45,966 nt of DNA from positions 1-45,966 of the forward strand of contig JAMCSY010000012.1 in assembly GCA_023379125.1 (NCBI GenBank), given 5' to 3'. The notes under the pieces were generated by a model that did no database searches, had not been told where the DNA came from, and worked only from the letters and a program-made list of their open reading frames with translations. Made by a program: the position numbers and the translations under genes. How positions within the stretch are numbered: the first letter of the stretch is position 1; each line of letters opens with the position of its first letter. The DNA comes from Patescibacteria group bacterium. Its GTDB lineage: Bacteria > Patescibacteriota > Microgenomatia > Daviesbacterales > UBA10151. Of this stretch, positions 1 through 45,966 are shown in pieces.

Positions 1-437
1 CTATCAAGCCAGGCTTTTTCTAACTTACAGTAAGGACAACTAGTAGTGGAAAAAAGTTTAACAGCTTTTGCCTTGAGTGGACCACAACCTGCTGCCTGAT
101 TAACTAATGTTTTAAATTTATCTGCAATTTGTTTACTCAGCTGTAAAATAGCAGGATTTTGACTAACTCCAGCTAAGAGGGCAGGATTGGCAATCCCCAC
201 CCTTACTACTCCTTCTTTTTCTAAAATAATTACACTGCTTGGTAAAAAGCCAATTAAGTTCATATCGATGGCAAGCAGATTACCTACCCAATCTGGATCA
301 TTGAGATAGATCACTACTGCTTGCTTGAGCTTGGTTTCTCCTAACAGATTTAGCTGCAACTGATTTGCTTGATCCTTAACGTTTTTAACAGTCGTTGCAA
401 AATCAGACTCACTCTTTCTATAGTAAGCAAAATTCAT
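1..437 (-). CDS. DUF302 domain-glutaredoxin fusion protein (partial, runs off left edge)
   Basis: The reading frame starts at the ATG at 437, which has an AGGAGG Shine-Dalgarno 9-10 nt upstream lying inside the end of the preceding ArsR gene, and stays open to base 1 (145 codons seen). Residues about 1-110 resemble DUF302: a hydrophobic strand, then GFLPSSVIILEKEG and VGIANPALL, matching the family's 'LPCNVvvYE...aidP' core. Near the window edge the protein contains LFSTTSCPYCKLEKAWLD, a thioredoxin-fold start with the CPYC motif of glutaredoxins. The product is therefore probably a cytoplasmic DUF302-glutaredoxin fusion acting in thiol redox or metal stress. It is co-transcribed with the ArsR-type regulator. 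The C-terminus is not in the window, and the function of the DUF302 part is not known. Confidence 0.75.
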   Translation of the reverse strand, partial: MNFAYYRKSESDFATTVKNVKDQANQLQLNLLGETKLKQAVVIYLNDPDWVGNLLAIDMNLIGFLPSSVIILEKEGVVRVGIANPALLAGVSQNPAILQLSKQIADKFKTLVNQAAGCGPLKAKAVKLFSTTSCPYCKLEKAWLD

Positions 438-438
438 T

Positions 439-705
439 TTAGTGGACCTCCTGAATAAATTCTTGTAAGTCTTGGCTGATCTTAGCTAGCTGGGGATAAC
501 TTAACTGGTAATAAACTTGCTTACCTTCTCTTCTCCAAGTAAGTAAACCTGATTTTCTCAGTTTTTCCAGATGTTGGGATACTGCAGATTGAGATAAACC
601 ACAGTTAACTATTAGTTGACTAACATTTTTCTCACCTTGGGATAGACAGGTGATTAGCTGTAAGCGAATTGGGTTTGCCAAGCTGGCTAAGACATCGTCT
701 GTCAT
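439..705 (-). CDS. ArsR/SmtB-family winged-helix transcriptional regulator
   Basis: An 88-residue protein consisting almost only of the ArsR winged helix: LANPIRLQLITCL (helix 2), LSQSAVSQHLEKLRKSGLL (helix-turn-helix, recognition helix) and the beta-wing WRREGKQVYYQL. This is the family's minimal length. There is one Cys in the C-L-S-Q turn and one in the HTH, but no classical ELCVCDL metal-site motif, so the inducer (metal, thiol or reactive species) cannot be read from sequence. The stop codon is 1 nt before the ATG of the DUF302-glutaredoxin gene, whose Shine-Dalgarno lies in this gene's last codons. The start at 705 lies 7 nt after a perfect -10 box. The promoter contains a perfect palindrome, so autoregulation is likely. 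Confidence 0.88.
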   Translation of the reverse strand: MTDDVLASLANPIRLQLITCLSQGEKNVSQLIVNCGLSQSAVSQHLEKLRKSGLLTWRREGKQVYYQLSYPQLAKISQDLQEFIQEVH

Positions 706-706
706 G

Positions 707-742
707 ATTTACATATTAGCATGTTCTAATATGTTGTCAAGA
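707..742 (-). promoter_or_regulatory. ArsR promoter with embedded palindromic operator
   Basis: On the minus strand TTGACA is followed by a 16-nt spacer and TAATAT, then 7 nt to the ATG, so transcription should begin at or next to the start codon. A perfect inverted repeat ACATATTAG-N6-CTAATATGT (711-734) fills the spacer and the -10 box, the placement expected for an ArsR repressor. Confidence 0.8.
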
Positions 743-749
743 GGTAAGA

Positions 750-1991
750 TTAAAACACTACTTTATCGATCTCAACAATACTGGCCAAGGAGTAATGGTC
801 AGTAAAATTGATGTTATGCCCGTCTGGTACAAAAGGATCATTCATTTTATAATTTCCACCTGAACCACTAATTAAAACTACAAAATGATCTGCGACTGGA
901 CCACCATCATAACTGATGCCCACGACCACGGGATTTTTGCCAGAGAGTTGGCCATCAATAATCGACTTGGCAATATCTACTCGACTTGAGGATGTGCCAT
1001 TGGCACTAATATCATATTTTAGATAAGTGGGAGCATATGAAGCAAAATTATCAGAATCAGTATTGATTGATATTGGTGTTACGTCACGGTGCCCGTAGTG
1101 AGTATAAACCATGGCCATCGAGGTCATCAAACAACCAATATCAGCGATACGATAACCTGTGTTATTAAGTGGTAAATTACCCCACTGAGAATCTCTTTGA
1201 TTGTAGTAACAGCCTTGCCAGCCATCATCACAGACTGTCTGATTGTTTAAAATACTGGCATTTCCTCCAGTAAAGCTTTCAAAAGCAGCCAACTGAGCCT
1301 CAGCTTGAGCCAAAAGTTTTTGGTAGGTTGCCTCATTACCTTTGGTTTCATCCAACAGTGCTTGTTTTTGTTTTTTCTGATCATCCAGCTGAGTTTGATA
1401 AGTTTTCATCTCCACTTCTAGCTGTTGTTGTTGGGCTTGTCTGGTCTGTTTGTCTGTCCTTTGATCATTATAAAAAGACTTGGTAGCTTGCAGTTGATAG
1501 AGTTGGTCTTGGTTATATGCTTGAGCTACCTGGATATACTTCAGATTATCGATGGCATCAGAAAAACCTTTCGAGGAAAACAATAAATTAAGCGGATCAA
1601 TATCTCCTTGTTTGTAAGTACTAACAATCCTACTGAGTAAAGTTTGGGTGAGATCATCAACAGTGGTAGTGATTTTATCCATCCTGCCATTGAGATCACC
1701 AATTTCTTGATCTAACTTACTAATTTCATATTGAGCTTCTTGAATCTTCAATTCAGTCAGCTTTGTTTGATTGTCAATATAATCTAGTTGATTTTGCAGA
1801 GTTTTTTCCTGTTTTTTGGCATCACTTAACTTGCTTTGCAACTGCTGGATCTGAGACTCCAAGGCAGTGTATTGGGGGTCGTTGGTATCAATGGCAAAAA
1901 CTTGGGGAGCTGAGACTAAACTGAATAAACCATGTAGTAGGGTCACTAAGTAAACAAGCAGGAATGTCCTTTTGAGAATATGCTGACGCAT
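750..1991 (-). CDS. Secreted coiled-coil protein with C39-like cysteine peptidase domain
   Basis: 413 residues. A signal peptide (residues 1-33, ending in a VFA-type site) is followed by a long Gln/Lys-rich coiled coil (about 38-235), of the kind found at the N-terminus of CwlO/PcsB-type peptidoglycan hydrolases. A C-terminal papain-fold domain follows (about 258-413). The YNQRDSQWGNLPL opening and IADIGCLMTSMAM are typical of the peptidase_C39_2 family. The candidate catalytic residues are Cys287, His369 (in VADHFVVL) and Asp385 (MNDPF). Probable role: cell-wall or surface-protein hydrolase, exported and held by the coiled coil. It lies upstream of arsR on the same strand with a 44-nt gap that contains arsR's own promoter, so the two are probably separate units. 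The start ATG at 1991 follows the only good signal peptide. Confidence 0.8.
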   Translation of the reverse strand: MRQHILKRTFLLVYLVTLLHGLFSLVSAPQVFAIDTNDPQYTALESQIQQLQSKLSDAKKQEKTLQNQLDYIDNQTKLTELKIQEAQYEISKLDQEIGDLNGRMDKITTTVDDLTQTLLSRIVSTYKQGDIDPLNLLFSSKGFSDAIDNLKYIQVAQAYNQDQLYQLQATKSFYNDQRTDKQTRQAQQQQLEVEMKTYQTQLDDQKKQKQALLDETKGNEATYQKLLAQAEAQLAAFESFTGGNASILNNQTVCDDGWQGCYYNQRDSQWGNLPLNNTGYRIADIGCLMTSMAMVYTHYGHRDVTPISINTDSDNFASYAPTYLKYDISANGTSSSRVDIAKSIIDGQLSGKNPVVVGISYDGGPVADHFVVLISGSGGNYKMNDPFVPDGHNINFTDHYSLASIVEIDKVVF

Positions 1992-2073
1992 AAGACAAAG
2001 TTTGAAAAGCTCTTAGTACTATACTCTGCTTTAATAAAAATGTGAAGACCTTGTCCATGTAGGCTGCAGCAGA

Positions 2074-2490
2074 CTATTTTGTCTGGTATAGACCCCAAGC
2101 GTACGCCAGTAAGGCGATGATGAAACCAGTAGCCATCAAGAAAGAATAGAATTCCAATTGTGAAGAGATATATAGAATTCCTCCGGAAAATGCTAAAACT
2201 ACTGCAAGTGAGCTAATAACGGCTGAGATTTGCCAAGTATTATCTTGAAAATGCCTTGCTCTCACAAGTAGGTAGAATGTGCCTATTAATAAGCCTAAGC
2301 CAATGATCATGTGTAGAACAATGAGTATCTGAGACCTGGCAAATTGCCAAAGTAAACTTGGTTTAGTGGTTTGAGGAAAAGATATAAAAAGATTGGTTGC
2401 TATTCCTAGGAAAAACTGACCTATTAATAACCAAAACATACTCCAGGCTTGTTTTCTCAATAAGAAAGCAGAAGATTTATCCTTAATCAT
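2074..2490 (-). CDS. Small 4-TM membrane protein of unknown function
   Basis: About 138 residues with four predicted membrane segments (SMFWLLIGQFFLGIATNLF; ILIVLHMIIGLGLLIGTFYLL; ISAVISSLAVVLAFSGGI; FLMATGFIIALLAYAWGLY). The open frame extends 60 codons further upstream, but that extension is unlike a protein N-terminus. The ATG at 2490 is preceded by a TATAAT box ending 6 nt away, so I place the start there as a leaderless mRNA. The topology resembles small DoxX-like or cytochrome-b561-like four-helix proteins, but no haem-ligating His pair is visible. I do not recognise a family. Confidence 0.6.
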   Translation of the reverse strand: MIKDKSSAFLLRKQAWSMFWLLIGQFFLGIATNLFISFPQTTKPSLLWQFARSQILIVLHMIIGLGLLIGTFYLLVRARHFQDNTWQISAVISSLAVVLAFSGGILYISSQLEFYSFLMATGFIIALLAYAWGLYQTK

Positions 2491-2687
2491 GATTGGATTA
2501 TAGTTATCAGATATAGGCCTGACTTCAAAAAAAGGTAATAGTGTTGTAAGTTTGAGGGAAAAACACAGCACAATAAAACTGCTTAAAGGTGGAAAGAGAG
2601 GAACTCGGGTTGAATTATGAAGTATGAGCATGTTATGCTCAGCTAATTGTTGGGATTCAGCGAGGTACACTCGCTCTGGTTAAGTGA

Positions 2688-2789
2688 GCAGAATTAACCG
2701 ATGGCTCAAAAACAGTTGAAGAAGTGCATCAAGAGATGATTAAAGTAGTAGGAGGTTTGGTCAGAGAAAGATTTAATAGTAATACTTAA
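2688..2789 (+). pseudogene. 33-codon remnant of a gene 3' end, possibly thymidylate kinase
   Basis: In the gap between two minus-strand genes one plus-strand frame reads DGSKTVEEVHQEMIKVVGG and then stops at TAA (2787). An 'id(a/g)s-t-eeVH-ei' pattern is typical of the last helix of thymidylate kinases. The frame is closed by TGA just upstream (2685), so only a tail remains. Identification rests on a short pattern and is tentative. Confidence 0.3.
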
Positions 2790-2815
2790 TGTAGTCTAAT
2801 CTGATCGATTTGTTT

Positions 2816-3124
2816 TCAGCCTGGTTTACTTTTTTCTATTATTTCCTCAACTTCTTGGTAACCTTCTTGATAAAAACTTTCTTCATCTGGGGCTAATTGT
2901 TTCAGTAGCCTCAAAAACTCACCTGCATGGATTTTTTCCTCATTGGCAATATCTTCTAAAACTTTGATAGCTAATTGATCATCAATCGATTCAGCTAACT
3001 GTGTATAAAGCTGTACAGCCTCATATTCTGCTGCTACCATCTGTCTAATTGCTCTAACTAACTCTTGATTTGTTAGTTTTCTCTCATGTGCCAAACCAGA
3101 AAAAGAATTACCAAAATCAGCCAT
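2816..3124 (-). CDS. Ferritin-like protein (encapsulated-ferritin/rubrerythrin type)
   Basis: 102 residues, a two-helix ferritin-like protein. Helix 1 carries AAEYEAVQLYTQL and helix 2 carries NEEKIHAGEFLRLL, giving the E-x(2-3)-Y and E-E-x-x-H iron-ligand pattern. The length and the acidic tail (FYQEGYQEVEEIIEK) match the short EncFtn-like proteins that form open ferroxidase rings and are often packed into encapsulin shells in other prokaryotes. No encapsulin gene is visible here, so shell loading is only a possibility. The promoter is TTGCGG-N17-TATAGT, with the -10 ending 12 nt before the ATG. Probable role: iron or peroxide detoxification in the cytoplasm. Confidence 0.75.
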   Translation of the reverse strand: MADFGNSFSGLAHERKLTNQELVRAIRQMVAAEYEAVQLYTQLAESIDDQLAIKVLEDIANEEKIHAGEFLRLLKQLAPDEESFYQEGYQEVEEIIEKSKPG

Positions 3125-3178
3125 AATATCTTTTCTACTATATCTTATGCTGTGATGGACCGCAAGATTGTATCAGCC

Positions 3179-4090
3179 TTAGCGATGGAAGAAACGCCAA
3201 GTATAAGGCGCTCTTGTATCGTTGACATCTAAATGTTGATTCTCCACTCTTTCTGTTGGAGGATTTTCCCGATACTGTCCAACACTTACTGCATGGCGGT
3301 GAAATTCCTGGGGGTTACGATCAAATTCAGGGTTTGGTGAAACTGAAATAGCTGAAGAGCGGTTGATGCTAAAACTTGTTCCATCAGATCCAACACTAGT
3401 GGATGTTGCCAAAGCTTGACCTGCACTATTGATCATCGTGATAGTCTGCGGATTATTCTGTTGTAGACTACCTAGATTGGTTGAACAGTTGCTAAATTGG
3501 ACGGAACCAAAATTATCTAGTGGCAAAGTAGTATAACCACTACTGGGGGCCTCCTCGATCCACTCGGCGGAAGCTAGTGAGGAATTGTAGTTGACTGTAT
3601 TAAGATAATCTTGGCCAGTACTATTGTTATGAAAGTGAATTTGCCATTGTCCGTTACCTACTTGAGTTAACGAAGCACTGACCAAGTCACCAGATTTTAC
3701 AGTCACGGGAATTGGCTGTGAGACATTAGGCAGGGTCTCATAAAAGGCTGTGGAGTAGATTTGGTTATTACTACTGACTACATTCTGAGTACCAACTTGG
3801 ATCAAGTCACGCGTTCTAATCCCTCCAATTCCCACCCAGGTGGCATCAGCTGTAGTGTGATTATCAACTGTAGGATTAGGAACAGTCCAAGTACCACTAA
3901 CATTTGTAAATTGATTACCAGTGGCAGCATATCCAGACCAATTGCGAGAAGTACTAGTATTAATAGATATTTCAGGAGCGTTGGGGTTATTGGCAGCGTT
4001 GATGATGATTGGGCTTGGTGTAGCGGAGATAGCTAAGGTACTAACACCAACCAATAGAGCTTTCCAACTTGAGAGAAAACTTAAAAACAT
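3179..4090 (-). CDS. Secreted G1-family (eqolisin) glutamic peptidase
   Basis: 303 residues. An N-terminal signal segment (LLVGVSTLAISATP) is followed by the peptidase G1 core: RNWSGYAATG (about 49-58), FTNVSGTWTVP (61-71), ADATWVGIGG, LIQVGTQ with candidate catalytic Gln98, and AEWIEEAP with candidate catalytic Glu176. These segments and their order are diagnostic of the eqolisin fold (a beta-sandwich using a Gln/Glu dyad). After about residue 250 there is a basic, His/Arg-rich tail unlike the core; its role is unknown. A TAAAAT box ends 9 nt before the ATG. Family enzymes act at acid pH in fungi; bacterial members exist, but the substrate cannot be inferred here. The gene is divergent from the PadR operon. 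Confidence 0.85.
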   Translation of the reverse strand: MFLSFLSSWKALLVGVSTLAISATPSPIIINAANNPNAPEISINTSTSRNWSGYAATGNQFTNVSGTWTVPNPTVDNHTTADATWVGIGGIRTRDLIQVGTQNVVSSNNQIYSTAFYETLPNVSQPIPVTVKSGDLVSASLTQVGNGQWQIHFHNNSTGQDYLNTVNYNSSLASAEWIEEAPSSGYTTLPLDNFGSVQFSNCSTNLGSLQQNNPQTITMINSAGQALATSTSVGSDGTSFSINRSSAISVSPNPEFDRNPQEFHRHAVSVGQYRENPPTERVENQHLDVNDTRAPYTWRFFHR

Positions 4091-4149
4091 ACGTTGCGAA
4101 TTTTACCTTAAATAACTGAGAATTCGCTTAAATTCATTTAATATAACAC

Positions 4150-4177
4150 TTGACAATATATCGTAAAACGATATAAT
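4150..4177 (+). promoter_or_regulatory. PadR promoter with embedded palindrome
   Basis: TTGACA (4150-4155), a 16-nt spacer and TATAAT (4172-4177), then 7 nt to the ATG at 4185. The spacer and -10 box hold the perfect inverted repeat TATATCGT-AAA-ACGATATA (4157-4175), a likely autoregulatory PadR operator. The transcript should be leaderless. Confidence 0.82.
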
Positions 4178-4184
4178 AAATGAC

Positions 4185-4553
4185 ATGAAGACACAAAAGT
4201 TAACTAAAGGGAATATCCCCTTGAGCCCACAGATTTTTTATGTCTTGTTATCCTTGGCTATTAAACAAAGGCATGGTTATGAAATTATGAAACAAGTCCA
4301 GTCTGATTCTCAGGGCAAGATTAAGCTTGGTCCAGGAACTTTGTATGGGGCTATCAAACGGATGTTAGAAGAAAAATTAATTATAGAAATTACGTCAGAC
4401 AAACAACGTCGTCGAGTTTACAAACTCACAGACAAAGGCCGGGCAATTTTTCAAAGTGAGTTGCAAAGATATAACGAAGCAGTGGAGTTGGCTCGACAGA
4501 AAAAATTACTCATCAGCCCTTTAATTAATAAATTTACTTTAGTGTATGGATAA
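4185..4553 (+). CDS. PadR-family transcriptional regulator
   Basis: 122 residues with the PadR winged helix: ILSL-type first helix (IFYVLLSLAIKQRHGYEIMK), then GPGTLYGAIKRMLEEKLI (recognition helix) and the wing RRRVYKLTDKGR. It is a short subfamily-2 member with one C-terminal dimerisation helix. It overlaps the next gene by 8 nt (its last codons hold the next ATG), so the pair is translationally coupled. PadR genes with such a partner usually repress their own operon; the embedded palindrome in the promoter fits that. The inducing signal is unknown. Confidence 0.88.
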   Translation: MKTQKLTKGNIPLSPQIFYVLLSLAIKQRHGYEIMKQVQSDSQGKIKLGPGTLYGAIKRMLEEKLIIEITSDKQRRRVYKLTDKGRAIFQSELQRYNEAVELARQKKLLISPLINKFTLVYG

Positions 4554-5250
4554 AGATGAACAGCAATCAATTGCGCTTGGTAAATATCAGTTACTGTACC
4601 AAACCTTATTGGGATTGTACCCGAGGCAATATCAAAATAGATTTGGTTCAGAAATGTTGGAGGTTTTTACTGAGCTTTATCAGGAAGAGATTGATAAACA
4701 TGGTTCAGCTGGGATCTATTTTTGGTTTGCAATATGGGGAGATTTACTAAAGAGTGTTTTAACCCAACACTGGGAGCTAATGCAAAAACAAGGCATGAAA
4801 AAGTACTTAAAAAGCACATTTAATATTAATATCTACAATGTGACAGGAGGGTTGTTGATTTTACCTTTTATGGTGATGCTGGGTCTGGACTTAGTAAGCA
4901 GATTAATTCAGGGAGATTTAACACATTATAATCGGTCTTATTACCAACTTCTATCACAAACTTTTCTGATGCAAGGTCCAGCGCAGTTGTTTTGGGTGAT
5001 AATTTTCCCTTTAGCTGCATTGATTATCAATCTGATCCCATTTTTTAAAACAGCATATACACAGCAAAACAGGTTAGCTATCAAAAGCCTGGTACTAACT
5101 AATCTATTAGCAGTAGCTATCATGAGTGTTGGTTTATTTGCTTTACTGCTCGCTTTTGGGCATGATTATATCCCCTGTTTTTTCCATCATCTTTTTCTGG
5201 ATGGACTGGACCAAATTGCAAAAACTGCCCTCTTTTGCCGCTCTGCCTGA
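4546..5250 (+). CDS. PadR-linked integral membrane protein
   Basis: 234 residues. The N-terminal part (LYQTLLGLYPRQYQNRFGSEMLEVF and an acidic stretch up to the WGDLL segment) matches the soluble module seen in membrane proteins encoded next to PadR regulators. Three or four hydrophobic segments follow (about 101-122, 147-170, 184-205). The C-terminus GHDYIPCFF...FC is Cys-containing and resembles the 'HD-x-x-PC' ending I recall for this group, so I take it as natural rather than frameshifted. Function is unknown; a membrane-stress or permease-accessory role is inference from its PadR partner. Confidence 0.7.
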   Translation: MDKDEQQSIALGKYQLLYQTLLGLYPRQYQNRFGSEMLEVFTELYQEEIDKHGSAGIYFWFAIWGDLLKSVLTQHWELMQKQGMKKYLKSTFNINIYNVTGGLLILPFMVMLGLDLVSRLIQGDLTHYNRSYYQLLSQTFLMQGPAQLFWVIIFPLAALIINLIPFFKTAYTQQNRLAIKSLVLTNLLAVAIMSVGLFALLLAFGHDYIPCFFHHLFLDGLDQIAKTALFCRSA

Positions 5251-5258
5251 TTTTTCAC

Positions 5259-5287
5259 TTGCAGTTACTTTCATTGGACAATATAAT
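5259..5287 (+). promoter_or_regulatory. Promoter for the HAD phosphatase gene
   Basis: TTGCAG, a 17-nt spacer and a consensus TATAAT (5282-5287). It leaves about 50 nt of leader before the ATG at 5344, one of the few leadered first genes in the window. Confidence 0.65.
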
Positions 5288-5343
5288 CCTTTAACCTGCA
5301 ACGCTCGTTGAAAAAAGAGCACTACGCAAAAAACCAAGGATTT

Positions 5344-6027
5344 ATGGAACGATTACAGACTAAACAGATCAAAGCAGTTTTACTGGACTGGGATGATACT
5401 CAAGTTGATACTTTCCATCGAGTTATCAGGTCTCTCCAAAATTTTGCTGAACATCATCAATTAGTGATTCCTACCGCTGAGAGAGTACTCAAGTTTTGGG
5501 GCCGAACTTCACCGGCGATTATTACTGCACTTTGGCCTGAACAAGATTCTGTACATCTGACCTCTTGGTATAGGGAGTTTACCAAACTTGCTGAGTTAGA
5601 TACTCCACCTTTTGCTGGTACTGCACAAACTTTACAGAAGCTGAACGATCAAGGATTGTGTTTAGGTATAGTCAGCTCTAACACTTCAGAGCGGATAGAA
5701 ACGCTACTGGCCAGACATATGCCTGAAATAAGACCATTGTATAGGATTATTCTTGGTGCAGATGAATGCCCAGCGCACAAACCAGACCCTCGTGTATTTG
5801 ACCCTGCTTTTGCTTATCTAAACAAACTAGGTATTGATGAGTTTGATACTATTTATGTTGGTGATAGTGTAAGCGATCTATTGGCAGCAAGAAGCAGGGG
5901 CTTGCCTTTTGTAGCTGTTTTAACTGGTACAGCCAGAAAAGCAGAGTTTTTACAGGCAGGTCTGGAAAGTCGACAGATCTTATCTGATCTCACTCGACTA
6001 CCAGCTTATTTAGCCGAGACTACTTAA
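5344..6027 (+). CDS. HAD-superfamily phosphatase (phosphoglycolate phosphatase-like)
   Basis: 227 residues from the ATG at 5344, which has AAGGA 5 nt upstream; an upstream TTG is possible but lacks a ribosome site. All HAD motifs are present: motif I LLDWDDTQVD (nucleophile and acid/base Asp), motif II VSSNTSER, the motif III Lys in HKPDPRVF, and motif IV YVGDSVSDLLAA. A helical cap (about 25-90) is inserted after motif I, as in the Gph/PGMB subfamily. The substrate cannot be predicted beyond a small phosphoester such as 2-phosphoglycolate or a sugar phosphate. It ends at the base before the convergent Clp-N gene. Confidence 0.85.
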   Translation: MERLQTKQIKAVLLDWDDTQVDTFHRVIRSLQNFAEHHQLVIPTAERVLKFWGRTSPAIITALWPEQDSVHLTSWYREFTKLAELDTPPFAGTAQTLQKLNDQGLCLGIVSSNTSERIETLLARHMPEIRPLYRIILGADECPAHKPDPRVFDPAFAYLNKLGIDEFDTIYVGDSVSDLLAARSRGLPFVAVLTGTARKAEFLQAGLESRQILSDLTRLPAYLAETT

Positions 6028-6600
6028 TTATTCGATATCCTCACCGATGCTCTCGCCATTTAAAACGTTATAGCCGTATTTCTCGTTGGGGGAACTTGGC
6101 GTTCGGAGTAAACTACGGAGCAAGTCTAAAGTAGTCACATATTCACCTGGCGTTAACCGTTGTAAGGTATGTTTTAGTGTATCGTCAACCGTTTTTGTTA
6201 CACCAATTAAAGTTGGGTTAGTCCGACCATAAAAGAAATTCAAAAATTTTGCAATTGACTGTGATGTAGCCCCGTTGTTATCCAGTAGATCTTTAATGTA
6301 GATCTCGCTTTCCGTGAGGCTACTAATGATACCTAAGAGTAAGTGTGATTTGCCTACGGCTTCGTGTCCACGCGCGGTAGCTTCTGAGATCGCCTTAGCG
6401 ATGGCCTCTTGAGCTTTGTTGGAAAAATAGCTAGCTTTATCTCCAATTAAACTTTGCAAGAGTCGTTGTGGTTCCACCGACTTGACTTGCTGATATGCGC
6501 GTACCCGACTTAATTCTTGTTCGAGGAAAACTCTATCTGGATGATCGGGGGGCATTGTTTTTAATAAAGAGAAAAGATGTTTTTCCACATCCTCAGCCAT
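6028..6600 (-). CDS. Stand-alone Clp N-terminal (R) domain protein, ClpS/ClpC-adaptor-like
   Basis: 190 residues from the ATG at 6600. An upstream ATG at 6633 lies inside the promoter palindrome and adds 11 hydrophobic residues, so I prefer 6600. FSNKAQEAIAKAISEATARG and VGKSHLLLGIIS (about 58-90) form Clp_N repeat 1, and TVDDTLKHTLQ with TTLDLLRSLL (about 130-170) form repeat 2. There is no AAA+ domain, so this is only the substrate- or adaptor-binding module of ClpA/ClpB/ClpC. The preceding 50 residues are helical. Likely role: a proteostasis adaptor, or a regulator that competes for Clp partners. Confidence 0.8.
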   Translation of the reverse strand: MAEDVEKHLFSLLKTMPPDHPDRVFLEQELSRVRAYQQVKSVEPQRLLQSLIGDKASYFSNKAQEAIAKAISEATARGHEAVGKSHLLLGIISSLTESEIYIKDLLDNNGATSQSIAKFLNFFYGRTNPTLIGVTKTVDDTLKHTLQRLTPGEYVTTLDLLRSLLRTPSSPNEKYGYNVLNGESIGEDIE

Positions 6601-6610
6601 AGGTTTTAAA

Positions 6611-6630
6611 AGTATAGCATATGTTATACT
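6611..6630. promoter_or_regulatory. Palindromic bidirectional promoter core
   Basis: A 20-bp near-perfect palindrome AGTATAGCATATGTTATACT. Both ends read TATACT outward, giving a -10 box for the minus-strand Clp-N gene (10 nt to its ATG) and one for the plus-strand gene at 6652. The -35 regions are poor on both sides, so an activator or a single dimeric regulator may control both genes. Confidence 0.55.
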
Positions 6631-6651
6631 CATTCCCTAGTGGATAGATAA

Positions 6652-7062
6652 ATGAGCAAATCTGGGCCTGAACTTGTACCAATATCTTTTCGTTTTGAGC
6701 CTGTAGATAGGGATATCCACGGAGTAGATTTCACCCTGGCTAAAATGCGCGTTGGTGTTTTAGTACATGAAGGCAAATCAGCTGTGGCGATATACTACCA
6801 TGGTCGTCATCACGAGGCATACATAGTAGGTTTACAAGTGCGACAAGGCAAACGATCTCAGGACGAAATAATGAGAGAAATCTTTCCTTTTCAGACTTAT
6901 TCTTACGCAGATGATCGTGGCTTAAAATTTTTTTCTAAAATGGTCATGAGAAAAACCTGGGGTCCCTGTTTTTTAGTACAGAGTGATTGTTGGATCAACC
7001 ACCTGCGTAAACCTAGAGAAAACGATAGTAGTTCACCACCTCCACTTATTGTGGGGTATTAG
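6652..7062 (+). CDS. Hypothetical protein
   Basis: 136 residues, mixed alpha/beta, no membrane segment or signal peptide. The N-terminal half is strand-rich (ISFRFEPVDRD; RVGVLVHEGKSAVAIYYHG; EAYIVGLQV). The middle is helical, followed by a Cys-containing segment (WGPCFLVQSDCWINHL) and a polar, proline-rich tail. I do not recognise the family. It shares the palindromic promoter with the divergent Clp-N gene and overlaps the next, convergent gene by 30 bp. Confidence 0.65.
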   Translation: MSKSGPELVPISFRFEPVDRDIHGVDFTLAKMRVGVLVHEGKSAVAIYYHGRHHEAYIVGLQVRQGKRSQDEIMREIFPFQTYSYADDRGLKFFSKMVMRKTWGPCFLVQSDCWINHLRKPRENDSSSPPPLIVGY

Positions 7063-7554
7063 TTTTCTCCACCAACCCCAATCTCTATGATAGCTTTGAC
7101 AATCACCAAACTCTTCTGAGCCTATGGAGTTATCACCAGCTAAGCCTGGAATAGCAGCATATAGTAAGTCTAGTTGGTCTTCGGGACAAATATCCCATGG
7201 GTAGACTGATCTAATATGAAATCGTTCTAACGCTCTCTTGAGGAAGCTTGGTGGATGAAGGACTGTTTGGAAGTTATTGATAGTTTGTTCCTCTGGATCG
7301 GCAAGCAAGGCAAGTCCTCTCAACAGCCAACCGGGTGAGTGCAACAAAAAGCCGTTGGCTATCTCAATAGTTCTTTGAGCCAGTTCATCAGGTACAATTC
7401 GCACTTGTGGTAAACCATCAGGTGTTTGTAGGCTCTTTGTGTAGGAGCGCAATCTGAGAATAGTTTGGGCATCAGATCCGATTCTCGCCGGCTGACAAAT
7501 ACCAGGAACACTGACATCTATCACTGAAAATAGTCTACTCTCTTTGTTTTCCAT
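7033..7554 (-). CDS. Hypothetical protein
   Basis: 173 residues, soluble, no recognised domain. Helical middle (DELAQRTIEIANGFLL; WLLRGLALLADPEEQTINNF), then PWDICPEDQLDLLYAAIPG and a Trp-rich C-terminus (DWGWWRKLIPHNKWRW). Its last 30 nt are antisense to the end of the gene at 6652-7062. Codon usage looks like its neighbours. I see no motif pointing to a function. Confidence 0.65.
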   Translation of the reverse strand: MENKESRLFSVIDVSVPGICQPARIGSDAQTILRLRSYTKSLQTPDGLPQVRIVPDELAQRTIEIANGFLLHSPGWLLRGLALLADPEEQTINNFQTVLHPPSFLKRALERFHIRSVYPWDICPEDQLDLLYAAIPGLAGDNSIGSEEFGDCQSYHRDWGWWRKLIPHNKWRW

Positions 7555-7849
7555 GTCTCACATGTTAAATCTGTTCATAAACTTTGTCAAAAGGTTAAAA
7601 ACAGATAAGACTAAGTAAGAAACCAAACATACTTATAATAATTGTAAATTCTTTAGATATGAGACTTATAATATTGTACAAAGAGATGTTAACAGCGGTA
7701 ATTTATTGTATTTATATATCTAAGGTTTTAGTCAAATACATTCGTTGTTTGACTACCTTTGATCTATAAAGTAACTAAAAAGTTACTTAATGAATATAGG
7801 GCTCCTATCTATTGAAAATAGATAACTTATAACATATAATTGCTGAGAT
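7555..7849 (+). promoter_or_regulatory. Upstream region of the polysaccharide operon with three perfect inverted repeats and a promoter
   Basis: No gene is seen in these 295 nt. Three perfect inverted repeats with 8-bp arms lie in a row: TAGTCAAA-N11-TTTGACTA (7729-7755), AAGTAACT-AAAA-AGTTACTT (7769-7788) and TATCTATT-GAA-AATAGATA (7806-7824). The last covers the -35 TTGAAA (7812-7817), followed by a 17-nt spacer and TATAAT (7835-7840), 9 nt before the GT2 start. The arrangement suggests several regulator sites. Confidence 0.7.
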
Positions 7850-9115
7850 ATGTCTGTGACCGCTGTAAAAAAACTATTTTCAGGTATTAATAAGGCCTCC
7901 ACTTTTTTTGTGCCTAGCACTCATTTAGTCAAAAAAAGTTCTGTTGCTCATTTAAGCCATGAATGCGCCGCAGTGATCCCTACCTATAAACCCAGTATCA
8001 CCACTTATCATTTAGTTAAGACACTTTCGGGTTGGTTCCCGACAATGAAAGTAATCGTTGTAGATGACTGTACACCCCTAACTGACAAACAATTTGCCAC
8101 AGTAAATAAGTTGCAAAATCTGGCTCGAGCCTCACGGAACATCATTTATTTAAGAACTCCAGTTAATGCTTTAAAGGCTGGGGCTTTGAATTTTGGTATT
8201 AAACACTTAATGGGGTTTAAAAAAGCTCCGCAGGTAGTTTTTACCTTTGATGATGATGTGCAAATTAATCAACAAACGCTCCCACTGCTGATAAATGGGC
8301 TTTATTCAACTAAGCGCACCGGCGCTGTTTGCTCAATGGCGATTGTTAAAAATAAGCACACTAATTTATTAACCAGACTACAAGCTCTGGAGTATTTAAG
8401 TTTTAATATTTCGAAGATTGCTGACAATGGCTTTTTACAAGGTCCCTTAGTTATGCAAGGAATGCTAACAGCCTTTCGTATGAGTGCTCTTCGGCAAGTT
8501 AGAGGTTTTACTGAAGGACACTTGATTGAGGATTATGACATCACAGCAAAGTTAAAATATCTTGGATGGAATGTGCGTCTCATCTTTCAAGCCAAAGCTT
8601 GGACAACTGTTCCGGAAGATTTAGAAAGCTTGTGGAAGCAGCGTGTGAGATGGACTTATGGTGGTATGGGTGTGGTTAGTGATTATTGGCGGATGCCTGC
8701 AGTAGTTTTTCAAGATCTGCTTGGCCATACGGTGTTTCTTAGCTTGGTGTTCCTCATCTTAACGTCCTTTCTACTACCTAGAGTAAGTTTCCAGAGCCCG
8801 TTGTTAGTAGTGCTAATATTTAGCCTCAGCATAATTAATTTTATCCAGGCTTTTCTGTTTAGTATTTTAATAATTTTTAAACTACCTGGTTGGGAGAAAC
8901 AAGATTTGCTACTCAGACTCTCTATTTTGCCTGAGTTTATCTATTGTAATTTTCTAAGTTTAATTTTAATTGGTTCTTATCTATTCTTTGTTTTTAATTT
9001 TCTTATGAGCAAAATAGTTACTAATTTGCTGCCAGCTGAGCCTGTATATCATTTAGGACTCAAGGCTTTTAAGCGAATTGGTTACTCCACTAGTTGGGGA
9101 ACCAGGCAGGCTTAA
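7850..9115 (+). CDS. Processive family-2 glycosyltransferase (PgaC/IcaA/BcsA-like polysaccharide synthase)
   Basis: 421 residues. The catalytic GT-A domain shows VVDDC (71-74), FDDDV with the DxD-type metal site (134-136), the acceptor-site EDYD (227-230) and QRVRW (264-268), the Q/R-x-x-RW signature of processive beta-glycan synthases. Three or four hydrophobic segments follow (about 283-310, 318-342, 356-380), forming the export channel half. This is the architecture of PgaC/IcaA (poly-N-acetylglucosamine) and of hyaluronan and cellulose synthases. It lacks the PilZ domain of BcsA. The neighbouring deacetylase and glycosidase favour a PNAG-like polymer. First gene of a five-gene operon; the -10 box ends 9 nt before the ATG. 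Confidence 0.88.
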   Translation: MSVTAVKKLFSGINKASTFFVPSTHLVKKSSVAHLSHECAAVIPTYKPSITTYHLVKTLSGWFPTMKVIVVDDCTPLTDKQFATVNKLQNLARASRNIIYLRTPVNALKAGALNFGIKHLMGFKKAPQVVFTFDDDVQINQQTLPLLINGLYSTKRTGAVCSMAIVKNKHTNLLTRLQALEYLSFNISKIADNGFLQGPLVMQGMLTAFRMSALRQVRGFTEGHLIEDYDITAKLKYLGWNVRLIFQAKAWTTVPEDLESLWKQRVRWTYGGMGVVSDYWRMPAVVFQDLLGHTVFLSLVFLILTSFLLPRVSFQSPLLVVLIFSLSIINFIQAFLFSILIIFKLPGWEKQDLLLRLSILPEFIYCNFLSLILIGSYLFFVFNFLMSKIVTNLLPAEPVYHLGLKAFKRIGYSTSWGTRQA

Positions 9116-9129
9116 GAAAGGAGCGCACG

Positions 9130-9321
9130 ATGAATAGTTATGCTAGTGGTGGTGTTTTAGGAGCAGCTATCTACTTACCAGCCACCTCTGCTATGGGGTT
9201 ATTGCTTACAGATAGTAGTAATCCAGTAGTTTTGTTTGGCTTTTTAGGTTTATGTATTGTGACTTTGATCACAACATCTGCTCACATTGCCAGATTTGTA
9301 ATCAATAGTAAATTGGATTAA
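9130..9321 (+). CDS. Small 2-TM protein, possible PgaD/IcaD-like partner
   Basis: 63 residues from the ATG at 9130, chosen because AAGGAG lies 7 nt upstream; the open frame extends 12 codons further, overlapping the GT2 gene. Two membrane segments (GGVLGAAIYLPATSAMGLLL and VVLFGFLGLCIVTLITTSAHIA) with a short polar tail. Small two-helix proteins encoded directly after a PNAG synthase (PgaD, IcaD) are obligate partners of the synthase; position and topology suggest the same here, but there is no sequence signature to prove it. Confidence 0.6.
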   Translation: MNSYASGGVLGAAIYLPATSAMGLLLTDSSNPVVLFGFLGLCIVTLITTSAHIARFVINSKLD

Positions 9322-9323
9322 TT

Positions 9324-9887
9324 ATGAAGTTTAAAAAGTTAAGCATTGTTTTAGGAATAATTACCATTATCAGTATTGCGCAACTAGGCTTACTGGGGAC
9401 TGGTTTGAAAATGATGGTATTGGGTACCAGTAAGGCTGAACAGCCCACTGGTGCTATCTCTCATCAGCTCGGAGTGCCCAACAGAATACGTATTGATAAA
9501 GTGCAGGTTGACTTGCCTGTTGTGGCACAGCCTCTGAATAACGGTACTTGGGCTGTTGAAGATGGGGTGGCCAATTATGCTCAAGGCACAGGTGTCATTG
9601 GCTCGGAATATGGAAATGTGGGGATCTTTGCTCATGATCGAGTTAATGGTTTTCATACCATTAAGGATTTGGCGATGGGTGATCAGATTATTCTGTATGG
9701 TGATAACTTCCAAGCTATCTATCAGGTGGAAGCTAAATCGGTAATTACCCCACAAAACGTTGATGTTTTTGCTCCTACTGCAAGTGATGAGCTGACTTTA
9801 GTTACCTGTGATGGCCTGTTTTCGGAAAAAAGATATATGGTGAAGGCAAAATTAGCGGAGGTGCTCACTAATGGTGAAGTTGATTAA
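9324..9887 (+). CDS. Sortase (class D/E-like) within the polysaccharide operon
   Basis: 187 residues. One N-terminal membrane anchor (about 7-28), then the sortase beta-barrel (from IRIDKVQVDLPV, about 55). Catalytic triad: His104 in FAHD, Cys162 in TLVTC, Arg170 in SEKRYMV. It starts 3 nt after the previous stop and overlaps the deacetylase gene by 17 nt. None of the operon's products ends in an obvious LPxTG-type signal, so its substrate is elsewhere or atypical. Sorting of a polysaccharide-binding protein is a possibility. Confidence 0.87.
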   Translation: MKFKKLSIVLGIITIISIAQLGLLGTGLKMMVLGTSKAEQPTGAISHQLGVPNRIRIDKVQVDLPVVAQPLNNGTWAVEDGVANYAQGTGVIGSEYGNVGIFAHDRVNGFHTIKDLAMGDQIILYGDNFQAIYQVEAKSVITPQNVDVFAPTASDELTLVTCDGLFSEKRYMVKAKLAEVLTNGEVD

Positions 9888-12276
9888 AAAGCTGATATTA
9901 AATATATTTATAATTTTGCTGTTTGTGGCAGGTTTGTTGACTTTTGCCACACCAACTCAGGCAACTTTGTCTGATTATACGTCACCGCGCATTTCAATTA
10001 CTTTTGATGATAGCGTGGCTTCAACTTATCAATATGCTTTGCCAATACTGGCTGAGCGGAGTATGCCAGCCACGGTCTATACTATTACTGGAATGGTTGG
10101 TCAGGATGGTTATATGACATGGGATCAGATTTTGAGTTTGCAGAATGATTATAGCTGGGAGATTGGTTCTCATACAGTTAATCACATTGAGCTACCAACC
10201 GTGGACCCAACAACCATTGAGACAGAAATTGAACAATCAAAAGCAGATCTGCAAAGTCATGGGGTTAATGTAGTTTCTTTTGCCACGCCTTATGGAGCTT
10301 ATGACAATCAAACATTGGTAGATATCTTAAAAGCTTACGAATCGCAACGAGGCTTTTTTGATATTGGGATTAATCAGTTTCCTTATCATCCAGATATATT
10401 GCAAGTGGAGCAAGTGGACTCAAATACTAGCTTGACTCAGGTACAACAGTGGATTGACCAAGAAGCCACTAGTAGTGGCTGGTTAATTCTAGTTTTTCAT
10501 GAAGTTGAGCCTCAGCTCGATCCAAATTATGAGTATGTCACTACCACTTCTGATTTTACTCAGATTGCAGATATGATTAAAAATTCCGGTCTGCCGGTGG
10601 TAAAAATTGGTCCTAACTTGCAAATTAATCAAATAAACCTTTTACCTAACTATAGTTTTAACAATGGTATTTCTGATGGTTGGACAACAAATCATACAGA
10701 TTTAATTACTGTTGATAATAATGATAATGGTAGCTATCCGGATCCAACAGCTTCAATTCAAATGCAAGGGGCAAGCGTTTCTGCACATCTCTTCTCACCA
10801 ATGATTGTTGCAAGTAGTAGTGCCAACTATTTACTTTCTGCTTATGTCAATGCTAACGCTATGACTCAAGGTGAAATGGGTTTTTATATTGATGAATATG
10901 ATGCCAATAATAACTGGATTTCTGGTCAATGGTTAGGAGCGATTTTCCAAAATACGGTGACTTATTTTGAAAAAATCTTCCAGGTGACTTCTGATTTAGT
11001 GAAGAGTTTTGTGGTGCAAACATATATTTATCAAACTGCTTTGGGGACTGTTTATGTGGATAACTATGGTTTATATAATTTAGATGAAGCTACTCCTTCC
11101 GTTACCCCCACTCCGATTGAGACAATTACCCCGACACCCACTCTAGTAATCACTCCCTTCCCTACCATCACACCTACTCCAACGCCAATTAATTTAGTAT
11201 TAAATCCCAGCTTTGAAGCTACTACTGCTGGTTGGGCAGATAATTGGACCACAGATAGTAGTAACTTTACTATTGATACTAATTCTCAAGGTTTGGAAGG
11301 TACTAACTCTGCTCACTTAACTCCCAATACAGCTTATGCTCACCTATTTAGTGACAAAATAGCAGTGCAATTTGGTCAAACATACCACTGGAGTGAGTAT
11401 ATCAAGACATCAAGTAACTCGGCTGGAGAGTTTGGCTTTTATATTGATGAATATGATAGTAATGGTAATTGGATTTCAGGACAGTGGAAAAGTTGTATCA
11501 AAATTCCTTTAACTGGACAATTTGAACTTACCTACACTCCAACTAGTTCTTTGGTTAAGAGTGTTGGTTTGCAATACTATGCTACTCCAGGCAGTAGCTA
11601 TGACCTCTATTTAGACAATGTAGTTTTTAGCACTGATTTACCAGTTACTACACCAACCCCCACGCCAACTCCACTGGCTACCCCCACAGCTACACCTAGT
11701 GCTACTCCTACTCCAACTATCACTCTTACCCCCACGCCTTCACTGACACCAACTACTAGCCCGACACCAAGTCTGTCTCCTTCACCGAGTCCAACTCCCT
11801 TACCAACCCCTACCCCTGTGACTAATCTGGTGACTAATTTCAGTTTTGAAAATTTAACTGCAGGATGGGCTGACAATTGGACTAAGGATAGTGATAACTT
11901 TTCCATTAATACTAGTAGTATGGGTAATGACGGGGTAAATAGTCTTAATTTAACTCCCAATACTGTCTATTCACATGCCTTTACTAGTTTATTTAAGATT
12001 GATCCATCGCTGAGTTATATTTGGTCTCAATATGTGCAAGCTACTGCCACATCTTCTACTGGGGAGTTTGGTTTTTATATTGATGAATATGATGCGAGTA
12101 ATAACTGGATTTCTGGACAATGGAAAGGAGCTATTTTTGCCTCGTATTCTGGTCTTATCCAGTTTAACTATACACCTAGTAGCAGCAATGTAAGTCAGGT
12201 CAGACTGCAATATTATGCTGTACCCAATAGCACTTTTGATTTATATCTTGATTCAGTTGATCTCAGTCCAAAATAA
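9871..12276 (+). CDS. Secreted polysaccharide deacetylase (NodB) with three C-terminal beta-sandwich-like modules
   Basis: 801 residues. Signal peptide (1-31) then a NodB homology domain (about 40-245): ISITFDDS with the metal/base Asp pair (46-47), GSHTVNH with metal His101 and His105, SFATPYGAYD, and LVFHE. Three homologous modules follow at about 255-405, 439-600 and 651-801. Each contains GFYIDEYD-x-N-x-WISGQW and an N-x-SFE-x-x-x-x-GW opening, resembling carbohydrate-binding or discoidin-like jelly rolls. Two Thr-Pro linkers (about 408-437, 592-650) separate them. GGAGGTG lies upstream of the ATG, and it overlaps the sortase gene. Likely removes acetyl groups from the polymer made by the GT2, comparable to PgaB/IcaB. 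The linkers are low-complexity and repetitive in DNA. Confidence 0.88.
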   Translation: MVKLIKKLILNIFIILLFVAGLLTFATPTQATLSDYTSPRISITFDDSVASTYQYALPILAERSMPATVYTITGMVGQDGYMTWDQILSLQNDYSWEIGSHTVNHIELPTVDPTTIETEIEQSKADLQSHGVNVVSFATPYGAYDNQTLVDILKAYESQRGFFDIGINQFPYHPDILQVEQVDSNTSLTQVQQWIDQEATSSGWLILVFHEVEPQLDPNYEYVTTTSDFTQIADMIKNSGLPVVKIGPNLQINQINLLPNYSFNNGISDGWTTNHTDLITVDNNDNGSYPDPTASIQMQGASVSAHLFSPMIVASSSANYLLSAYVNANAMTQGEMGFYIDEYDANNNWISGQWLGAIFQNTVTYFEKIFQVTSDLVKSFVVQTYIYQTALGTVYVDNYGLYNLDEATPSVTPTPIETITPTPTLVITPFPTITPTPTPINLVLNPSFEATTAGWADNWTTDSSNFTIDTNSQGLEGTNSAHLTPNTAYAHLFSDKIAVQFGQTYHWSEYIKTSSNSAGEFGFYIDEYDSNGNWISGQWKSCIKIPLTGQFELTYTPTSSLVKSVGLQYYATPGSSYDLYLDNVVFSTDLPVTTPTPTPTPLATPTATPSATPTPTITLTPTPSLTPTTSPTPSLSPSPSPTPLPTPTPVTNLVTNFSFENLTAGWADNWTKDSDNFSINTSSMGNDGVNSLNLTPNTVYSHAFTSLFKIDPSLSYIWSQYVQATATSSTGEFGFYIDEYDASNNWISGQWKGAIFASYSGLIQFNYTPSSSNVSQVRLQYYAVPNSTFDLYLDSVDLSPK

Positions 12277-12288
12277 CATATTGCCAAG

Positions 12289-13371
12289 ATGAACTCACCA
12301 GTGATAGTACTAACTGCTGGGTTAATGATTATAGTTAGTCTAGTTTTGGCCAGACAAATCTATGCCCCACTTAAGCAAACACTCCAAGTAAACAGCTCAA
12401 TCCAATCTGATCGTAATACTTTATCTAACCTGCAAGGTACTAGTCCCAGTTCTAGTGTGAGTGCAATACCAACTCCAATTGCGTATAGTTTGATGGAAAT
12501 CAAAATGCTGAAAGATGTTGGTGAGGCATACTTAGACCATTTTGGTTTAACAGATCAGGATTTTGCTCTAATGCAGGCGGCTGGAGTTAATTTGATTGAG
12601 GGAAATTTTGATATTTGTGCTAGTGATGAGGATGTAAACTTTTTTTTGCAAGAAAGCGAAAAACATGGTCTAAAGGTAGTCATGCCAGCAGGTAGTGGTG
12701 AAGTTGAATGGGGATTTGTTTGTGATCAAGAACCCTATCCAATTGAGCAAAAACCTGTTTGGCAAAAAGCCCAAGTCCAAGCTTGGATTAACAAATGGAA
12801 AGGTAATCCAGTAATTTATGCGTGGGATACTTCTAATGAAGCAGGTTCGGTTTTTCCCAACGCTTCCGAGGATAGACTAGATAAATATTTAACCCTGGCG
12901 CAGCTCCAGCAAGCCTATTATGATGTCAAAGCGGCAGATCCACAACTGCCAGTCTTGATTAGAATGAATGGCTGGTATTTTTATGATAATGAAGATAATT
13001 TCTTCACTCAGGGCAACCCATTTGGTCCCAAAGCAGCAGATATTGTGATGATTAATGCTTATAGTAATGTTGAAGATTACTTCCCAGATTTTGTTTCTAC
13101 AGTGACTTCAAGAGGTAAATATGCTGTGCAACAGATTAATCCTCAAGCTCAGATCATCATAGCTTTAGGCGTTTGGCAAGAGCTACCACTTTGGTATAAA
13201 CCCTCCTCTGCTCACCTGCAACATGATTTAGATCAACTCGAGACTATGTCGCACTCTCTTTTAGGGGTAGCTTATTTCAAATATGGAGTTTTGGGCGGTG
13301 AATGGTATTTACCTAGCCAACAAGATGGGGCAGATTTGTGGCAAATCATTTCCCAGCCAACCAATAAGTAA
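12289..13371 (+). CDS. Membrane-anchored glycoside hydrolase, clan GH-A TIM barrel
   Basis: 360 residues. N-terminal anchor or signal (IVLTAGLMIIVSLVLA), Ser/Pro linker, then a TIM barrel. Residues about 174-187 read VIYAWDTSNEAG, the strand-4 N-E acid/base motif of clan GH-A (GH5-like). IIALGVWQELP near 298 is the best candidate for the strand-7 nucleophile Glu. It begins 12 nt after the deacetylase. In Pga systems a deacetylase and a hydrolase domain are fused in PgaB; here they are separate consecutive genes, which fits trimming or remodelling of the same polymer. The exact GH family is not certain. Confidence 0.75.
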   Translation: MNSPVIVLTAGLMIIVSLVLARQIYAPLKQTLQVNSSIQSDRNTLSNLQGTSPSSSVSAIPTPIAYSLMEIKMLKDVGEAYLDHFGLTDQDFALMQAAGVNLIEGNFDICASDEDVNFFLQESEKHGLKVVMPAGSGEVEWGFVCDQEPYPIEQKPVWQKAQVQAWINKWKGNPVIYAWDTSNEAGSVFPNASEDRLDKYLTLAQLQQAYYDVKAADPQLPVLIRMNGWYFYDNEDNFFTQGNPFGPKAADIVMINAYSNVEDYFPDFVSTVTSRGKYAVQQINPQAQIIIALGVWQELPLWYKPSSAHLQHDLDQLETMSHSLLGVAYFKYGVLGGEWYLPSQQDGADLWQIISQPTNK

Positions 13372-13441
13372 ATTATTTCTTAACTATTACTAGATAATTA
13401 GGTGTTTATTACTCAAGTAAAATAAAATTAGTAGCTTTATT

Positions 13442-13726
13442 ATGTCACAAGAGGCTAAGCCGTCATGGATTAGTTGCGCATTTGCCCATTCTGCAGAAAG
13501 CAGATTATCCGTTACAGATTCTACTGACCAGGATAATCTGATTTATGGTTGTGTTAATCATCAAATACTAGATATGGGACTATTCCCCTCATTAGTAACA
13601 GATGGCAAGGAGATTGCCTGCTTGCGTACTTTACGAATTAGTAGAACATTAATGATTAGCTCGCTGCCCAATAATCAACCAGATTATTGCCAGAAATGTC
13701 GCTATTATACCTCCAGAAAAGATTAA
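13442..13726 (+). CDS. Small Cys-containing hypothetical protein
   Basis: 94 residues, soluble. Five cysteines: CAFAH, YGCVNHQ, IACLR and a C-terminal CQKCRYYT (C-x2-C), which could bind zinc together with His residues. No recognised family. It stands alone between the glycosidase and the FAD oxidoreductase. The start ATG has no Shine-Dalgarno and no convincing -10 at the leaderless distance, so this entry is less certain than its neighbours. Confidence 0.5.
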   Translation: MSQEAKPSWISCAFAHSAESRLSVTDSTDQDNLIYGCVNHQILDMGLFPSLVTDGKEIACLRTLRISRTLMISSLPNNQPDYCQKCRYYTSRKD

Positions 13727-13770
13727 TCTCTCTTCAAAAATCAGTCATTCTCTGATATATAATACTTGCT

Positions 13771-15186
13771 GTGAAAAAGAAGAAAAAAGTGGTGGTAATT
13801 GGAGCCGGGCCAGCTGGATTAGGCACGGCTTTTGAGTTATTTAAGAGCAAGAATAACACTTTAGATTTACTACTGATTGATAAAAACGACCGTGTTGGTG
13901 GTTTGGCCAGAACTTACAAATATAAGACTTTATATTTTGATGTCGGTCCACATCGTTTTTATACTAAAAACAAAGAAATTTTGCAGTTTTGGAAGAACAC
14001 TTTAGGCAAAGATCTGGTCAAAATAAAAAGATTGACCAGAATGTTTTATCAAGACAAGCTCTTTCTCTACCCGGTGCAAATTGGTGATGTGATATCCAAA
14101 CTTGGTCTACTGACTGATTTCAAGATTGCTTTTAGTTTTTCTAAGAATAAACTTTTCAGAAAGAAAAAAGTTCCAGTAACTTTTGAGCAGGCTATCATTC
14201 AAGATTTTGGTGAGAATCTCTATAAAATATTTTTTAAAACATACTCAGAAAAAGTCTGGGGCATAAAATGCAATCAGATTTCGGCTAAATGGGCTGCGCA
14301 AAGAATAAAAAATCTAAATTTCCTGGAGGTGGTCAAAAATGCCTTGGGACAAAAAAATAAAGCTAAAAGTTTAATTGATAGTTTTTATTATCCTCGTCTT
14401 GGTGCAGGACAACTTTATGAAAAAATGGCTCATGTTGTGCGGAAAAACGGTGTTCAGATATTGTTAAACTGTACAGTTAAAAAAATCTTTCATCAAAGAA
14501 GATTAATTACCAGCATTAGTCTGCAAACTGCCGCAGATCAGAAAACTGTAGATGTTGATTATCTATTTTCCTCGATGCCTTTATCAGATTTTATTTTAGC
14601 TTTAGAACCAAAAGCTCCCAGTAATGTTGTCCAAGCTGCACAAAAATTAATTTTCCGTGATCATATCACTGTAAATTTGATAATTGCTGGTAATAAACTT
14701 TTTCCTGATAATTGGATTTATATCCACTCCCCCACTTTGAAGATGGCTCGGGTTACCAATTACAATAATTTTAGGAAAAGCAGGCAAGCAAACAGCAGTG
14801 CGATCTCAGTGGAATACTTTGCTTTTCAAAAAGACAAAATATGGCAAATGTCAGATACGGAGTTGATTAAATTGGCGACTGAAGAACTTGTGCAGAGCAA
14901 ACTAATCACTAAAGCTGATTTGGTCCTTGATGGCTTTGTCATTAAGGAGGCTCAATCTTATCCCGCCTACTACCTAGGTTTTGAAAAACATTTTGCCACT
15001 CTGAAAAGCTATGTCCAAAAATTTAGTAATCTACAGTTAATTGGACGTGGCGGGATGTATAAATACAATAATATGGATCATGCTTTGCTCAGTGGTATTT
15101 TAGCTGCTAAGAATCTCCGTGACCACTCTGCTTTTGATGTTTGGGCAATTAATGAAGATGCTGAATATCTAGAAGAGGCAAAGTAA
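13771..15186 (+). CDS. FAD-dependent oxidoreductase of the UDP-galactopyranose mutase/protoporphyrinogen oxidase superfamily
   Basis: 471 residues. The Rossmann FAD motif VVVIGAGPAGLG (7-18) is followed by LLLIDKNDRVGGLARTY (the GG doublet) and FDVGPHRFYTK, typical of amine-oxidase-like NAD(P)-binding_8 enzymes. A C-terminal FAD contact reads QLIGRGGMYKYNNMDHAL. The segment KTYSEKVWGIKCNQISAKWA is characteristic of the bacterial group annotated as protoporphyrinogen oxidase or UDP-galactopyranose mutase-like. No haem pathway is visible, whereas surface-sugar genes surround it, so a sugar-nucleotide role is more likely. GTG start: TATAAT (13758-13763) ends 7 nt before it. It is followed 1 nt later by a GT-C transferase. 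Confidence 0.8.
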   Translation: MKKKKKVVVIGAGPAGLGTAFELFKSKNNTLDLLLIDKNDRVGGLARTYKYKTLYFDVGPHRFYTKNKEILQFWKNTLGKDLVKIKRLTRMFYQDKLFLYPVQIGDVISKLGLLTDFKIAFSFSKNKLFRKKKVPVTFEQAIIQDFGENLYKIFFKTYSEKVWGIKCNQISAKWAAQRIKNLNFLEVVKNALGQKNKAKSLIDSFYYPRLGAGQLYEKMAHVVRKNGVQILLNCTVKKIFHQRRLITSISLQTAADQKTVDVDYLFSSMPLSDFILALEPKAPSNVVQAAQKLIFRDHITVNLIIAGNKLFPDNWIYIHSPTLKMARVTNYNNFRKSRQANSSAISVEYFAFQKDKIWQMSDTELIKLATEELVQSKLITKADLVLDGFVIKEAQSYPAYYLGFEKHFATLKSYVQKFSNLQLIGRGGMYKYNNMDHALLSGILAAKNLRDHSAFDVWAINEDAEYLEEAK

Positions 15187-15187
15187 G

Positions 15188-16675
15188 ATGAGGTGGCTGA
15201 CATATAAAAACGTTTTTATTTTGGGATTATTGCTTGTAACTGGTTGGGTCAGTTTTACTTATCGGATCAGGAACTATCAACAGGTTCCTTTTGTTCATAA
15301 TAGTTGGGATGAGCAGGAACACCTTTGGTTAGGCAAAAGCTTATTGTCAAGTGGGGTTCCAGCTAGTTGGTCTACTTTGCCCATTTATTTTTCAAATAAA
15401 GTAAATACTATCAAGCAATCTCAAAGTGCTAAGATCTCGGGATTTAATATCCAAGTTGGGAATCAGCAAACAAGCTTAGCAAACTGGTCAGCTGATGATA
15501 AATTGGCAGTTATGGATATTCAGTCAACTGTTGATAATAGCACTTCGCAATTTAGATTAGTCCAGCCACAACTTGATAATCCACCACTAGCTGGCATTAT
15601 TTTTGCTATCTTTGATCCAAGTACAAGTATGTTTCACTCAAGTATCATCTCCATCAGATTGATAGCAATAGGCTTTGCAGTCTTAACAACGATTGGTTTG
15701 TTCCTTTTAGCCTGGAAACTGTTTAATTTACCAATTGCACTTATTTCCTCTTTGATTTATGCCATTGGTCCAGGTTTTGTCGTAGCCTCACGTTTTGCCC
15801 TGCCAGAAAATTTACTAGCATCTGTTTATATTTATAGCTTGCTGTTATTTGTGCTTTACCAACAAAAAAACTCACTCAGCAAACTTTTTATTATTTTAGT
15901 ACTGTGTTTTTTGTCGCCTTTGATGAAAATGGTGGGTTTGATAGTCCCCTTGGGGATGAGTTTAATTTATTTCCTTCATCATCAAGCGAAACAAGCTTGG
16001 CTGGTTTTGGTAGCCGGTTGCTTAGGAGTTGTGGTTTACTTGGTCTATGGCTTTTTTTATAATGCTAATTTATTTATTCAAGTTTTGCAGAATCAGTCAG
16101 CTCGTGACTTTTTAGGACCAATTAGTGTTTTGTTTAAGTTCGTAGCTCCCAATTTTACCGTGCCAATGTATGATGGATGGTTAATCTTTGCTTTTATTAG
16201 TTTACTGCTCTTTGGTCGGGTTTTTACTCAAGAAAAAGTAAACATAGTATTAATTGCTATAGCTTCTCATCTGATATTTTTCAGTCTGTTTGGAGGAAAT
16301 AACTATCCATGGTACTTATTTATGATTTTCCCCTTGTTAAGCTTGGTTGTGGCAGCTGTTTGCTGGCAATATTTAAAAGCTCCACAGCTACTTTTTAATT
16401 TATTATTTTTTGTAGTTGTTTTTTCTAGCTTACTTTATTATTGGCAATTAGGCACAATCTGGGCTAGTTTTTTATCTGTCTACCGTCTGTTAGTAGCCTT
16501 TTTTGTCTTACTACCTCTTTTACCACTTTTATGGAAAGGATCAATCAAATATAGTTTACAGTTAAGTTTAATTTTGATGTTAATGTGTTCCTTCTATATG
16601 AGTACCAGGATTATTAACAATTTGCAGTATTTATGGCCACTACTTAGCCAAACTCAGATTAGCTTGCCCCAATAG
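15188..16675 (+). CDS. GT-C membrane glycosyltransferase (PMT/ArnT-like)
   Basis: 495 residues with about 10-12 membrane segments. The first extracytoplasmic loop carries NSWDEQEHLWLGKSLL, an Asp-Glu pair in the position of the catalytic acidic residue of GT39/GT83-type GT-C enzymes that use polyprenyl-phosphate sugars. A large loop (about 75-140) precedes TM2. GAGG lies 9 nt before the ATG, and the start is 1 nt after the oxidoreductase stop, so both are one operon, possibly making and transferring the same sugar. The acceptor (protein or glycolipid) is unknown. Confidence 0.78.
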   Translation: MRWLTYKNVFILGLLLVTGWVSFTYRIRNYQQVPFVHNSWDEQEHLWLGKSLLSSGVPASWSTLPIYFSNKVNTIKQSQSAKISGFNIQVGNQQTSLANWSADDKLAVMDIQSTVDNSTSQFRLVQPQLDNPPLAGIIFAIFDPSTSMFHSSIISIRLIAIGFAVLTTIGLFLLAWKLFNLPIALISSLIYAIGPGFVVASRFALPENLLASVYIYSLLLFVLYQQKNSLSKLFIILVLCFLSPLMKMVGLIVPLGMSLIYFLHHQAKQAWLVLVAGCLGVVVYLVYGFFYNANLFIQVLQNQSARDFLGPISVLFKFVAPNFTVPMYDGWLIFAFISLLLFGRVFTQEKVNIVLIAIASHLIFFSLFGGNNYPWYLFMIFPLLSLVVAAVCWQYLKAPQLLFNLLFFVVVFSSLLYYWQLGTIWASFLSVYRLLVAFFVLLPLLPLLWKGSIKYSLQLSLILMLMCSFYMSTRIINNLQYLWPLLSQTQISLPQ

Positions 16676-16703
16676 TTGAAATTAGCTTATTGCTATGTAT
16701 AAT
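16676..16703 (+). promoter_or_regulatory. Promoter placed for a leaderless mRNA
   Basis: TTGAAA (16676-16681), 16-nt spacer, TATAAT (16698-16703), then 6 nt to the ATG at 16710. The TATAAT overlaps the first codons of the longest open frame (from 16695), which argues that the real start is 16710. Confidence 0.75.
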
Positions 16704-16709
16704 AGCATC

Positions 16710-17300
16710 ATGTTAGAGATTGATAGGGCGATTAATAATCGCGGTTTTGACGTTGCTAGTGTCCCAAAACGTTATCTTCAACTAGCTAGAGAGATTAATT
16801 TTCGAGGTGGCTCTCAAGTTTTGGGAGAAACTACTTTAACCAGATTAAAAGATTGGAGTAATCTAGATGGTGCTGCTAATGAATTGGGGGCTGATTGGTA
16901 TAAAATCATGGATAATATCGGTGACGAAAAACTACGTTTGTACTTTACGACGTGTCTGAGTTATTCAGCTAGCAGTTGGAATAGGAATGTAGATAAAGTT
17001 CATCCCTTAAAGGTAGCAGATGTCAGAGATTGGGATGTTTTAGCAGTGGAAAGTGCTAATCCAGGTTTGGGTTTAACCAGGATTATTGTTTTAACGGTAG
17101 CCTTAATGGATACACAAATGGAGAGTCAGGATCGAGTAGTGAATACTAATCTAATTCAGATCTCGAGAATGCCAGGTAAGAGAATACTGACAGATTTTTT
17201 AAGGCAGATGTATGGTCAAATTCCTCCAGCAGACAGTTGGGTAGTTTTTGATAAGCGAGCTGGGACATTTGTTCGCTGCAACAGATCTGTTAATGGATAA
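16710..17300 (+). CDS. Hypothetical protein
   Basis: 196 residues, soluble, mostly helical at the N-terminus (MLEIDRAINNRGF; VPKRYLQLAREI) and alpha/beta afterwards (WDVLAVESAN; GLTRIIVLTVALMDTQ). No recognised domain, signal peptide or metal motif. The start is set by the promoter just upstream. Its 3' end overlaps the convergent LmbE gene by 11 bp. I cannot assign a function. Confidence 0.65.
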   Translation: MLEIDRAINNRGFDVASVPKRYLQLAREINFRGGSQVLGETTLTRLKDWSNLDGAANELGADWYKIMDNIGDEKLRLYFTTCLSYSASSWNRNVDKVHPLKVADVRDWDVLAVESANPGLGLTRIIVLTVALMDTQMESQDRVVNTNLIQISRMPGKRILTDFLRQMYGQIPPADSWVVFDKRAGTFVRCNRSVNG

Positions 17301-18015
17301 AGGTTAATTTAATAAAACCTTCTCCGTATTTGTAACCAAACTCTTGCCCTATTTTAGCTAAACGCGATTTGATATTTTCGGTTATTTTCTGCGGATCATC
17401 TATCTGGCTGTGATGAGTTTTAATTGACTTTATCTTGGCCTCAATGGTTGTAGAAACATCAAACACAAAATTAGGCTGTTCAAAATTAAACAGGTATAAC
17501 TCTGGTACATGATGTGTGGATAAACCCTCTTGAATATGTTGTGGGAAAGATTGTAAATCTCTGGCTAATGGGTAAACTGCATCCAATACCGCCTCACCAC
17601 AAGCTCGGTGATCGGTGTGATTAACTGCAGCCTGCCCATTGTCTCTAATCAGATAAAACCATTTGGGGTCGTGGGTAAAAATCATCTCAGGTTGGTATTT
17701 TCTAATTAGTCTCACAATTTTTTCTTTAAAGTGGATATCTGCTACTAGATTGCCATCTTCCTCATTTAAGAAAATTACTTCTTTAGCGCCTAAAATCTGG
17801 GAAGCCTTAATTGTTTCTTGGTGTCTATTATTAACTAAAGACTCCCTGGCAATCTGGTGTTGTCTACTGCCACGATTACCATCAGTACAGACCACAAAAT
17901 AAATTTCAGCGCCTTCGCTAGCCAGTTTAGCCATGGTGGCCCCACAACCAAACTCGACATCGTCAGGGTGTGCTCCGATCGCCAAAACTACTCTTTTTCT
18001 ATCTACTTTTGCCAC
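17290..18015 (-). CDS. PIG-L/LmbE-family zinc deacetylase
   Basis: 241 residues from a GTG at 18015. The frame is open for 52 codons upstream, but the GTG is 8 nt after a TTTACA-N17-TATACT promoter, gives the short N-terminus usual for the family (MAKVDRKRVVLAIGAHPDD), and avoids overlap with the HNH gene. Zinc motif AHPDDVEFGCG with His16 and Asp19, and NHTDHRACGEAVLDA with the second His set. Members remove N-acetyl groups from GlcNAc-containing glycoconjugates (GlcNAc-PI, mycothiol, bacillithiol, N-acetylglucosamine). With several sugar genes nearby, a role in amino-sugar chemistry is likely; the substrate is unknown. Confidence 0.88.
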   Translation of the reverse strand: MAKVDRKRVVLAIGAHPDDVEFGCGATMAKLASEGAEIYFVVCTDGNRGSRQHQIARESLVNNRHQETIKASQILGAKEVIFLNEEDGNLVADIHFKEKIVRLIRKYQPEMIFTHDPKWFYLIRDNGQAAVNHTDHRACGEAVLDAVYPLARDLQSFPQHIQEGLSTHHVPELYLFNFEQPNFVFDVSTTIEAKIKSIKTHHSQIDDPQKITENIKSRLAKIGQEFGYKYGEGFIKLTFIH

Positions 18016-18023
18016 AAGTGCTA

Positions 18024-18052
18024 AGTATAAGGTCAAGTGCTCAAGATGTAAA
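18024..18052 (-). promoter_or_regulatory. Promoter of the LmbE-family gene
   Basis: On the minus strand TTTACA (18052-18047), a 17-nt spacer and TATACT (18029-18024), then 8 nt to the GTG start at 18015. It lies inside the open frame that would extend the gene upstream, which supports the shorter product. Confidence 0.7.
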
Positions 18053-18091
18053 TGATTTATGGTGATAATCAAGTAAGCAAAGAGAAAGAAT

Positions 18092-18676
18092 CTAATGAGG
18101 GATTTGCTGGTAAATTTGCAGCCAGTTGGTAGCAATTGCTTCTTGAGCTTGAGCCAAAGTGAAAGTTCCATTGCATACCTGATTGTGCAGGTAGTTCTCT
18201 ACCTTATCTTTTTCGTGAAAACCTGGTGTTGGGTTAGCTGGTTCTGGCCAAAGGTTAGCAATATCGTTTGATCCGCCTAGTTCCAAACTAATTAAGTGAT
18301 CAACTTCATATTCGCCAGTTTTGTGAGAACTAATGCCATACTCAGCGTAAACTTGATTTTTTACCGATTCAGACACATTCCTCACTGATTTTGAGTAGCC
18401 AGATATACAGACTTGTTCTTTGGTCGCTGTGAAAAAAATTGTTCCAGGAGTGCAGTCGGGATCTGGTAATGCATTTGTTGATCGACAATTGTCGATTTTC
18501 GTCCGCTCGCCCAGAGTTGGTACAGTTTTTGCTTGTGGAGTAGCAGATGGACTGGCTTGCCGGCCTAAAACATTTTGAGCTGGGGTATCTGGAGTGGGCT
18601 TAACAACACGCGAAAGCAGTAAGCTACTAACAAGCAGTATCAAAACTAGAACGAAGAATAGAGAATTTCGTCTCAT
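18092..18676 (-). CDS. Secreted/membrane-anchored HNH-like nuclease
   Basis: 194 residues. A signal or anchor (about 5-24), a Pro/Thr/Ser linker, then a Cys-containing domain. The core EVDHLISLELGGSNDIANLW (124-143) is the D-H...N...N HNH/beta-beta-alpha-metal signature, followed by EKDKVENYLHNQVC. Four cysteines (64, 75, 90, 168) could form disulfides, as expected outside the cell. This domain is found in small exported proteins of actinobacteria and their phages. Plausible roles are digestion of environmental DNA for nucleotide salvage or DNA uptake; in an organism with few biosynthetic genes salvage is attractive, but this is inference. Confidence 0.78.
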   Translation of the reverse strand: MRRNSLFFVLVLILLVSSLLLSRVVKPTPDTPAQNVLGRQASPSATPQAKTVPTLGERTKIDNCRSTNALPDPDCTPGTIFFTATKEQVCISGYSKSVRNVSESVKNQVYAEYGISSHKTGEYEVDHLISLELGGSNDIANLWPEPANPTPGFHEKDKVENYLHNQVCNGTFTLAQAQEAIATNWLQIYQQIPH

Positions 18677-18700
18677 AAAACTACTATAACAAAAAGTTAC

Positions 18701-18819
18701 TTATGAAGCTTCACGGCCTAACGGCCGTGGTATCGTCTCAGCTTCACAGCTAAAGCTGTGATAATTTAAGCGTTCATCAATGTTCTAACGAGCATAGTTG
18801 TCTGCTTAAGCTGATAAAG
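18701..18819. repeat. Hairpin repeat copy A (REP/IS200-type element)
   Basis: About 119 nt containing stem CACGGCC-TAAC-GGCCGTG (18712-18729) and stem TCACAGC-TAAA-GCTGTGA (18744-18761), followed by a conserved tail with GCGTTCATC and AACGAGCAT. It is roughly 80% identical by eye to copy B (39862-39979) and more distantly to copy C (37285-37397). The tail supplies the stop codon of the adjacent minus-strand gene. Confidence 0.8.
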
Positions 18820-19237
18820 AATTACTTGGGTCTGCAGAATCTCCTATAACAGAACGATGAATGTGCCTAAGTCTGTGATACTGATCGACCAATCCCGGTG
18901 TATAAAGTTTTTGTACATCAAGCAAATCAGCTAATAGCATAAAGTATTGCGCAGTGATCGAAAAAGTGGTTTGTAGGTCCTGACTTTTTACACCAACTTG
19001 TGTGGCTATTTGAAAGTGTGCCTCGATACTCTCGAGGCTCTCTGCTATAAAAAGCCTTCTCGCTAACCTAGGGTACTGATTACTAATCAACTCTTGGTAA
19101 GCTTTTAGCCTATGCCTCCGTTCATATGCTGGGAATATTGCAGCTAATAAGCCATGAGGCATTGATCGCTTTTGCAACACTTCGGCAGCCATTTTTCTGA
19201 CTTCTTGTGCAATCTCGGCAGGTTCGATCTCTTCCAT
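18806..19237 (-). CDS. Hypothetical helical protein flanked by hairpin repeats
   Basis: 143 residues, all-helical and soluble (IAQEVRKMAAEVLQKR; RRHRLKAYQELI; LARRLFIAESLESIEAHF; ITAQYFMLLADLLDVQ). No transposase HUH-Tyr arrangement is present, so it is not a TnpA. Its last codons (LSA-stop) lie in the tail of repeat copy A and its start is near the second hairpin cluster. The C-terminus has therefore probably been reshaped by the repeat. No function can be given. Confidence 0.6.
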   Translation of the reverse strand: MEEIEPAEIAQEVRKMAAEVLQKRSMPHGLLAAIFPAYERRHRLKAYQELISNQYPRLARRLFIAESLESIEAHFQIATQVGVKSQDLQTTFSITAQYFMLLADLLDVQKLYTPGLVDQYHRLRHIHRSVIGDSADPSNSLSA

Positions 19238-19252
19238 AAGGCTATTATAACC

Positions 19253-19378
19253 GCTTCGTCAAAACCACGGGCTCTCAGCCCGTGTATGTAGACGAAGCAG
19301 ATTTAAAGCTTTACCGGCAAACGGGTAGCGAAGCGCTTGAAAGCTAGCCAGAGAAAACCCCGGACTTTCAGTCTGGGG
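19253..19378. repeat. Cluster of nested hairpins, likely related to the repeat family (copy D)
   Basis: Outer stem GCTTCGTC/GACGAAGC (19253-19260 with 19291-19298) encloses CACGGGC-TCTCA-GCCCGTG (19266-19284). Next is an AGCTTT/AAAGCT stem enclosing CCG-GCAAA-CGG, then CCCCGGAC-TTTCA-GTCTGGGG (19358-19378). Stem sequence and loop style resemble copy A in reverse orientation. It could be an element end or a small structured RNA. Confidence 0.5.
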
Positions 19379-19424
19379 AAACATATAACTTGAGTCGGAC
19401 TAAAGTCAAACTAGAGAATTAAAT

Positions 19425-19455
19425 AAACGCTCTGAGCATATCACTCAGAGCGTTT
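19425..19455 (-). terminator. Intrinsic terminator downstream of the secreted Gln-rich protein gene
   Basis: Perfect 12-bp stem AAACGCTCTGAG/CTCAGAGCGTTT with a 7-nt loop. Read on the minus strand the stem is followed by ATTTAATT, and the 3' arm itself ends in TTT. It lies 30 nt after the stop of the gene at 19485. Confidence 0.75.
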
Positions 19456-19484
19456 AAGATTTTGTAGCATACGAAGCTGCTACA

Positions 19485-20021
19485 TTATTGGGTTGGCGTT
19501 GGTGTGGCAGTTGGGGTGACTGATGGGCCTATACTGTGCTCACCGAACCAGCCTCTACCTCCTTTCACAAAAAAGCCAGGACGAAGATATGAGGGGTCGA
19601 TACCTTGAGACTGGGCCCAAGATTGTATCTCGTCCTGCTCTTGTTGTAGTGTTTGTTTGCGCTGATCAGCACTCATAGCTTTTAGCGAACTAGGGCTATA
19701 CTCACTTTGCAGTTTAGCTAGCTCGTCTGAAATAGCTTGCTTTTGCGTGTCGGTAATTTTACCGTCTGTGACTGCTTGATTTAGGCGATCTGTTAATCTT
19801 TGCTGAGCATTAGCCTGAAAATTTGCCTTTTGCTGTTGTTGATACTGGTCAACTACAGCTTGAACTTGGGACTCATTAAGTCCAAACTTCTGAGAGATTG
19901 CTTGTACTAATCCCGCTAAATGGTTGTCAGGCGTCTGCGCGTTGACAACTGAAGCTCCCATTACTCCAATAGTTAAAATTGCTACAGCAAGAGCTGGTAA
20001 AAGTAATTTTTTAGGTAACAA
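19485..20021 (-). CDS. Secreted Gln-rich helical protein with Thr-Pro tail
   Basis: 178 residues from a TTG at 20021. GGAGG sits 8 nt upstream of that TTG, whereas the longer frame's TTG lies before the ribosome site. Signal peptide LLLPALAVAILTIGVMGASVVNA. The mature part has the helix-turn pattern AISQKFGLNESQVQAVVDQY and RLNQAVTDGKITDTQKQAI, a layout common in exported CPR and Firmicutes proteins of unknown role (DUF2680-like). It ends in a Gly/Trp patch and PTATPTPTQ. It has its own terminator and is divergent from the Fur-ZIP operon, so it may respond to the same regulator. Confidence 0.7.
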   Translation of the reverse strand: MLPKKLLLPALAVAILTIGVMGASVVNAQTPDNHLAGLVQAISQKFGLNESQVQAVVDQYQQQQKANFQANAQQRLTDRLNQAVTDGKITDTQKQAISDELAKLQSEYSPSSLKAMSADQRKQTLQQEQDEIQSWAQSQGIDPSYLRPGFFVKGGRGWFGEHSIGPSVTPTATPTPTQ

Positions 20022-20105
20022 ACAACTCACCTCCAATCTTCTAGATCATAATTCCTTTAACTGAGAAAACGCTTAGACATAACAAGAGCTTAACTCTGAT
20101 AATTA

Positions 20106-20134
20106 TTGACAAATGCAACTAAGTTGCATAATAA
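20106..20134 (+). promoter_or_regulatory. Fur-like promoter with 17-bp palindromic operator
   Basis: TTGACA (20106-20111), a 17-nt spacer and TAATAA (20129-20134), then 6 nt to the ATG at 20141. The spacer is filled by the perfect palindrome ATGCAACT-A-AGTTGCAT (20113-20129), a strong candidate for the binding site of the encoded regulator. Confidence 0.8.
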
Positions 20135-20140
20135 TAAATT

Positions 20141-20566
20141 ATGAATACAGTAATTCAATATTTACTCAAAGAGCAAAGGCTGAGAAATACCAGATTCAGG
20201 CAGGCAATATTACAAACTCTCGATCATCAGGCATCACCAATCAGCGCTCCAGACCTACTAAGAAAACTACAAATCAGTGGCTATTCGATTAATAAAACAA
20301 CAGTTTATCGAGAAATGGATATATTACTAGCCAAGGGCTTAGTTGAGGAAGTGCGTTTTAATGAAGATGTTAGGCGCTATGAGTTAAAATCTGCCCACCA
20401 TCACCATCTGATCTGCCAAACGTGTCAAAAAATTGAAGAGATCGCTTTTGCCCATGATTTATCAGATAAAGAAGCAGAGATCCTAGCGACTAAAAAATTT
20501 AAAGTTTTAAAACACAGCTTAGAATTTTTTGGCCTATGTGAGAGCTGTCAGAAAAAATGCAAATAA
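20141..20566 (+). CDS. Fur-family metal-responsive repressor (Zur-like by context)
   Basis: 141 residues. N-terminal winged helix (RLRNTRFRQAILQTL; INKTTVYREMDILLAKGLVEEV) and a C-terminal dimerisation domain with the structural zinc site CQTC (92-95) and CESC (133-136). The metal-sensing His cluster AHHHHLIC (85-92) follows the wing. The stop overlaps the ZIP transporter start by 10 nt. The sensed metal is not decidable from sequence among Zn, Fe and Mn; coupling with a ZIP importer favours zinc. It probably represses its own operon through the palindrome in the promoter. Confidence 0.88.
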   Translation: MNTVIQYLLKEQRLRNTRFRQAILQTLDHQASPISAPDLLRKLQISGYSINKTTVYREMDILLAKGLVEEVRFNEDVRRYELKSAHHHHLICQTCQKIEEIAFAHDLSDKEAEILATKKFKVLKHSLEFFGLCESCQKKCK

Positions 20567-21294
20567 ATATTTTACCAATTATTTTTACAATCTTAACTTT
20601 TGTCTCCACCTTGGGAGGAGGACTTTTTGGTCTGAAATACAAAGATAAATTGCACTTAATTTTAGGTTTTACAGCTGGGGTTTTATTAGGGGTGGTTGCC
20701 TTTGATATTTTCCCGGAAATTATATCTTTAATCAATGAACTGCAAATGGAATCTGTTTCGACGATGGTTGCTTTAGTGGTAGGTTTTTTACTCTTTCATA
20801 TTTTTGAGAAAATGTTACTTATTCATCATGAGCAAGATGAGTTTTATGCTGAACACAAACATCCAGCAGTAGGAGTAGCATCCGCTCTGGCCTTAGCTGG
20901 GCATTCTTTTATGGATGGTGTGGGTATTGGCTTGGGTTTTCAAGTAGCCCCACAAATTGGTATTTTAGTGGCAATAGCAGTTATTGCTCATGATTTTTCT
21001 GATGGTTTAAATACAGTTTCCCTTGCCCTAGTTCATCATAATCATAGTCGTCGTGCCCTAACTTTATTAATAATAGATGCTTTAGCTCCAGTACTAGGGG
21101 TTTTGTCAACATTGCTCTTTAGTGTGCCTGATAAATTTTTAGTCTTGTATCTTGGTTTTTTTGCTGGTTTCTTATTATATATTGGGGCCGCGGATATTCT
21201 ACCCGAAGCACATAGTAAAAAATCCTCGTTCAGAACCATACTTATGACTATTTTAGGGTCATCGTTTATCTTTGTGGTAAGCAGGCTAGTATAA
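20557..21294 (+). CDS. ZIP-family metal transporter
   Basis: 245 residues, about eight membrane helices. The metal site is seen in ALAGHSFMDGVGIG (His116, Asp120) and VIAHDFSDGLNT (His145, Asp149), the H-x3-D and H-x3-DG motifs of ZIP TM4 and TM5. A short His-containing cytoplasmic loop (HHEQDEFYAEHKH) lies before TM4. ZIP proteins move Zn2+ (or Fe/Mn) into the cytoplasm. It overlaps the Fur-like gene, forming a classic regulator-importer operon. Confidence 0.88.
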   Translation: MQINILPIIFTILTFVSTLGGGLFGLKYKDKLHLILGFTAGVLLGVVAFDIFPEIISLINELQMESVSTMVALVVGFLLFHIFEKMLLIHHEQDEFYAEHKHPAVGVASALALAGHSFMDGVGIGLGFQVAPQIGILVAIAVIAHDFSDGLNTVSLALVHHNHSRRALTLLIIDALAPVLGVLSTLLFSVPDKFLVLYLGFFAGFLLYIGAADILPEAHSKKSSFRTILMTILGSSFIFVVSRLV

Positions 21295-21305
21295 ATAGAC
21301 TGCTT

Positions 21306-21806
21306 TTATAGCAATGGTATGCCCCATGATTCAAGTGCATCTAGATGTTGGCCAATTGGTTGGGTGAGAGGGTCATCAACGAGGTGAGTAAGAAGCTTAA
21401 GGTGATCATTTGTCTTTTTTAAATATTTGAAATATCCATGAACAGGTTGTCCATAAAAAAATCGGCGTTGAATTACTTGACCAATCAGTAGTAAATCCAG
21501 AGTACCAAAATAAGTCGCACAACACCTATAGTGAGATTCAATCCCATCTGTCTCTGCCTCTTGAGCGCGGTTTTCTGTGCGTAATTTTTCCCATTGGTTA
21601 AAAGATCTTCTGGCCTCATGTCTAACTCTTTCCTCGGTCAGTTCGAATAGGCCTTTACCAAGCTCCTGCAACGCGACTTTGTTTCGCCAGCGAGCGATTC
21701 TTTCAGTACCGGGTATCAGCCAAAAGTAGCCTCGTGGCGGTACCTGAGTAATTGTCTGGGAGGTAATTTTAATAAGACGATCAATCGGGTCGAGTTCAGA
21801 AAGCAT
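21306..21806 (-). CDS. Hypothetical protein
   Basis: 166 residues from the ATG at 21806; a TATAAT box ends 10 nt upstream, inside the longer open frame that starts at 21827. Helical protein with an Arg-rich stretch (VRHEARRSFNQWEKLRTENRAQEAE), a Cys pair (YRCCATYFGTLDLLL) and no membrane segment. I do not recognise it. It is convergent with the ZIP gene (11-nt gap). Confidence 0.6.
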   Translation of the reverse strand: MLSELDPIDRLIKITSQTITQVPPRGYFWLIPGTERIARWRNKVALQELGKGLFELTEERVRHEARRSFNQWEKLRTENRAQEAETDGIESHYRCCATYFGTLDLLLIGQVIQRRFFYGQPVHGYFKYLKKTNDHLKLLTHLVDDPLTQPIGQHLDALESWGIPLL

Positions 21807-21877
21807 AGACTGCCTTATTATACACAAAGGCTTATAGTTAATAAATAGCTCTATCTTACAGATATAAAGTTTTGAGT

Positions 21878-21906
21878 TTGCAAAAATCCCTCGTTTTCGG
21901 TAAAAT
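21878..21906 (+). promoter_or_regulatory. Promoter of the methyltransferase gene
   Basis: TTGCAA (21878-21883), 17-nt spacer, TAAAAT (21901-21906), then 7 nt to the ATG at 21914. The mRNA should be leaderless. Confidence 0.75.
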
Positions 21907-21913
21907 ATCGGTT

Positions 21914-22786
21914 ATGTCAACTACTGAAAGCAGGAACACCAATCCTAGTAATGGCGGTAAAATTGTGGAAAGAATGGACTTTGATAGAAAAGATCCCTAT
22001 TCTCAAGAACATATTAACAGATATCGGTATTTCCTGGACGTTTGTCGACAACGAGGTGTTAGTGGCCGAGTGCTAGACTTAGCTTGTGGTTTGGGTCAAG
22101 GTACTCAGATATTGGCTAATCATTTTGATGCAGCAACTGGTGTTGATATTGATCCTAATTCTATAGAAGAAGCAAGAAAATATAATATCAGAGATAATGT
22201 TTGCTACCAGGTTGATGATGCAACTACCTTTGAAATCTCCGGAGAGACTAATGCCTTTATGTCTGCGGAGACAATCGAACATTTAACTGCTGAACAAGCC
22301 AGGAAGTTTGTCGGAAGAGTCTCGCGAGTAACTACAGACTTAGCATTTTTTACTACTCCGAATAGGCCAGTTGCTGCTGGAATTAATCCACCCAACCCCT
22401 TTCATCTACATGAGTTTGATGAAGAAGAACTGCGAATATTGCTTGGTGAGTTTTTTGGCAGAGTTGAGATTAATTATCAGGGCTATAGTGGAGAGTTTGC
22501 TACAAGGAAAAATAACTTTTCTCATGATGTTGCAGAGAAAAAAGCCCGCAGTAGCAGTTTCGTTAAAGCTGGTATTCGTCTGGTTTATCAACCAATTAAG
22601 CCGTTTTTACCTGATAGCATGCGCAACAGAATAAGCGCTAGGGCAATGGAAACAATCTTAGGAGCCAAGTTTCCTAACTTAACTGTAGACGATTTGGTAA
22701 TTAAGCAAGAACAATCAAGTTCAGCAGATCCCTTTATAGCGCACACGTTAATTGCTATTTGCCAGGATCCCATTAAAAGCTTCTAA
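21914..22786 (+). CDS. Class I SAM-dependent methyltransferase
   Basis: 290 residues from the ATG at 21914. Methyltransf_11-type Rossmann fold: GRVLDLACGLGQGTQIL (motif I), ATGVDIDPNSIEEARKY (motif II, acidic residue binding the SAM ribose), VDDATTFEI, and SAETIEHL replacing the usual motif IV. A C-terminal extension (about 185-290) is helical and basic. It resembles small-molecule or polysaccharide methyltransferases; the substrate is unknown. The neighbour 18 nt downstream has its own promoter-like box. Confidence 0.8.
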   Translation: MSTTESRNTNPSNGGKIVERMDFDRKDPYSQEHINRYRYFLDVCRQRGVSGRVLDLACGLGQGTQILANHFDAATGVDIDPNSIEEARKYNIRDNVCYQVDDATTFEISGETNAFMSAETIEHLTAEQARKFVGRVSRVTTDLAFFTTPNRPVAAGINPPNPFHLHEFDEEELRILLGEFFGRVEINYQGYSGEFATRKNNFSHDVAEKKARSSSFVKAGIRLVYQPIKPFLPDSMRNRISARAMETILGAKFPNLTVDDLVIKQEQSSSADPFIAHTLIAICQDPIKSF

Positions 22787-22804
22787 ATCTGTTATATATA
22801 GTAT

Positions 22805-23212
22805 ATGTCTCAAAAGTTAATTCTTGTGTTGAAAGTAGTGATTGTACTAATTGAGCTATATGTGGGTTTTACTGCAGTGATGGGTGGATATAAATTAATC
22901 AGCACAAATGGCATGGGGATGCCCTTAACTCTGTTGGCACACTCACCTTTTACCTCGTTTTTTTGGCCAGGAATTATTCTGGCAGTCATTGTAGGTGGAA
23001 CACAACTTATTGCTGCGCTATTTTGGATAGCTAAGGGCAAGGTTGCCCCAGAGCTGGCCACTATTGCTGGTTTTGGTTTACTGATCTGGCTTTTTACTGA
23101 AGTTTATCTAATTGGTGAGGCACATTTTTTACAAGCTGTATATTTTACTTTGGGTATTTTATCCTTAGTAATAACTTTTTGTTTAGTCAGATTTCCCAAA
23201 AAACTATCATAA
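22805..23212 (+). CDS. 4-TM membrane protein (DoxX-like)
   Basis: 135 residues with four membrane helices (VVIVLIELYVGFTAVMGGY; FFWPGIILAVIVGGTQLIAAL; LATIAGFGLLIWLFTEVYLI; AVYFTLGILSLVITFCLV). Overall layout is like DoxX/SURF4-type small proteins; no cofactor motif is seen. A TATATA box ends 6 nt before the ATG. Function unknown. Confidence 0.6.
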   Translation: MSQKLILVLKVVIVLIELYVGFTAVMGGYKLISTNGMGMPLTLLAHSPFTSFFWPGIILAVIVGGTQLIAALFWIAKGKVAPELATIAGFGLLIWLFTEVYLIGEAHFLQAVYFTLGILSLVITFCLVRFPKKLS

Positions 23213-23262
23213 TATGTGGTATTGCTTGTGAACTTATTTAATTTTTGATACTGTTTTTATTA

Positions 23263-24543
23263 GTGGATGAAGTTAAGTCGATATCTGCAAAAATCAAGAA
23301 ATTCTTCAAAGCTTTAGGGCCAGGCTTTATCACTGGTGCCTCAGATGATGATCCCACCGGCATTGCTACTTATACTCAAGCAGGAGCAAGCTTTGGTCAC
23401 TCACTTTTATGGACAGCAATTTTCAGCATTCCTTTCATGATTGTTATTCAAGAAATGGCTGGAAGAATTGGGATGGTGACTGGAAAGGGACTTTCAGGGG
23501 TAATTAGACACCATTACCCAAAGTCCGTGCTTTACTTAGTAGTTATCTTGCTGATGATATCAAATACCGTCAACATTGGAGCTGATTTAGGCGCGATGGC
23601 TGCTTCCGGCAGACTGATTTTTAACCTGCCTTTTGCAGTCTGGTTAATCTTGTTAGTGTTTGTCACTTTATTTATGGAAATATTTATTTCCTATGAGACT
23701 TATGCCAAATATCTTAAGTATCTAGCGCTTGTCCTTTTTAGCTATATTATAGTAGCTTTGATGATTACACAAAACTGGAAAGATATTTTATTATCAACAT
23801 TAATACCTACAATCTCACTTAACCAAGCTTTTTTCCTTACTCTAGTTGCAATATTAGGTACAAATATATCTCCCTATTTATTTTTTTGGCAAGCAGGAGA
23901 AGAGGTAGAAGAGGAAGTTGAGCTTCACAAAATTAGAGCGATGGGGAAAGGTGTACCTAAAGTGACTAACCGTGACCTACGTGAGCTAAAAATGGATACT
24001 ACTGTTGGGATGGTTTTTTCCAATTTAGTGGTCTTTTTTATTTGTGTTACTGCTGCTTCTACTTTGGGTGGAGCCGGTCTGGTGGATGTACAAACCTCAG
24101 CGCAAGCAGCTGAAGCACTCCGCCCATTGGCTGGAGATTTAGCGTTTAGTTTATTCGCATTAGGAGTAATAGGTAGTGGATTGCTGGCTGTGCCTGTATT
24201 AGCAGGCTCAGCGTCCTACGCTCTTGCTGAGGCTTTTGGTTGGCGTGAGGGTTTATACCGTAAATTTACTCAAGCTCATGGTTTTTATGGAGTAATTACT
24301 CTTGCTACATTAATAGGATTACTAGTTAATTTTACCTCAATCGAACCTTTTAAGATGCTTATTTACTCAGCAGCCATTAACAGCCTACTGGCTCCCCCAC
24401 TTCTGGTGATGATTTTGTTGATTACTAACAATACTCAAATTATGGGTAAATATATTAATTCTAAGTTAACTAACGTACTCGGAACTTTAATTACCGTATT
24501 AATGATAACAGCTGGGGCTATACTGATTTACAGCTTATTTTGA
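23263..24543 (+). CDS. Nramp-related divalent metal transporter with altered metal site
   Basis: 426 residues from a GTG at 23263; GATACT ends 10 nt upstream, and an upstream TTG is less likely. Eleven or so membrane helices in the LeuT-like Nramp order. TM1 reads GPGFITGASDDDPTGIATYTQ, where canonical Nramps have DPGN, and TM6 reads ILGTNISPYLFFWQA, where they have the M-P-H motif. The Met ligand that gives transition-metal preference is thus absent. This group is related to Nramps but may carry Mg2+ or other hard cations, as in the NRMT branch; that is inference. A charged loop EEVEEEVELHKIRAMGKG follows TM6. Confidence 0.82.
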   Translation: MDEVKSISAKIKKFFKALGPGFITGASDDDPTGIATYTQAGASFGHSLLWTAIFSIPFMIVIQEMAGRIGMVTGKGLSGVIRHHYPKSVLYLVVILLMISNTVNIGADLGAMAASGRLIFNLPFAVWLILLVFVTLFMEIFISYETYAKYLKYLALVLFSYIIVALMITQNWKDILLSTLIPTISLNQAFFLTLVAILGTNISPYLFFWQAGEEVEEEVELHKIRAMGKGVPKVTNRDLRELKMDTTVGMVFSNLVVFFICVTAASTLGGAGLVDVQTSAQAAEALRPLAGDLAFSLFALGVIGSGLLAVPVLAGSASYALAEAFGWREGLYRKFTQAHGFYGVITLATLIGLLVNFTSIEPFKMLIYSAAINSLLAPPLLVMILLITNNTQIMGKYINSKLTNVLGTLITVLMITAGAILIYSLF

Positions 24544-24632
24544 TTGAATAAAACCCCGATTTTATCAGTGTATAAAATTGATCGCAAGAATCTTACAAAA
24601 GACCGAAAAAGTAAAATGCTAAGCTGTTCTTT

Positions 24633-25175
24633 TTAAAAAGAAGCGGAAATTTTATCCAGGGAGTAGATATCTTTGTTGTGACTAAACGTTAAATAGCTAA
24701 AAATATTATTTACTGAACCATCACCACTTACTGTACCTCCCATTTTTAACCAGTAAGCTCTTGAGGCTGCAGATATTGGTTTAACATTATAAAGCATTGT
24801 TACTACAAATTGATTATCTTGCTGGCTATGTAGCTTAAGATCAGTAATTTGGAAGCTAACTAAACGATTACTTCCACACGAGTTTGTTGATTGATGGTAG
24901 GTTAGCCACTTATTTGCAATCTGTTTGGCGATTTGTAGTGGATCATTGCTTGTCAGCTGATCATCAGACAGATAAAACTGTGGTTCTTGACCACATAAAT
25001 TATCAGTCGCGTTAATTAACTCGACTTTATAAGGATAAAATTGAGCTTGTTTGGTTGGAGAAAAATTTTGACTAGAGCGCAGGGGTAAGAAATTAATTGC
25101 AAACAAAGACAGCGCTATCACAATTAGTGAAGAAATAACCTTTGTTCTGTTTGATAATACAGTACCAAGCTGCAT
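24633..25175 (-). CDS. Membrane-anchored extracytoplasmic protein of unknown function
   Basis: 180 residues from the ATG at 25175 (TTGAAT-N17-TATGAT ends 7 nt upstream). One N-terminal anchor (VISSLIVIALSLFAINFL) and an external domain with strand-rich segments (FVVTMLYNVKP; NNIFSYLTFSHNKDIYSLDKI) and two Cys (LCGQEP; NSCGSN) that could pair. The layout resembles NTF2-like or 'DUF' extracytoplasmic domains, but no family is recognised. It is transcribed from a promoter that overlaps the stop codon of the acyltransferase gene. Confidence 0.6.
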   Translation of the reverse strand: MQLGTVLSNRTKVISSLIVIALSLFAINFLPLRSSQNFSPTKQAQFYPYKVELINATDNLCGQEPQFYLSDDQLTSNDPLQIAKQIANKWLTYHQSTNSCGSNRLVSFQITDLKLHSQQDNQFVVTMLYNVKPISAASRAYWLKMGGTVSGDGSVNNIFSYLTFSHNKDIYSLDKISASF

Positions 25176-25182
25176 CTTAATT

Positions 25183-25211
25183 ATCATAAACTATCTGCCT
25201 AGATGATTCAA
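25183..25211 (-). promoter_or_regulatory. Promoter overlapping the acyltransferase stop codon
   Basis: Minus strand TTGAAT (25211-25206), 17-nt spacer, TATGAT (25188-25183), then 7 nt to the ATG at 25175. The -35 contains the TGA stop of the upstream gene, an example of the tight packing here. Confidence 0.7.
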
Positions 25212-26305
25212 GCCAGCCTTAGTAATACTTTTGAGAAGATGTCTGCACCTTTGTGTAGCAGTTTCCCAATGACAACAAAAATAATCAGATATATAAAAGT
25301 AGTAATTCCAGCGGGAAGTATTTTGTAGAGTAAGTCGTAACGGTAGATCAGTGGCCAATGAAACAGATATATTTCATAAGAGTATTTGCCAACTAATTTT
25401 AAAAAGTATATTTCAAAATAGAAGAGAAAGAAAAATAGCACAATAGCTAAGGTTGTCAGTAGACTAATCGCCTCTTCTTGCATCAAGCTTCCCCCTACTC
25501 CAGAATGAATTGCAGTGTAACCAATTACAAAGGCAAGTCCAAACAATAAGAGAACTCTTAGAAACACAGTGATCTTGGATGAGTGTATCAAACTTCTTAG
25601 CTTCGTGATCATATGACTTTTAATTAAGGCAGCTAACACTACTCCGAGCGGAAAGGCTAGCAGATGTAGTTTATAGAACTGTAAGACTGACTCGTGAACT
25701 GGCAAATTAAAAGAAGTTACAATAAAACCCGCTCCAGTTAGAATGAATGCGGTCAAAATGGGTGCTTTTTTAATGAAGACTAGAGGATATAACAAGTAAA
25801 AGAAGATAATCCAAGTAAAGTACCATAATGGTGAATTAATGTCAGCATAAAGATCATTGCTAGGAAAAAAGCCTGCAAAGCTAGCAAGGATTGTACCCAA
25901 TGGATAAAAGCGACCAAGCAAGAAGTCTAATATGAGCAAAAATACTAACACAATCCAGAGTGGCAGATATAATTTGCTTAAACGGCGGCGATAAAATTGG
26001 ATCGGCGTGTAATCATTTGTTAGCTGCGATAAGGTTAAACCAAATCCAGATAATAATAAAAAAAGATTAACCCCTACCCCTGCTAACACTGAAATTGGAA
26101 ATAGGAAGCGTGAATCGGTAGAGAGAAAATAACCGATATGAGAAAAAATTATTGCCAAAATTGCCACACCTTTTAACTGATTAGTCAGATCGATGGAAAA
26201 GTCTAAATTTGTAAACCTTTTTTTCAAACGGAATAAGAGTGATATAAGAAAAATCACCAAAAAGATATTAGTTTGGATAAATGGTTGAGGAACGTTAATT
26301 TGCAT
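25208..26305 (-). CDS. Acyltransferase 3 (AT3/OafA-like) membrane O-acyltransferase
   Basis: 365 residues, about ten membrane helices. Family marks: LKGVAILAIIFSHIGYF with the essential His, GVGVNLFLLLSGFGLT, the basic FYRRRLSKLYLPLW motif, and LVGKYSYEIYLFHWPLIY near the end. AT3 proteins move acyl groups across the membrane to O-acetylate surface glycans. Its start overlaps the end of the SGNH gene by 11 nt; in OafA-type enzymes an SGNH domain is often fused to the C-terminus, so the pair probably works as a split AT3-SGNH system. Confidence 0.87.
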   Translation of the reverse strand: MQINVPQPFIQTNIFLVIFLISLLFRLKKRFTNLDFSIDLTNQLKGVAILAIIFSHIGYFLSTDSRFLFPISVLAGVGVNLFLLLSGFGLTLSQLTNDYTPIQFYRRRLSKLYLPLWIVLVFLLILDFLLGRFYPLGTILASFAGFFPSNDLYADINSPLWYFTWIIFFYLLYPLVFIKKAPILTAFILTGAGFIVTSFNLPVHESVLQFYKLHLLAFPLGVVLAALIKSHMITKLRSLIHSSKITVFLRVLLLFGLAFVIGYTAIHSGVGGSLMQEEAISLLTTLAIVLFFFLFYFEIYFLKLVGKYSYEIYLFHWPLIYRYDLLYKILPAGITTFIYLIIFVVIGKLLHKGADIFSKVLLRLA

Positions 26306-27041
26306 TCAGGCTGTTGACGAAGTAAAGATAACCATGCTCAGAAGGATGAAATTGGTCAGCGGCATAAAGATCAGGATTAGTCTGAAAAGCGTGATGAGTT
26401 TGATGGTATAAATCGATACAAATTACTCGCTCGAGATTACAGGATTTTTCAATAGTTCTATTAAATTGTTGAGTCCTCATATCAAATAAATAATTATAAG
26501 GAGGCCATAATATCATATTTGAACCCAAATAGGGAATATTGAGGATTATAATCTGGGCTGAGGTTTGTTGCAAAAGAGTATTAACAATCTGATCAAAATG
26601 TTGCTCGAAACTACTTTGCTTTTGTAAATCATGGATATCGTTGACACCAACTAGCAATGTTACTAAGTTAGGTTGCTGCTTAATAGCAGGATTTAGTTGA
26701 TAATTAATCACTTCAATTGTTCTGGCACCTGGTTGGCCAAAGTTTGTAAATTCAAGCTGTGTGTGTGTTTTAGCCAATCTTTGAGCGTACATAAAAGGAA
26801 AAGTTTGTTCATAAGAATAAGTTCCAACACCAGCGGTTAAACTGTCCCCTAACGCTGCATATTTATAGTATTGTTGATTAGAATCAGGCTGGCTAGTTAA
26901 TTGTCCATTGCTAAAAAAGTAGGCTTGGTTATTACTAGGGTCAGGCAGACTTTTTTCACCAATCAGGCTATAAAATCTGGTATAACCAAAATATAAATAG
27001 ATAACACCCAATATTATTGGAATAAACCAATATTTCTTCAT
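26295..27041 (-). CDS. SGNH/GDSL-family hydrolase or transferase, membrane-anchored
   Basis: 248 residues from the ATG at 27041. N-terminal anchor (FIPIILGVIYLYFGY), then SGNH blocks: block I YAALGDSLTAGVG (Ser nucleophile), block II Gly in NFGQPGART, block III LLVGVNDI (Asn), block V DQFHPSEHGY (Asp-x-x-His). Promoter TTGTAA-N18-TATACT, 6 nt before the ATG. Encoded upstream of the AT3 acyltransferase in the same operon, so it likely acts on or transfers O-acyl groups of a surface glycan outside the membrane. Confidence 0.87.
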   Translation of the reverse strand: MKKYWFIPIILGVIYLYFGYTRFYSLIGEKSLPDPSNNQAYFFSNGQLTSQPDSNQQYYKYAALGDSLTAGVGTYSYEQTFPFMYAQRLAKTHTQLEFTNFGQPGARTIEVINYQLNPAIKQQPNLVTLLVGVNDIHDLQKQSSFEQHFDQIVNTLLQQTSAQIIILNIPYLGSNMILWPPYNYLFDMRTQQFNRTIEKSCNLERVICIDLYHQTHHAFQTNPDLYAADQFHPSEHGYLYFVNSLNAN

Positions 27042-27110
27042 CAATTTAGTATAGCTTTTTTAAAAGTATATTTACAAAACTAGTTTCCAGATGTAATAAT
27101 TAATAAGATC

Positions 27111-27449
27111 ATGAAAATTTTGATCAATTGGATTGTTAGTGCTCTAGCAGTACTGGCAACTGCTTATCTTCTCAAAACTGGAGTGCATGTTGATAATTTG
27201 CTAGTTGCTTTAGTGGTTGCTTTAGTTTTGGGTATTATTAATGCCATCCTTAGACCGATCCTACTGATTTTAACTTTGCCGATTACTCTGGTTACTTTAG
27301 GACTGTTTGCTTTAGTAATCAACGCGTTATTGGTTATTTTAACCACTGCGATAGTGCCAGGGTTTCAGGTAGATAATTTTTTCTGGGCCATTGCCTTTAG
27401 TGTTCTGCTTTCTATTATTAATTTTCTACTGCATAAAATTTTTGCCTAA
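27111..27449 (+). CDS. Phage-holin-IV/YvlD-type 4-TM membrane protein
   Basis: 112 residues, four hydrophobic helices. The pattern NLLVALVVALVLGIINAILRP followed by LTLPITLVTLGLFALVINALL is diagnostic for the 'mycobacterial 4 TMS phage holin, superfamily IV' (YvlD) family. In spite of its name, the family is chromosomal and widespread, and nothing else here is phage-like. Cellular role unknown (membrane integrity is proposed for the family). It lies 3 nt before the SIMPL-domain gene. Confidence 0.82.
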   Translation: MKILINWIVSALAVLATAYLLKTGVHVDNLLVALVVALVLGIINAILRPILLILTLPITLVTLGLFALVINALLVILTTAIVPGFQVDNFFWAIAFSVLLSIINFLLHKIFA

Positions 27450-27452
27450 ATA

Positions 27453-28193
27453 ATGCTAAATAAAATAGTTTACATCTTAACAGGAGTCGTTTGTTTTTTT
27501 GTCTTGTTATTCATCTGGGCAAAATTTGCTGCCCCAATTCCTCTCGCTGTTTCTTCTGTAACTACAACTAAGACTGATACTTTCAATGTGACTGGTGAGG
27601 GTAAGGTTTCTGCTGTACCAGATATGGCAATAATTAGTGTCGGTATTACTGCCAACGCTAGTACAGTCCGAGATGTACAAGGACAGATTAATCAAGTAAT
27701 TAACCAAATTACTGATGCTGAAAAGAAACTTGGGTTAACAGATAAAGAGATCCAAACTCAAAACTACAGTATTAATCCCCAATATAACTTTCAAGTAAAT
27801 CCCCAAAAAATCACAGGCTACACTGCATCGACTAGCCTCCAACTCAAAGTTAATGATCTAGGTAAACTCAACGAGGTGATTGATACCGCTACTGCTAATG
27901 GAGCAAATTCTGTTGGGGCAATCAGTTTTGATGTCAAAGATAAAACTAAAGCTCAAGATGAGGCTCGACAGCAGGCAGTTGCTGAAGCAAAAGCTAAAGC
28001 CCAAGCAGCAGCTCAAGCAGCTGGATTTAACTTAGGCAGATTAGTCAACTACAGTGAAAGCAATAATAATATTCGTCCGGTGCCTTTGGCTATGGGCACC
28101 GCAGAAAAAAGTGATACTTCTAGTGTAACTTCTGTGCAGCCTGGTTCAACAGAAATTGATTTAACAGTTACTCTGAGCTACGAAATACAGTAA
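27453..28193 (+). CDS. SIMPL-domain (DUF541) extracytoplasmic protein
   Basis: 246 residues. N-terminal membrane segment (IVYILTGVVCFFVLLFIWA), then a DUF541 domain: FNVTGEGKVSAVPDMAIISV (the G-x-G-x-V-x-x-x-PD opening), QNYSINPQY, ITGYTASTSLQLKV, KAQDEARQQAVAEAKAKA and LTVTLSYEIQ at the end. Family members (BP26, YggE) form ring or channel-like oligomers in the envelope and are linked with oxidative or envelope stress. The start ATG is 3 nt after the preceding stop, suggesting one operon. Confidence 0.85.
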   Translation: MLNKIVYILTGVVCFFVLLFIWAKFAAPIPLAVSSVTTTKTDTFNVTGEGKVSAVPDMAIISVGITANASTVRDVQGQINQVINQITDAEKKLGLTDKEIQTQNYSINPQYNFQVNPQKITGYTASTSLQLKVNDLGKLNEVIDTATANGANSVGAISFDVKDKTKAQDEARQQAVAEAKAKAQAAAQAAGFNLGRLVNYSESNNNIRPVPLAMGTAEKSDTSSVTSVQPGSTEIDLTVTLSYEIQ

Positions 28194-28221
28194 CCTCTTC
28201 CGCATTCAATTAATCTCTATA

Positions 28222-28419
28222 TTAGTATGCTTGGGATATTCTCACCGGTGGAATGGACAATATTCTCTTGAGTGGATACACCCCTTTTGCCAAAGGAATA
28301 GCAATAAAAATAAGGATAAATAACAAAATCAGTAAGAAGACTATTTCGGAAATAAAAACTAGACCTGTGCGGTATGAAGACTGGTCAGAATTCTTGTCAT
28401 TATCACGGCTTTCATCCAT
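28222..28419 (-). CDS. Small single-pass membrane protein
   Basis: 65 residues. A charged N-terminus rich in Asp/Asn/Ser (MDESRDNDKNSDQSS), one strong membrane segment (IVFLLILLFILIFIAIP) and a basic tail. The opposite strand has a similar-length frame (28253-28456) with no such organisation, so I prefer this one. Function unknown. Confidence 0.5.
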   Translation of the reverse strand: MDESRDNDKNSDQSSYRTGLVFISEIVFLLILLFILIFIAIPLAKGVYPLKRILSIPPVRISQAY

Positions 28420-28566
28420 ATTAAGATCTAAACTACGAAATAGATATGAGATTTAATTAAAGATGTAGTAAGAAGTCACTAAGAAAACATTACTCGCCCC
28501 AATCCACAACAGCCTAGAGATTGCAGTTGGTAAACGATTACAAGTAATATAAAGATAAGGTTGCAA

Positions 28567-31125
28567 ATGGATAAAACTAAAAACAAATATTGGACACAAA
28601 CTGTTAATGCTTGCATCGAAGATTATCAGTCGAATCTTGTGGGATTAAGTCAAAAAGAGGCCTCTCTGCGTCTTAAGACCTATGGTACTAATGAGCTAAC
28701 TAAAGTTAGGCGCTTAACCATCGTGGAAAAATTTCTACGTAAAGTTATCAATCCGCTTATTCTACTGCTGCTGAGTGCGAGCCTAATCTCTGCATTTATA
28801 GGCGAGATTACTAATTTCTTAATCATTTTTTCGATGGTTTTAATTAGCATTGTTGTGGATTTGTATCAGCAACATCATGCTGAAAATGCTGCGGATAAGC
28901 TAAAACAAAGAGTGCTAGTTAAAGCTCAAGTTCTACGCTCAGGCCAAGTTATCGAGGTACCGCTTGCACAGATTGTACCGGGAGATATTGTTGTCTTGTC
29001 TGCCGGAGACATCGTGGCCGCTGATGGTCGGATTGTTGAATCTAAGGGTTTGCTTGTTGATCAATCTGCTCTGACAGGTGAGTCCGCTCCCCAGGAAAAA
29101 ACAAATTCCAATCTGGTTCATCAAGATGCTGCCCTTTCACAACGGAATAATTGTGTTTTTATGGGCACCAATGTGATTTCTGGCGAAGGTAAATTCCTTG
29201 TTACCCAAACCGGTTCGGCTACTGAATATGGCAAAATCTCCGAAAAAGTAAGTGAACTAAGATCAGATACAGAATTTGATACAGGGATTAAAAGTTTTGG
29301 ATTTTTACTGATGCGCTATACGTTAATTCTGGTTATCTTTATTTTCTTTATTAATGTTACCTTAAAACACGATTTTATGAATTCTTTTCTTTTTGCGATG
29401 GCCTTGGCTATCGGTCTGACTCCAGAATTATTGCCAATTATTGTGACAATTAATCTAGCAAAGGGTGCCACGAGGATGTCACAAAAAGATGTCATCGTTA
29501 AGTATTTGCCTTCGATTGAGAATTTTGGCAGCATGGATGTTTTATGTACCGATAAAACTGGAACTTTAACAGAAAATCATATTGAACTTGAGCGCTACGA
29601 AGATGCTACTGGCGAAGAAAATAAATTTGTATTACTGGCAGGATATTTAAATAGCTACTTTCAAAATGGTATTAAAAGTCCACTTGAAGAAGCAATTTTA
29701 GATCATCATGAACTGTCTATAGCGGGGTTTAGCAAAACAGATGAAATCCCTTTTGATTTTGAAAGAAAACGTTTATCAGTTATTGTGGAGCATCATCAAG
29801 ACAATTATTTGATCGTTAAAGGCGCTCCAGAAGAAATTTTACATCTTTGTCATAACTATATAGATTTAAGTAACGAAGGAGCGACTGAGAATTTTAATTT
29901 CAAAGAGCATCAACTGATTGGACCGACCAGGGAAAAAATTATCAAGCGATTTTCTAAATTAAGTGAGGATGGTTTTCGGGTTTTAGCGGTCGCGATCAAA
30001 TCAGTTAGCGGCAAGAAAGCGTTCGGTGCACAAGATGAAACTGGTCTTTCTTTTGTTGGCTTGATGGCCTTTCTTGACCCTCCAAAGCAGTCAGCAAAGG
30101 AAGCACTAAAAAAGCTGGAAAAATCAGGAGTTGAGTTAAAGATTTTGACAGGTGATAACGAACTTGTGACAAAAAGAGTTTGCTTAGATCTAGAGTTACC
30201 CGTTAAGAATATCTTGCTTGGTGAACAATTATCAAAAATGAGCGATCATGCACTCAAGATTGCAGCTAAGGAAACAACTATTTTTGCTCGTTTAGATCCT
30301 GTTCAGAAACAGCGCATCATTTGTGCACTGAGGGAACAAGGTTCGGTGGTGGGTTACTTAGGCGATGGAATTAACGATGCTCCAGCGTTGAAAAATAGTG
30401 ATGTAGGTATATCTGTCGATAATGCCGTTGATGTTGCGAAGGAATCAGCAGACATGATCTTACTAAAAAAGGATTTAATGGTGCTAATACAAGGTGTGGT
30501 TGAGGGTAGGAAAACATACGGAAACGTGATGAAGTATATTATGGTTGGAACCAGTGTTAATTCTGGCAATATGTTTTCCATGGCTGGAGCATCCACTTTT
30601 TTGCCATTTTTACCGATACTGCCAACTCAGCTACTTTTAAATAATTTACTATTCGATATATCTCAATTATCTATCCCTTCAGATAACGTTGATCCTGAAT
30701 CCTTAGACAAACCTCGCCGCTGGAATATCCAGTTTATTAAAAAATTTATGTTGCTATTTGGAGCGGTGAGTTCTGCTTTTGATTATTTAACATTCTTCAT
30801 TCTCTTGGCGGTTTTTAACGCCTCAGAAAGATTGTTTCAGACCGGGTGGTTTATTGAATCACTGGCAACTCAGCTCTTAATTATTTTTAGTATTCGTACC
30901 ATTAGATCACCTTTCTTTAAAAGCTGGCCCAGTTTACTTTTAACAGTGGGAGTTTTTACCATACTTATCATCACGCTTATTTTACCTATCACACCAATAG
31001 GAGCGCTCTTTATGTTTACCCCACTCCCCCTCAAGTTTTACTTTGTACTACTCGGTTTAGTCTTGTCTTATTTTGTCGTCATCGAGATTACTAAAAAGTT
31101 ATTTTATAGTAAATTAAATTATTAA
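28567..31125 (+). CDS. mgtA: P-type ATPase of the Mg2+-importing type (P3B, MgtA/MgtB-like)
   Basis: 852 residues from the ATG at 28567 (AAGG 6 nt upstream; an in-frame TTG at 28561 is less likely). Actuator loop DQSALTGESAP (TGES at about 170), phosphorylation site CTDKTGTLTEN (Asp about 329), hinge GDGINDAPALKNSDVG (about 599). TM4 has AIGLTPELLPIIV, and SNSGN-like VNSGNMFSMAGAS with LPTQLLLNNLLFD marks the MgtA/MgtB branch. It imports Mg2+ down its gradient using ATP in characterised relatives. In this window Mg2+ could also be served by the Nramp-related protein. Synonymous codon choice looks a little richer in GC-ending codons than its neighbours, a weak hint of transfer. Confidence 0.88.
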   Translation: MDKTKNKYWTQTVNACIEDYQSNLVGLSQKEASLRLKTYGTNELTKVRRLTIVEKFLRKVINPLILLLLSASLISAFIGEITNFLIIFSMVLISIVVDLYQQHHAENAADKLKQRVLVKAQVLRSGQVIEVPLAQIVPGDIVVLSAGDIVAADGRIVESKGLLVDQSALTGESAPQEKTNSNLVHQDAALSQRNNCVFMGTNVISGEGKFLVTQTGSATEYGKISEKVSELRSDTEFDTGIKSFGFLLMRYTLILVIFIFFINVTLKHDFMNSFLFAMALAIGLTPELLPIIVTINLAKGATRMSQKDVIVKYLPSIENFGSMDVLCTDKTGTLTENHIELERYEDATGEENKFVLLAGYLNSYFQNGIKSPLEEAILDHHELSIAGFSKTDEIPFDFERKRLSVIVEHHQDNYLIVKGAPEEILHLCHNYIDLSNEGATENFNFKEHQLIGPTREKIIKRFSKLSEDGFRVLAVAIKSVSGKKAFGAQDETGLSFVGLMAFLDPPKQSAKEALKKLEKSGVELKILTGDNELVTKRVCLDLELPVKNILLGEQLSKMSDHALKIAAKETTIFARLDPVQKQRIICALREQGSVVGYLGDGINDAPALKNSDVGISVDNAVDVAKESADMILLKKDLMVLIQGVVEGRKTYGNVMKYIMVGTSVNSGNMFSMAGASTFLPFLPILPTQLLLNNLLFDISQLSIPSDNVDPESLDKPRRWNIQFIKKFMLLFGAVSSAFDYLTFFILLAVFNASERLFQTGWFIESLATQLLIIFSIRTIRSPFFKSWPSLLLTVGVFTILIITLILPITPIGALFMFTPLPLKFYFVLLGLVLSYFVVIEITKKLFYSKLNY

Positions 31126-31454
31126 ACTAACTACTCTTTCCTTACTCTTACTATTATTAAATTGTTTTTTAAATAAAAAGTAATAAGATAGCCAAGAATA
31201 AACAATATCGGTATAGATCGTACTTTGGAAGATAAAGTTGACTATATGTAGATGGTTGTTTATTTACAAGTTCTGTTATGAGCAGAACATCAGGCTTGGG
31301 GGTAGGATTTAAAATGTCCCGGAAGACTTAAACGGACTGATACCTTTCATTAACTAGGTATTAATAAAATAAATCATGTCCAAGCTTCTGGGTCCTACCC
31401 CTCAACTGATTAGTGATATGATGAAAAGTTTTAAGGAGTTTTTACATCTACTGT
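31126..31454. other. Gene-free convergent spacer with a possible structured element
   Basis: Between the 3' ends of mgtA and the sortase gene no coding frame is seen. A stem GTTCTG-N7-CAGAAC (31270-31288) precedes a long-range 9-bp pairing GGGGTAGGA (31299-31307) with TCCTACCCC (31393-31401). The enclosed 85 nt hold a 7-bp hairpin (31338-31344 with 31357-31363). This pattern is compatible with a small RNA or an element end; strand is undecided and no known RNA family was recognised. Confidence 0.35.
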
Positions 31455-32114
31455 TTAGTTTTTTAACGTTGCCTCTGGAATGATTTGAGCATAGACTAAT
31501 AACCTTTGCCAGTCAGTCCCTATTGGTGTACAAGTCTGCACAATTAGCTGGATTTTACCACTATCTACAATTAAACTTGCAACCTGATTGGGCCAGACTG
31601 TTTTCTGGTCAATTACACGATAGGTATAATCTTTATTTGCTTGATGTATATGAATTAAATCTCCAGCCCGTAGCTGTCCTAGTCTTAAAAAAGCAGTATT
31701 ATAACTGGTAATTCGCCATGGCAGGTCAGAGGAATGTGCCAGTAAGTAGGTGGTACCACTTTGACCAGGTTGGTTAAAATCACGGGCTTCGATCACACCC
31801 TTTTGTAAAGAAGGTAAATAATCCTGAGGATCCCAAGGGTTAACATCCAAAACAAGTGGGGCAAAGGCTGATATTTTTGGAATCTCAATATAATCACCAG
31901 TTCTGATTGCAGAATGATAAAGCGTGCTTGGAAAATAATAGACTTTTACTAGTGGATAATAAACATAAACAAGCCCTAATAATCCTAGGATAATTAAAAT
32001 ATCAGCTAGGGTATTTTTAGAGGAAGAAGTTTTGATAGTTTTATTAAATAGCATTTTGATATATCGAAGAAGGTTTTCTGGACAGAGGATTTTGGGGTTA
32101 ATTAACGATGGCAT
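31455..32114 (-). CDS. Sortase dedicated to the adjacent repeat surface proteins
   Basis: 219 residues. Membrane anchor about 38-58 preceded by a basic stretch; catalytic domain with His127 in YLLAHSSD, Cys195 in LIVQTCTP and Arg204 in DWQRLLVYAQ. The start at 32114 overlaps the end of the 399-residue surface protein gene by 17 nt, so it is the last gene of that operon. The upstream protein carries LAATG followed by a hydrophobic stretch and a basic tail. Class E sortases prefer LAxTG, so this pair fits class E behaviour, although the enzyme's class cannot be settled by eye. Confidence 0.87.
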   Translation of the reverse strand: MPSLINPKILCPENLLRYIKMLFNKTIKTSSSKNTLADILIILGLLGLVYVYYPLVKVYYFPSTLYHSAIRTGDYIEIPKISAFAPLVLDVNPWDPQDYLPSLQKGVIEARDFNQPGQSGTTYLLAHSSDLPWRITSYNTAFLRLGQLRAGDLIHIHQANKDYTYRVIDQKTVWPNQVASLIVDSGKIQLIVQTCTPIGTDWQRLLVYAQIIPEATLKN

Positions 32115-33297
32115 AATTTGGATCCCGACCGGGGTGCATCCTTAGATACAATCCTAGCAAGAGTACGAGTAGACTAGCAGTATTAATAAATAGAGTAAAA
32201 TTATTTCCAGTAGCGGCTAAAACTTCACCTACAGATCCGGTCGAAGCAGCTAACACTTGTCCTGTGTTACCAGTAATTGAAGCTGGAGAAGTGCTGGGTG
32301 TTGGAGCAGACGTTGGATTAGAAGCTGGATCTATAGGACTTCCTCCCTGCGGACTATTACTACCTCCTGGGTCTCTAGACTTGGTTTGCTGGCTACAACA
32401 TTTTAAACTCACCTGGTTGGTATTTACTGACTGGTTTAAAACCTCAGTGCCAGTTGCAACATTTCCTGTTGTAATCTGTACGTTACCAGAGTTTCTCTCA
32501 GTATTGTTTTCTCCACTAATCCCTGAAGTCTGCTGATTATTAGAGATATTTGCTTGATTCTCAATATCAACTAAATTAGCTGCTTCTTTTTGCAGTTTTG
32601 CTTTGTTAAGTGAGCCTGCGCCATTTCCAGAAATTTCGATATCATCTAGACTACTGTTTGATTGTGGCAGATTTACCGAAGCGTGGTTGATACCTTGATT
32701 AACGGTTTTATTAGAAGTTTTAATATCCCCAGTTTTGATTGTTACATCACCAGTATTAGCAGATACCCCATTTTTTCCACTATTAGCATAAGCCTGTACA
32801 CTATTAGAAATTGTGGAGTCTGATTTTGCTACAACCTGACTGTCAGTTTGTGAACTAGCGTTAATGCTATTACTCGAGCTGCTGCCATTATTAGTGATTT
32901 GTAAACTTTGACCACTTTGATTACAACAATCGGAATTAACACTAGACGAATTACCGCTGTTTGTAGTCGATGTGTCTGTTTGCACACTTCCAGTGGTAAT
33001 ATTGGAATTTCCAGTACTACTGTCTATTGAGTTACTGCCGCTGCTAGAGCTTTGGTCAACATTGTTATTAGTCTGGCTAGAATTATTCTGACTAATAACT
33101 GTTTGCGAGGATTGCTCAGCACTTACTTGGTTAGTAGAGGAACTACCATTTCCACTGATTACCAAATCTTCAGCATAGGAGGGTGAAACATTAACTGCCA
33201 ACAAGCTTCCACAACAGATGATTAGCAATAGACTAAATTTTGAAGTTAATAAGTAGGATAATTTACTATAGCCTATTAACTTGATTATTTTTTTCAT
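32098..33297 (-). CDS. Sortase-anchored repeat surface protein with C-terminal LAATG signal
   Basis: 399 residues. Signal peptide (LLIICCGSLLAVNVSPSYA). Three tandem units of about 90 residues (about 43-125, 126-215, 216-305), each opening with an I-(S/T)-(G/N)-N-G core, containing a (N/T)-x-G-(D/N)-(V/S)-x-I-x-TG core and closing with hydrophobic spacing of a beta-solenoid. The first and third units end in paired Cys (DCCNQ; KCCSQ). A Pro/Ser/Thr linker is followed by LAATG (360-364), a hydrophobic segment (FINTASLLVLLLGLYL) and a basic tail (RMHPGR), a complete sorting signal. Expected to be covalently anchored by the next gene's sortase. Low-complexity Asn/Ser/Thr composition is unlike the neighbours. 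Confidence 0.82.
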   Translation of the reverse strand: MKKIIKLIGYSKLSYLLTSKFSLLLIICCGSLLAVNVSPSYAEDLVISGNGSSSTNQVSAEQSSQTVISQNNSSQTNNNVDQSSSSGSNSIDSSTGNSNITTGSVQTDTSTTNSGNSSSVNSDCCNQSGQSLQITNNGSSSSNSINASSQTDSQVVAKSDSTISNSVQAYANSGKNGVSANTGDVTIKTGDIKTSNKTVNQGINHASVNLPQSNSSLDDIEISGNGAGSLNKAKLQKEAANLVDIENQANISNNQQTSGISGENNTERNSGNVQITTGNVATGTEVLNQSVNTNQVSLKCCSQQTKSRDPGGSNSPQGGSPIDPASNPTSAPTPSTSPASITGNTGQVLAASTGSVGEVLAATGNNFTLFINTASLLVLLLGLYLRMHPGRDPNYAIVN

Positions 33298-33388
33298 TAA
33301 ACACTTAATCCTTTAGAATTCTAGATTCACCAGATATTAATCTGATAAACAGTTAGTAATAATCAAGTAAGAACTCAATTTATATAAC

Positions 33389-35626
33389 TTATTGTTTTCG
33401 AAGTAGTTTTATTTTCCTGAAGGTCAAAAAGCTTACTAGTAGTAGTGGTAATATGATAATCAAGAAGGCGAGATTAATCTTGATTGATTTACTTGCTGCA
33501 GTTTGGTCAGTTACGGCACTGGCTAAGCTGCTACTAGGATTTTCAATTTTTGCACCAGCCACCAAAGCGCTACTGTCTGCTGGTTTATAATACTCATAAA
33601 TTCCACCTCCCCTAGTCAGTAATGCTAAAGTTGTTTGAGTTGTGACTGTATTACTACTGCTGTTATTTGGAGTATTAGAACTTGAACTACTACTAGTTGA
33701 AGAGGAGTCGTTACTATTATTTGAGGAACTGGTATTATTTTGGTTTGGATCAGAAACAGCAAGTTGGCTACTACCGCTATCTTGTGGATTACTGTTATCT
33801 TCTTGTCCAGGTGTGACAAAGTTACCAACCCAAGTCCCAAAAACATTAACAATAGTGACCACAAGATGACTGTTTGAGGAAATATTGTTGTTGACAAAAT
33901 TGATTAAATTAGCGATCACCTTCGCATCACCAGTGGTAATGGTTGAATTGCCACCAGTATTTTTCGAAGCGATATTATTGCCAGTATTAGCATTTAACGT
34001 CAGATTATTAGTTAAAACAGCACTATTGTTTTGCGTGAGTGAGGTAGAGTTTTGACTACTTGATAAACTATTGTTTTGAGAATCCGTTCCATTACCCGAG
34101 TTTGACGCAGTGATAGTACCATTGTCTCCTACTGTCAAAGTAGTCCCGGCTGAACCAGCATAAGTTGAACCAGCGGGCGCTCCTAAAATTTGTCCAACCC
34201 ACTGACCAGCTTGATTGACAATGACCAGCCAAACATCTCCGCCATCGATATTATTATTGGCAATGTTTAGTGTTTGAGATTTTACTGTTGCTTGTCCAGT
34301 TTGTACTGACGAATCGCCGTTGGTGTTATAACTTGTCATGTTGTCACCGGTATTTGCAGCTAGGTTTAGGTTATTTTGAATAGTTGCATCGTTGTTTTGT
34401 GATGTATTATTGGTAGTTGTACTTTGTGTAACTGCCGTATTGGTGCTATTTGCGCCATTTGAGTCATTGCTTACATTAGTTGTGGCACTGCTTGCCAACG
34501 CTGTTTCTGGAAGAACAATGTTGCCTATTAGGGTCCCAAAAATGTTCACAATTCCCACTACCACGTTACCGGCGATGTTATTGTTCACAAACGATAAGGC
34601 ATTACCATCCACATTAGCATTGCCTGTTTGGATAGTAGAATCGCCATTAGTATTCAGACTTGCCTGATTGTTACCAGAATTAGCTCCAAGGCTTAAGTTA
34701 TTACCAGTAGTTGAGGTGTTTGATTGAAAGTTACTTGTATCGCTGGTTTGGGCTACTAAAGCACTGTTACTACTTCCACTGCCATTATTGGTATTGCTTG
34801 CTGAGGCAGAAGCTTGGCAACCAGAAATACAATTTTTATTAAAATCCAAAACCAAACTACCAGTTTGATCATTAGAAACGTTAAATTCAGCTACCTGAAC
34901 CCCACTTAAATTGGTATTAACCTGATTGATAATTGTTCCGGTCGTATTTGCAGTACCACTAACAATTGCTGAATCTCCCAAGTTACGTGATGCACTGTTA
35001 TTTCCAGTATTACTTTGTTGGTTTAAATTATTTAAAGTGTTGCTACTATTGGTTTGGGTATTACTAGTTGAATTTGTAGTCGTACTAGTTGAGCTATTTG
35101 TTGAATCACTACCATTACCACTGTTAGAAACAGTGGAGTCCACCCCAGCTGATGTATTGCCTGTTGAACCAGTTGTGGCCTGATTATTATTTAGTAAATT
35201 ATTTAGATTTGCGGAATTAGTTACATCGCCAGTCTGGACATTAGTGGTACCCGTTTGTCCATTAGCTGTTTGCCCAGTAACCGCTGGATCGGTGCTAGTT
35301 GTGCTGGTTGAAGTATCAGGTGAAGCAACAACAGTGGTATTTTTAGGTGCTTTAGTAGGAGTTGGCGTAAGTGTTGCTAAGGCTTCTTGGATAGTAGGTA
35401 CCTTGGGTTCGGTGGGTGCACTGGGGGCAGAAGGCTGATTAGGTGCAGAAGGAGTTTGGGGTACACTGGGAGCAGAAGGTGCAGTAGGCGCAGTGGGAAC
35501 AGTTGGCTCTGATGGAATACTAGGAGCAGTCGGAGCAGAAGGTATATCTTCAGCCATTACCGGTATAGCACGGTAAAAGCAAAAGATTGTAATTACCAAA
35601 ATTGTAAGTATTCGTTTTATTCTCAT
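33389..35626 (-). CDS. Large Asn/Ser/Thr-rich repeat surface protein with Pro-rich stalk and C-terminal TM
   Basis: 745 residues. Signal peptide (ILVITIFCFYRAIPVMA), a Pro stalk of repeated S/T-AP-S/T (about 28-75), then roughly four units of about 110 residues. Each has a SGNGSDSTN- or NTNNGSGSSN-like start, a core such as NTGNNIASKNTGGNSTITTG, and a hydrophobic strand pair such as IVNIFGTLIGNIVLP. One C-x3-C pair (CISGC). The C-terminus has a Pro-less linker, one membrane helix (INLAFLIIILPLLLVSFL) and a basic tail RKIKLLRKQ, but no LPxTG-like motif, so it is probably membrane-held. It lies between the two other repeat proteins; plausible function: a structural fibre or S-layer-like component. 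Confidence 0.78.
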   Translation of the reverse strand: MRIKRILTILVITIFCFYRAIPVMAEDIPSAPTAPSIPSEPTVPTAPTAPSAPSVPQTPSAPNQPSAPSAPTEPKVPTIQEALATLTPTPTKAPKNTTVVASPDTSTSTTSTDPAVTGQTANGQTGTTNVQTGDVTNSANLNNLLNNNQATTGSTGNTSAGVDSTVSNSGNGSDSTNSSTSTTTNSTSNTQTNSSNTLNNLNQQSNTGNNSASRNLGDSAIVSGTANTTGTIINQVNTNLSGVQVAEFNVSNDQTGSLVLDFNKNCISGCQASASASNTNNGSGSSNSALVAQTSDTSNFQSNTSTTGNNLSLGANSGNNQASLNTNGDSTIQTGNANVDGNALSFVNNNIAGNVVVGIVNIFGTLIGNIVLPETALASSATTNVSNDSNGANSTNTAVTQSTTTNNTSQNNDATIQNNLNLAANTGDNMTSYNTNGDSSVQTGQATVKSQTLNIANNNIDGGDVWLVIVNQAGQWVGQILGAPAGSTYAGSAGTTLTVGDNGTITASNSGNGTDSQNNSLSSSQNSTSLTQNNSAVLTNNLTLNANTGNNIASKNTGGNSTITTGDAKVIANLINFVNNNISSNSHLVVTIVNVFGTWVGNFVTPGQEDNSNPQDSGSSQLAVSDPNQNNTSSSNNSNDSSSTSSSSSSNTPNNSSSNTVTTQTTLALLTRGGGIYEYYKPADSSALVAGAKIENPSSSLASAVTDQTAASKSIKINLAFLIIILPLLLVSFLTFRKIKLLRKQ

Positions 35627-35646
35627 ATTTTTTTAGTTTATTTTTG

Positions 35647-35704
35647 TCTAGGTTTTTAGGGTGCCCTGTGAAGTGCACCAGGACGACCCTAACTTTACCT
35701 AAAA
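35647..35704 (-). promoter_or_regulatory. Intercistronic stem-loop between two surface-protein genes
   Basis: In the 81-nt gap the transcript can form CTAGG/CCTAG and TTAGGGT/ACCCTAA outer stems around GTG-CACTT-CAC with flanking G/C pairs. No U-run follows, so it is not a terminator. A stabilising or processing hairpin that sets the ratio of the two products is plausible. Confidence 0.5.
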
Positions 35705-35707
35705 GTC

Positions 35708-36919
35708 CTAGATTACTAACTGCCAAAGGTTGCCTAGGTCAAAACCTAGTTCAACCCCAGGGTTGAAACCTACCAGGTTCACATTGGCTTGGTTGTTCAA
35801 GGTTGTATCGCTAGTGTTATCACCAGTTGATAACCAGAACATTCCGCTGTCATTGGCAGTATTTTCACCCGCTGAGTTGTCACCAGTTTCGGTATTGGGC
35901 TTAACTGTATTATTTAATAAAGCTAAATTCCCCTTACCTTCTCCACCTTGGAAAATACCTGAGGTGTTACCTAACTTAGCGCTTATCCAATTCTTGGTAT
36001 CAGCACCATTGTTGGTAATAGAAGCCTCAGTATTAGTAAGGCAGCAATCGACATTGGCATAATTAAAATTAGCCATGTTATCGATATTCACTGTGGAGTC
36101 TGCAGCACCAGTATCGATCATCACATCACCACTGGTATTACCCCAAGCTTTATTATCACCAGAGCTGGCCTTAGCGTAGACCATATTGTTAAATACTGCA
36201 TCATTACTCTGCACAACACTGTTATCAGAATTTTGATAGATATTTATACCATTATGGCTATCAGCACCATTTCCAGAGATTGTGGCAGTTAGGGTTCCAC
36301 CACTTCCATCACCACTACCTGAACTCGAGCTTGCTATATTAGCATTAGCCTGGTTTTTAATAGTTGTTGAGGAAGAGGCGGGTCCAGTTGTGATTGAAAC
36401 ATCACCACCGGTGTTACTGCTGGCTTTATTGTCTCCAGTTTCTGCCTTTTGGCTTACTTGATTAGTTATTTGAGCATCATTGTTCTGGAAAACTGTATTG
36501 TTGGAAGATGTTCCAACATTGGCCTTATTATAGGTATCAGCTCCATTTCCACTAATGTCAACACTAGTATTAGTGCCACAGGAAGAACAGCTAGAGGCAT
36601 CTGCCTTATTCAAATTAGCTTGATTTGTTACGTCAACTGAGGTGGATGCACCGCCCGTGCTAACATCAACACTCCCGCCAGTATTCTCACTCGCTTTATT
36701 ATCACCACTGTTAGCATTAGCGCTGACATTGTTGGTGATCACAGCTGTGTTGTTTTGAACAACCGAAGAAGTATTGGTACTATTTACGCTACTTTGATTT
36801 ACTGAATCTGCTCCGTTGCCGGAAATGCTGATAGTATTATCAGCATAAGCTGGTACGACTAATGCAAAAGAGAGCATTGCACCAGTAGCAACAGAAGCTA
36901 CTACTTTTTGTAATATCAT
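35708..36919 (-). CDS. Secreted beta-solenoid-like repeat protein, probable major fibre subunit
   Basis: 403 residues. Signal peptide ending in VVPAYA, then four tandem units of about 85 residues starting at about 28, 118, 209 and 297. Each runs ISGNGAD-S-x-N, then Q-N-x-A-x-I-x-N-x-V, then TGDNKA-x-x-NTGG and I-x-TG, then NQAN-x-N, that is, about four coils of 20 residues. The Q/N-x-A-x-I/V-x-N ladder recalls curlin repeats and pentapeptide-like solenoids, though they are not homologous by eye. Cys pairs (CSSC, CC) end units 1 and 3. There is no anchor or sorting signal, so it must be secreted or attached to the other two proteins. GGGGGTGA sits 8 nt before the ATG, and a structured leader precedes it. 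Confidence 0.8.
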   Translation of the reverse strand: MILQKVVASVATGAMLSFALVVPAYADNTISISGNGADSVNQSSVNSTNTSSVVQNNTAVITNNVSANANSGDNKASENTGGSVDVSTGGASTSVDVTNQANLNKADASSCSSCGTNTSVDISGNGADTYNKANVGTSSNNTVFQNNDAQITNQVSQKAETGDNKASSNTGGDVSITTGPASSSTTIKNQANANIASSSSGSGDGSGGTLTATISGNGADSHNGINIYQNSDNSVVQSNDAVFNNMVYAKASSGDNKAWGNTSGDVMIDTGAADSTVNIDNMANFNYANVDCCLTNTEASITNNGADTKNWISAKLGNTSGIFQGGEGKGNLALLNNTVKPNTETGDNSAGENTANDSGMFWLSTGDNTSDTTLNNQANVNLVGFNPGVELGFDLGNLWQLVI

Positions 36920-37048
36920 TTAATTATTCACCCCCTTTCAGTTTTGTCTTCATTGCTGAAGCACTTCGACTTATCCTGCTTTTGACCATAAAATCAAAAG
37001 CAGAGACTAGTAAGCCATCAAAAAATGACTTAAAAATCTCTGCTTTTG
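36920..37048 (-). promoter_or_regulatory. Structured 5' leader of the surface-protein operon with alternative hairpins
   Basis: In transcript order, segment A (37048-37037), segment B (37006-36994) and segment C (36985-36976). B pairs with A over 12 perfect base pairs (CAAAAGCAGAGA with TCTCTGCTTTTG) or with C over 10 perfect base pairs (TCAAAAGCAG with CTGCTTTTGA, 8-nt loop). The two structures are mutually exclusive. A third hairpin CTTCA-GCAA-TGAAG (36948-36961) has a GNRA loop. The ribosome site GGGGGTGA follows at 36928-36935. Confidence 0.7.
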
Positions 37049-37284
37049 TAATAATTGTATTTTCGAAAGTTAACCCCAAGCATGAAATTTCTGTACTTCC
37101 CCGTAGACAGAATATATATACTTATGAGTTATCTTAGAAATGAAGAATAATAAAAGAAATAACTTTCTGTAAGAAAAAGGTAAAATAGTTATCCGGTGAA
37201 ACTTAGCTTATTTTTGTAATAATATTTCACGCAAAAAGTTTCGGTTATTCTAGGATAATTGAAAAAAATAAAAGTAGACCGTTT
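37049..37284. other. AT-rich gene-free spacer upstream of the surface operon
   Basis: No coding frame. On the minus strand a TACAAT ends a few bases before segment A of the leader and could be its -10 box; a TATATATA tract near 37110 is another candidate. Short inverted repeats (ATAACT/AGTTAT; GTGAAA/TTTCAC) occur but are weak. I see nothing else. Confidence 0.35.
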
Positions 37285-37397
37285 TTATGGAGTTCCCCGG
37301 CCTAAGGCCCGGGACATCTTCTCAGCTAAAGCTCTAAGCATCTTTCAAGTATTTCTTCTGCTATTATATTCGTGATTTCCCAGCTTTGGCTGATAAC
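37285..37397. repeat. Hairpin repeat copy C (degenerate)
   Basis: Starts TTATGGAG and contains CCCCGGCC-TAA-GGCCCGGG followed by ACATCTTCTCAGCTAAAGCT, aligning to copy B, then diverges; the end GGCTGATAAC again resembles copies A and B. It ends at the stop codon of the DUF4352 gene. Confidence 0.6.
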
Positions 37398-37981
37398 TAA
37401 AAGTTCAAATCGAGCAGACTCTTGTCACCATCGATCTCGCCTACTTGGATTTTGAAATGCTTAATGTTTTGATCAACAGGAAAACCAATCCGAGTTTGCT
37501 TAACAGAAATAGGTTGTACCTCCACTGGATCATTATGAATGTCTGGGGCAAACCACTCACTTGTATTGTCATCAAGTGCTAAACGTACGTAATTTCTGGT
37601 ATTAACAGTGACAGTTTTATCAGTGGTGTTTGATAACTTTAAATTTAAAATTAAGAAAAGTCTGCCTGAAACAGCTGTGGCCTTTTGTCCTTGTACCAAA
37701 ATATCTTTTCTCAATTCAGCATTTTGGATAGTATATTTAATATCCGTTGCTTCTGCCCCATTAGTACCTGGAATTGAAAAAGTAAAATCCTTATTTACAT
37801 CAGTAGTGGCAACTGGGTTACTTAAAGAGTTGTTACTAGTTTGACTAGCAAGTGGAGTGTTATTGTTGTTACTTGCAGCTGGTTTGTTAAAAAAAGATCT
37901 CCCAACAAAATATATAATCACGACTAAAACTATGATTGGTATAACTAGTAAACGCTTGTTTTTGATTCGTTGTTGTTCCAT
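37397..37981 (-). CDS. DUF4352-like extracytoplasmic protein
   Basis: 194 residues. Basic N-terminus, one membrane anchor (LLVIPIIVLVVIIYFVG), an Asn/Ser/Thr linker and a beta-sandwich domain with the telokin-like DUF4352 pattern: KYTIQNAELRKD, GRLFLILNLKLSNTTDKTVTVN, a polar strand, and ISVKQTRIGFPVDQNIKHFKIQVGE at the end. These domains are extracellular sensors or scaffold pieces; no ligand is known. A TATATA box ends 5 nt before the ATG. The stop lies at the edge of repeat copy C. Confidence 0.75.
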   Translation of the reverse strand: MEQQRIKNKRLLVIPIIVLVVIIYFVGRSFFNKPAASNNNNTPLASQTSNNSLSNPVATTDVNKDFTFSIPGTNGAEATDIKYTIQNAELRKDILVQGQKATAVSGRLFLILNLKLSNTTDKTVTVNTRNYVRLALDDNTSEWFAPDIHNDPVEVQPISVKQTRIGFPVDQNIKHFKIQVGEIDGDKSLLDLNF

Positions 37982-38127
37982 AAATTTATATACTATTAGT
38001 CTTGTTATTTACAAGGTAAACAAATTTTGCCAGATATTATCAAGCCCTATAACTTTTGTTACAGTCATTTAACGACAAAAACAACTAGTCTTTTATGTGA
38101 ATATCGTAATAAACATGTAAGCAATAT

Positions 38128-39843
38128 CTATTTAGCGTTACCATTTAAGTCCAGAGGTTGATCTTGCAAGATTTGGTTGTAAAGATAACTACTTTCTTGA
38201 CTAGGATTTAAGGCATATGAATTGTGTGCTGCCATTAAAGCTGCTTGCTTATCTCCTAATAAATAGCTAGTAATCGCCTTAAATAGCCAAAGTTTGGAAT
38301 TTTGTGGTAAAACCTTTAAGGAGCTATCAATAAAAGTTTCTGCTGATTGAGTGCTTTCGTGATGAATTTTTAAGCGAGCTAGATTTTCATAACCAAGATA
38401 ATAATGACCATTATCAATGGCATGCTGATAGCTTTGGGCAGCCAAATCATATTGTTGATGTTGTTCGTAAATAACGCCTAAATTATTCCAATTTGTCCAC
38501 CAATGTGGTGCCAGCTGTACTGATTTTTCAAAATGAACCGCAGCCTGTTCAGTCATGCCATGACGATATTGCTCAACTCCCAAATTATTTTGTAAATCAA
38601 AGGAGTTGGTTGAGGTGGCAATATCGTGACCATACAAAGTTAAACCATCTTTCCAGTTAAAATTCCTGATAAAAGATCTAGTTGTCAGTAATGAAATCAC
38701 TATCACCACAGCAATGATTAAATAGTTTTCCATCTGCTTTGAGTATTTGATCTCTTGAAAAAATAACCCCAAAATTCCTAACAAACCAACAATAGGAAAA
38801 TAAAACCAACGTTCGGCAACTGTCATATCCAAAGGAATTATTTGCATATGCATACCCAAACCAACTAAAAACCAAGTTAAAAAAAATAAGTAGAACCTAA
38901 AATGAGTCGGCTGTCTTTTTTTAATGAAAAGACCAATTAAAAGTAATCCGCACAAGAAAAGCAGATCAAGTATAGCTGGCAAGATAAAATCGCGAAAATT
39001 TATTTGTCTTATTACCCAGTGTTGGGCAATAGCTAAATTAAGGGGAAAAAAGAATCCTTTAATATAAAATAAAATAATTGCCGGCATTGTGGTCAAACGC
39101 TCTGTCAAAGAAGCATTCATAATTGGTGAAGGTCCAGTGTTACCAAAACCAATTTTAGCGACAATTAATCTCAGAAATAGATATATTGCGGTGGATAGTA
39201 GCGACGGACCACAAGACAAGAGGATTTTTTGCCAATTAGTCCTGGTTCTGCTGCGTAATAAATAAGCAATAGGAATAATTATCACAAAAAGTATCCCAGA
39301 TTCTTTGGAGAGTAAAGACATTAACAATAATAATCCTGTAACTGTTAGGTTTTTGAGGTTAATCGGACGCTGAATAATATAATTAAGAGCCAACAAACCA
39401 AAGAAAAAGAACAAGGGTTCTTGCAAAGCGGCAATATAAGAAACTGCTTCAACATTCATCGGATGTACTAGAAAAATTATTGCCAGTAAAAAAGCAGTCC
39501 AGCGTTTTAAAAACTTATTGACAAAAAGAAAAACTAAAGTTGCGTTTGTTAAATGGATAATTACCTGTAGTATGTGAAAGCCCCACGCATTGCTACTAAA
39601 AACAACATATGAGAGTAAATAAGAAAAACTGAGGATTGGTTTATAATACAATCCAGAGAGACCCGCACCACCGCTATTAAAAGTACTACCTAAGAAAAGT
39701 AAGGGAATATTGGTCAGGGAGTGAACGTAAGGATTATTTACCACCTGTTCTTCGTCATCCCACAAGAAACTATTAAAAAGGCTATTGGAATAAACTAATA
39801 ATCCAACCAGAAAGATAATCAGTCCAATTTTTTTATTATTCAT
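38128..39843 (-). CDS. TMTC/GT105-like membrane glycosyltransferase with C-terminal TPRs
   Basis: 571 residues from the ATG at 39843. About ten membrane helices: the first external loop reads FLWDDEEQVVNNPYV (acidic pair typical of protein O-mannosyltransferase-like GT-C enzymes), with YYKPILSFSYLL, and FLVHPMNVEAVSYIAALQEPL following. The C-terminus (about 410-560) has three or four TPR repeats (NLGVEQYRHGMTEQAAVHFEKSV; WNNLGVIYEQHQQYDLAAQSYQHAI). This architecture equals eukaryotic TMTC1-4 and related bacterial proteins. Likely O-glycosylates exported proteins, possibly the Ser/Thr-rich surface proteins encoded nearby. Repeat copy B lies directly upstream of the start. Confidence 0.8.
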   Translation of the reverse strand: MNNKKIGLIIFLVGLLVYSNSLFNSFLWDDEEQVVNNPYVHSLTNIPLLFLGSTFNSGGAGLSGLYYKPILSFSYLLSYVVFSSNAWGFHILQVIIHLTNATLVFLFVNKFLKRWTAFLLAIIFLVHPMNVEAVSYIAALQEPLFFFFGLLALNYIIQRPINLKNLTVTGLLLLMSLLSKESGILFVIIIPIAYLLRSRTRTNWQKILLSCGPSLLSTAIYLFLRLIVAKIGFGNTGPSPIMNASLTERLTTMPAIILFYIKGFFFPLNLAIAQHWVIRQINFRDFILPAILDLLFLCGLLLIGLFIKKRQPTHFRFYLFFLTWFLVGLGMHMQIIPLDMTVAERWFYFPIVGLLGILGLFFQEIKYSKQMENYLIIAVVIVISLLTTRSFIRNFNWKDGLTLYGHDIATSTNSFDLQNNLGVEQYRHGMTEQAAVHFEKSVQLAPHWWTNWNNLGVIYEQHQQYDLAAQSYQHAIDNGHYYLGYENLARLKIHHESTQSAETFIDSSLKVLPQNSKLWLFKAITSYLLGDKQAALMAAHNSYALNPSQESSYLYNQILQDQPLDLNGNAK

Positions 39844-39861
39844 ATGCAATATAGACCACTG

Positions 39862-39979
39862 TTATGAAGCTCCACGGCCTAATGGCCGTGGTATCTTCTC
39901 AGCCTCACAGCTAAAGCTGCTGATTAAAAGCATTCATCCATGTTTCAACGAGCATGGTTTTCTACTTTAGTTGATAAAC
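39862..39979. repeat. Hairpin repeat copy B (REP/IS200-type element)
   Basis: About 118 nt, clearly homologous to copy A: CCACGGCC-TAAT-GGCCGTGG stem, then CAGC-TAAA-GCTG (the distal stem is shortened by one base), then GCATTCATCCATGTTTC and AACGAGCATGG. It sits in the divergent gap between two GT-C genes, so it may influence the promoter of the minus-strand gene. Confidence 0.8.
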
Positions 39980-40080
39980 CTACAAGAAAGCTCTTGCTCA
40001 TTAGTAATAGTATACAGCGCTGCTGTTGTAATGATTGGTAATAAGATAGAATAAATTAAGTTATTTTCTTAATGAAATAA

Positions 40081-41502
40081 ATGTTAAAAACAATCTTTAT
40101 TTTTGTAGCTTTTCTAGTCTTACTAAGTTCTGCTGATTTATTTTTAAAAGATCCTGCTGTTTGGCCAGACGAGGTAATTATTACTCAACTGGGTAGCGAG
40201 GTTTTGCATGGTGCTTCCCCACTAAATTTTGGATATCCTCCTGGGATATTAGTGACAACTGCAGCCATCACCAAATATTTTGGTATTTCTATTATCGCCC
40301 AAAGATTATTTATTTTTATATCGGCAATTTTACTGCTGATTAGCTTAAATATCTTACTTCGTCAACTTACAAGAAATGTTTTAACCAAGCAACAGAGTAA
40401 CCTGCTTAGTTTCTTTTTTAGTATAGCCTTGATTGTTGACTATACGTTTTTAAAAGCTGTCAAAGTCAGTCGTCCTGAGATACTCACTTTGCTATTTGGA
40501 TCTCTGAGTTTGATTTTTTTTTTAACAGTTTCTATTCAACAAAAGATAGCTGCGAGAGCAGCTTATTTTCTAATGAGCAGCATCTTTTTAATAATTGGTG
40601 TCTTATTCCATCCCTTGACACTTTTTTGGCTTTTGCCAATTGGATATATCTTATTTTTTAGCAAAAAGATCTTAAAAGCAAAGCGTCAAAAATGGCTGAT
40701 TTTAATAATTCTTATAGCTATCTTTATGATATCTTTATCTTTTTTGCGCGGTCTTTTATATGGACAGTTTGCGAGTCGAGTGGATGTAAATACTATGCTT
40801 GACTCCTGGTTATTGATGGTTTTTAGACAACAACCCTGGGAATTGAGAATCTCGTATAGTATATATCTTATTTCTTCGCTTTATTTACTTTATCGCAGCA
40901 TTGTTTACAAGGATCAAATTGAAAGACTATTAGCTTTCATATTAGTGGGTAGTTGGACTGCTGCCATTTTAGGCAAGTCTTTTTGGTATTTTGTCTTACC
41001 AATCCCCTTTATTTATCTAACCTTATCCTACTGGATAATCAAATTTAGGGAGAAAACACCAAAAACTAAATTACTGATAACGAGTTTTTCTGTAGCCATT
41101 TTAGTCATAACAAATTTAGTATTAACAATTGTTTCTTTACAAGATCTGGCTGGCAACAGATATTCATATCAAGTTTATTCTCAAGCTATTGCTCAGCAAA
41201 TCCCCAGTCAAAGTAAAGTACTCATCTCCACAATCCCTGATCCATATTATGGCTTAGTTGCGAGTAATAAAAATCTTATATTAATCGAATTCCCTCCTGA
41301 ACAACTTACACCAGCAGACTACACAAAATTACTTAGTCAAATTGATTATATTGTAATAAACGGCTATTTTGATCAACCTTTTAATGGAAACTTTTTAGCA
41401 GAATATATTAAACGTAATCAGCTGCAAACAGAATCTATTAACACATATAGCTTGTATGCAGTTTCACTAATTAAGCTAAAACCACTGGTGCAAAGAAACT
41501 AA
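40081..41502 (+). CDS. GT-C membrane glycosyltransferase (PMT_2/GT39-like)
   Basis: 473 residues, about eleven membrane helices. The first loop has DPAVWPDEVIITQLGSEVL with the Asp-Glu pair expected for polyprenyl-phosphate-dependent GT-C enzymes, then a YPPGILV segment and IAQRLFIFISAILL. The C-terminal soluble part (about 380-473: VLISTIPDPYYGLVASN) is alpha/beta. No Shine-Dalgarno; the -10 is not clear. Divergent from the TMTC-like gene. Acceptor and sugar unknown. Confidence 0.75.
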   Translation: MLKTIFIFVAFLVLLSSADLFLKDPAVWPDEVIITQLGSEVLHGASPLNFGYPPGILVTTAAITKYFGISIIAQRLFIFISAILLLISLNILLRQLTRNVLTKQQSNLLSFFFSIALIVDYTFLKAVKVSRPEILTLLFGSLSLIFFLTVSIQQKIAARAAYFLMSSIFLIIGVLFHPLTLFWLLPIGYILFFSKKILKAKRQKWLILIILIAIFMISLSFLRGLLYGQFASRVDVNTMLDSWLLMVFRQQPWELRISYSIYLISSLYLLYRSIVYKDQIERLLAFILVGSWTAAILGKSFWYFVLPIPFIYLTLSYWIIKFREKTPKTKLLITSFSVAILVITNLVLTIVSLQDLAGNRYSYQVYSQAIAQQIPSQSKVLISTIPDPYYGLVASNKNLILIEFPPEQLTPADYTKLLSQIDYIVINGYFDQPFNGNFLAEYIKRNQLQTESINTYSLYAVSLIKLKPLVQRN

Positions 41503-41627
41503 TCAATTTCCCCTTGCCAGATATTTAATTTTCCGATAACATCATACTAGGAGGGGGTGAAAAGTACCACTAAGTACAATCTCTGATTTTTTGCTATAAG
41601 CAAATATTGATAAGAGATCTGATAGAT

Positions 41628-41900
41628 TTGAAAAAACTTTACATAGGTAATCTTCCATGGTCTGTAAATGACGCCAAATTAAGAGAGCTTTTTGGTAAAT
41701 ACGGATCAATTGCTACTGCAGTTGTTATTTTGGATCGACAAACAGGACGTAGTCGTGGCTTTGGCTTTGTAGAAATAGAAGACGATTCCCAAGCACAACA
41801 AGCAATTAGCGAAATGAACGGCGCAGATATCGAGGGACGAAAACTAGTCGTTAATGAAGCCAGGCCAAAGGAAGAAACCTCGAACCGCTACCCAAATTAA
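41628..41900 (+). CDS. RRM-family RNA-binding protein (Rbp type)
   Basis: 90 residues from a TTG at 41628, giving the family-typical start MKKLYIGNLPW; the open frame extends seven codons upstream without a better start. RNP2 is LYIGNL (4-9) and RNP1 is RGFGFVEI (43-50), both intact, with a conserved REAxP-like tail NEARPKEE. Single-RRM proteins of bacteria are often cold-induced RNA chaperones. Upstream (41550-41562) is AGGAGGGGGTGA, and TTTGC-TATAA-GCAAA lies in the leader. It overlaps the convergent deacetylase gene by 4 bp. Confidence 0.85.
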   Translation: MKKLYIGNLPWSVNDAKLRELFGKYGSIATAVVILDRQTGRSRGFGFVEIEDDSQAQQAISEMNGADIEGRKLVVNEARPKEETSNRYPN

Positions 41901-42871
41901 AGCAGGTTCTGAAAAGACTGAATATTAAGTGTACCACTAACCCTAATCCTAGGAAGGTTATATCTTGTCCCTTCTGATTGTGTATTGCTGGCCCAAGTTC
42001 CAATTGCGCCTACATAACCTGCTTCCCGAACCATTTGGATAATCTGATTATTAGTGGCACCATATGGATAAGCCATAAAATTAACAGGAGTACCCAGCTC
42101 TTGTTCTAATGTTTTCTTGCTTTCGGTTATTTCATTTTTGGCTACTTCAGTGGAAACGGCCGTGAGATTGTAATGATTTACCGAATGAGCCTCAAAGGAA
42201 ATTAATTGTGAATGTTGCATTTGGTGGATTTGATCCCAATTAAGATAAGCTGAGCGTCCAATTAAACCAGTCGGGATAAAAACTGTGGCCCTGAGGTTAA
42301 ATTGTTGCAAAATTGGATAAGCGTTGTAGAAAAAATCAACATAACCATCGTCAAAGGTTAAAATTACTGGTTTGCTGGGCATTGCAGTCTGGTGATTTAA
42401 GATAGCATAAAGGGTATCATAACTGATTGCGTGATAACCATTGGTGGCTAAAAACTGCATTTGTTCATGAAATTTGTCTGGGGTAATGGACAGAGCATCT
42501 CTTTGATGATCTTGGGGGTTGGGGTTATTACCAACATAATGATAATAAAGTACTGGTACTCTGACTGAGTTGCCTGATTGCTGGTATAGATAAAGCTGCT
42601 TGGTACTGGTATTAGTCAGTTTTGCTTGATCAGAAGCAGTATTTTGCGGTGGTAAAACAGTAAGATCTGTTTGCTGGGTTTGAATATTTTGCCTAGGCGT
42701 TGGTAGAGGTGAAACTTTTAATACCACAACTTGCCGACCAATAATAATCACTAGAAAGGATAATAAAACTATTAGCAGCCGTTGCCCAAGATTTTGGCTT
42801 TTGTGCTTCTTTACTTTCCGCAAAATACGATGAGTTATTTTATGAACACTTTTAATCTGTTTTTTCATCAC
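41897..42871 (-). CDS. Membrane-anchored polysaccharide deacetylase (NodB domain)
   Basis: 324 residues. Basic cytoplasmic N-terminus, one membrane segment (LLIVLLSFLVIIIGRQVVVL), Thr/Gln linker, then VPVLYYHYVGNN (motif preceding the NodB domain in PgdA/PgaB-like enzymes). The NodB core follows: VILTFDDGYVDF (Asp pair), FEAHSVNHYNL (two His), MAYPYGATNN (Arg replaced by Tyr-Gly region) and RIRVSG at the end. Probably deacetylates peptidoglycan or an exopolysaccharide. It is a second NodB protein besides the one at 9871. The first two ATG/GTG codons are adjacent, so the start could be one residue later. Confidence 0.87.
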   Translation of the reverse strand: MMKKQIKSVHKITHRILRKVKKHKSQNLGQRLLIVLLSFLVIIIGRQVVVLKVSPLPTPRQNIQTQQTDLTVLPPQNTASDQAKLTNTSTKQLYLYQQSGNSVRVPVLYYHYVGNNPNPQDHQRDALSITPDKFHEQMQFLATNGYHAISYDTLYAILNHQTAMPSKPVILTFDDGYVDFFYNAYPILQQFNLRATVFIPTGLIGRSAYLNWDQIHQMQHSQLISFEAHSVNHYNLTAVSTEVAKNEITESKKTLEQELGTPVNFMAYPYGATNNQIIQMVREAGYVGAIGTWASNTQSEGTRYNLPRIRVSGTLNIQSFQNLL

Positions 42872-43031
42872 CTAATTTGACAAGATTCCTCCATGGGACT
42901 ACAAAATTGCCACTCATCACAAGTATCTTTATTGACTTGTTTAAGACATTTTACTCAATCAGATAGATAAAGTAAGGTCTATATTTTAACAGCAGGGTTA
43001 TTTTTGATACAATACCAGAAGTTTAAGATCT

Positions 43032-43114
43032 GCTGGCGTGGTGGAATGGTATACACGTTGGACTTAAAATCCAATGACCGAAAAGTCTTGTGGGTTCGAC
43101 TCCCACCGCCAGTA
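43032..43114 (+). tRNA. tRNA-Leu(UAA)
   Basis: Acceptor GCTGGCG pairs with CGCCAGT (first pair G-U), anticodon stem TTGGA/TCCAA with loop CTTAAAA gives anticodon UAA. A long variable arm typical of tRNA-Leu follows, and T arm GTGGG-TTCGACT-CCCAC. Discriminator A. CCA is not encoded. Confidence 0.92.
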
Positions 43115-43188
43115 CTTGGTTATGCTGTAATCCACCTTGTGTGATTACAAGTAACTAAATGACGGTATTGGAGAGAACTCTAGTTTAC

Positions 43189-43244
43189 GGTTCGACAATT
43201 TACGCGAAGCGAGAAATTGGTTATTCCTCCCACCGCCAGTACTT
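43189..43244 (+). pseudogene. Broken second copy of a tRNA 3' half
   Basis: GGTTCGAC (43189-43196) and CTCCCACCGCCAGTACTT (43227-43244) are identical to adjacent pieces of the tRNA-Leu 3' half (43093-43100 and 43100-43117). They are separated by a 30-nt insert with the hairpin CAATTT-A-CGC-GAA-GCG-AG-AAATTG (43196-43219). A degenerate tRNA or a duplicated attachment-like site. Confidence 0.6.
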
Positions 43245-43249
43245 AGCTA

Positions 43250-43321
43250 CGGGGATTGGCGCAGTGGTAGCGCGCTCGGTTTGGGACCGAGAGGCCGTGA
43301 GTTCAAATCTCACATCCCCGA
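43250..43321 (+). tRNA. tRNA-Pro(UGG)
   Basis: Acceptor CGGGGAT/ATCCCCG, anticodon stem CTCGG/CCGAG with loop TTTGGGA giving anticodon UGG, T arm GTGAG-TTCAAAT-CTCAC, discriminator A, CCA not encoded. D-stem GCGC/GCGC is intact. Confidence 0.93.
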
Positions 43322-43329
43322 CAGTTTTC

Positions 43330-44745
43330 CTAAAGTGTAACGACTTTAATATTGTTTACTCTTCCCGATTCACCAACTATTGATCCCGAGACTACCACTA
43401 CTTTTTCCCCTTCCAAGTTATCTTCTATTTCTCTGACTTTGGCAACAATTTGGCTTTCAAACATCTCTTCATCATCAAGTGGTTCAATCACTTCTGGTAA
43501 AATTCCCCAATTTAAGACAAGTTGATTTTGGGTCAGCTGGTCATGAGTGACAGCAATTATTTTTGCACTTGGTCTAAAGGAAGACAGTAGTCTAGCAGTT
43601 CTTCCAGAAGAGGTGGTCACAACTATCGTTTTGGCATTAATCCGAAAAGCCAAAGCAGCGGCGGAGGCTGCGACTGCACTAAATTCAAAATTTTCCTCTT
43701 CGATATTTTGCCAGTTAATCTTAATATAATTTTTGTATTCGGGGTTTTTTTCTACCGACATAATAATCCCGTGCATTGTCTCAACCGACTCAACCGGATA
43801 TTTACCGGAAGCGCTTTCCGCAGAGAGCATTACCGCATCAGCCTCATCTAAGACAGCTCGACCTACATCAGAAACTTCGGCGCGGGTTGGCCGGGGATTT
43901 TCCACCATTGACTCGAGCATTTGAGTTGCCACAATCACCGGAATTTGGTTTTGACGGCAAAGTCTAATCATTTCTTGTTGAATAATTGGGATGTCTTCTG
44001 GCTTTGTTTCGATTGCCAAATCTCCCCGAGCTACCATCACAGCATCAGAAGTTTTAACTACCTCAGCTAAGTTTTTTAAAGCCAGGGCGGTTTCCACTTT
44101 AGTGATTAGTTTAGCTTTGGAGTCGTGTTCTTTAACAAACTGACGCATATACTCAATATCTGCTGCTTGCTGAATAAAGGAAAGCGCGAGAAAATCTACC
44201 TCATGCTCTAGAGCAAACTTGGCATCTTCTAGATCTTTCTGGGTATAAATCTTGCCACCTAACTGAGTATCTGGAACATTAATGCCTTTTTTACTACTAA
44301 CCCAACCATCATTCAAGGCAGTGGCCGTAATAGTTTGCCCCACCACCGAGTCAACAGTCAGGGCAACTAGCCCATCATTAAGAAAAAGTCGCTGTTGTGG
44401 TTGTAAAAATGGAGCGAGATCAAATTGAATGGGCAATTCATCAGCTTGTGGATTAACTGAAAATTTTACTTTCTGGCCTGTTAAAATTTCTCTGGTACCT
44501 ACAAACTCACCCAGTCGCATCTTTGGACCCTGTAGGTCAGCAAAAATAGTAATTGGTTTACCTAGTTCAAAAGCAATCCGACGGATATGGTCAATCTGCT
44601 CAGCTTTCTCCTCATGTGTACCATGAGACATATTAATCCGGGCAATGTCCATTCCCGAAAGCACTAGTTTTTTGATTGTTTCATAATCCCACGAAGCAGG
44701 ACCAATCGTACATATAATCTTTGTTCTTTTAAAATCAAATTTCAT
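43330..44745 (-). CDS. pyk: Pyruvate kinase
   Basis: 471 residues, full length for a bacterial enzyme. RTKIICTIGPAS (start of the barrel), MDIARINMSHG (substrate loop), FADLQGPKMRLGEF, LSFIQQAADIEYMRQF, AKLITKVETALALKNL (catalytic Lys and the metal Glu), DAVMVARGDLAIETKPED and VIVATQMLESM...PTRAEVSDV are all present. MLSAESASGKYPVE replaces the more usual 'MLSGETA'. The C-terminal domain carries TIVVTTSSGRTARLLSSFRP. Converts phosphoenolpyruvate and ADP to pyruvate and ATP. The only central metabolic gene in the window; ends next to tRNA-Pro. Confidence 0.95.
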   Translation of the reverse strand: MKFDFKRTKIICTIGPASWDYETIKKLVLSGMDIARINMSHGTHEEKAEQIDHIRRIAFELGKPITIFADLQGPKMRLGEFVGTREILTGQKVKFSVNPQADELPIQFDLAPFLQPQQRLFLNDGLVALTVDSVVGQTITATALNDGWVSSKKGINVPDTQLGGKIYTQKDLEDAKFALEHEVDFLALSFIQQAADIEYMRQFVKEHDSKAKLITKVETALALKNLAEVVKTSDAVMVARGDLAIETKPEDIPIIQQEMIRLCRQNQIPVIVATQMLESMVENPRPTRAEVSDVGRAVLDEADAVMLSAESASGKYPVESVETMHGIIMSVEKNPEYKNYIKINWQNIEEENFEFSAVAASAAALAFRINAKTIVVTTSSGRTARLLSSFRPSAKIIAVTHDQLTQNQLVLNWGILPEVIEPLDDEEMFESQIVAKVREIEDNLEGEKVVVVSGSIVGESGRVNNIKVVTL

Positions 44746-44880
44746 TAAAACACTTTCAACCGAGGATATCTTAGCTCATAGTCAATATAATCACTATGAA
44801 GAAGAGTCAATTTACCTTGATTTATTCTATTGATTAAATTCATCATAAGACGGCCTACTGCCTTTTGTAAAGAGCTATCT

Positions 44881-44908
44881 TTGCAAAAGTAATTTTCCTG
44901 TGTACAAT
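44881..44908 (+). promoter_or_regulatory. Promoter of the HIT gene
   Basis: TTGCAA (44881-44886), 16-nt spacer, TACAAT (44903-44908), then 9 nt to the ATG at 44918. It supports the start at 44918 rather than 44900, which lies within the promoter. Confidence 0.72.
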
Positions 44909-44917
44909 TCTGACAAG

Positions 44918-45322
44918 ATGGATTGTGTTTTTTGCAGTATCGTTAAGAACCAATTACCTGCTTACAAAATCTTGGAGGATGATCATTTTTTAGCGTTTTT
45001 AAGCATTGCCCCAATTAATCCTGGACATACCTTAATCATTCCTAAACACCATCAAGGGTATCTGTTCGACGAAGACATGCAAACATTATCGCAAATTCTA
45101 CCCTATGCCAAACCAATTGCTCAGGCTTTAAAAAAAGCTTTTCAGCCTAAAACCGGTAAAATTGGCTTGATTGTAGCAGGCCAGGGAGTTGCCCATACTC
45201 ATCTTCACCTGATTCCCATGGATGCCGAGACTGATTTAGATTTTAAAAGAGCCAAACACAATCTACCCGAGAGTGAATTTAGAGCTAATCTAGAGTTGAT
45301 AAAAAGTAATCTTGAGGAGTAA
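44918..45322 (+). CDS. HIT-family nucleotide-binding hydrolase (HinT-like)
   Basis: 134 residues from the ATG at 44918. MDCVFCSIVKNQLPAYKI with the C-x2-C zinc half-site, PINPGHTLIIPKHH, and the histidine triad VAHTHLHLIPMD. This is the HinT/Fhit superfamily with the standard length. Purine nucleoside phosphoramidase activity is typical. An upstream ATG at 44900 is embedded in the promoter and is unlikely. Confidence 0.9.
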   Translation: MDCVFCSIVKNQLPAYKILEDDHFLAFLSIAPINPGHTLIIPKHHQGYLFDEDMQTLSQILPYAKPIAQALKKAFQPKTGKIGLIVAGQGVAHTHLHLIPMDAETDLDFKRAKHNLPESEFRANLELIKSNLEE

Positions 45323-45340
45323 AATACTTCATAGATCCCG

Positions 45341-45966
45341 ATGAAGACAATTATTACACATATCAGACCACATCTAGATGAAGTTGGGGCAATTTGGCTG
45401 ATCAAAAACTTTCTTGATGGTTGGGAAAAACCAGAAATTAGTTTTATCAGTGCAGAAAAGGGCAACTTGGGTCTGGTTGATCTACCCGATGCGCTACATA
45501 TTGGTGTGGGTAGGGGTAAATATGATGAACACAAAGGTGACTTGGAAAAATCTTCAATGTTGCTAGTTTGGGAAGATGTCAAAAAACAAGGCAAGGCTCC
45601 TGATGATTATTTAAAACGAAACGCCATTGATGAGTTTGTGAACTGGAATAATTTAATTGACAATGCCAGACTGCCTTTTGATGAATATAGTGTGGCCAGT
45701 TTTATTAGGGCAACTACCAACGATCCTCAAGATAGCATGGAATCGATTGAGCTTGGTTTAAAGATTCTCGATCGAATTTATATTAGATTAGTTTTCAAGC
45801 AAGTTGAGCTGGGTGAGTGGGATAAAAGGGTTGATTTTCAATCTCGCTGGGGTAAGTCAATGGCGATTGAATCAGCTAATTTTCGTGACTTTTTTGCTTT
45901 CCGCGATGGTTATAATATCGTAGTTAGACACAATCCTCAGACTAATTATATTGGAGTGACTGCTCC
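45341..45966 (+). CDS. Partial gene, possible MYG1/DHH-like metal-dependent phosphoesterase
   Basis: 209 codons seen, open to the right edge. The start MKTIITHIRPHLDEVGAIWLIK has an H-x-x-P-H-L-D-E motif, and IGVGRGKYDEHKGD (about 50-62) has a G-x-G-x-x-x-x-D-E-H element. MYG1 (UPF0160) proteins have comparable 'H-x-x-x-x-H-x-D-E' and 'D-H-H' elements. The resemblance is by pattern only, and the D-H-H triad is D-E-H here. Middle part helical (SSMLLVWEDVKKQG; FVNWNNLIDNARLPF). Otherwise unrecognised. Confidence 0.5.
   Translation, partial: MKTIITHIRPHLDEVGAIWLIKNFLDGWEKPEISFISAEKGNLGLVDLPDALHIGVGRGKYDEHKGDLEKSSMLLVWEDVKKQGKAPDDYLKRNAIDEFVNWNNLIDNARLPFDEYSVASFIRATTNDPQDSMESIELGLKILDRIYIRLVFKQVELGEWDKRVDFQSRWGKSMAIESANFRDFFAFRDGYNIVVRHNPQTNYIGVTA

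Follow-up and report, generated by a model that had tools for sequence, protein, structure and literature searches.

A candidate surface-assembly operon of Patescibacteria with complementary RNA motifs on both sides of its putative bulk subunit gene

Little is known of the cell coats of the candidate-phyla bacteria, which are tiny and mostly uncultured, or of the attachment of these bacteria to their hosts. The window analyzed here (the whole stretch of 45,966 nucleotides, contig JAMCSY010000012.1, from a genome of 0.97 Mb in 27 contigs) carries on its minus strand the consecutive genes for three secreted repeat proteins (A, B and C) and for a sortase. Do these proteins work together as one surface structure, and how might their relative amounts be set? 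A reading made from the sequence only had proposed an assembled surface structure of several proteins with a sortase of its own, with open reading frames of 403 aa (A), 745 aa (B), 399 aa (C) and 219 aa (sortase). The lengths and positions proved exact when the open reading frames of the window were checked, and the proposed system is supported by the scores of the sortase subfamily and by the kept gene order (see below). In fact, the conserved unit is larger than three genes and a sortase, as it also includes an upstream gene, here designated X, and two RNA elements. A search of the accessible literature found no description of this system, and the gene set with its two-motif layout of the A message was found in none of the databases searched. 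Judged by its relatives, the genome of the window belongs to Microgenomatia in the candidate phyla radiation, and the nearest named related locus (L005) belongs to Ca. Chisholmbacteria.

Repeat proteins with three different endings

The five genes are all encoded on the minus strand. The product of X (37397..37981) possesses an N-terminal transmembrane segment (TM) and an extracellular domain weakly similar to DUF4352 (PF11611). In the window this similarity stays below the cut-off (14.8 bits versus a gathering threshold of 25.9, E = 0.036), and 13 of the 23 members of the X family match PF11611 at E<=0.1, the best with E = 1.8e-6. Protein A (35708..36919), the putative bulk subunit, is secreted and consists of four repeats (starting at residues 32, 122, 214 and 301) without an anchor. 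Protein B (33389..35626) has a signal peptide followed by a Pro-rich segment, four repeats (starts at residues 168, 278, 387 and 509), each of them followed by a hydrophobic stretch (e.g., NNNIAGNVVVGIVNIFG), a Ser/Asn linker and a C-terminal TM (residues about 710-742). Protein C (32098..33297) contains three repeats (starts at residues 47, 134 and 222), a Pro-containing linker and a sorting signal of the LPxTG type. The sortase gene (31455..32114) shares 17 nt with the end of C, and its product shows only one hydrophobic segment, an N-terminal TM.

The repeats common to A, B and C are real: phmmer aligned A with B at 60.4 bits and A with C at 59.1 bits, whereas no match was reported for any of 2000 copies shuffled by composition or by window. 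The sequence-only reading had given the units a length of 85-110 residues; they measure ~87-92 residues in A and C and ~110-122 residues in B. The Q/N-x-A-x-I/V-x-N ladder described there reappears in the consensus of 19 A homologues as V-x-Q-x-N-x-A-x-I-x-N-x-V. The division into an unanchored A, a membrane-anchored B and a wall-anchored C is likewise found in the homologues. The Pro stalk that had been placed next to the membrane in B is a different matter, as the Pro-rich part directly follows the signal peptide and lies far from the TM.

No match above any cut-off was found for A, B or C in Pfam or NCBIfam, nor did Pfam give a consistent match for the A and B families. A sequence search of the PDB revealed no solved relative of A, viral contigs contained no relatives of A or B, and altogether no solved or named relative of these two proteins was found. 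With regard to the beta-solenoid or curli-like fold suggested by the sequence-only reading, AlphaFold2 produced models of low confidence both for the full-length A (7 alignment rows, pLDDT 38) and for a two-repeat unit (12 alignment rows, pLDDT 37, pTM 0.23); at this confidence, the secondary structure in both models is strand only. The combination of a free repeat subunit with a related membrane-held one and Gln/Asn ladders is, by analogy, reminiscent of curli (CsgA/CsgB). However, the repeats here are 87-122 residues long rather than about 22, and a TM anchor and a sortase take the place of the outer-membrane pore. No curlin repeat was among the Pfam hits at E<=1, either for the three proteins themselves or for the families of A and B.

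The conserved core and the linked sortase

The neighbourhoods of relatives yielded 54 loci that contain B. In all 35 loci with enough upstream sequence, B is preceded by X and A. Among 45 X-A-B loci with enough downstream sequence, a sortase follows in 33 (20 of the type linked to the window's locus, 13 of another type), while none is nearby in the other 12; the sortase therefore cannot be indispensable for the system as a whole. Judged by gene order, these comparisons show that X-A-B is the conserved core, to which C and a sortase are a frequent addition. The possibility that relatives carry these genes scattered and without a sortase was checked and is not the case, as the genes are kept together. 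Furthermore, a strong match to X is present in 10 of 380 genomes of the phylum, and all 10 also carry B (hypergeometric P = 5e-16). The B family occurs in 37 of these 380 genomes, reaching other classes and often with an A-like neighbour, and within the class, 72 of the 374 genomes (about a fifth) contain A-type matches.

The sortase belongs to PF04203 (E = 2.7e-17; 63.1 bits versus a gathering threshold of 26.6), and His127, Cys195 and Arg204 are invariant across 14 of its relatives. Some sortase is present in 94 of 95 relatives. The accessible part of a published work describes a sortase family as near-universal in Microgenomates and does not name the X-A-B locus (PMC6744442). The sortases of 12 relatives are conspicuous (42-49% identity, E<1e-42). 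A C-like protein adjoins 11 of these 12, most of them also with B-like proteins in view, and for the twelfth (L009/L028) the contig ends just after the sortase gene. Across the 380 genomes of the phylum, this linked subfamily scores 266-282 bits, as compared to at most 187 bits for any other sortase.

Which signal would this enzyme recognize? An LAATG pentapeptide can be read directly from the sequence of C (32206..32220), as had been proposed. It is atypical, though, since most relatives have LPATG, LPISG or LPVTG instead. In C and its relatives, the pentapeptide, a hydrophobic span and a basic C-terminal tail are all present. Of the 20 loci with the linked sortase, 17 have a signal that conforms to LPx[TS]G (the exceptions include LAATG, in the window only, and LAAAG in L030). 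In loci with the other sortase type (TLYTCSG...KRLIV), none of the nine readable C proteins conforms to it, and most of them end in a GL[SA]xTS-like sequence. Sortase type and C signal thus switch together (17/20 versus 0/9, P = 2e-5), which is the best evidence from these comparisons that the sortase probably acts on C. The co-switching and the LPx[TS]G signals of the relatives also remove the basis for the assignment to class E, which had been derived from the LAxTG form of the signal; LAATG was rejected as a class marker, being a local variant within an LPxTG-using family. No class cut-off of NCBIfam (160-165 bits) was reached: the scores were 55.5 bits for class C (cut-off 160), 37.6 bits for class D and 26.2 bits for class E (cut-off 160). 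Class E enzymes are marked by a tyrosine in the beta3/beta4 loop (Tyr229 of SrtE1; PMC5148588). In a sequence alignment (as opposed to a structural one), the residues directly preceding His127, where this loop is expected, show no conserved Tyr.

The pair of a sortase with invariant His/Cys/Arg and a neighbouring protein with LPxTG signal, hydrophobic stretch and basic tail resembles the known sortase-anchored LPxTG proteins, except that here only C carries the signal and the X-A-B core is without it. Several secreted proteins together with a dedicated sortase in one operon are also characteristic of pili built by class C sortases, and the best solved relatives of the sortase include class C enzymes. 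However, A and B lack sorting signals, and the sortase scores below the class C cut-off. The X-A-B system somewhat resembles curli or a tethered coat, belongs to neither according to the tests applied here, and appears to use a sortase in the C module only.

Two further observations concern sortases and their signals. At L036:8202-9446, the LPxTG tail of the C gene seems to have been lost, perhaps through a frameshift. In the window itself (9324-12276, plus strand), a second sortase gene (PF04203) overlaps by 17 nt with the gene for an 801-aa polysaccharide deacetylase protein carrying carbohydrate-binding domains. A glycosyltransferase gene adjoins, and this is another sortase-linked surface locus.

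RNA elements on both sides of gene A

The genes of the cluster differ strikingly in their ribosome-binding sites. Gene A is preceded by a strong Shine-Dalgarno sequence in 17 of 17 loci (mean -16.4 kcal/mol); in the window it is near-perfect (AAAGGGGGTGA, 36928..36938, minus strand, -16.5 kcal/mol). The corresponding means for the neighbours are -3.2 (B), -4.5 (X), -6.0 (C) and -5.9 kcal/mol (sortase), and most of these sites are not strong. For every gene, the start used was the best one among the first 60 codons, and as the rule was the same throughout, the comparison is even-handed. This asymmetry suggests that A may be made in excess over its neighbours.

The gap between A and B contains a conserved RNA hairpin (35654..35694, minus strand), which is stable in 16 of 17 loci (z -3.3 to -8.6) and is also present in the seventeenth (L029). 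A model (R2) made from six copies of this hairpin finds further copies outside that set, including the one in the window. Its sense matches occur in 11 of 95 whole genomes, once in each and always in the A-B gap. In an alignment of 12 copies, which was fitted to R2 and is hence biased toward pairing, 94.5% of cells are paired and 9 of 14 pairs have changes on both sides, while slid controls reached at most 46% paired. The covariation score was 0.519 versus 0.188 after shuffling, and none of 500 shuffles attained the observed value (note that such shuffles can be exceeded by related sequences alone, and that the slid controls matter too). Rfam 15 contains no family above gathering for the hairpin or for the A leader. 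A UUCG tetraloop was considered as the cause of the loop conservation and rejected, as the nucleotide that follows UUC is variable.

In nearly all cases, the loop of the hairpin reads GCACUUC (35670..35676 in the window), and the 5' leader of A carries its complement, GAAGUGC (36961..36967, both on the minus strand), the predicted partner of the loop. The leader motif is found ~40 to 110 nt before the start of A, usually just 5' of a small stem-loop, and is more accessible than its surroundings (0.52 versus 0.37). With 36 loci added, both motifs are present in 46 loci, neither in 6 and one alone in 3 (Fisher P = 6.5e-6). The same complementarity is seen in a motif-independent test, in which the strongest hairpin after A was chosen and its apical loop compared with the leader: the mean longest Watson-Crick run was 6.42, as compared to 4.49 +/- 0.12 for shuffled leaders, and runs of at least 7 occurred in 32 of 55 loci, with at most 5 in any shuffle set. 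In a table of 47 loci, curated by hand after the motif was known (the leader picks of L053, L058, L060 and L081 were corrected and L056 was added), 324 of 329 positions are paired, which is above all 20,000 permutations (P = 5e-5, related loci being treated as independent). The heptamer as such (GAAGTGC in DNA) is no commoner in the window than by chance (6 versus 5.2 expected), so the weight rests on placement and covariation.

As to covariation, L056, which had escaped the first motif pattern, combines UAAGUGU with ACACUUA and thus has two compensatory changes. A U-A pair replaces C-G in L150, L156 and L161, a G-U pair is present in L153, and G-C replaces A-U in L060. This amounts to perhaps four to six independent compensatory events. 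Exceptions are L005, with the 5' motif only, and L166, with the 3' loop only. The apparent compensatory pair in G069 (L032/L059) was not counted, as its contigs hold different copies of A. Taken as a whole, the sequence comparisons strongly support an RNA pairing between leader and loop.

What this pairing would do is a separate question. Differential expression by intercistronic hairpins is known from malE-malF and puf, and there, as here, the hairpin follows a gene that is apparently abundant and precedes genes that are scarcer. What sets the present hairpin apart is its conserved loop, the complement of which is a leader motif about 1.3 kb upstream. If they pair in cis, the two motifs would clasp both ends of the A message, and clasp and hairpin together may keep A mRNA abundant relative to the messages of B, C and the sortase. 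We tentatively propose that the A message is a closed loop, held by a 7-bp kissing pair between its leader and the loop of the hairpin just past its stop codon, ~1.3 kb apart, which sets the subunit excess in a new surface polymer system; this is a possibility to be taken seriously, although we stop short of calling it probable. The hairpin could instead be released as a small RNA, or be bound by a protein, and act in trans on the leaders of A. Its position would suit a processed 3' fragment, and identical complementarity and covariation would be expected; as the sequence fits a trans-acting RNA and a clasp alike, we regard the trans action as quite conceivable but somewhat doubtful.

Possible roles of the proteins and features nearby

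The locus is, in our opinion, somewhat more probably than otherwise a surface export/assembly operon of Patescibacteria, mainly of Microgenomatia, with A as the bulk protein, B as the base, C as the link to the wall, and a clasped A mRNA. In such an operon, A would be secreted in bulk and form a coat or fibre by the packing of its Asn/Gly-rich repeats. B, which is membrane-held and has the same repeat as A, may serve as a base or nucleator, C would tie the layer to the peptidoglycan after being joined to the wall by the sortase, and X may assist outside the membrane.

Alternatively, A could form a coat similar to an S-layer, i.e. a two-dimensional sheet and not a fibre, with B and C as its membrane and wall tethers. 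Genes for S-layer proteins often have strong ribosome sites and stabilized leaders. One protein apparently in large excess over two tethers would fit such a coat, and some bacteria of the phylum are reported to possess S-layers (PMC13293708). However, no SLH or other S-layer domain was detected in the Pfam and NCBIfam scans, and the A type is restricted to just about a fifth of the class, which makes this explanation unlikely.

Adhesins are common among surface proteins that are rich in repeats and carry sortase signals. That A, B and C are separate adhesins or host-contact proteins, which share a repeat and an operon without mutual assembly, would also suit the life on other cells that is presumed for most of these bacteria (accessible part of PMC6744442), but appears improbable given the fixed X-A-B order and its co-occurrence across many families, the need of an unanchored A for a holder if it acts at the surface, and the asymmetry of the ribosome sites, which fits a subunit stoichiometry better.

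About a fifth of the sampled Microgenomatia genomes possess a defined gene set (X, A and B, with C and sortase). Moreover, the covarying 5'-3' pairing around a single gene is a candidate long-range mRNA structure that may set the ratios of subunits within an operon. If true, the closed loop would represent a new type of RNA architecture that serves a single operon, and the protein product would be a new surface polymer system of the candidate phyla.

Several other features are located close to the cluster. A further conserved leader element, GCUGACCGCAAACGGAGGC, precedes A in 25 of 30 relatives (e.g., L131, L145, L151) and is absent from the genome of the window. It makes up the 5' arm of a hairpin that resembles a terminator and lies 160-200 nt ahead of A; the element is nearly single-copy per genome and has no match in Rfam. 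The same leader precedes a short A-like gene in G472. Short (~200 aa) A-like secreted proteins without an anchor, often ending in ...VTGxxNTLNP, are encoded convergently to the cluster in many genomes (L028, L035, L036, L053, L081, L082, L134, L146 and others). Between X and A, some loci (e.g., L053, L055, L082 and L162) contain a small open frame (YGSVEIYVQ...VTQITVRNIKKT), which is reminiscent of DUF2292 and is apparently missing in the window. Note also that a TPP riboswitch is located near the cluster at L053:15744-15853, and that the window carries two tRNA genes at 43032-43321 (plus strand).
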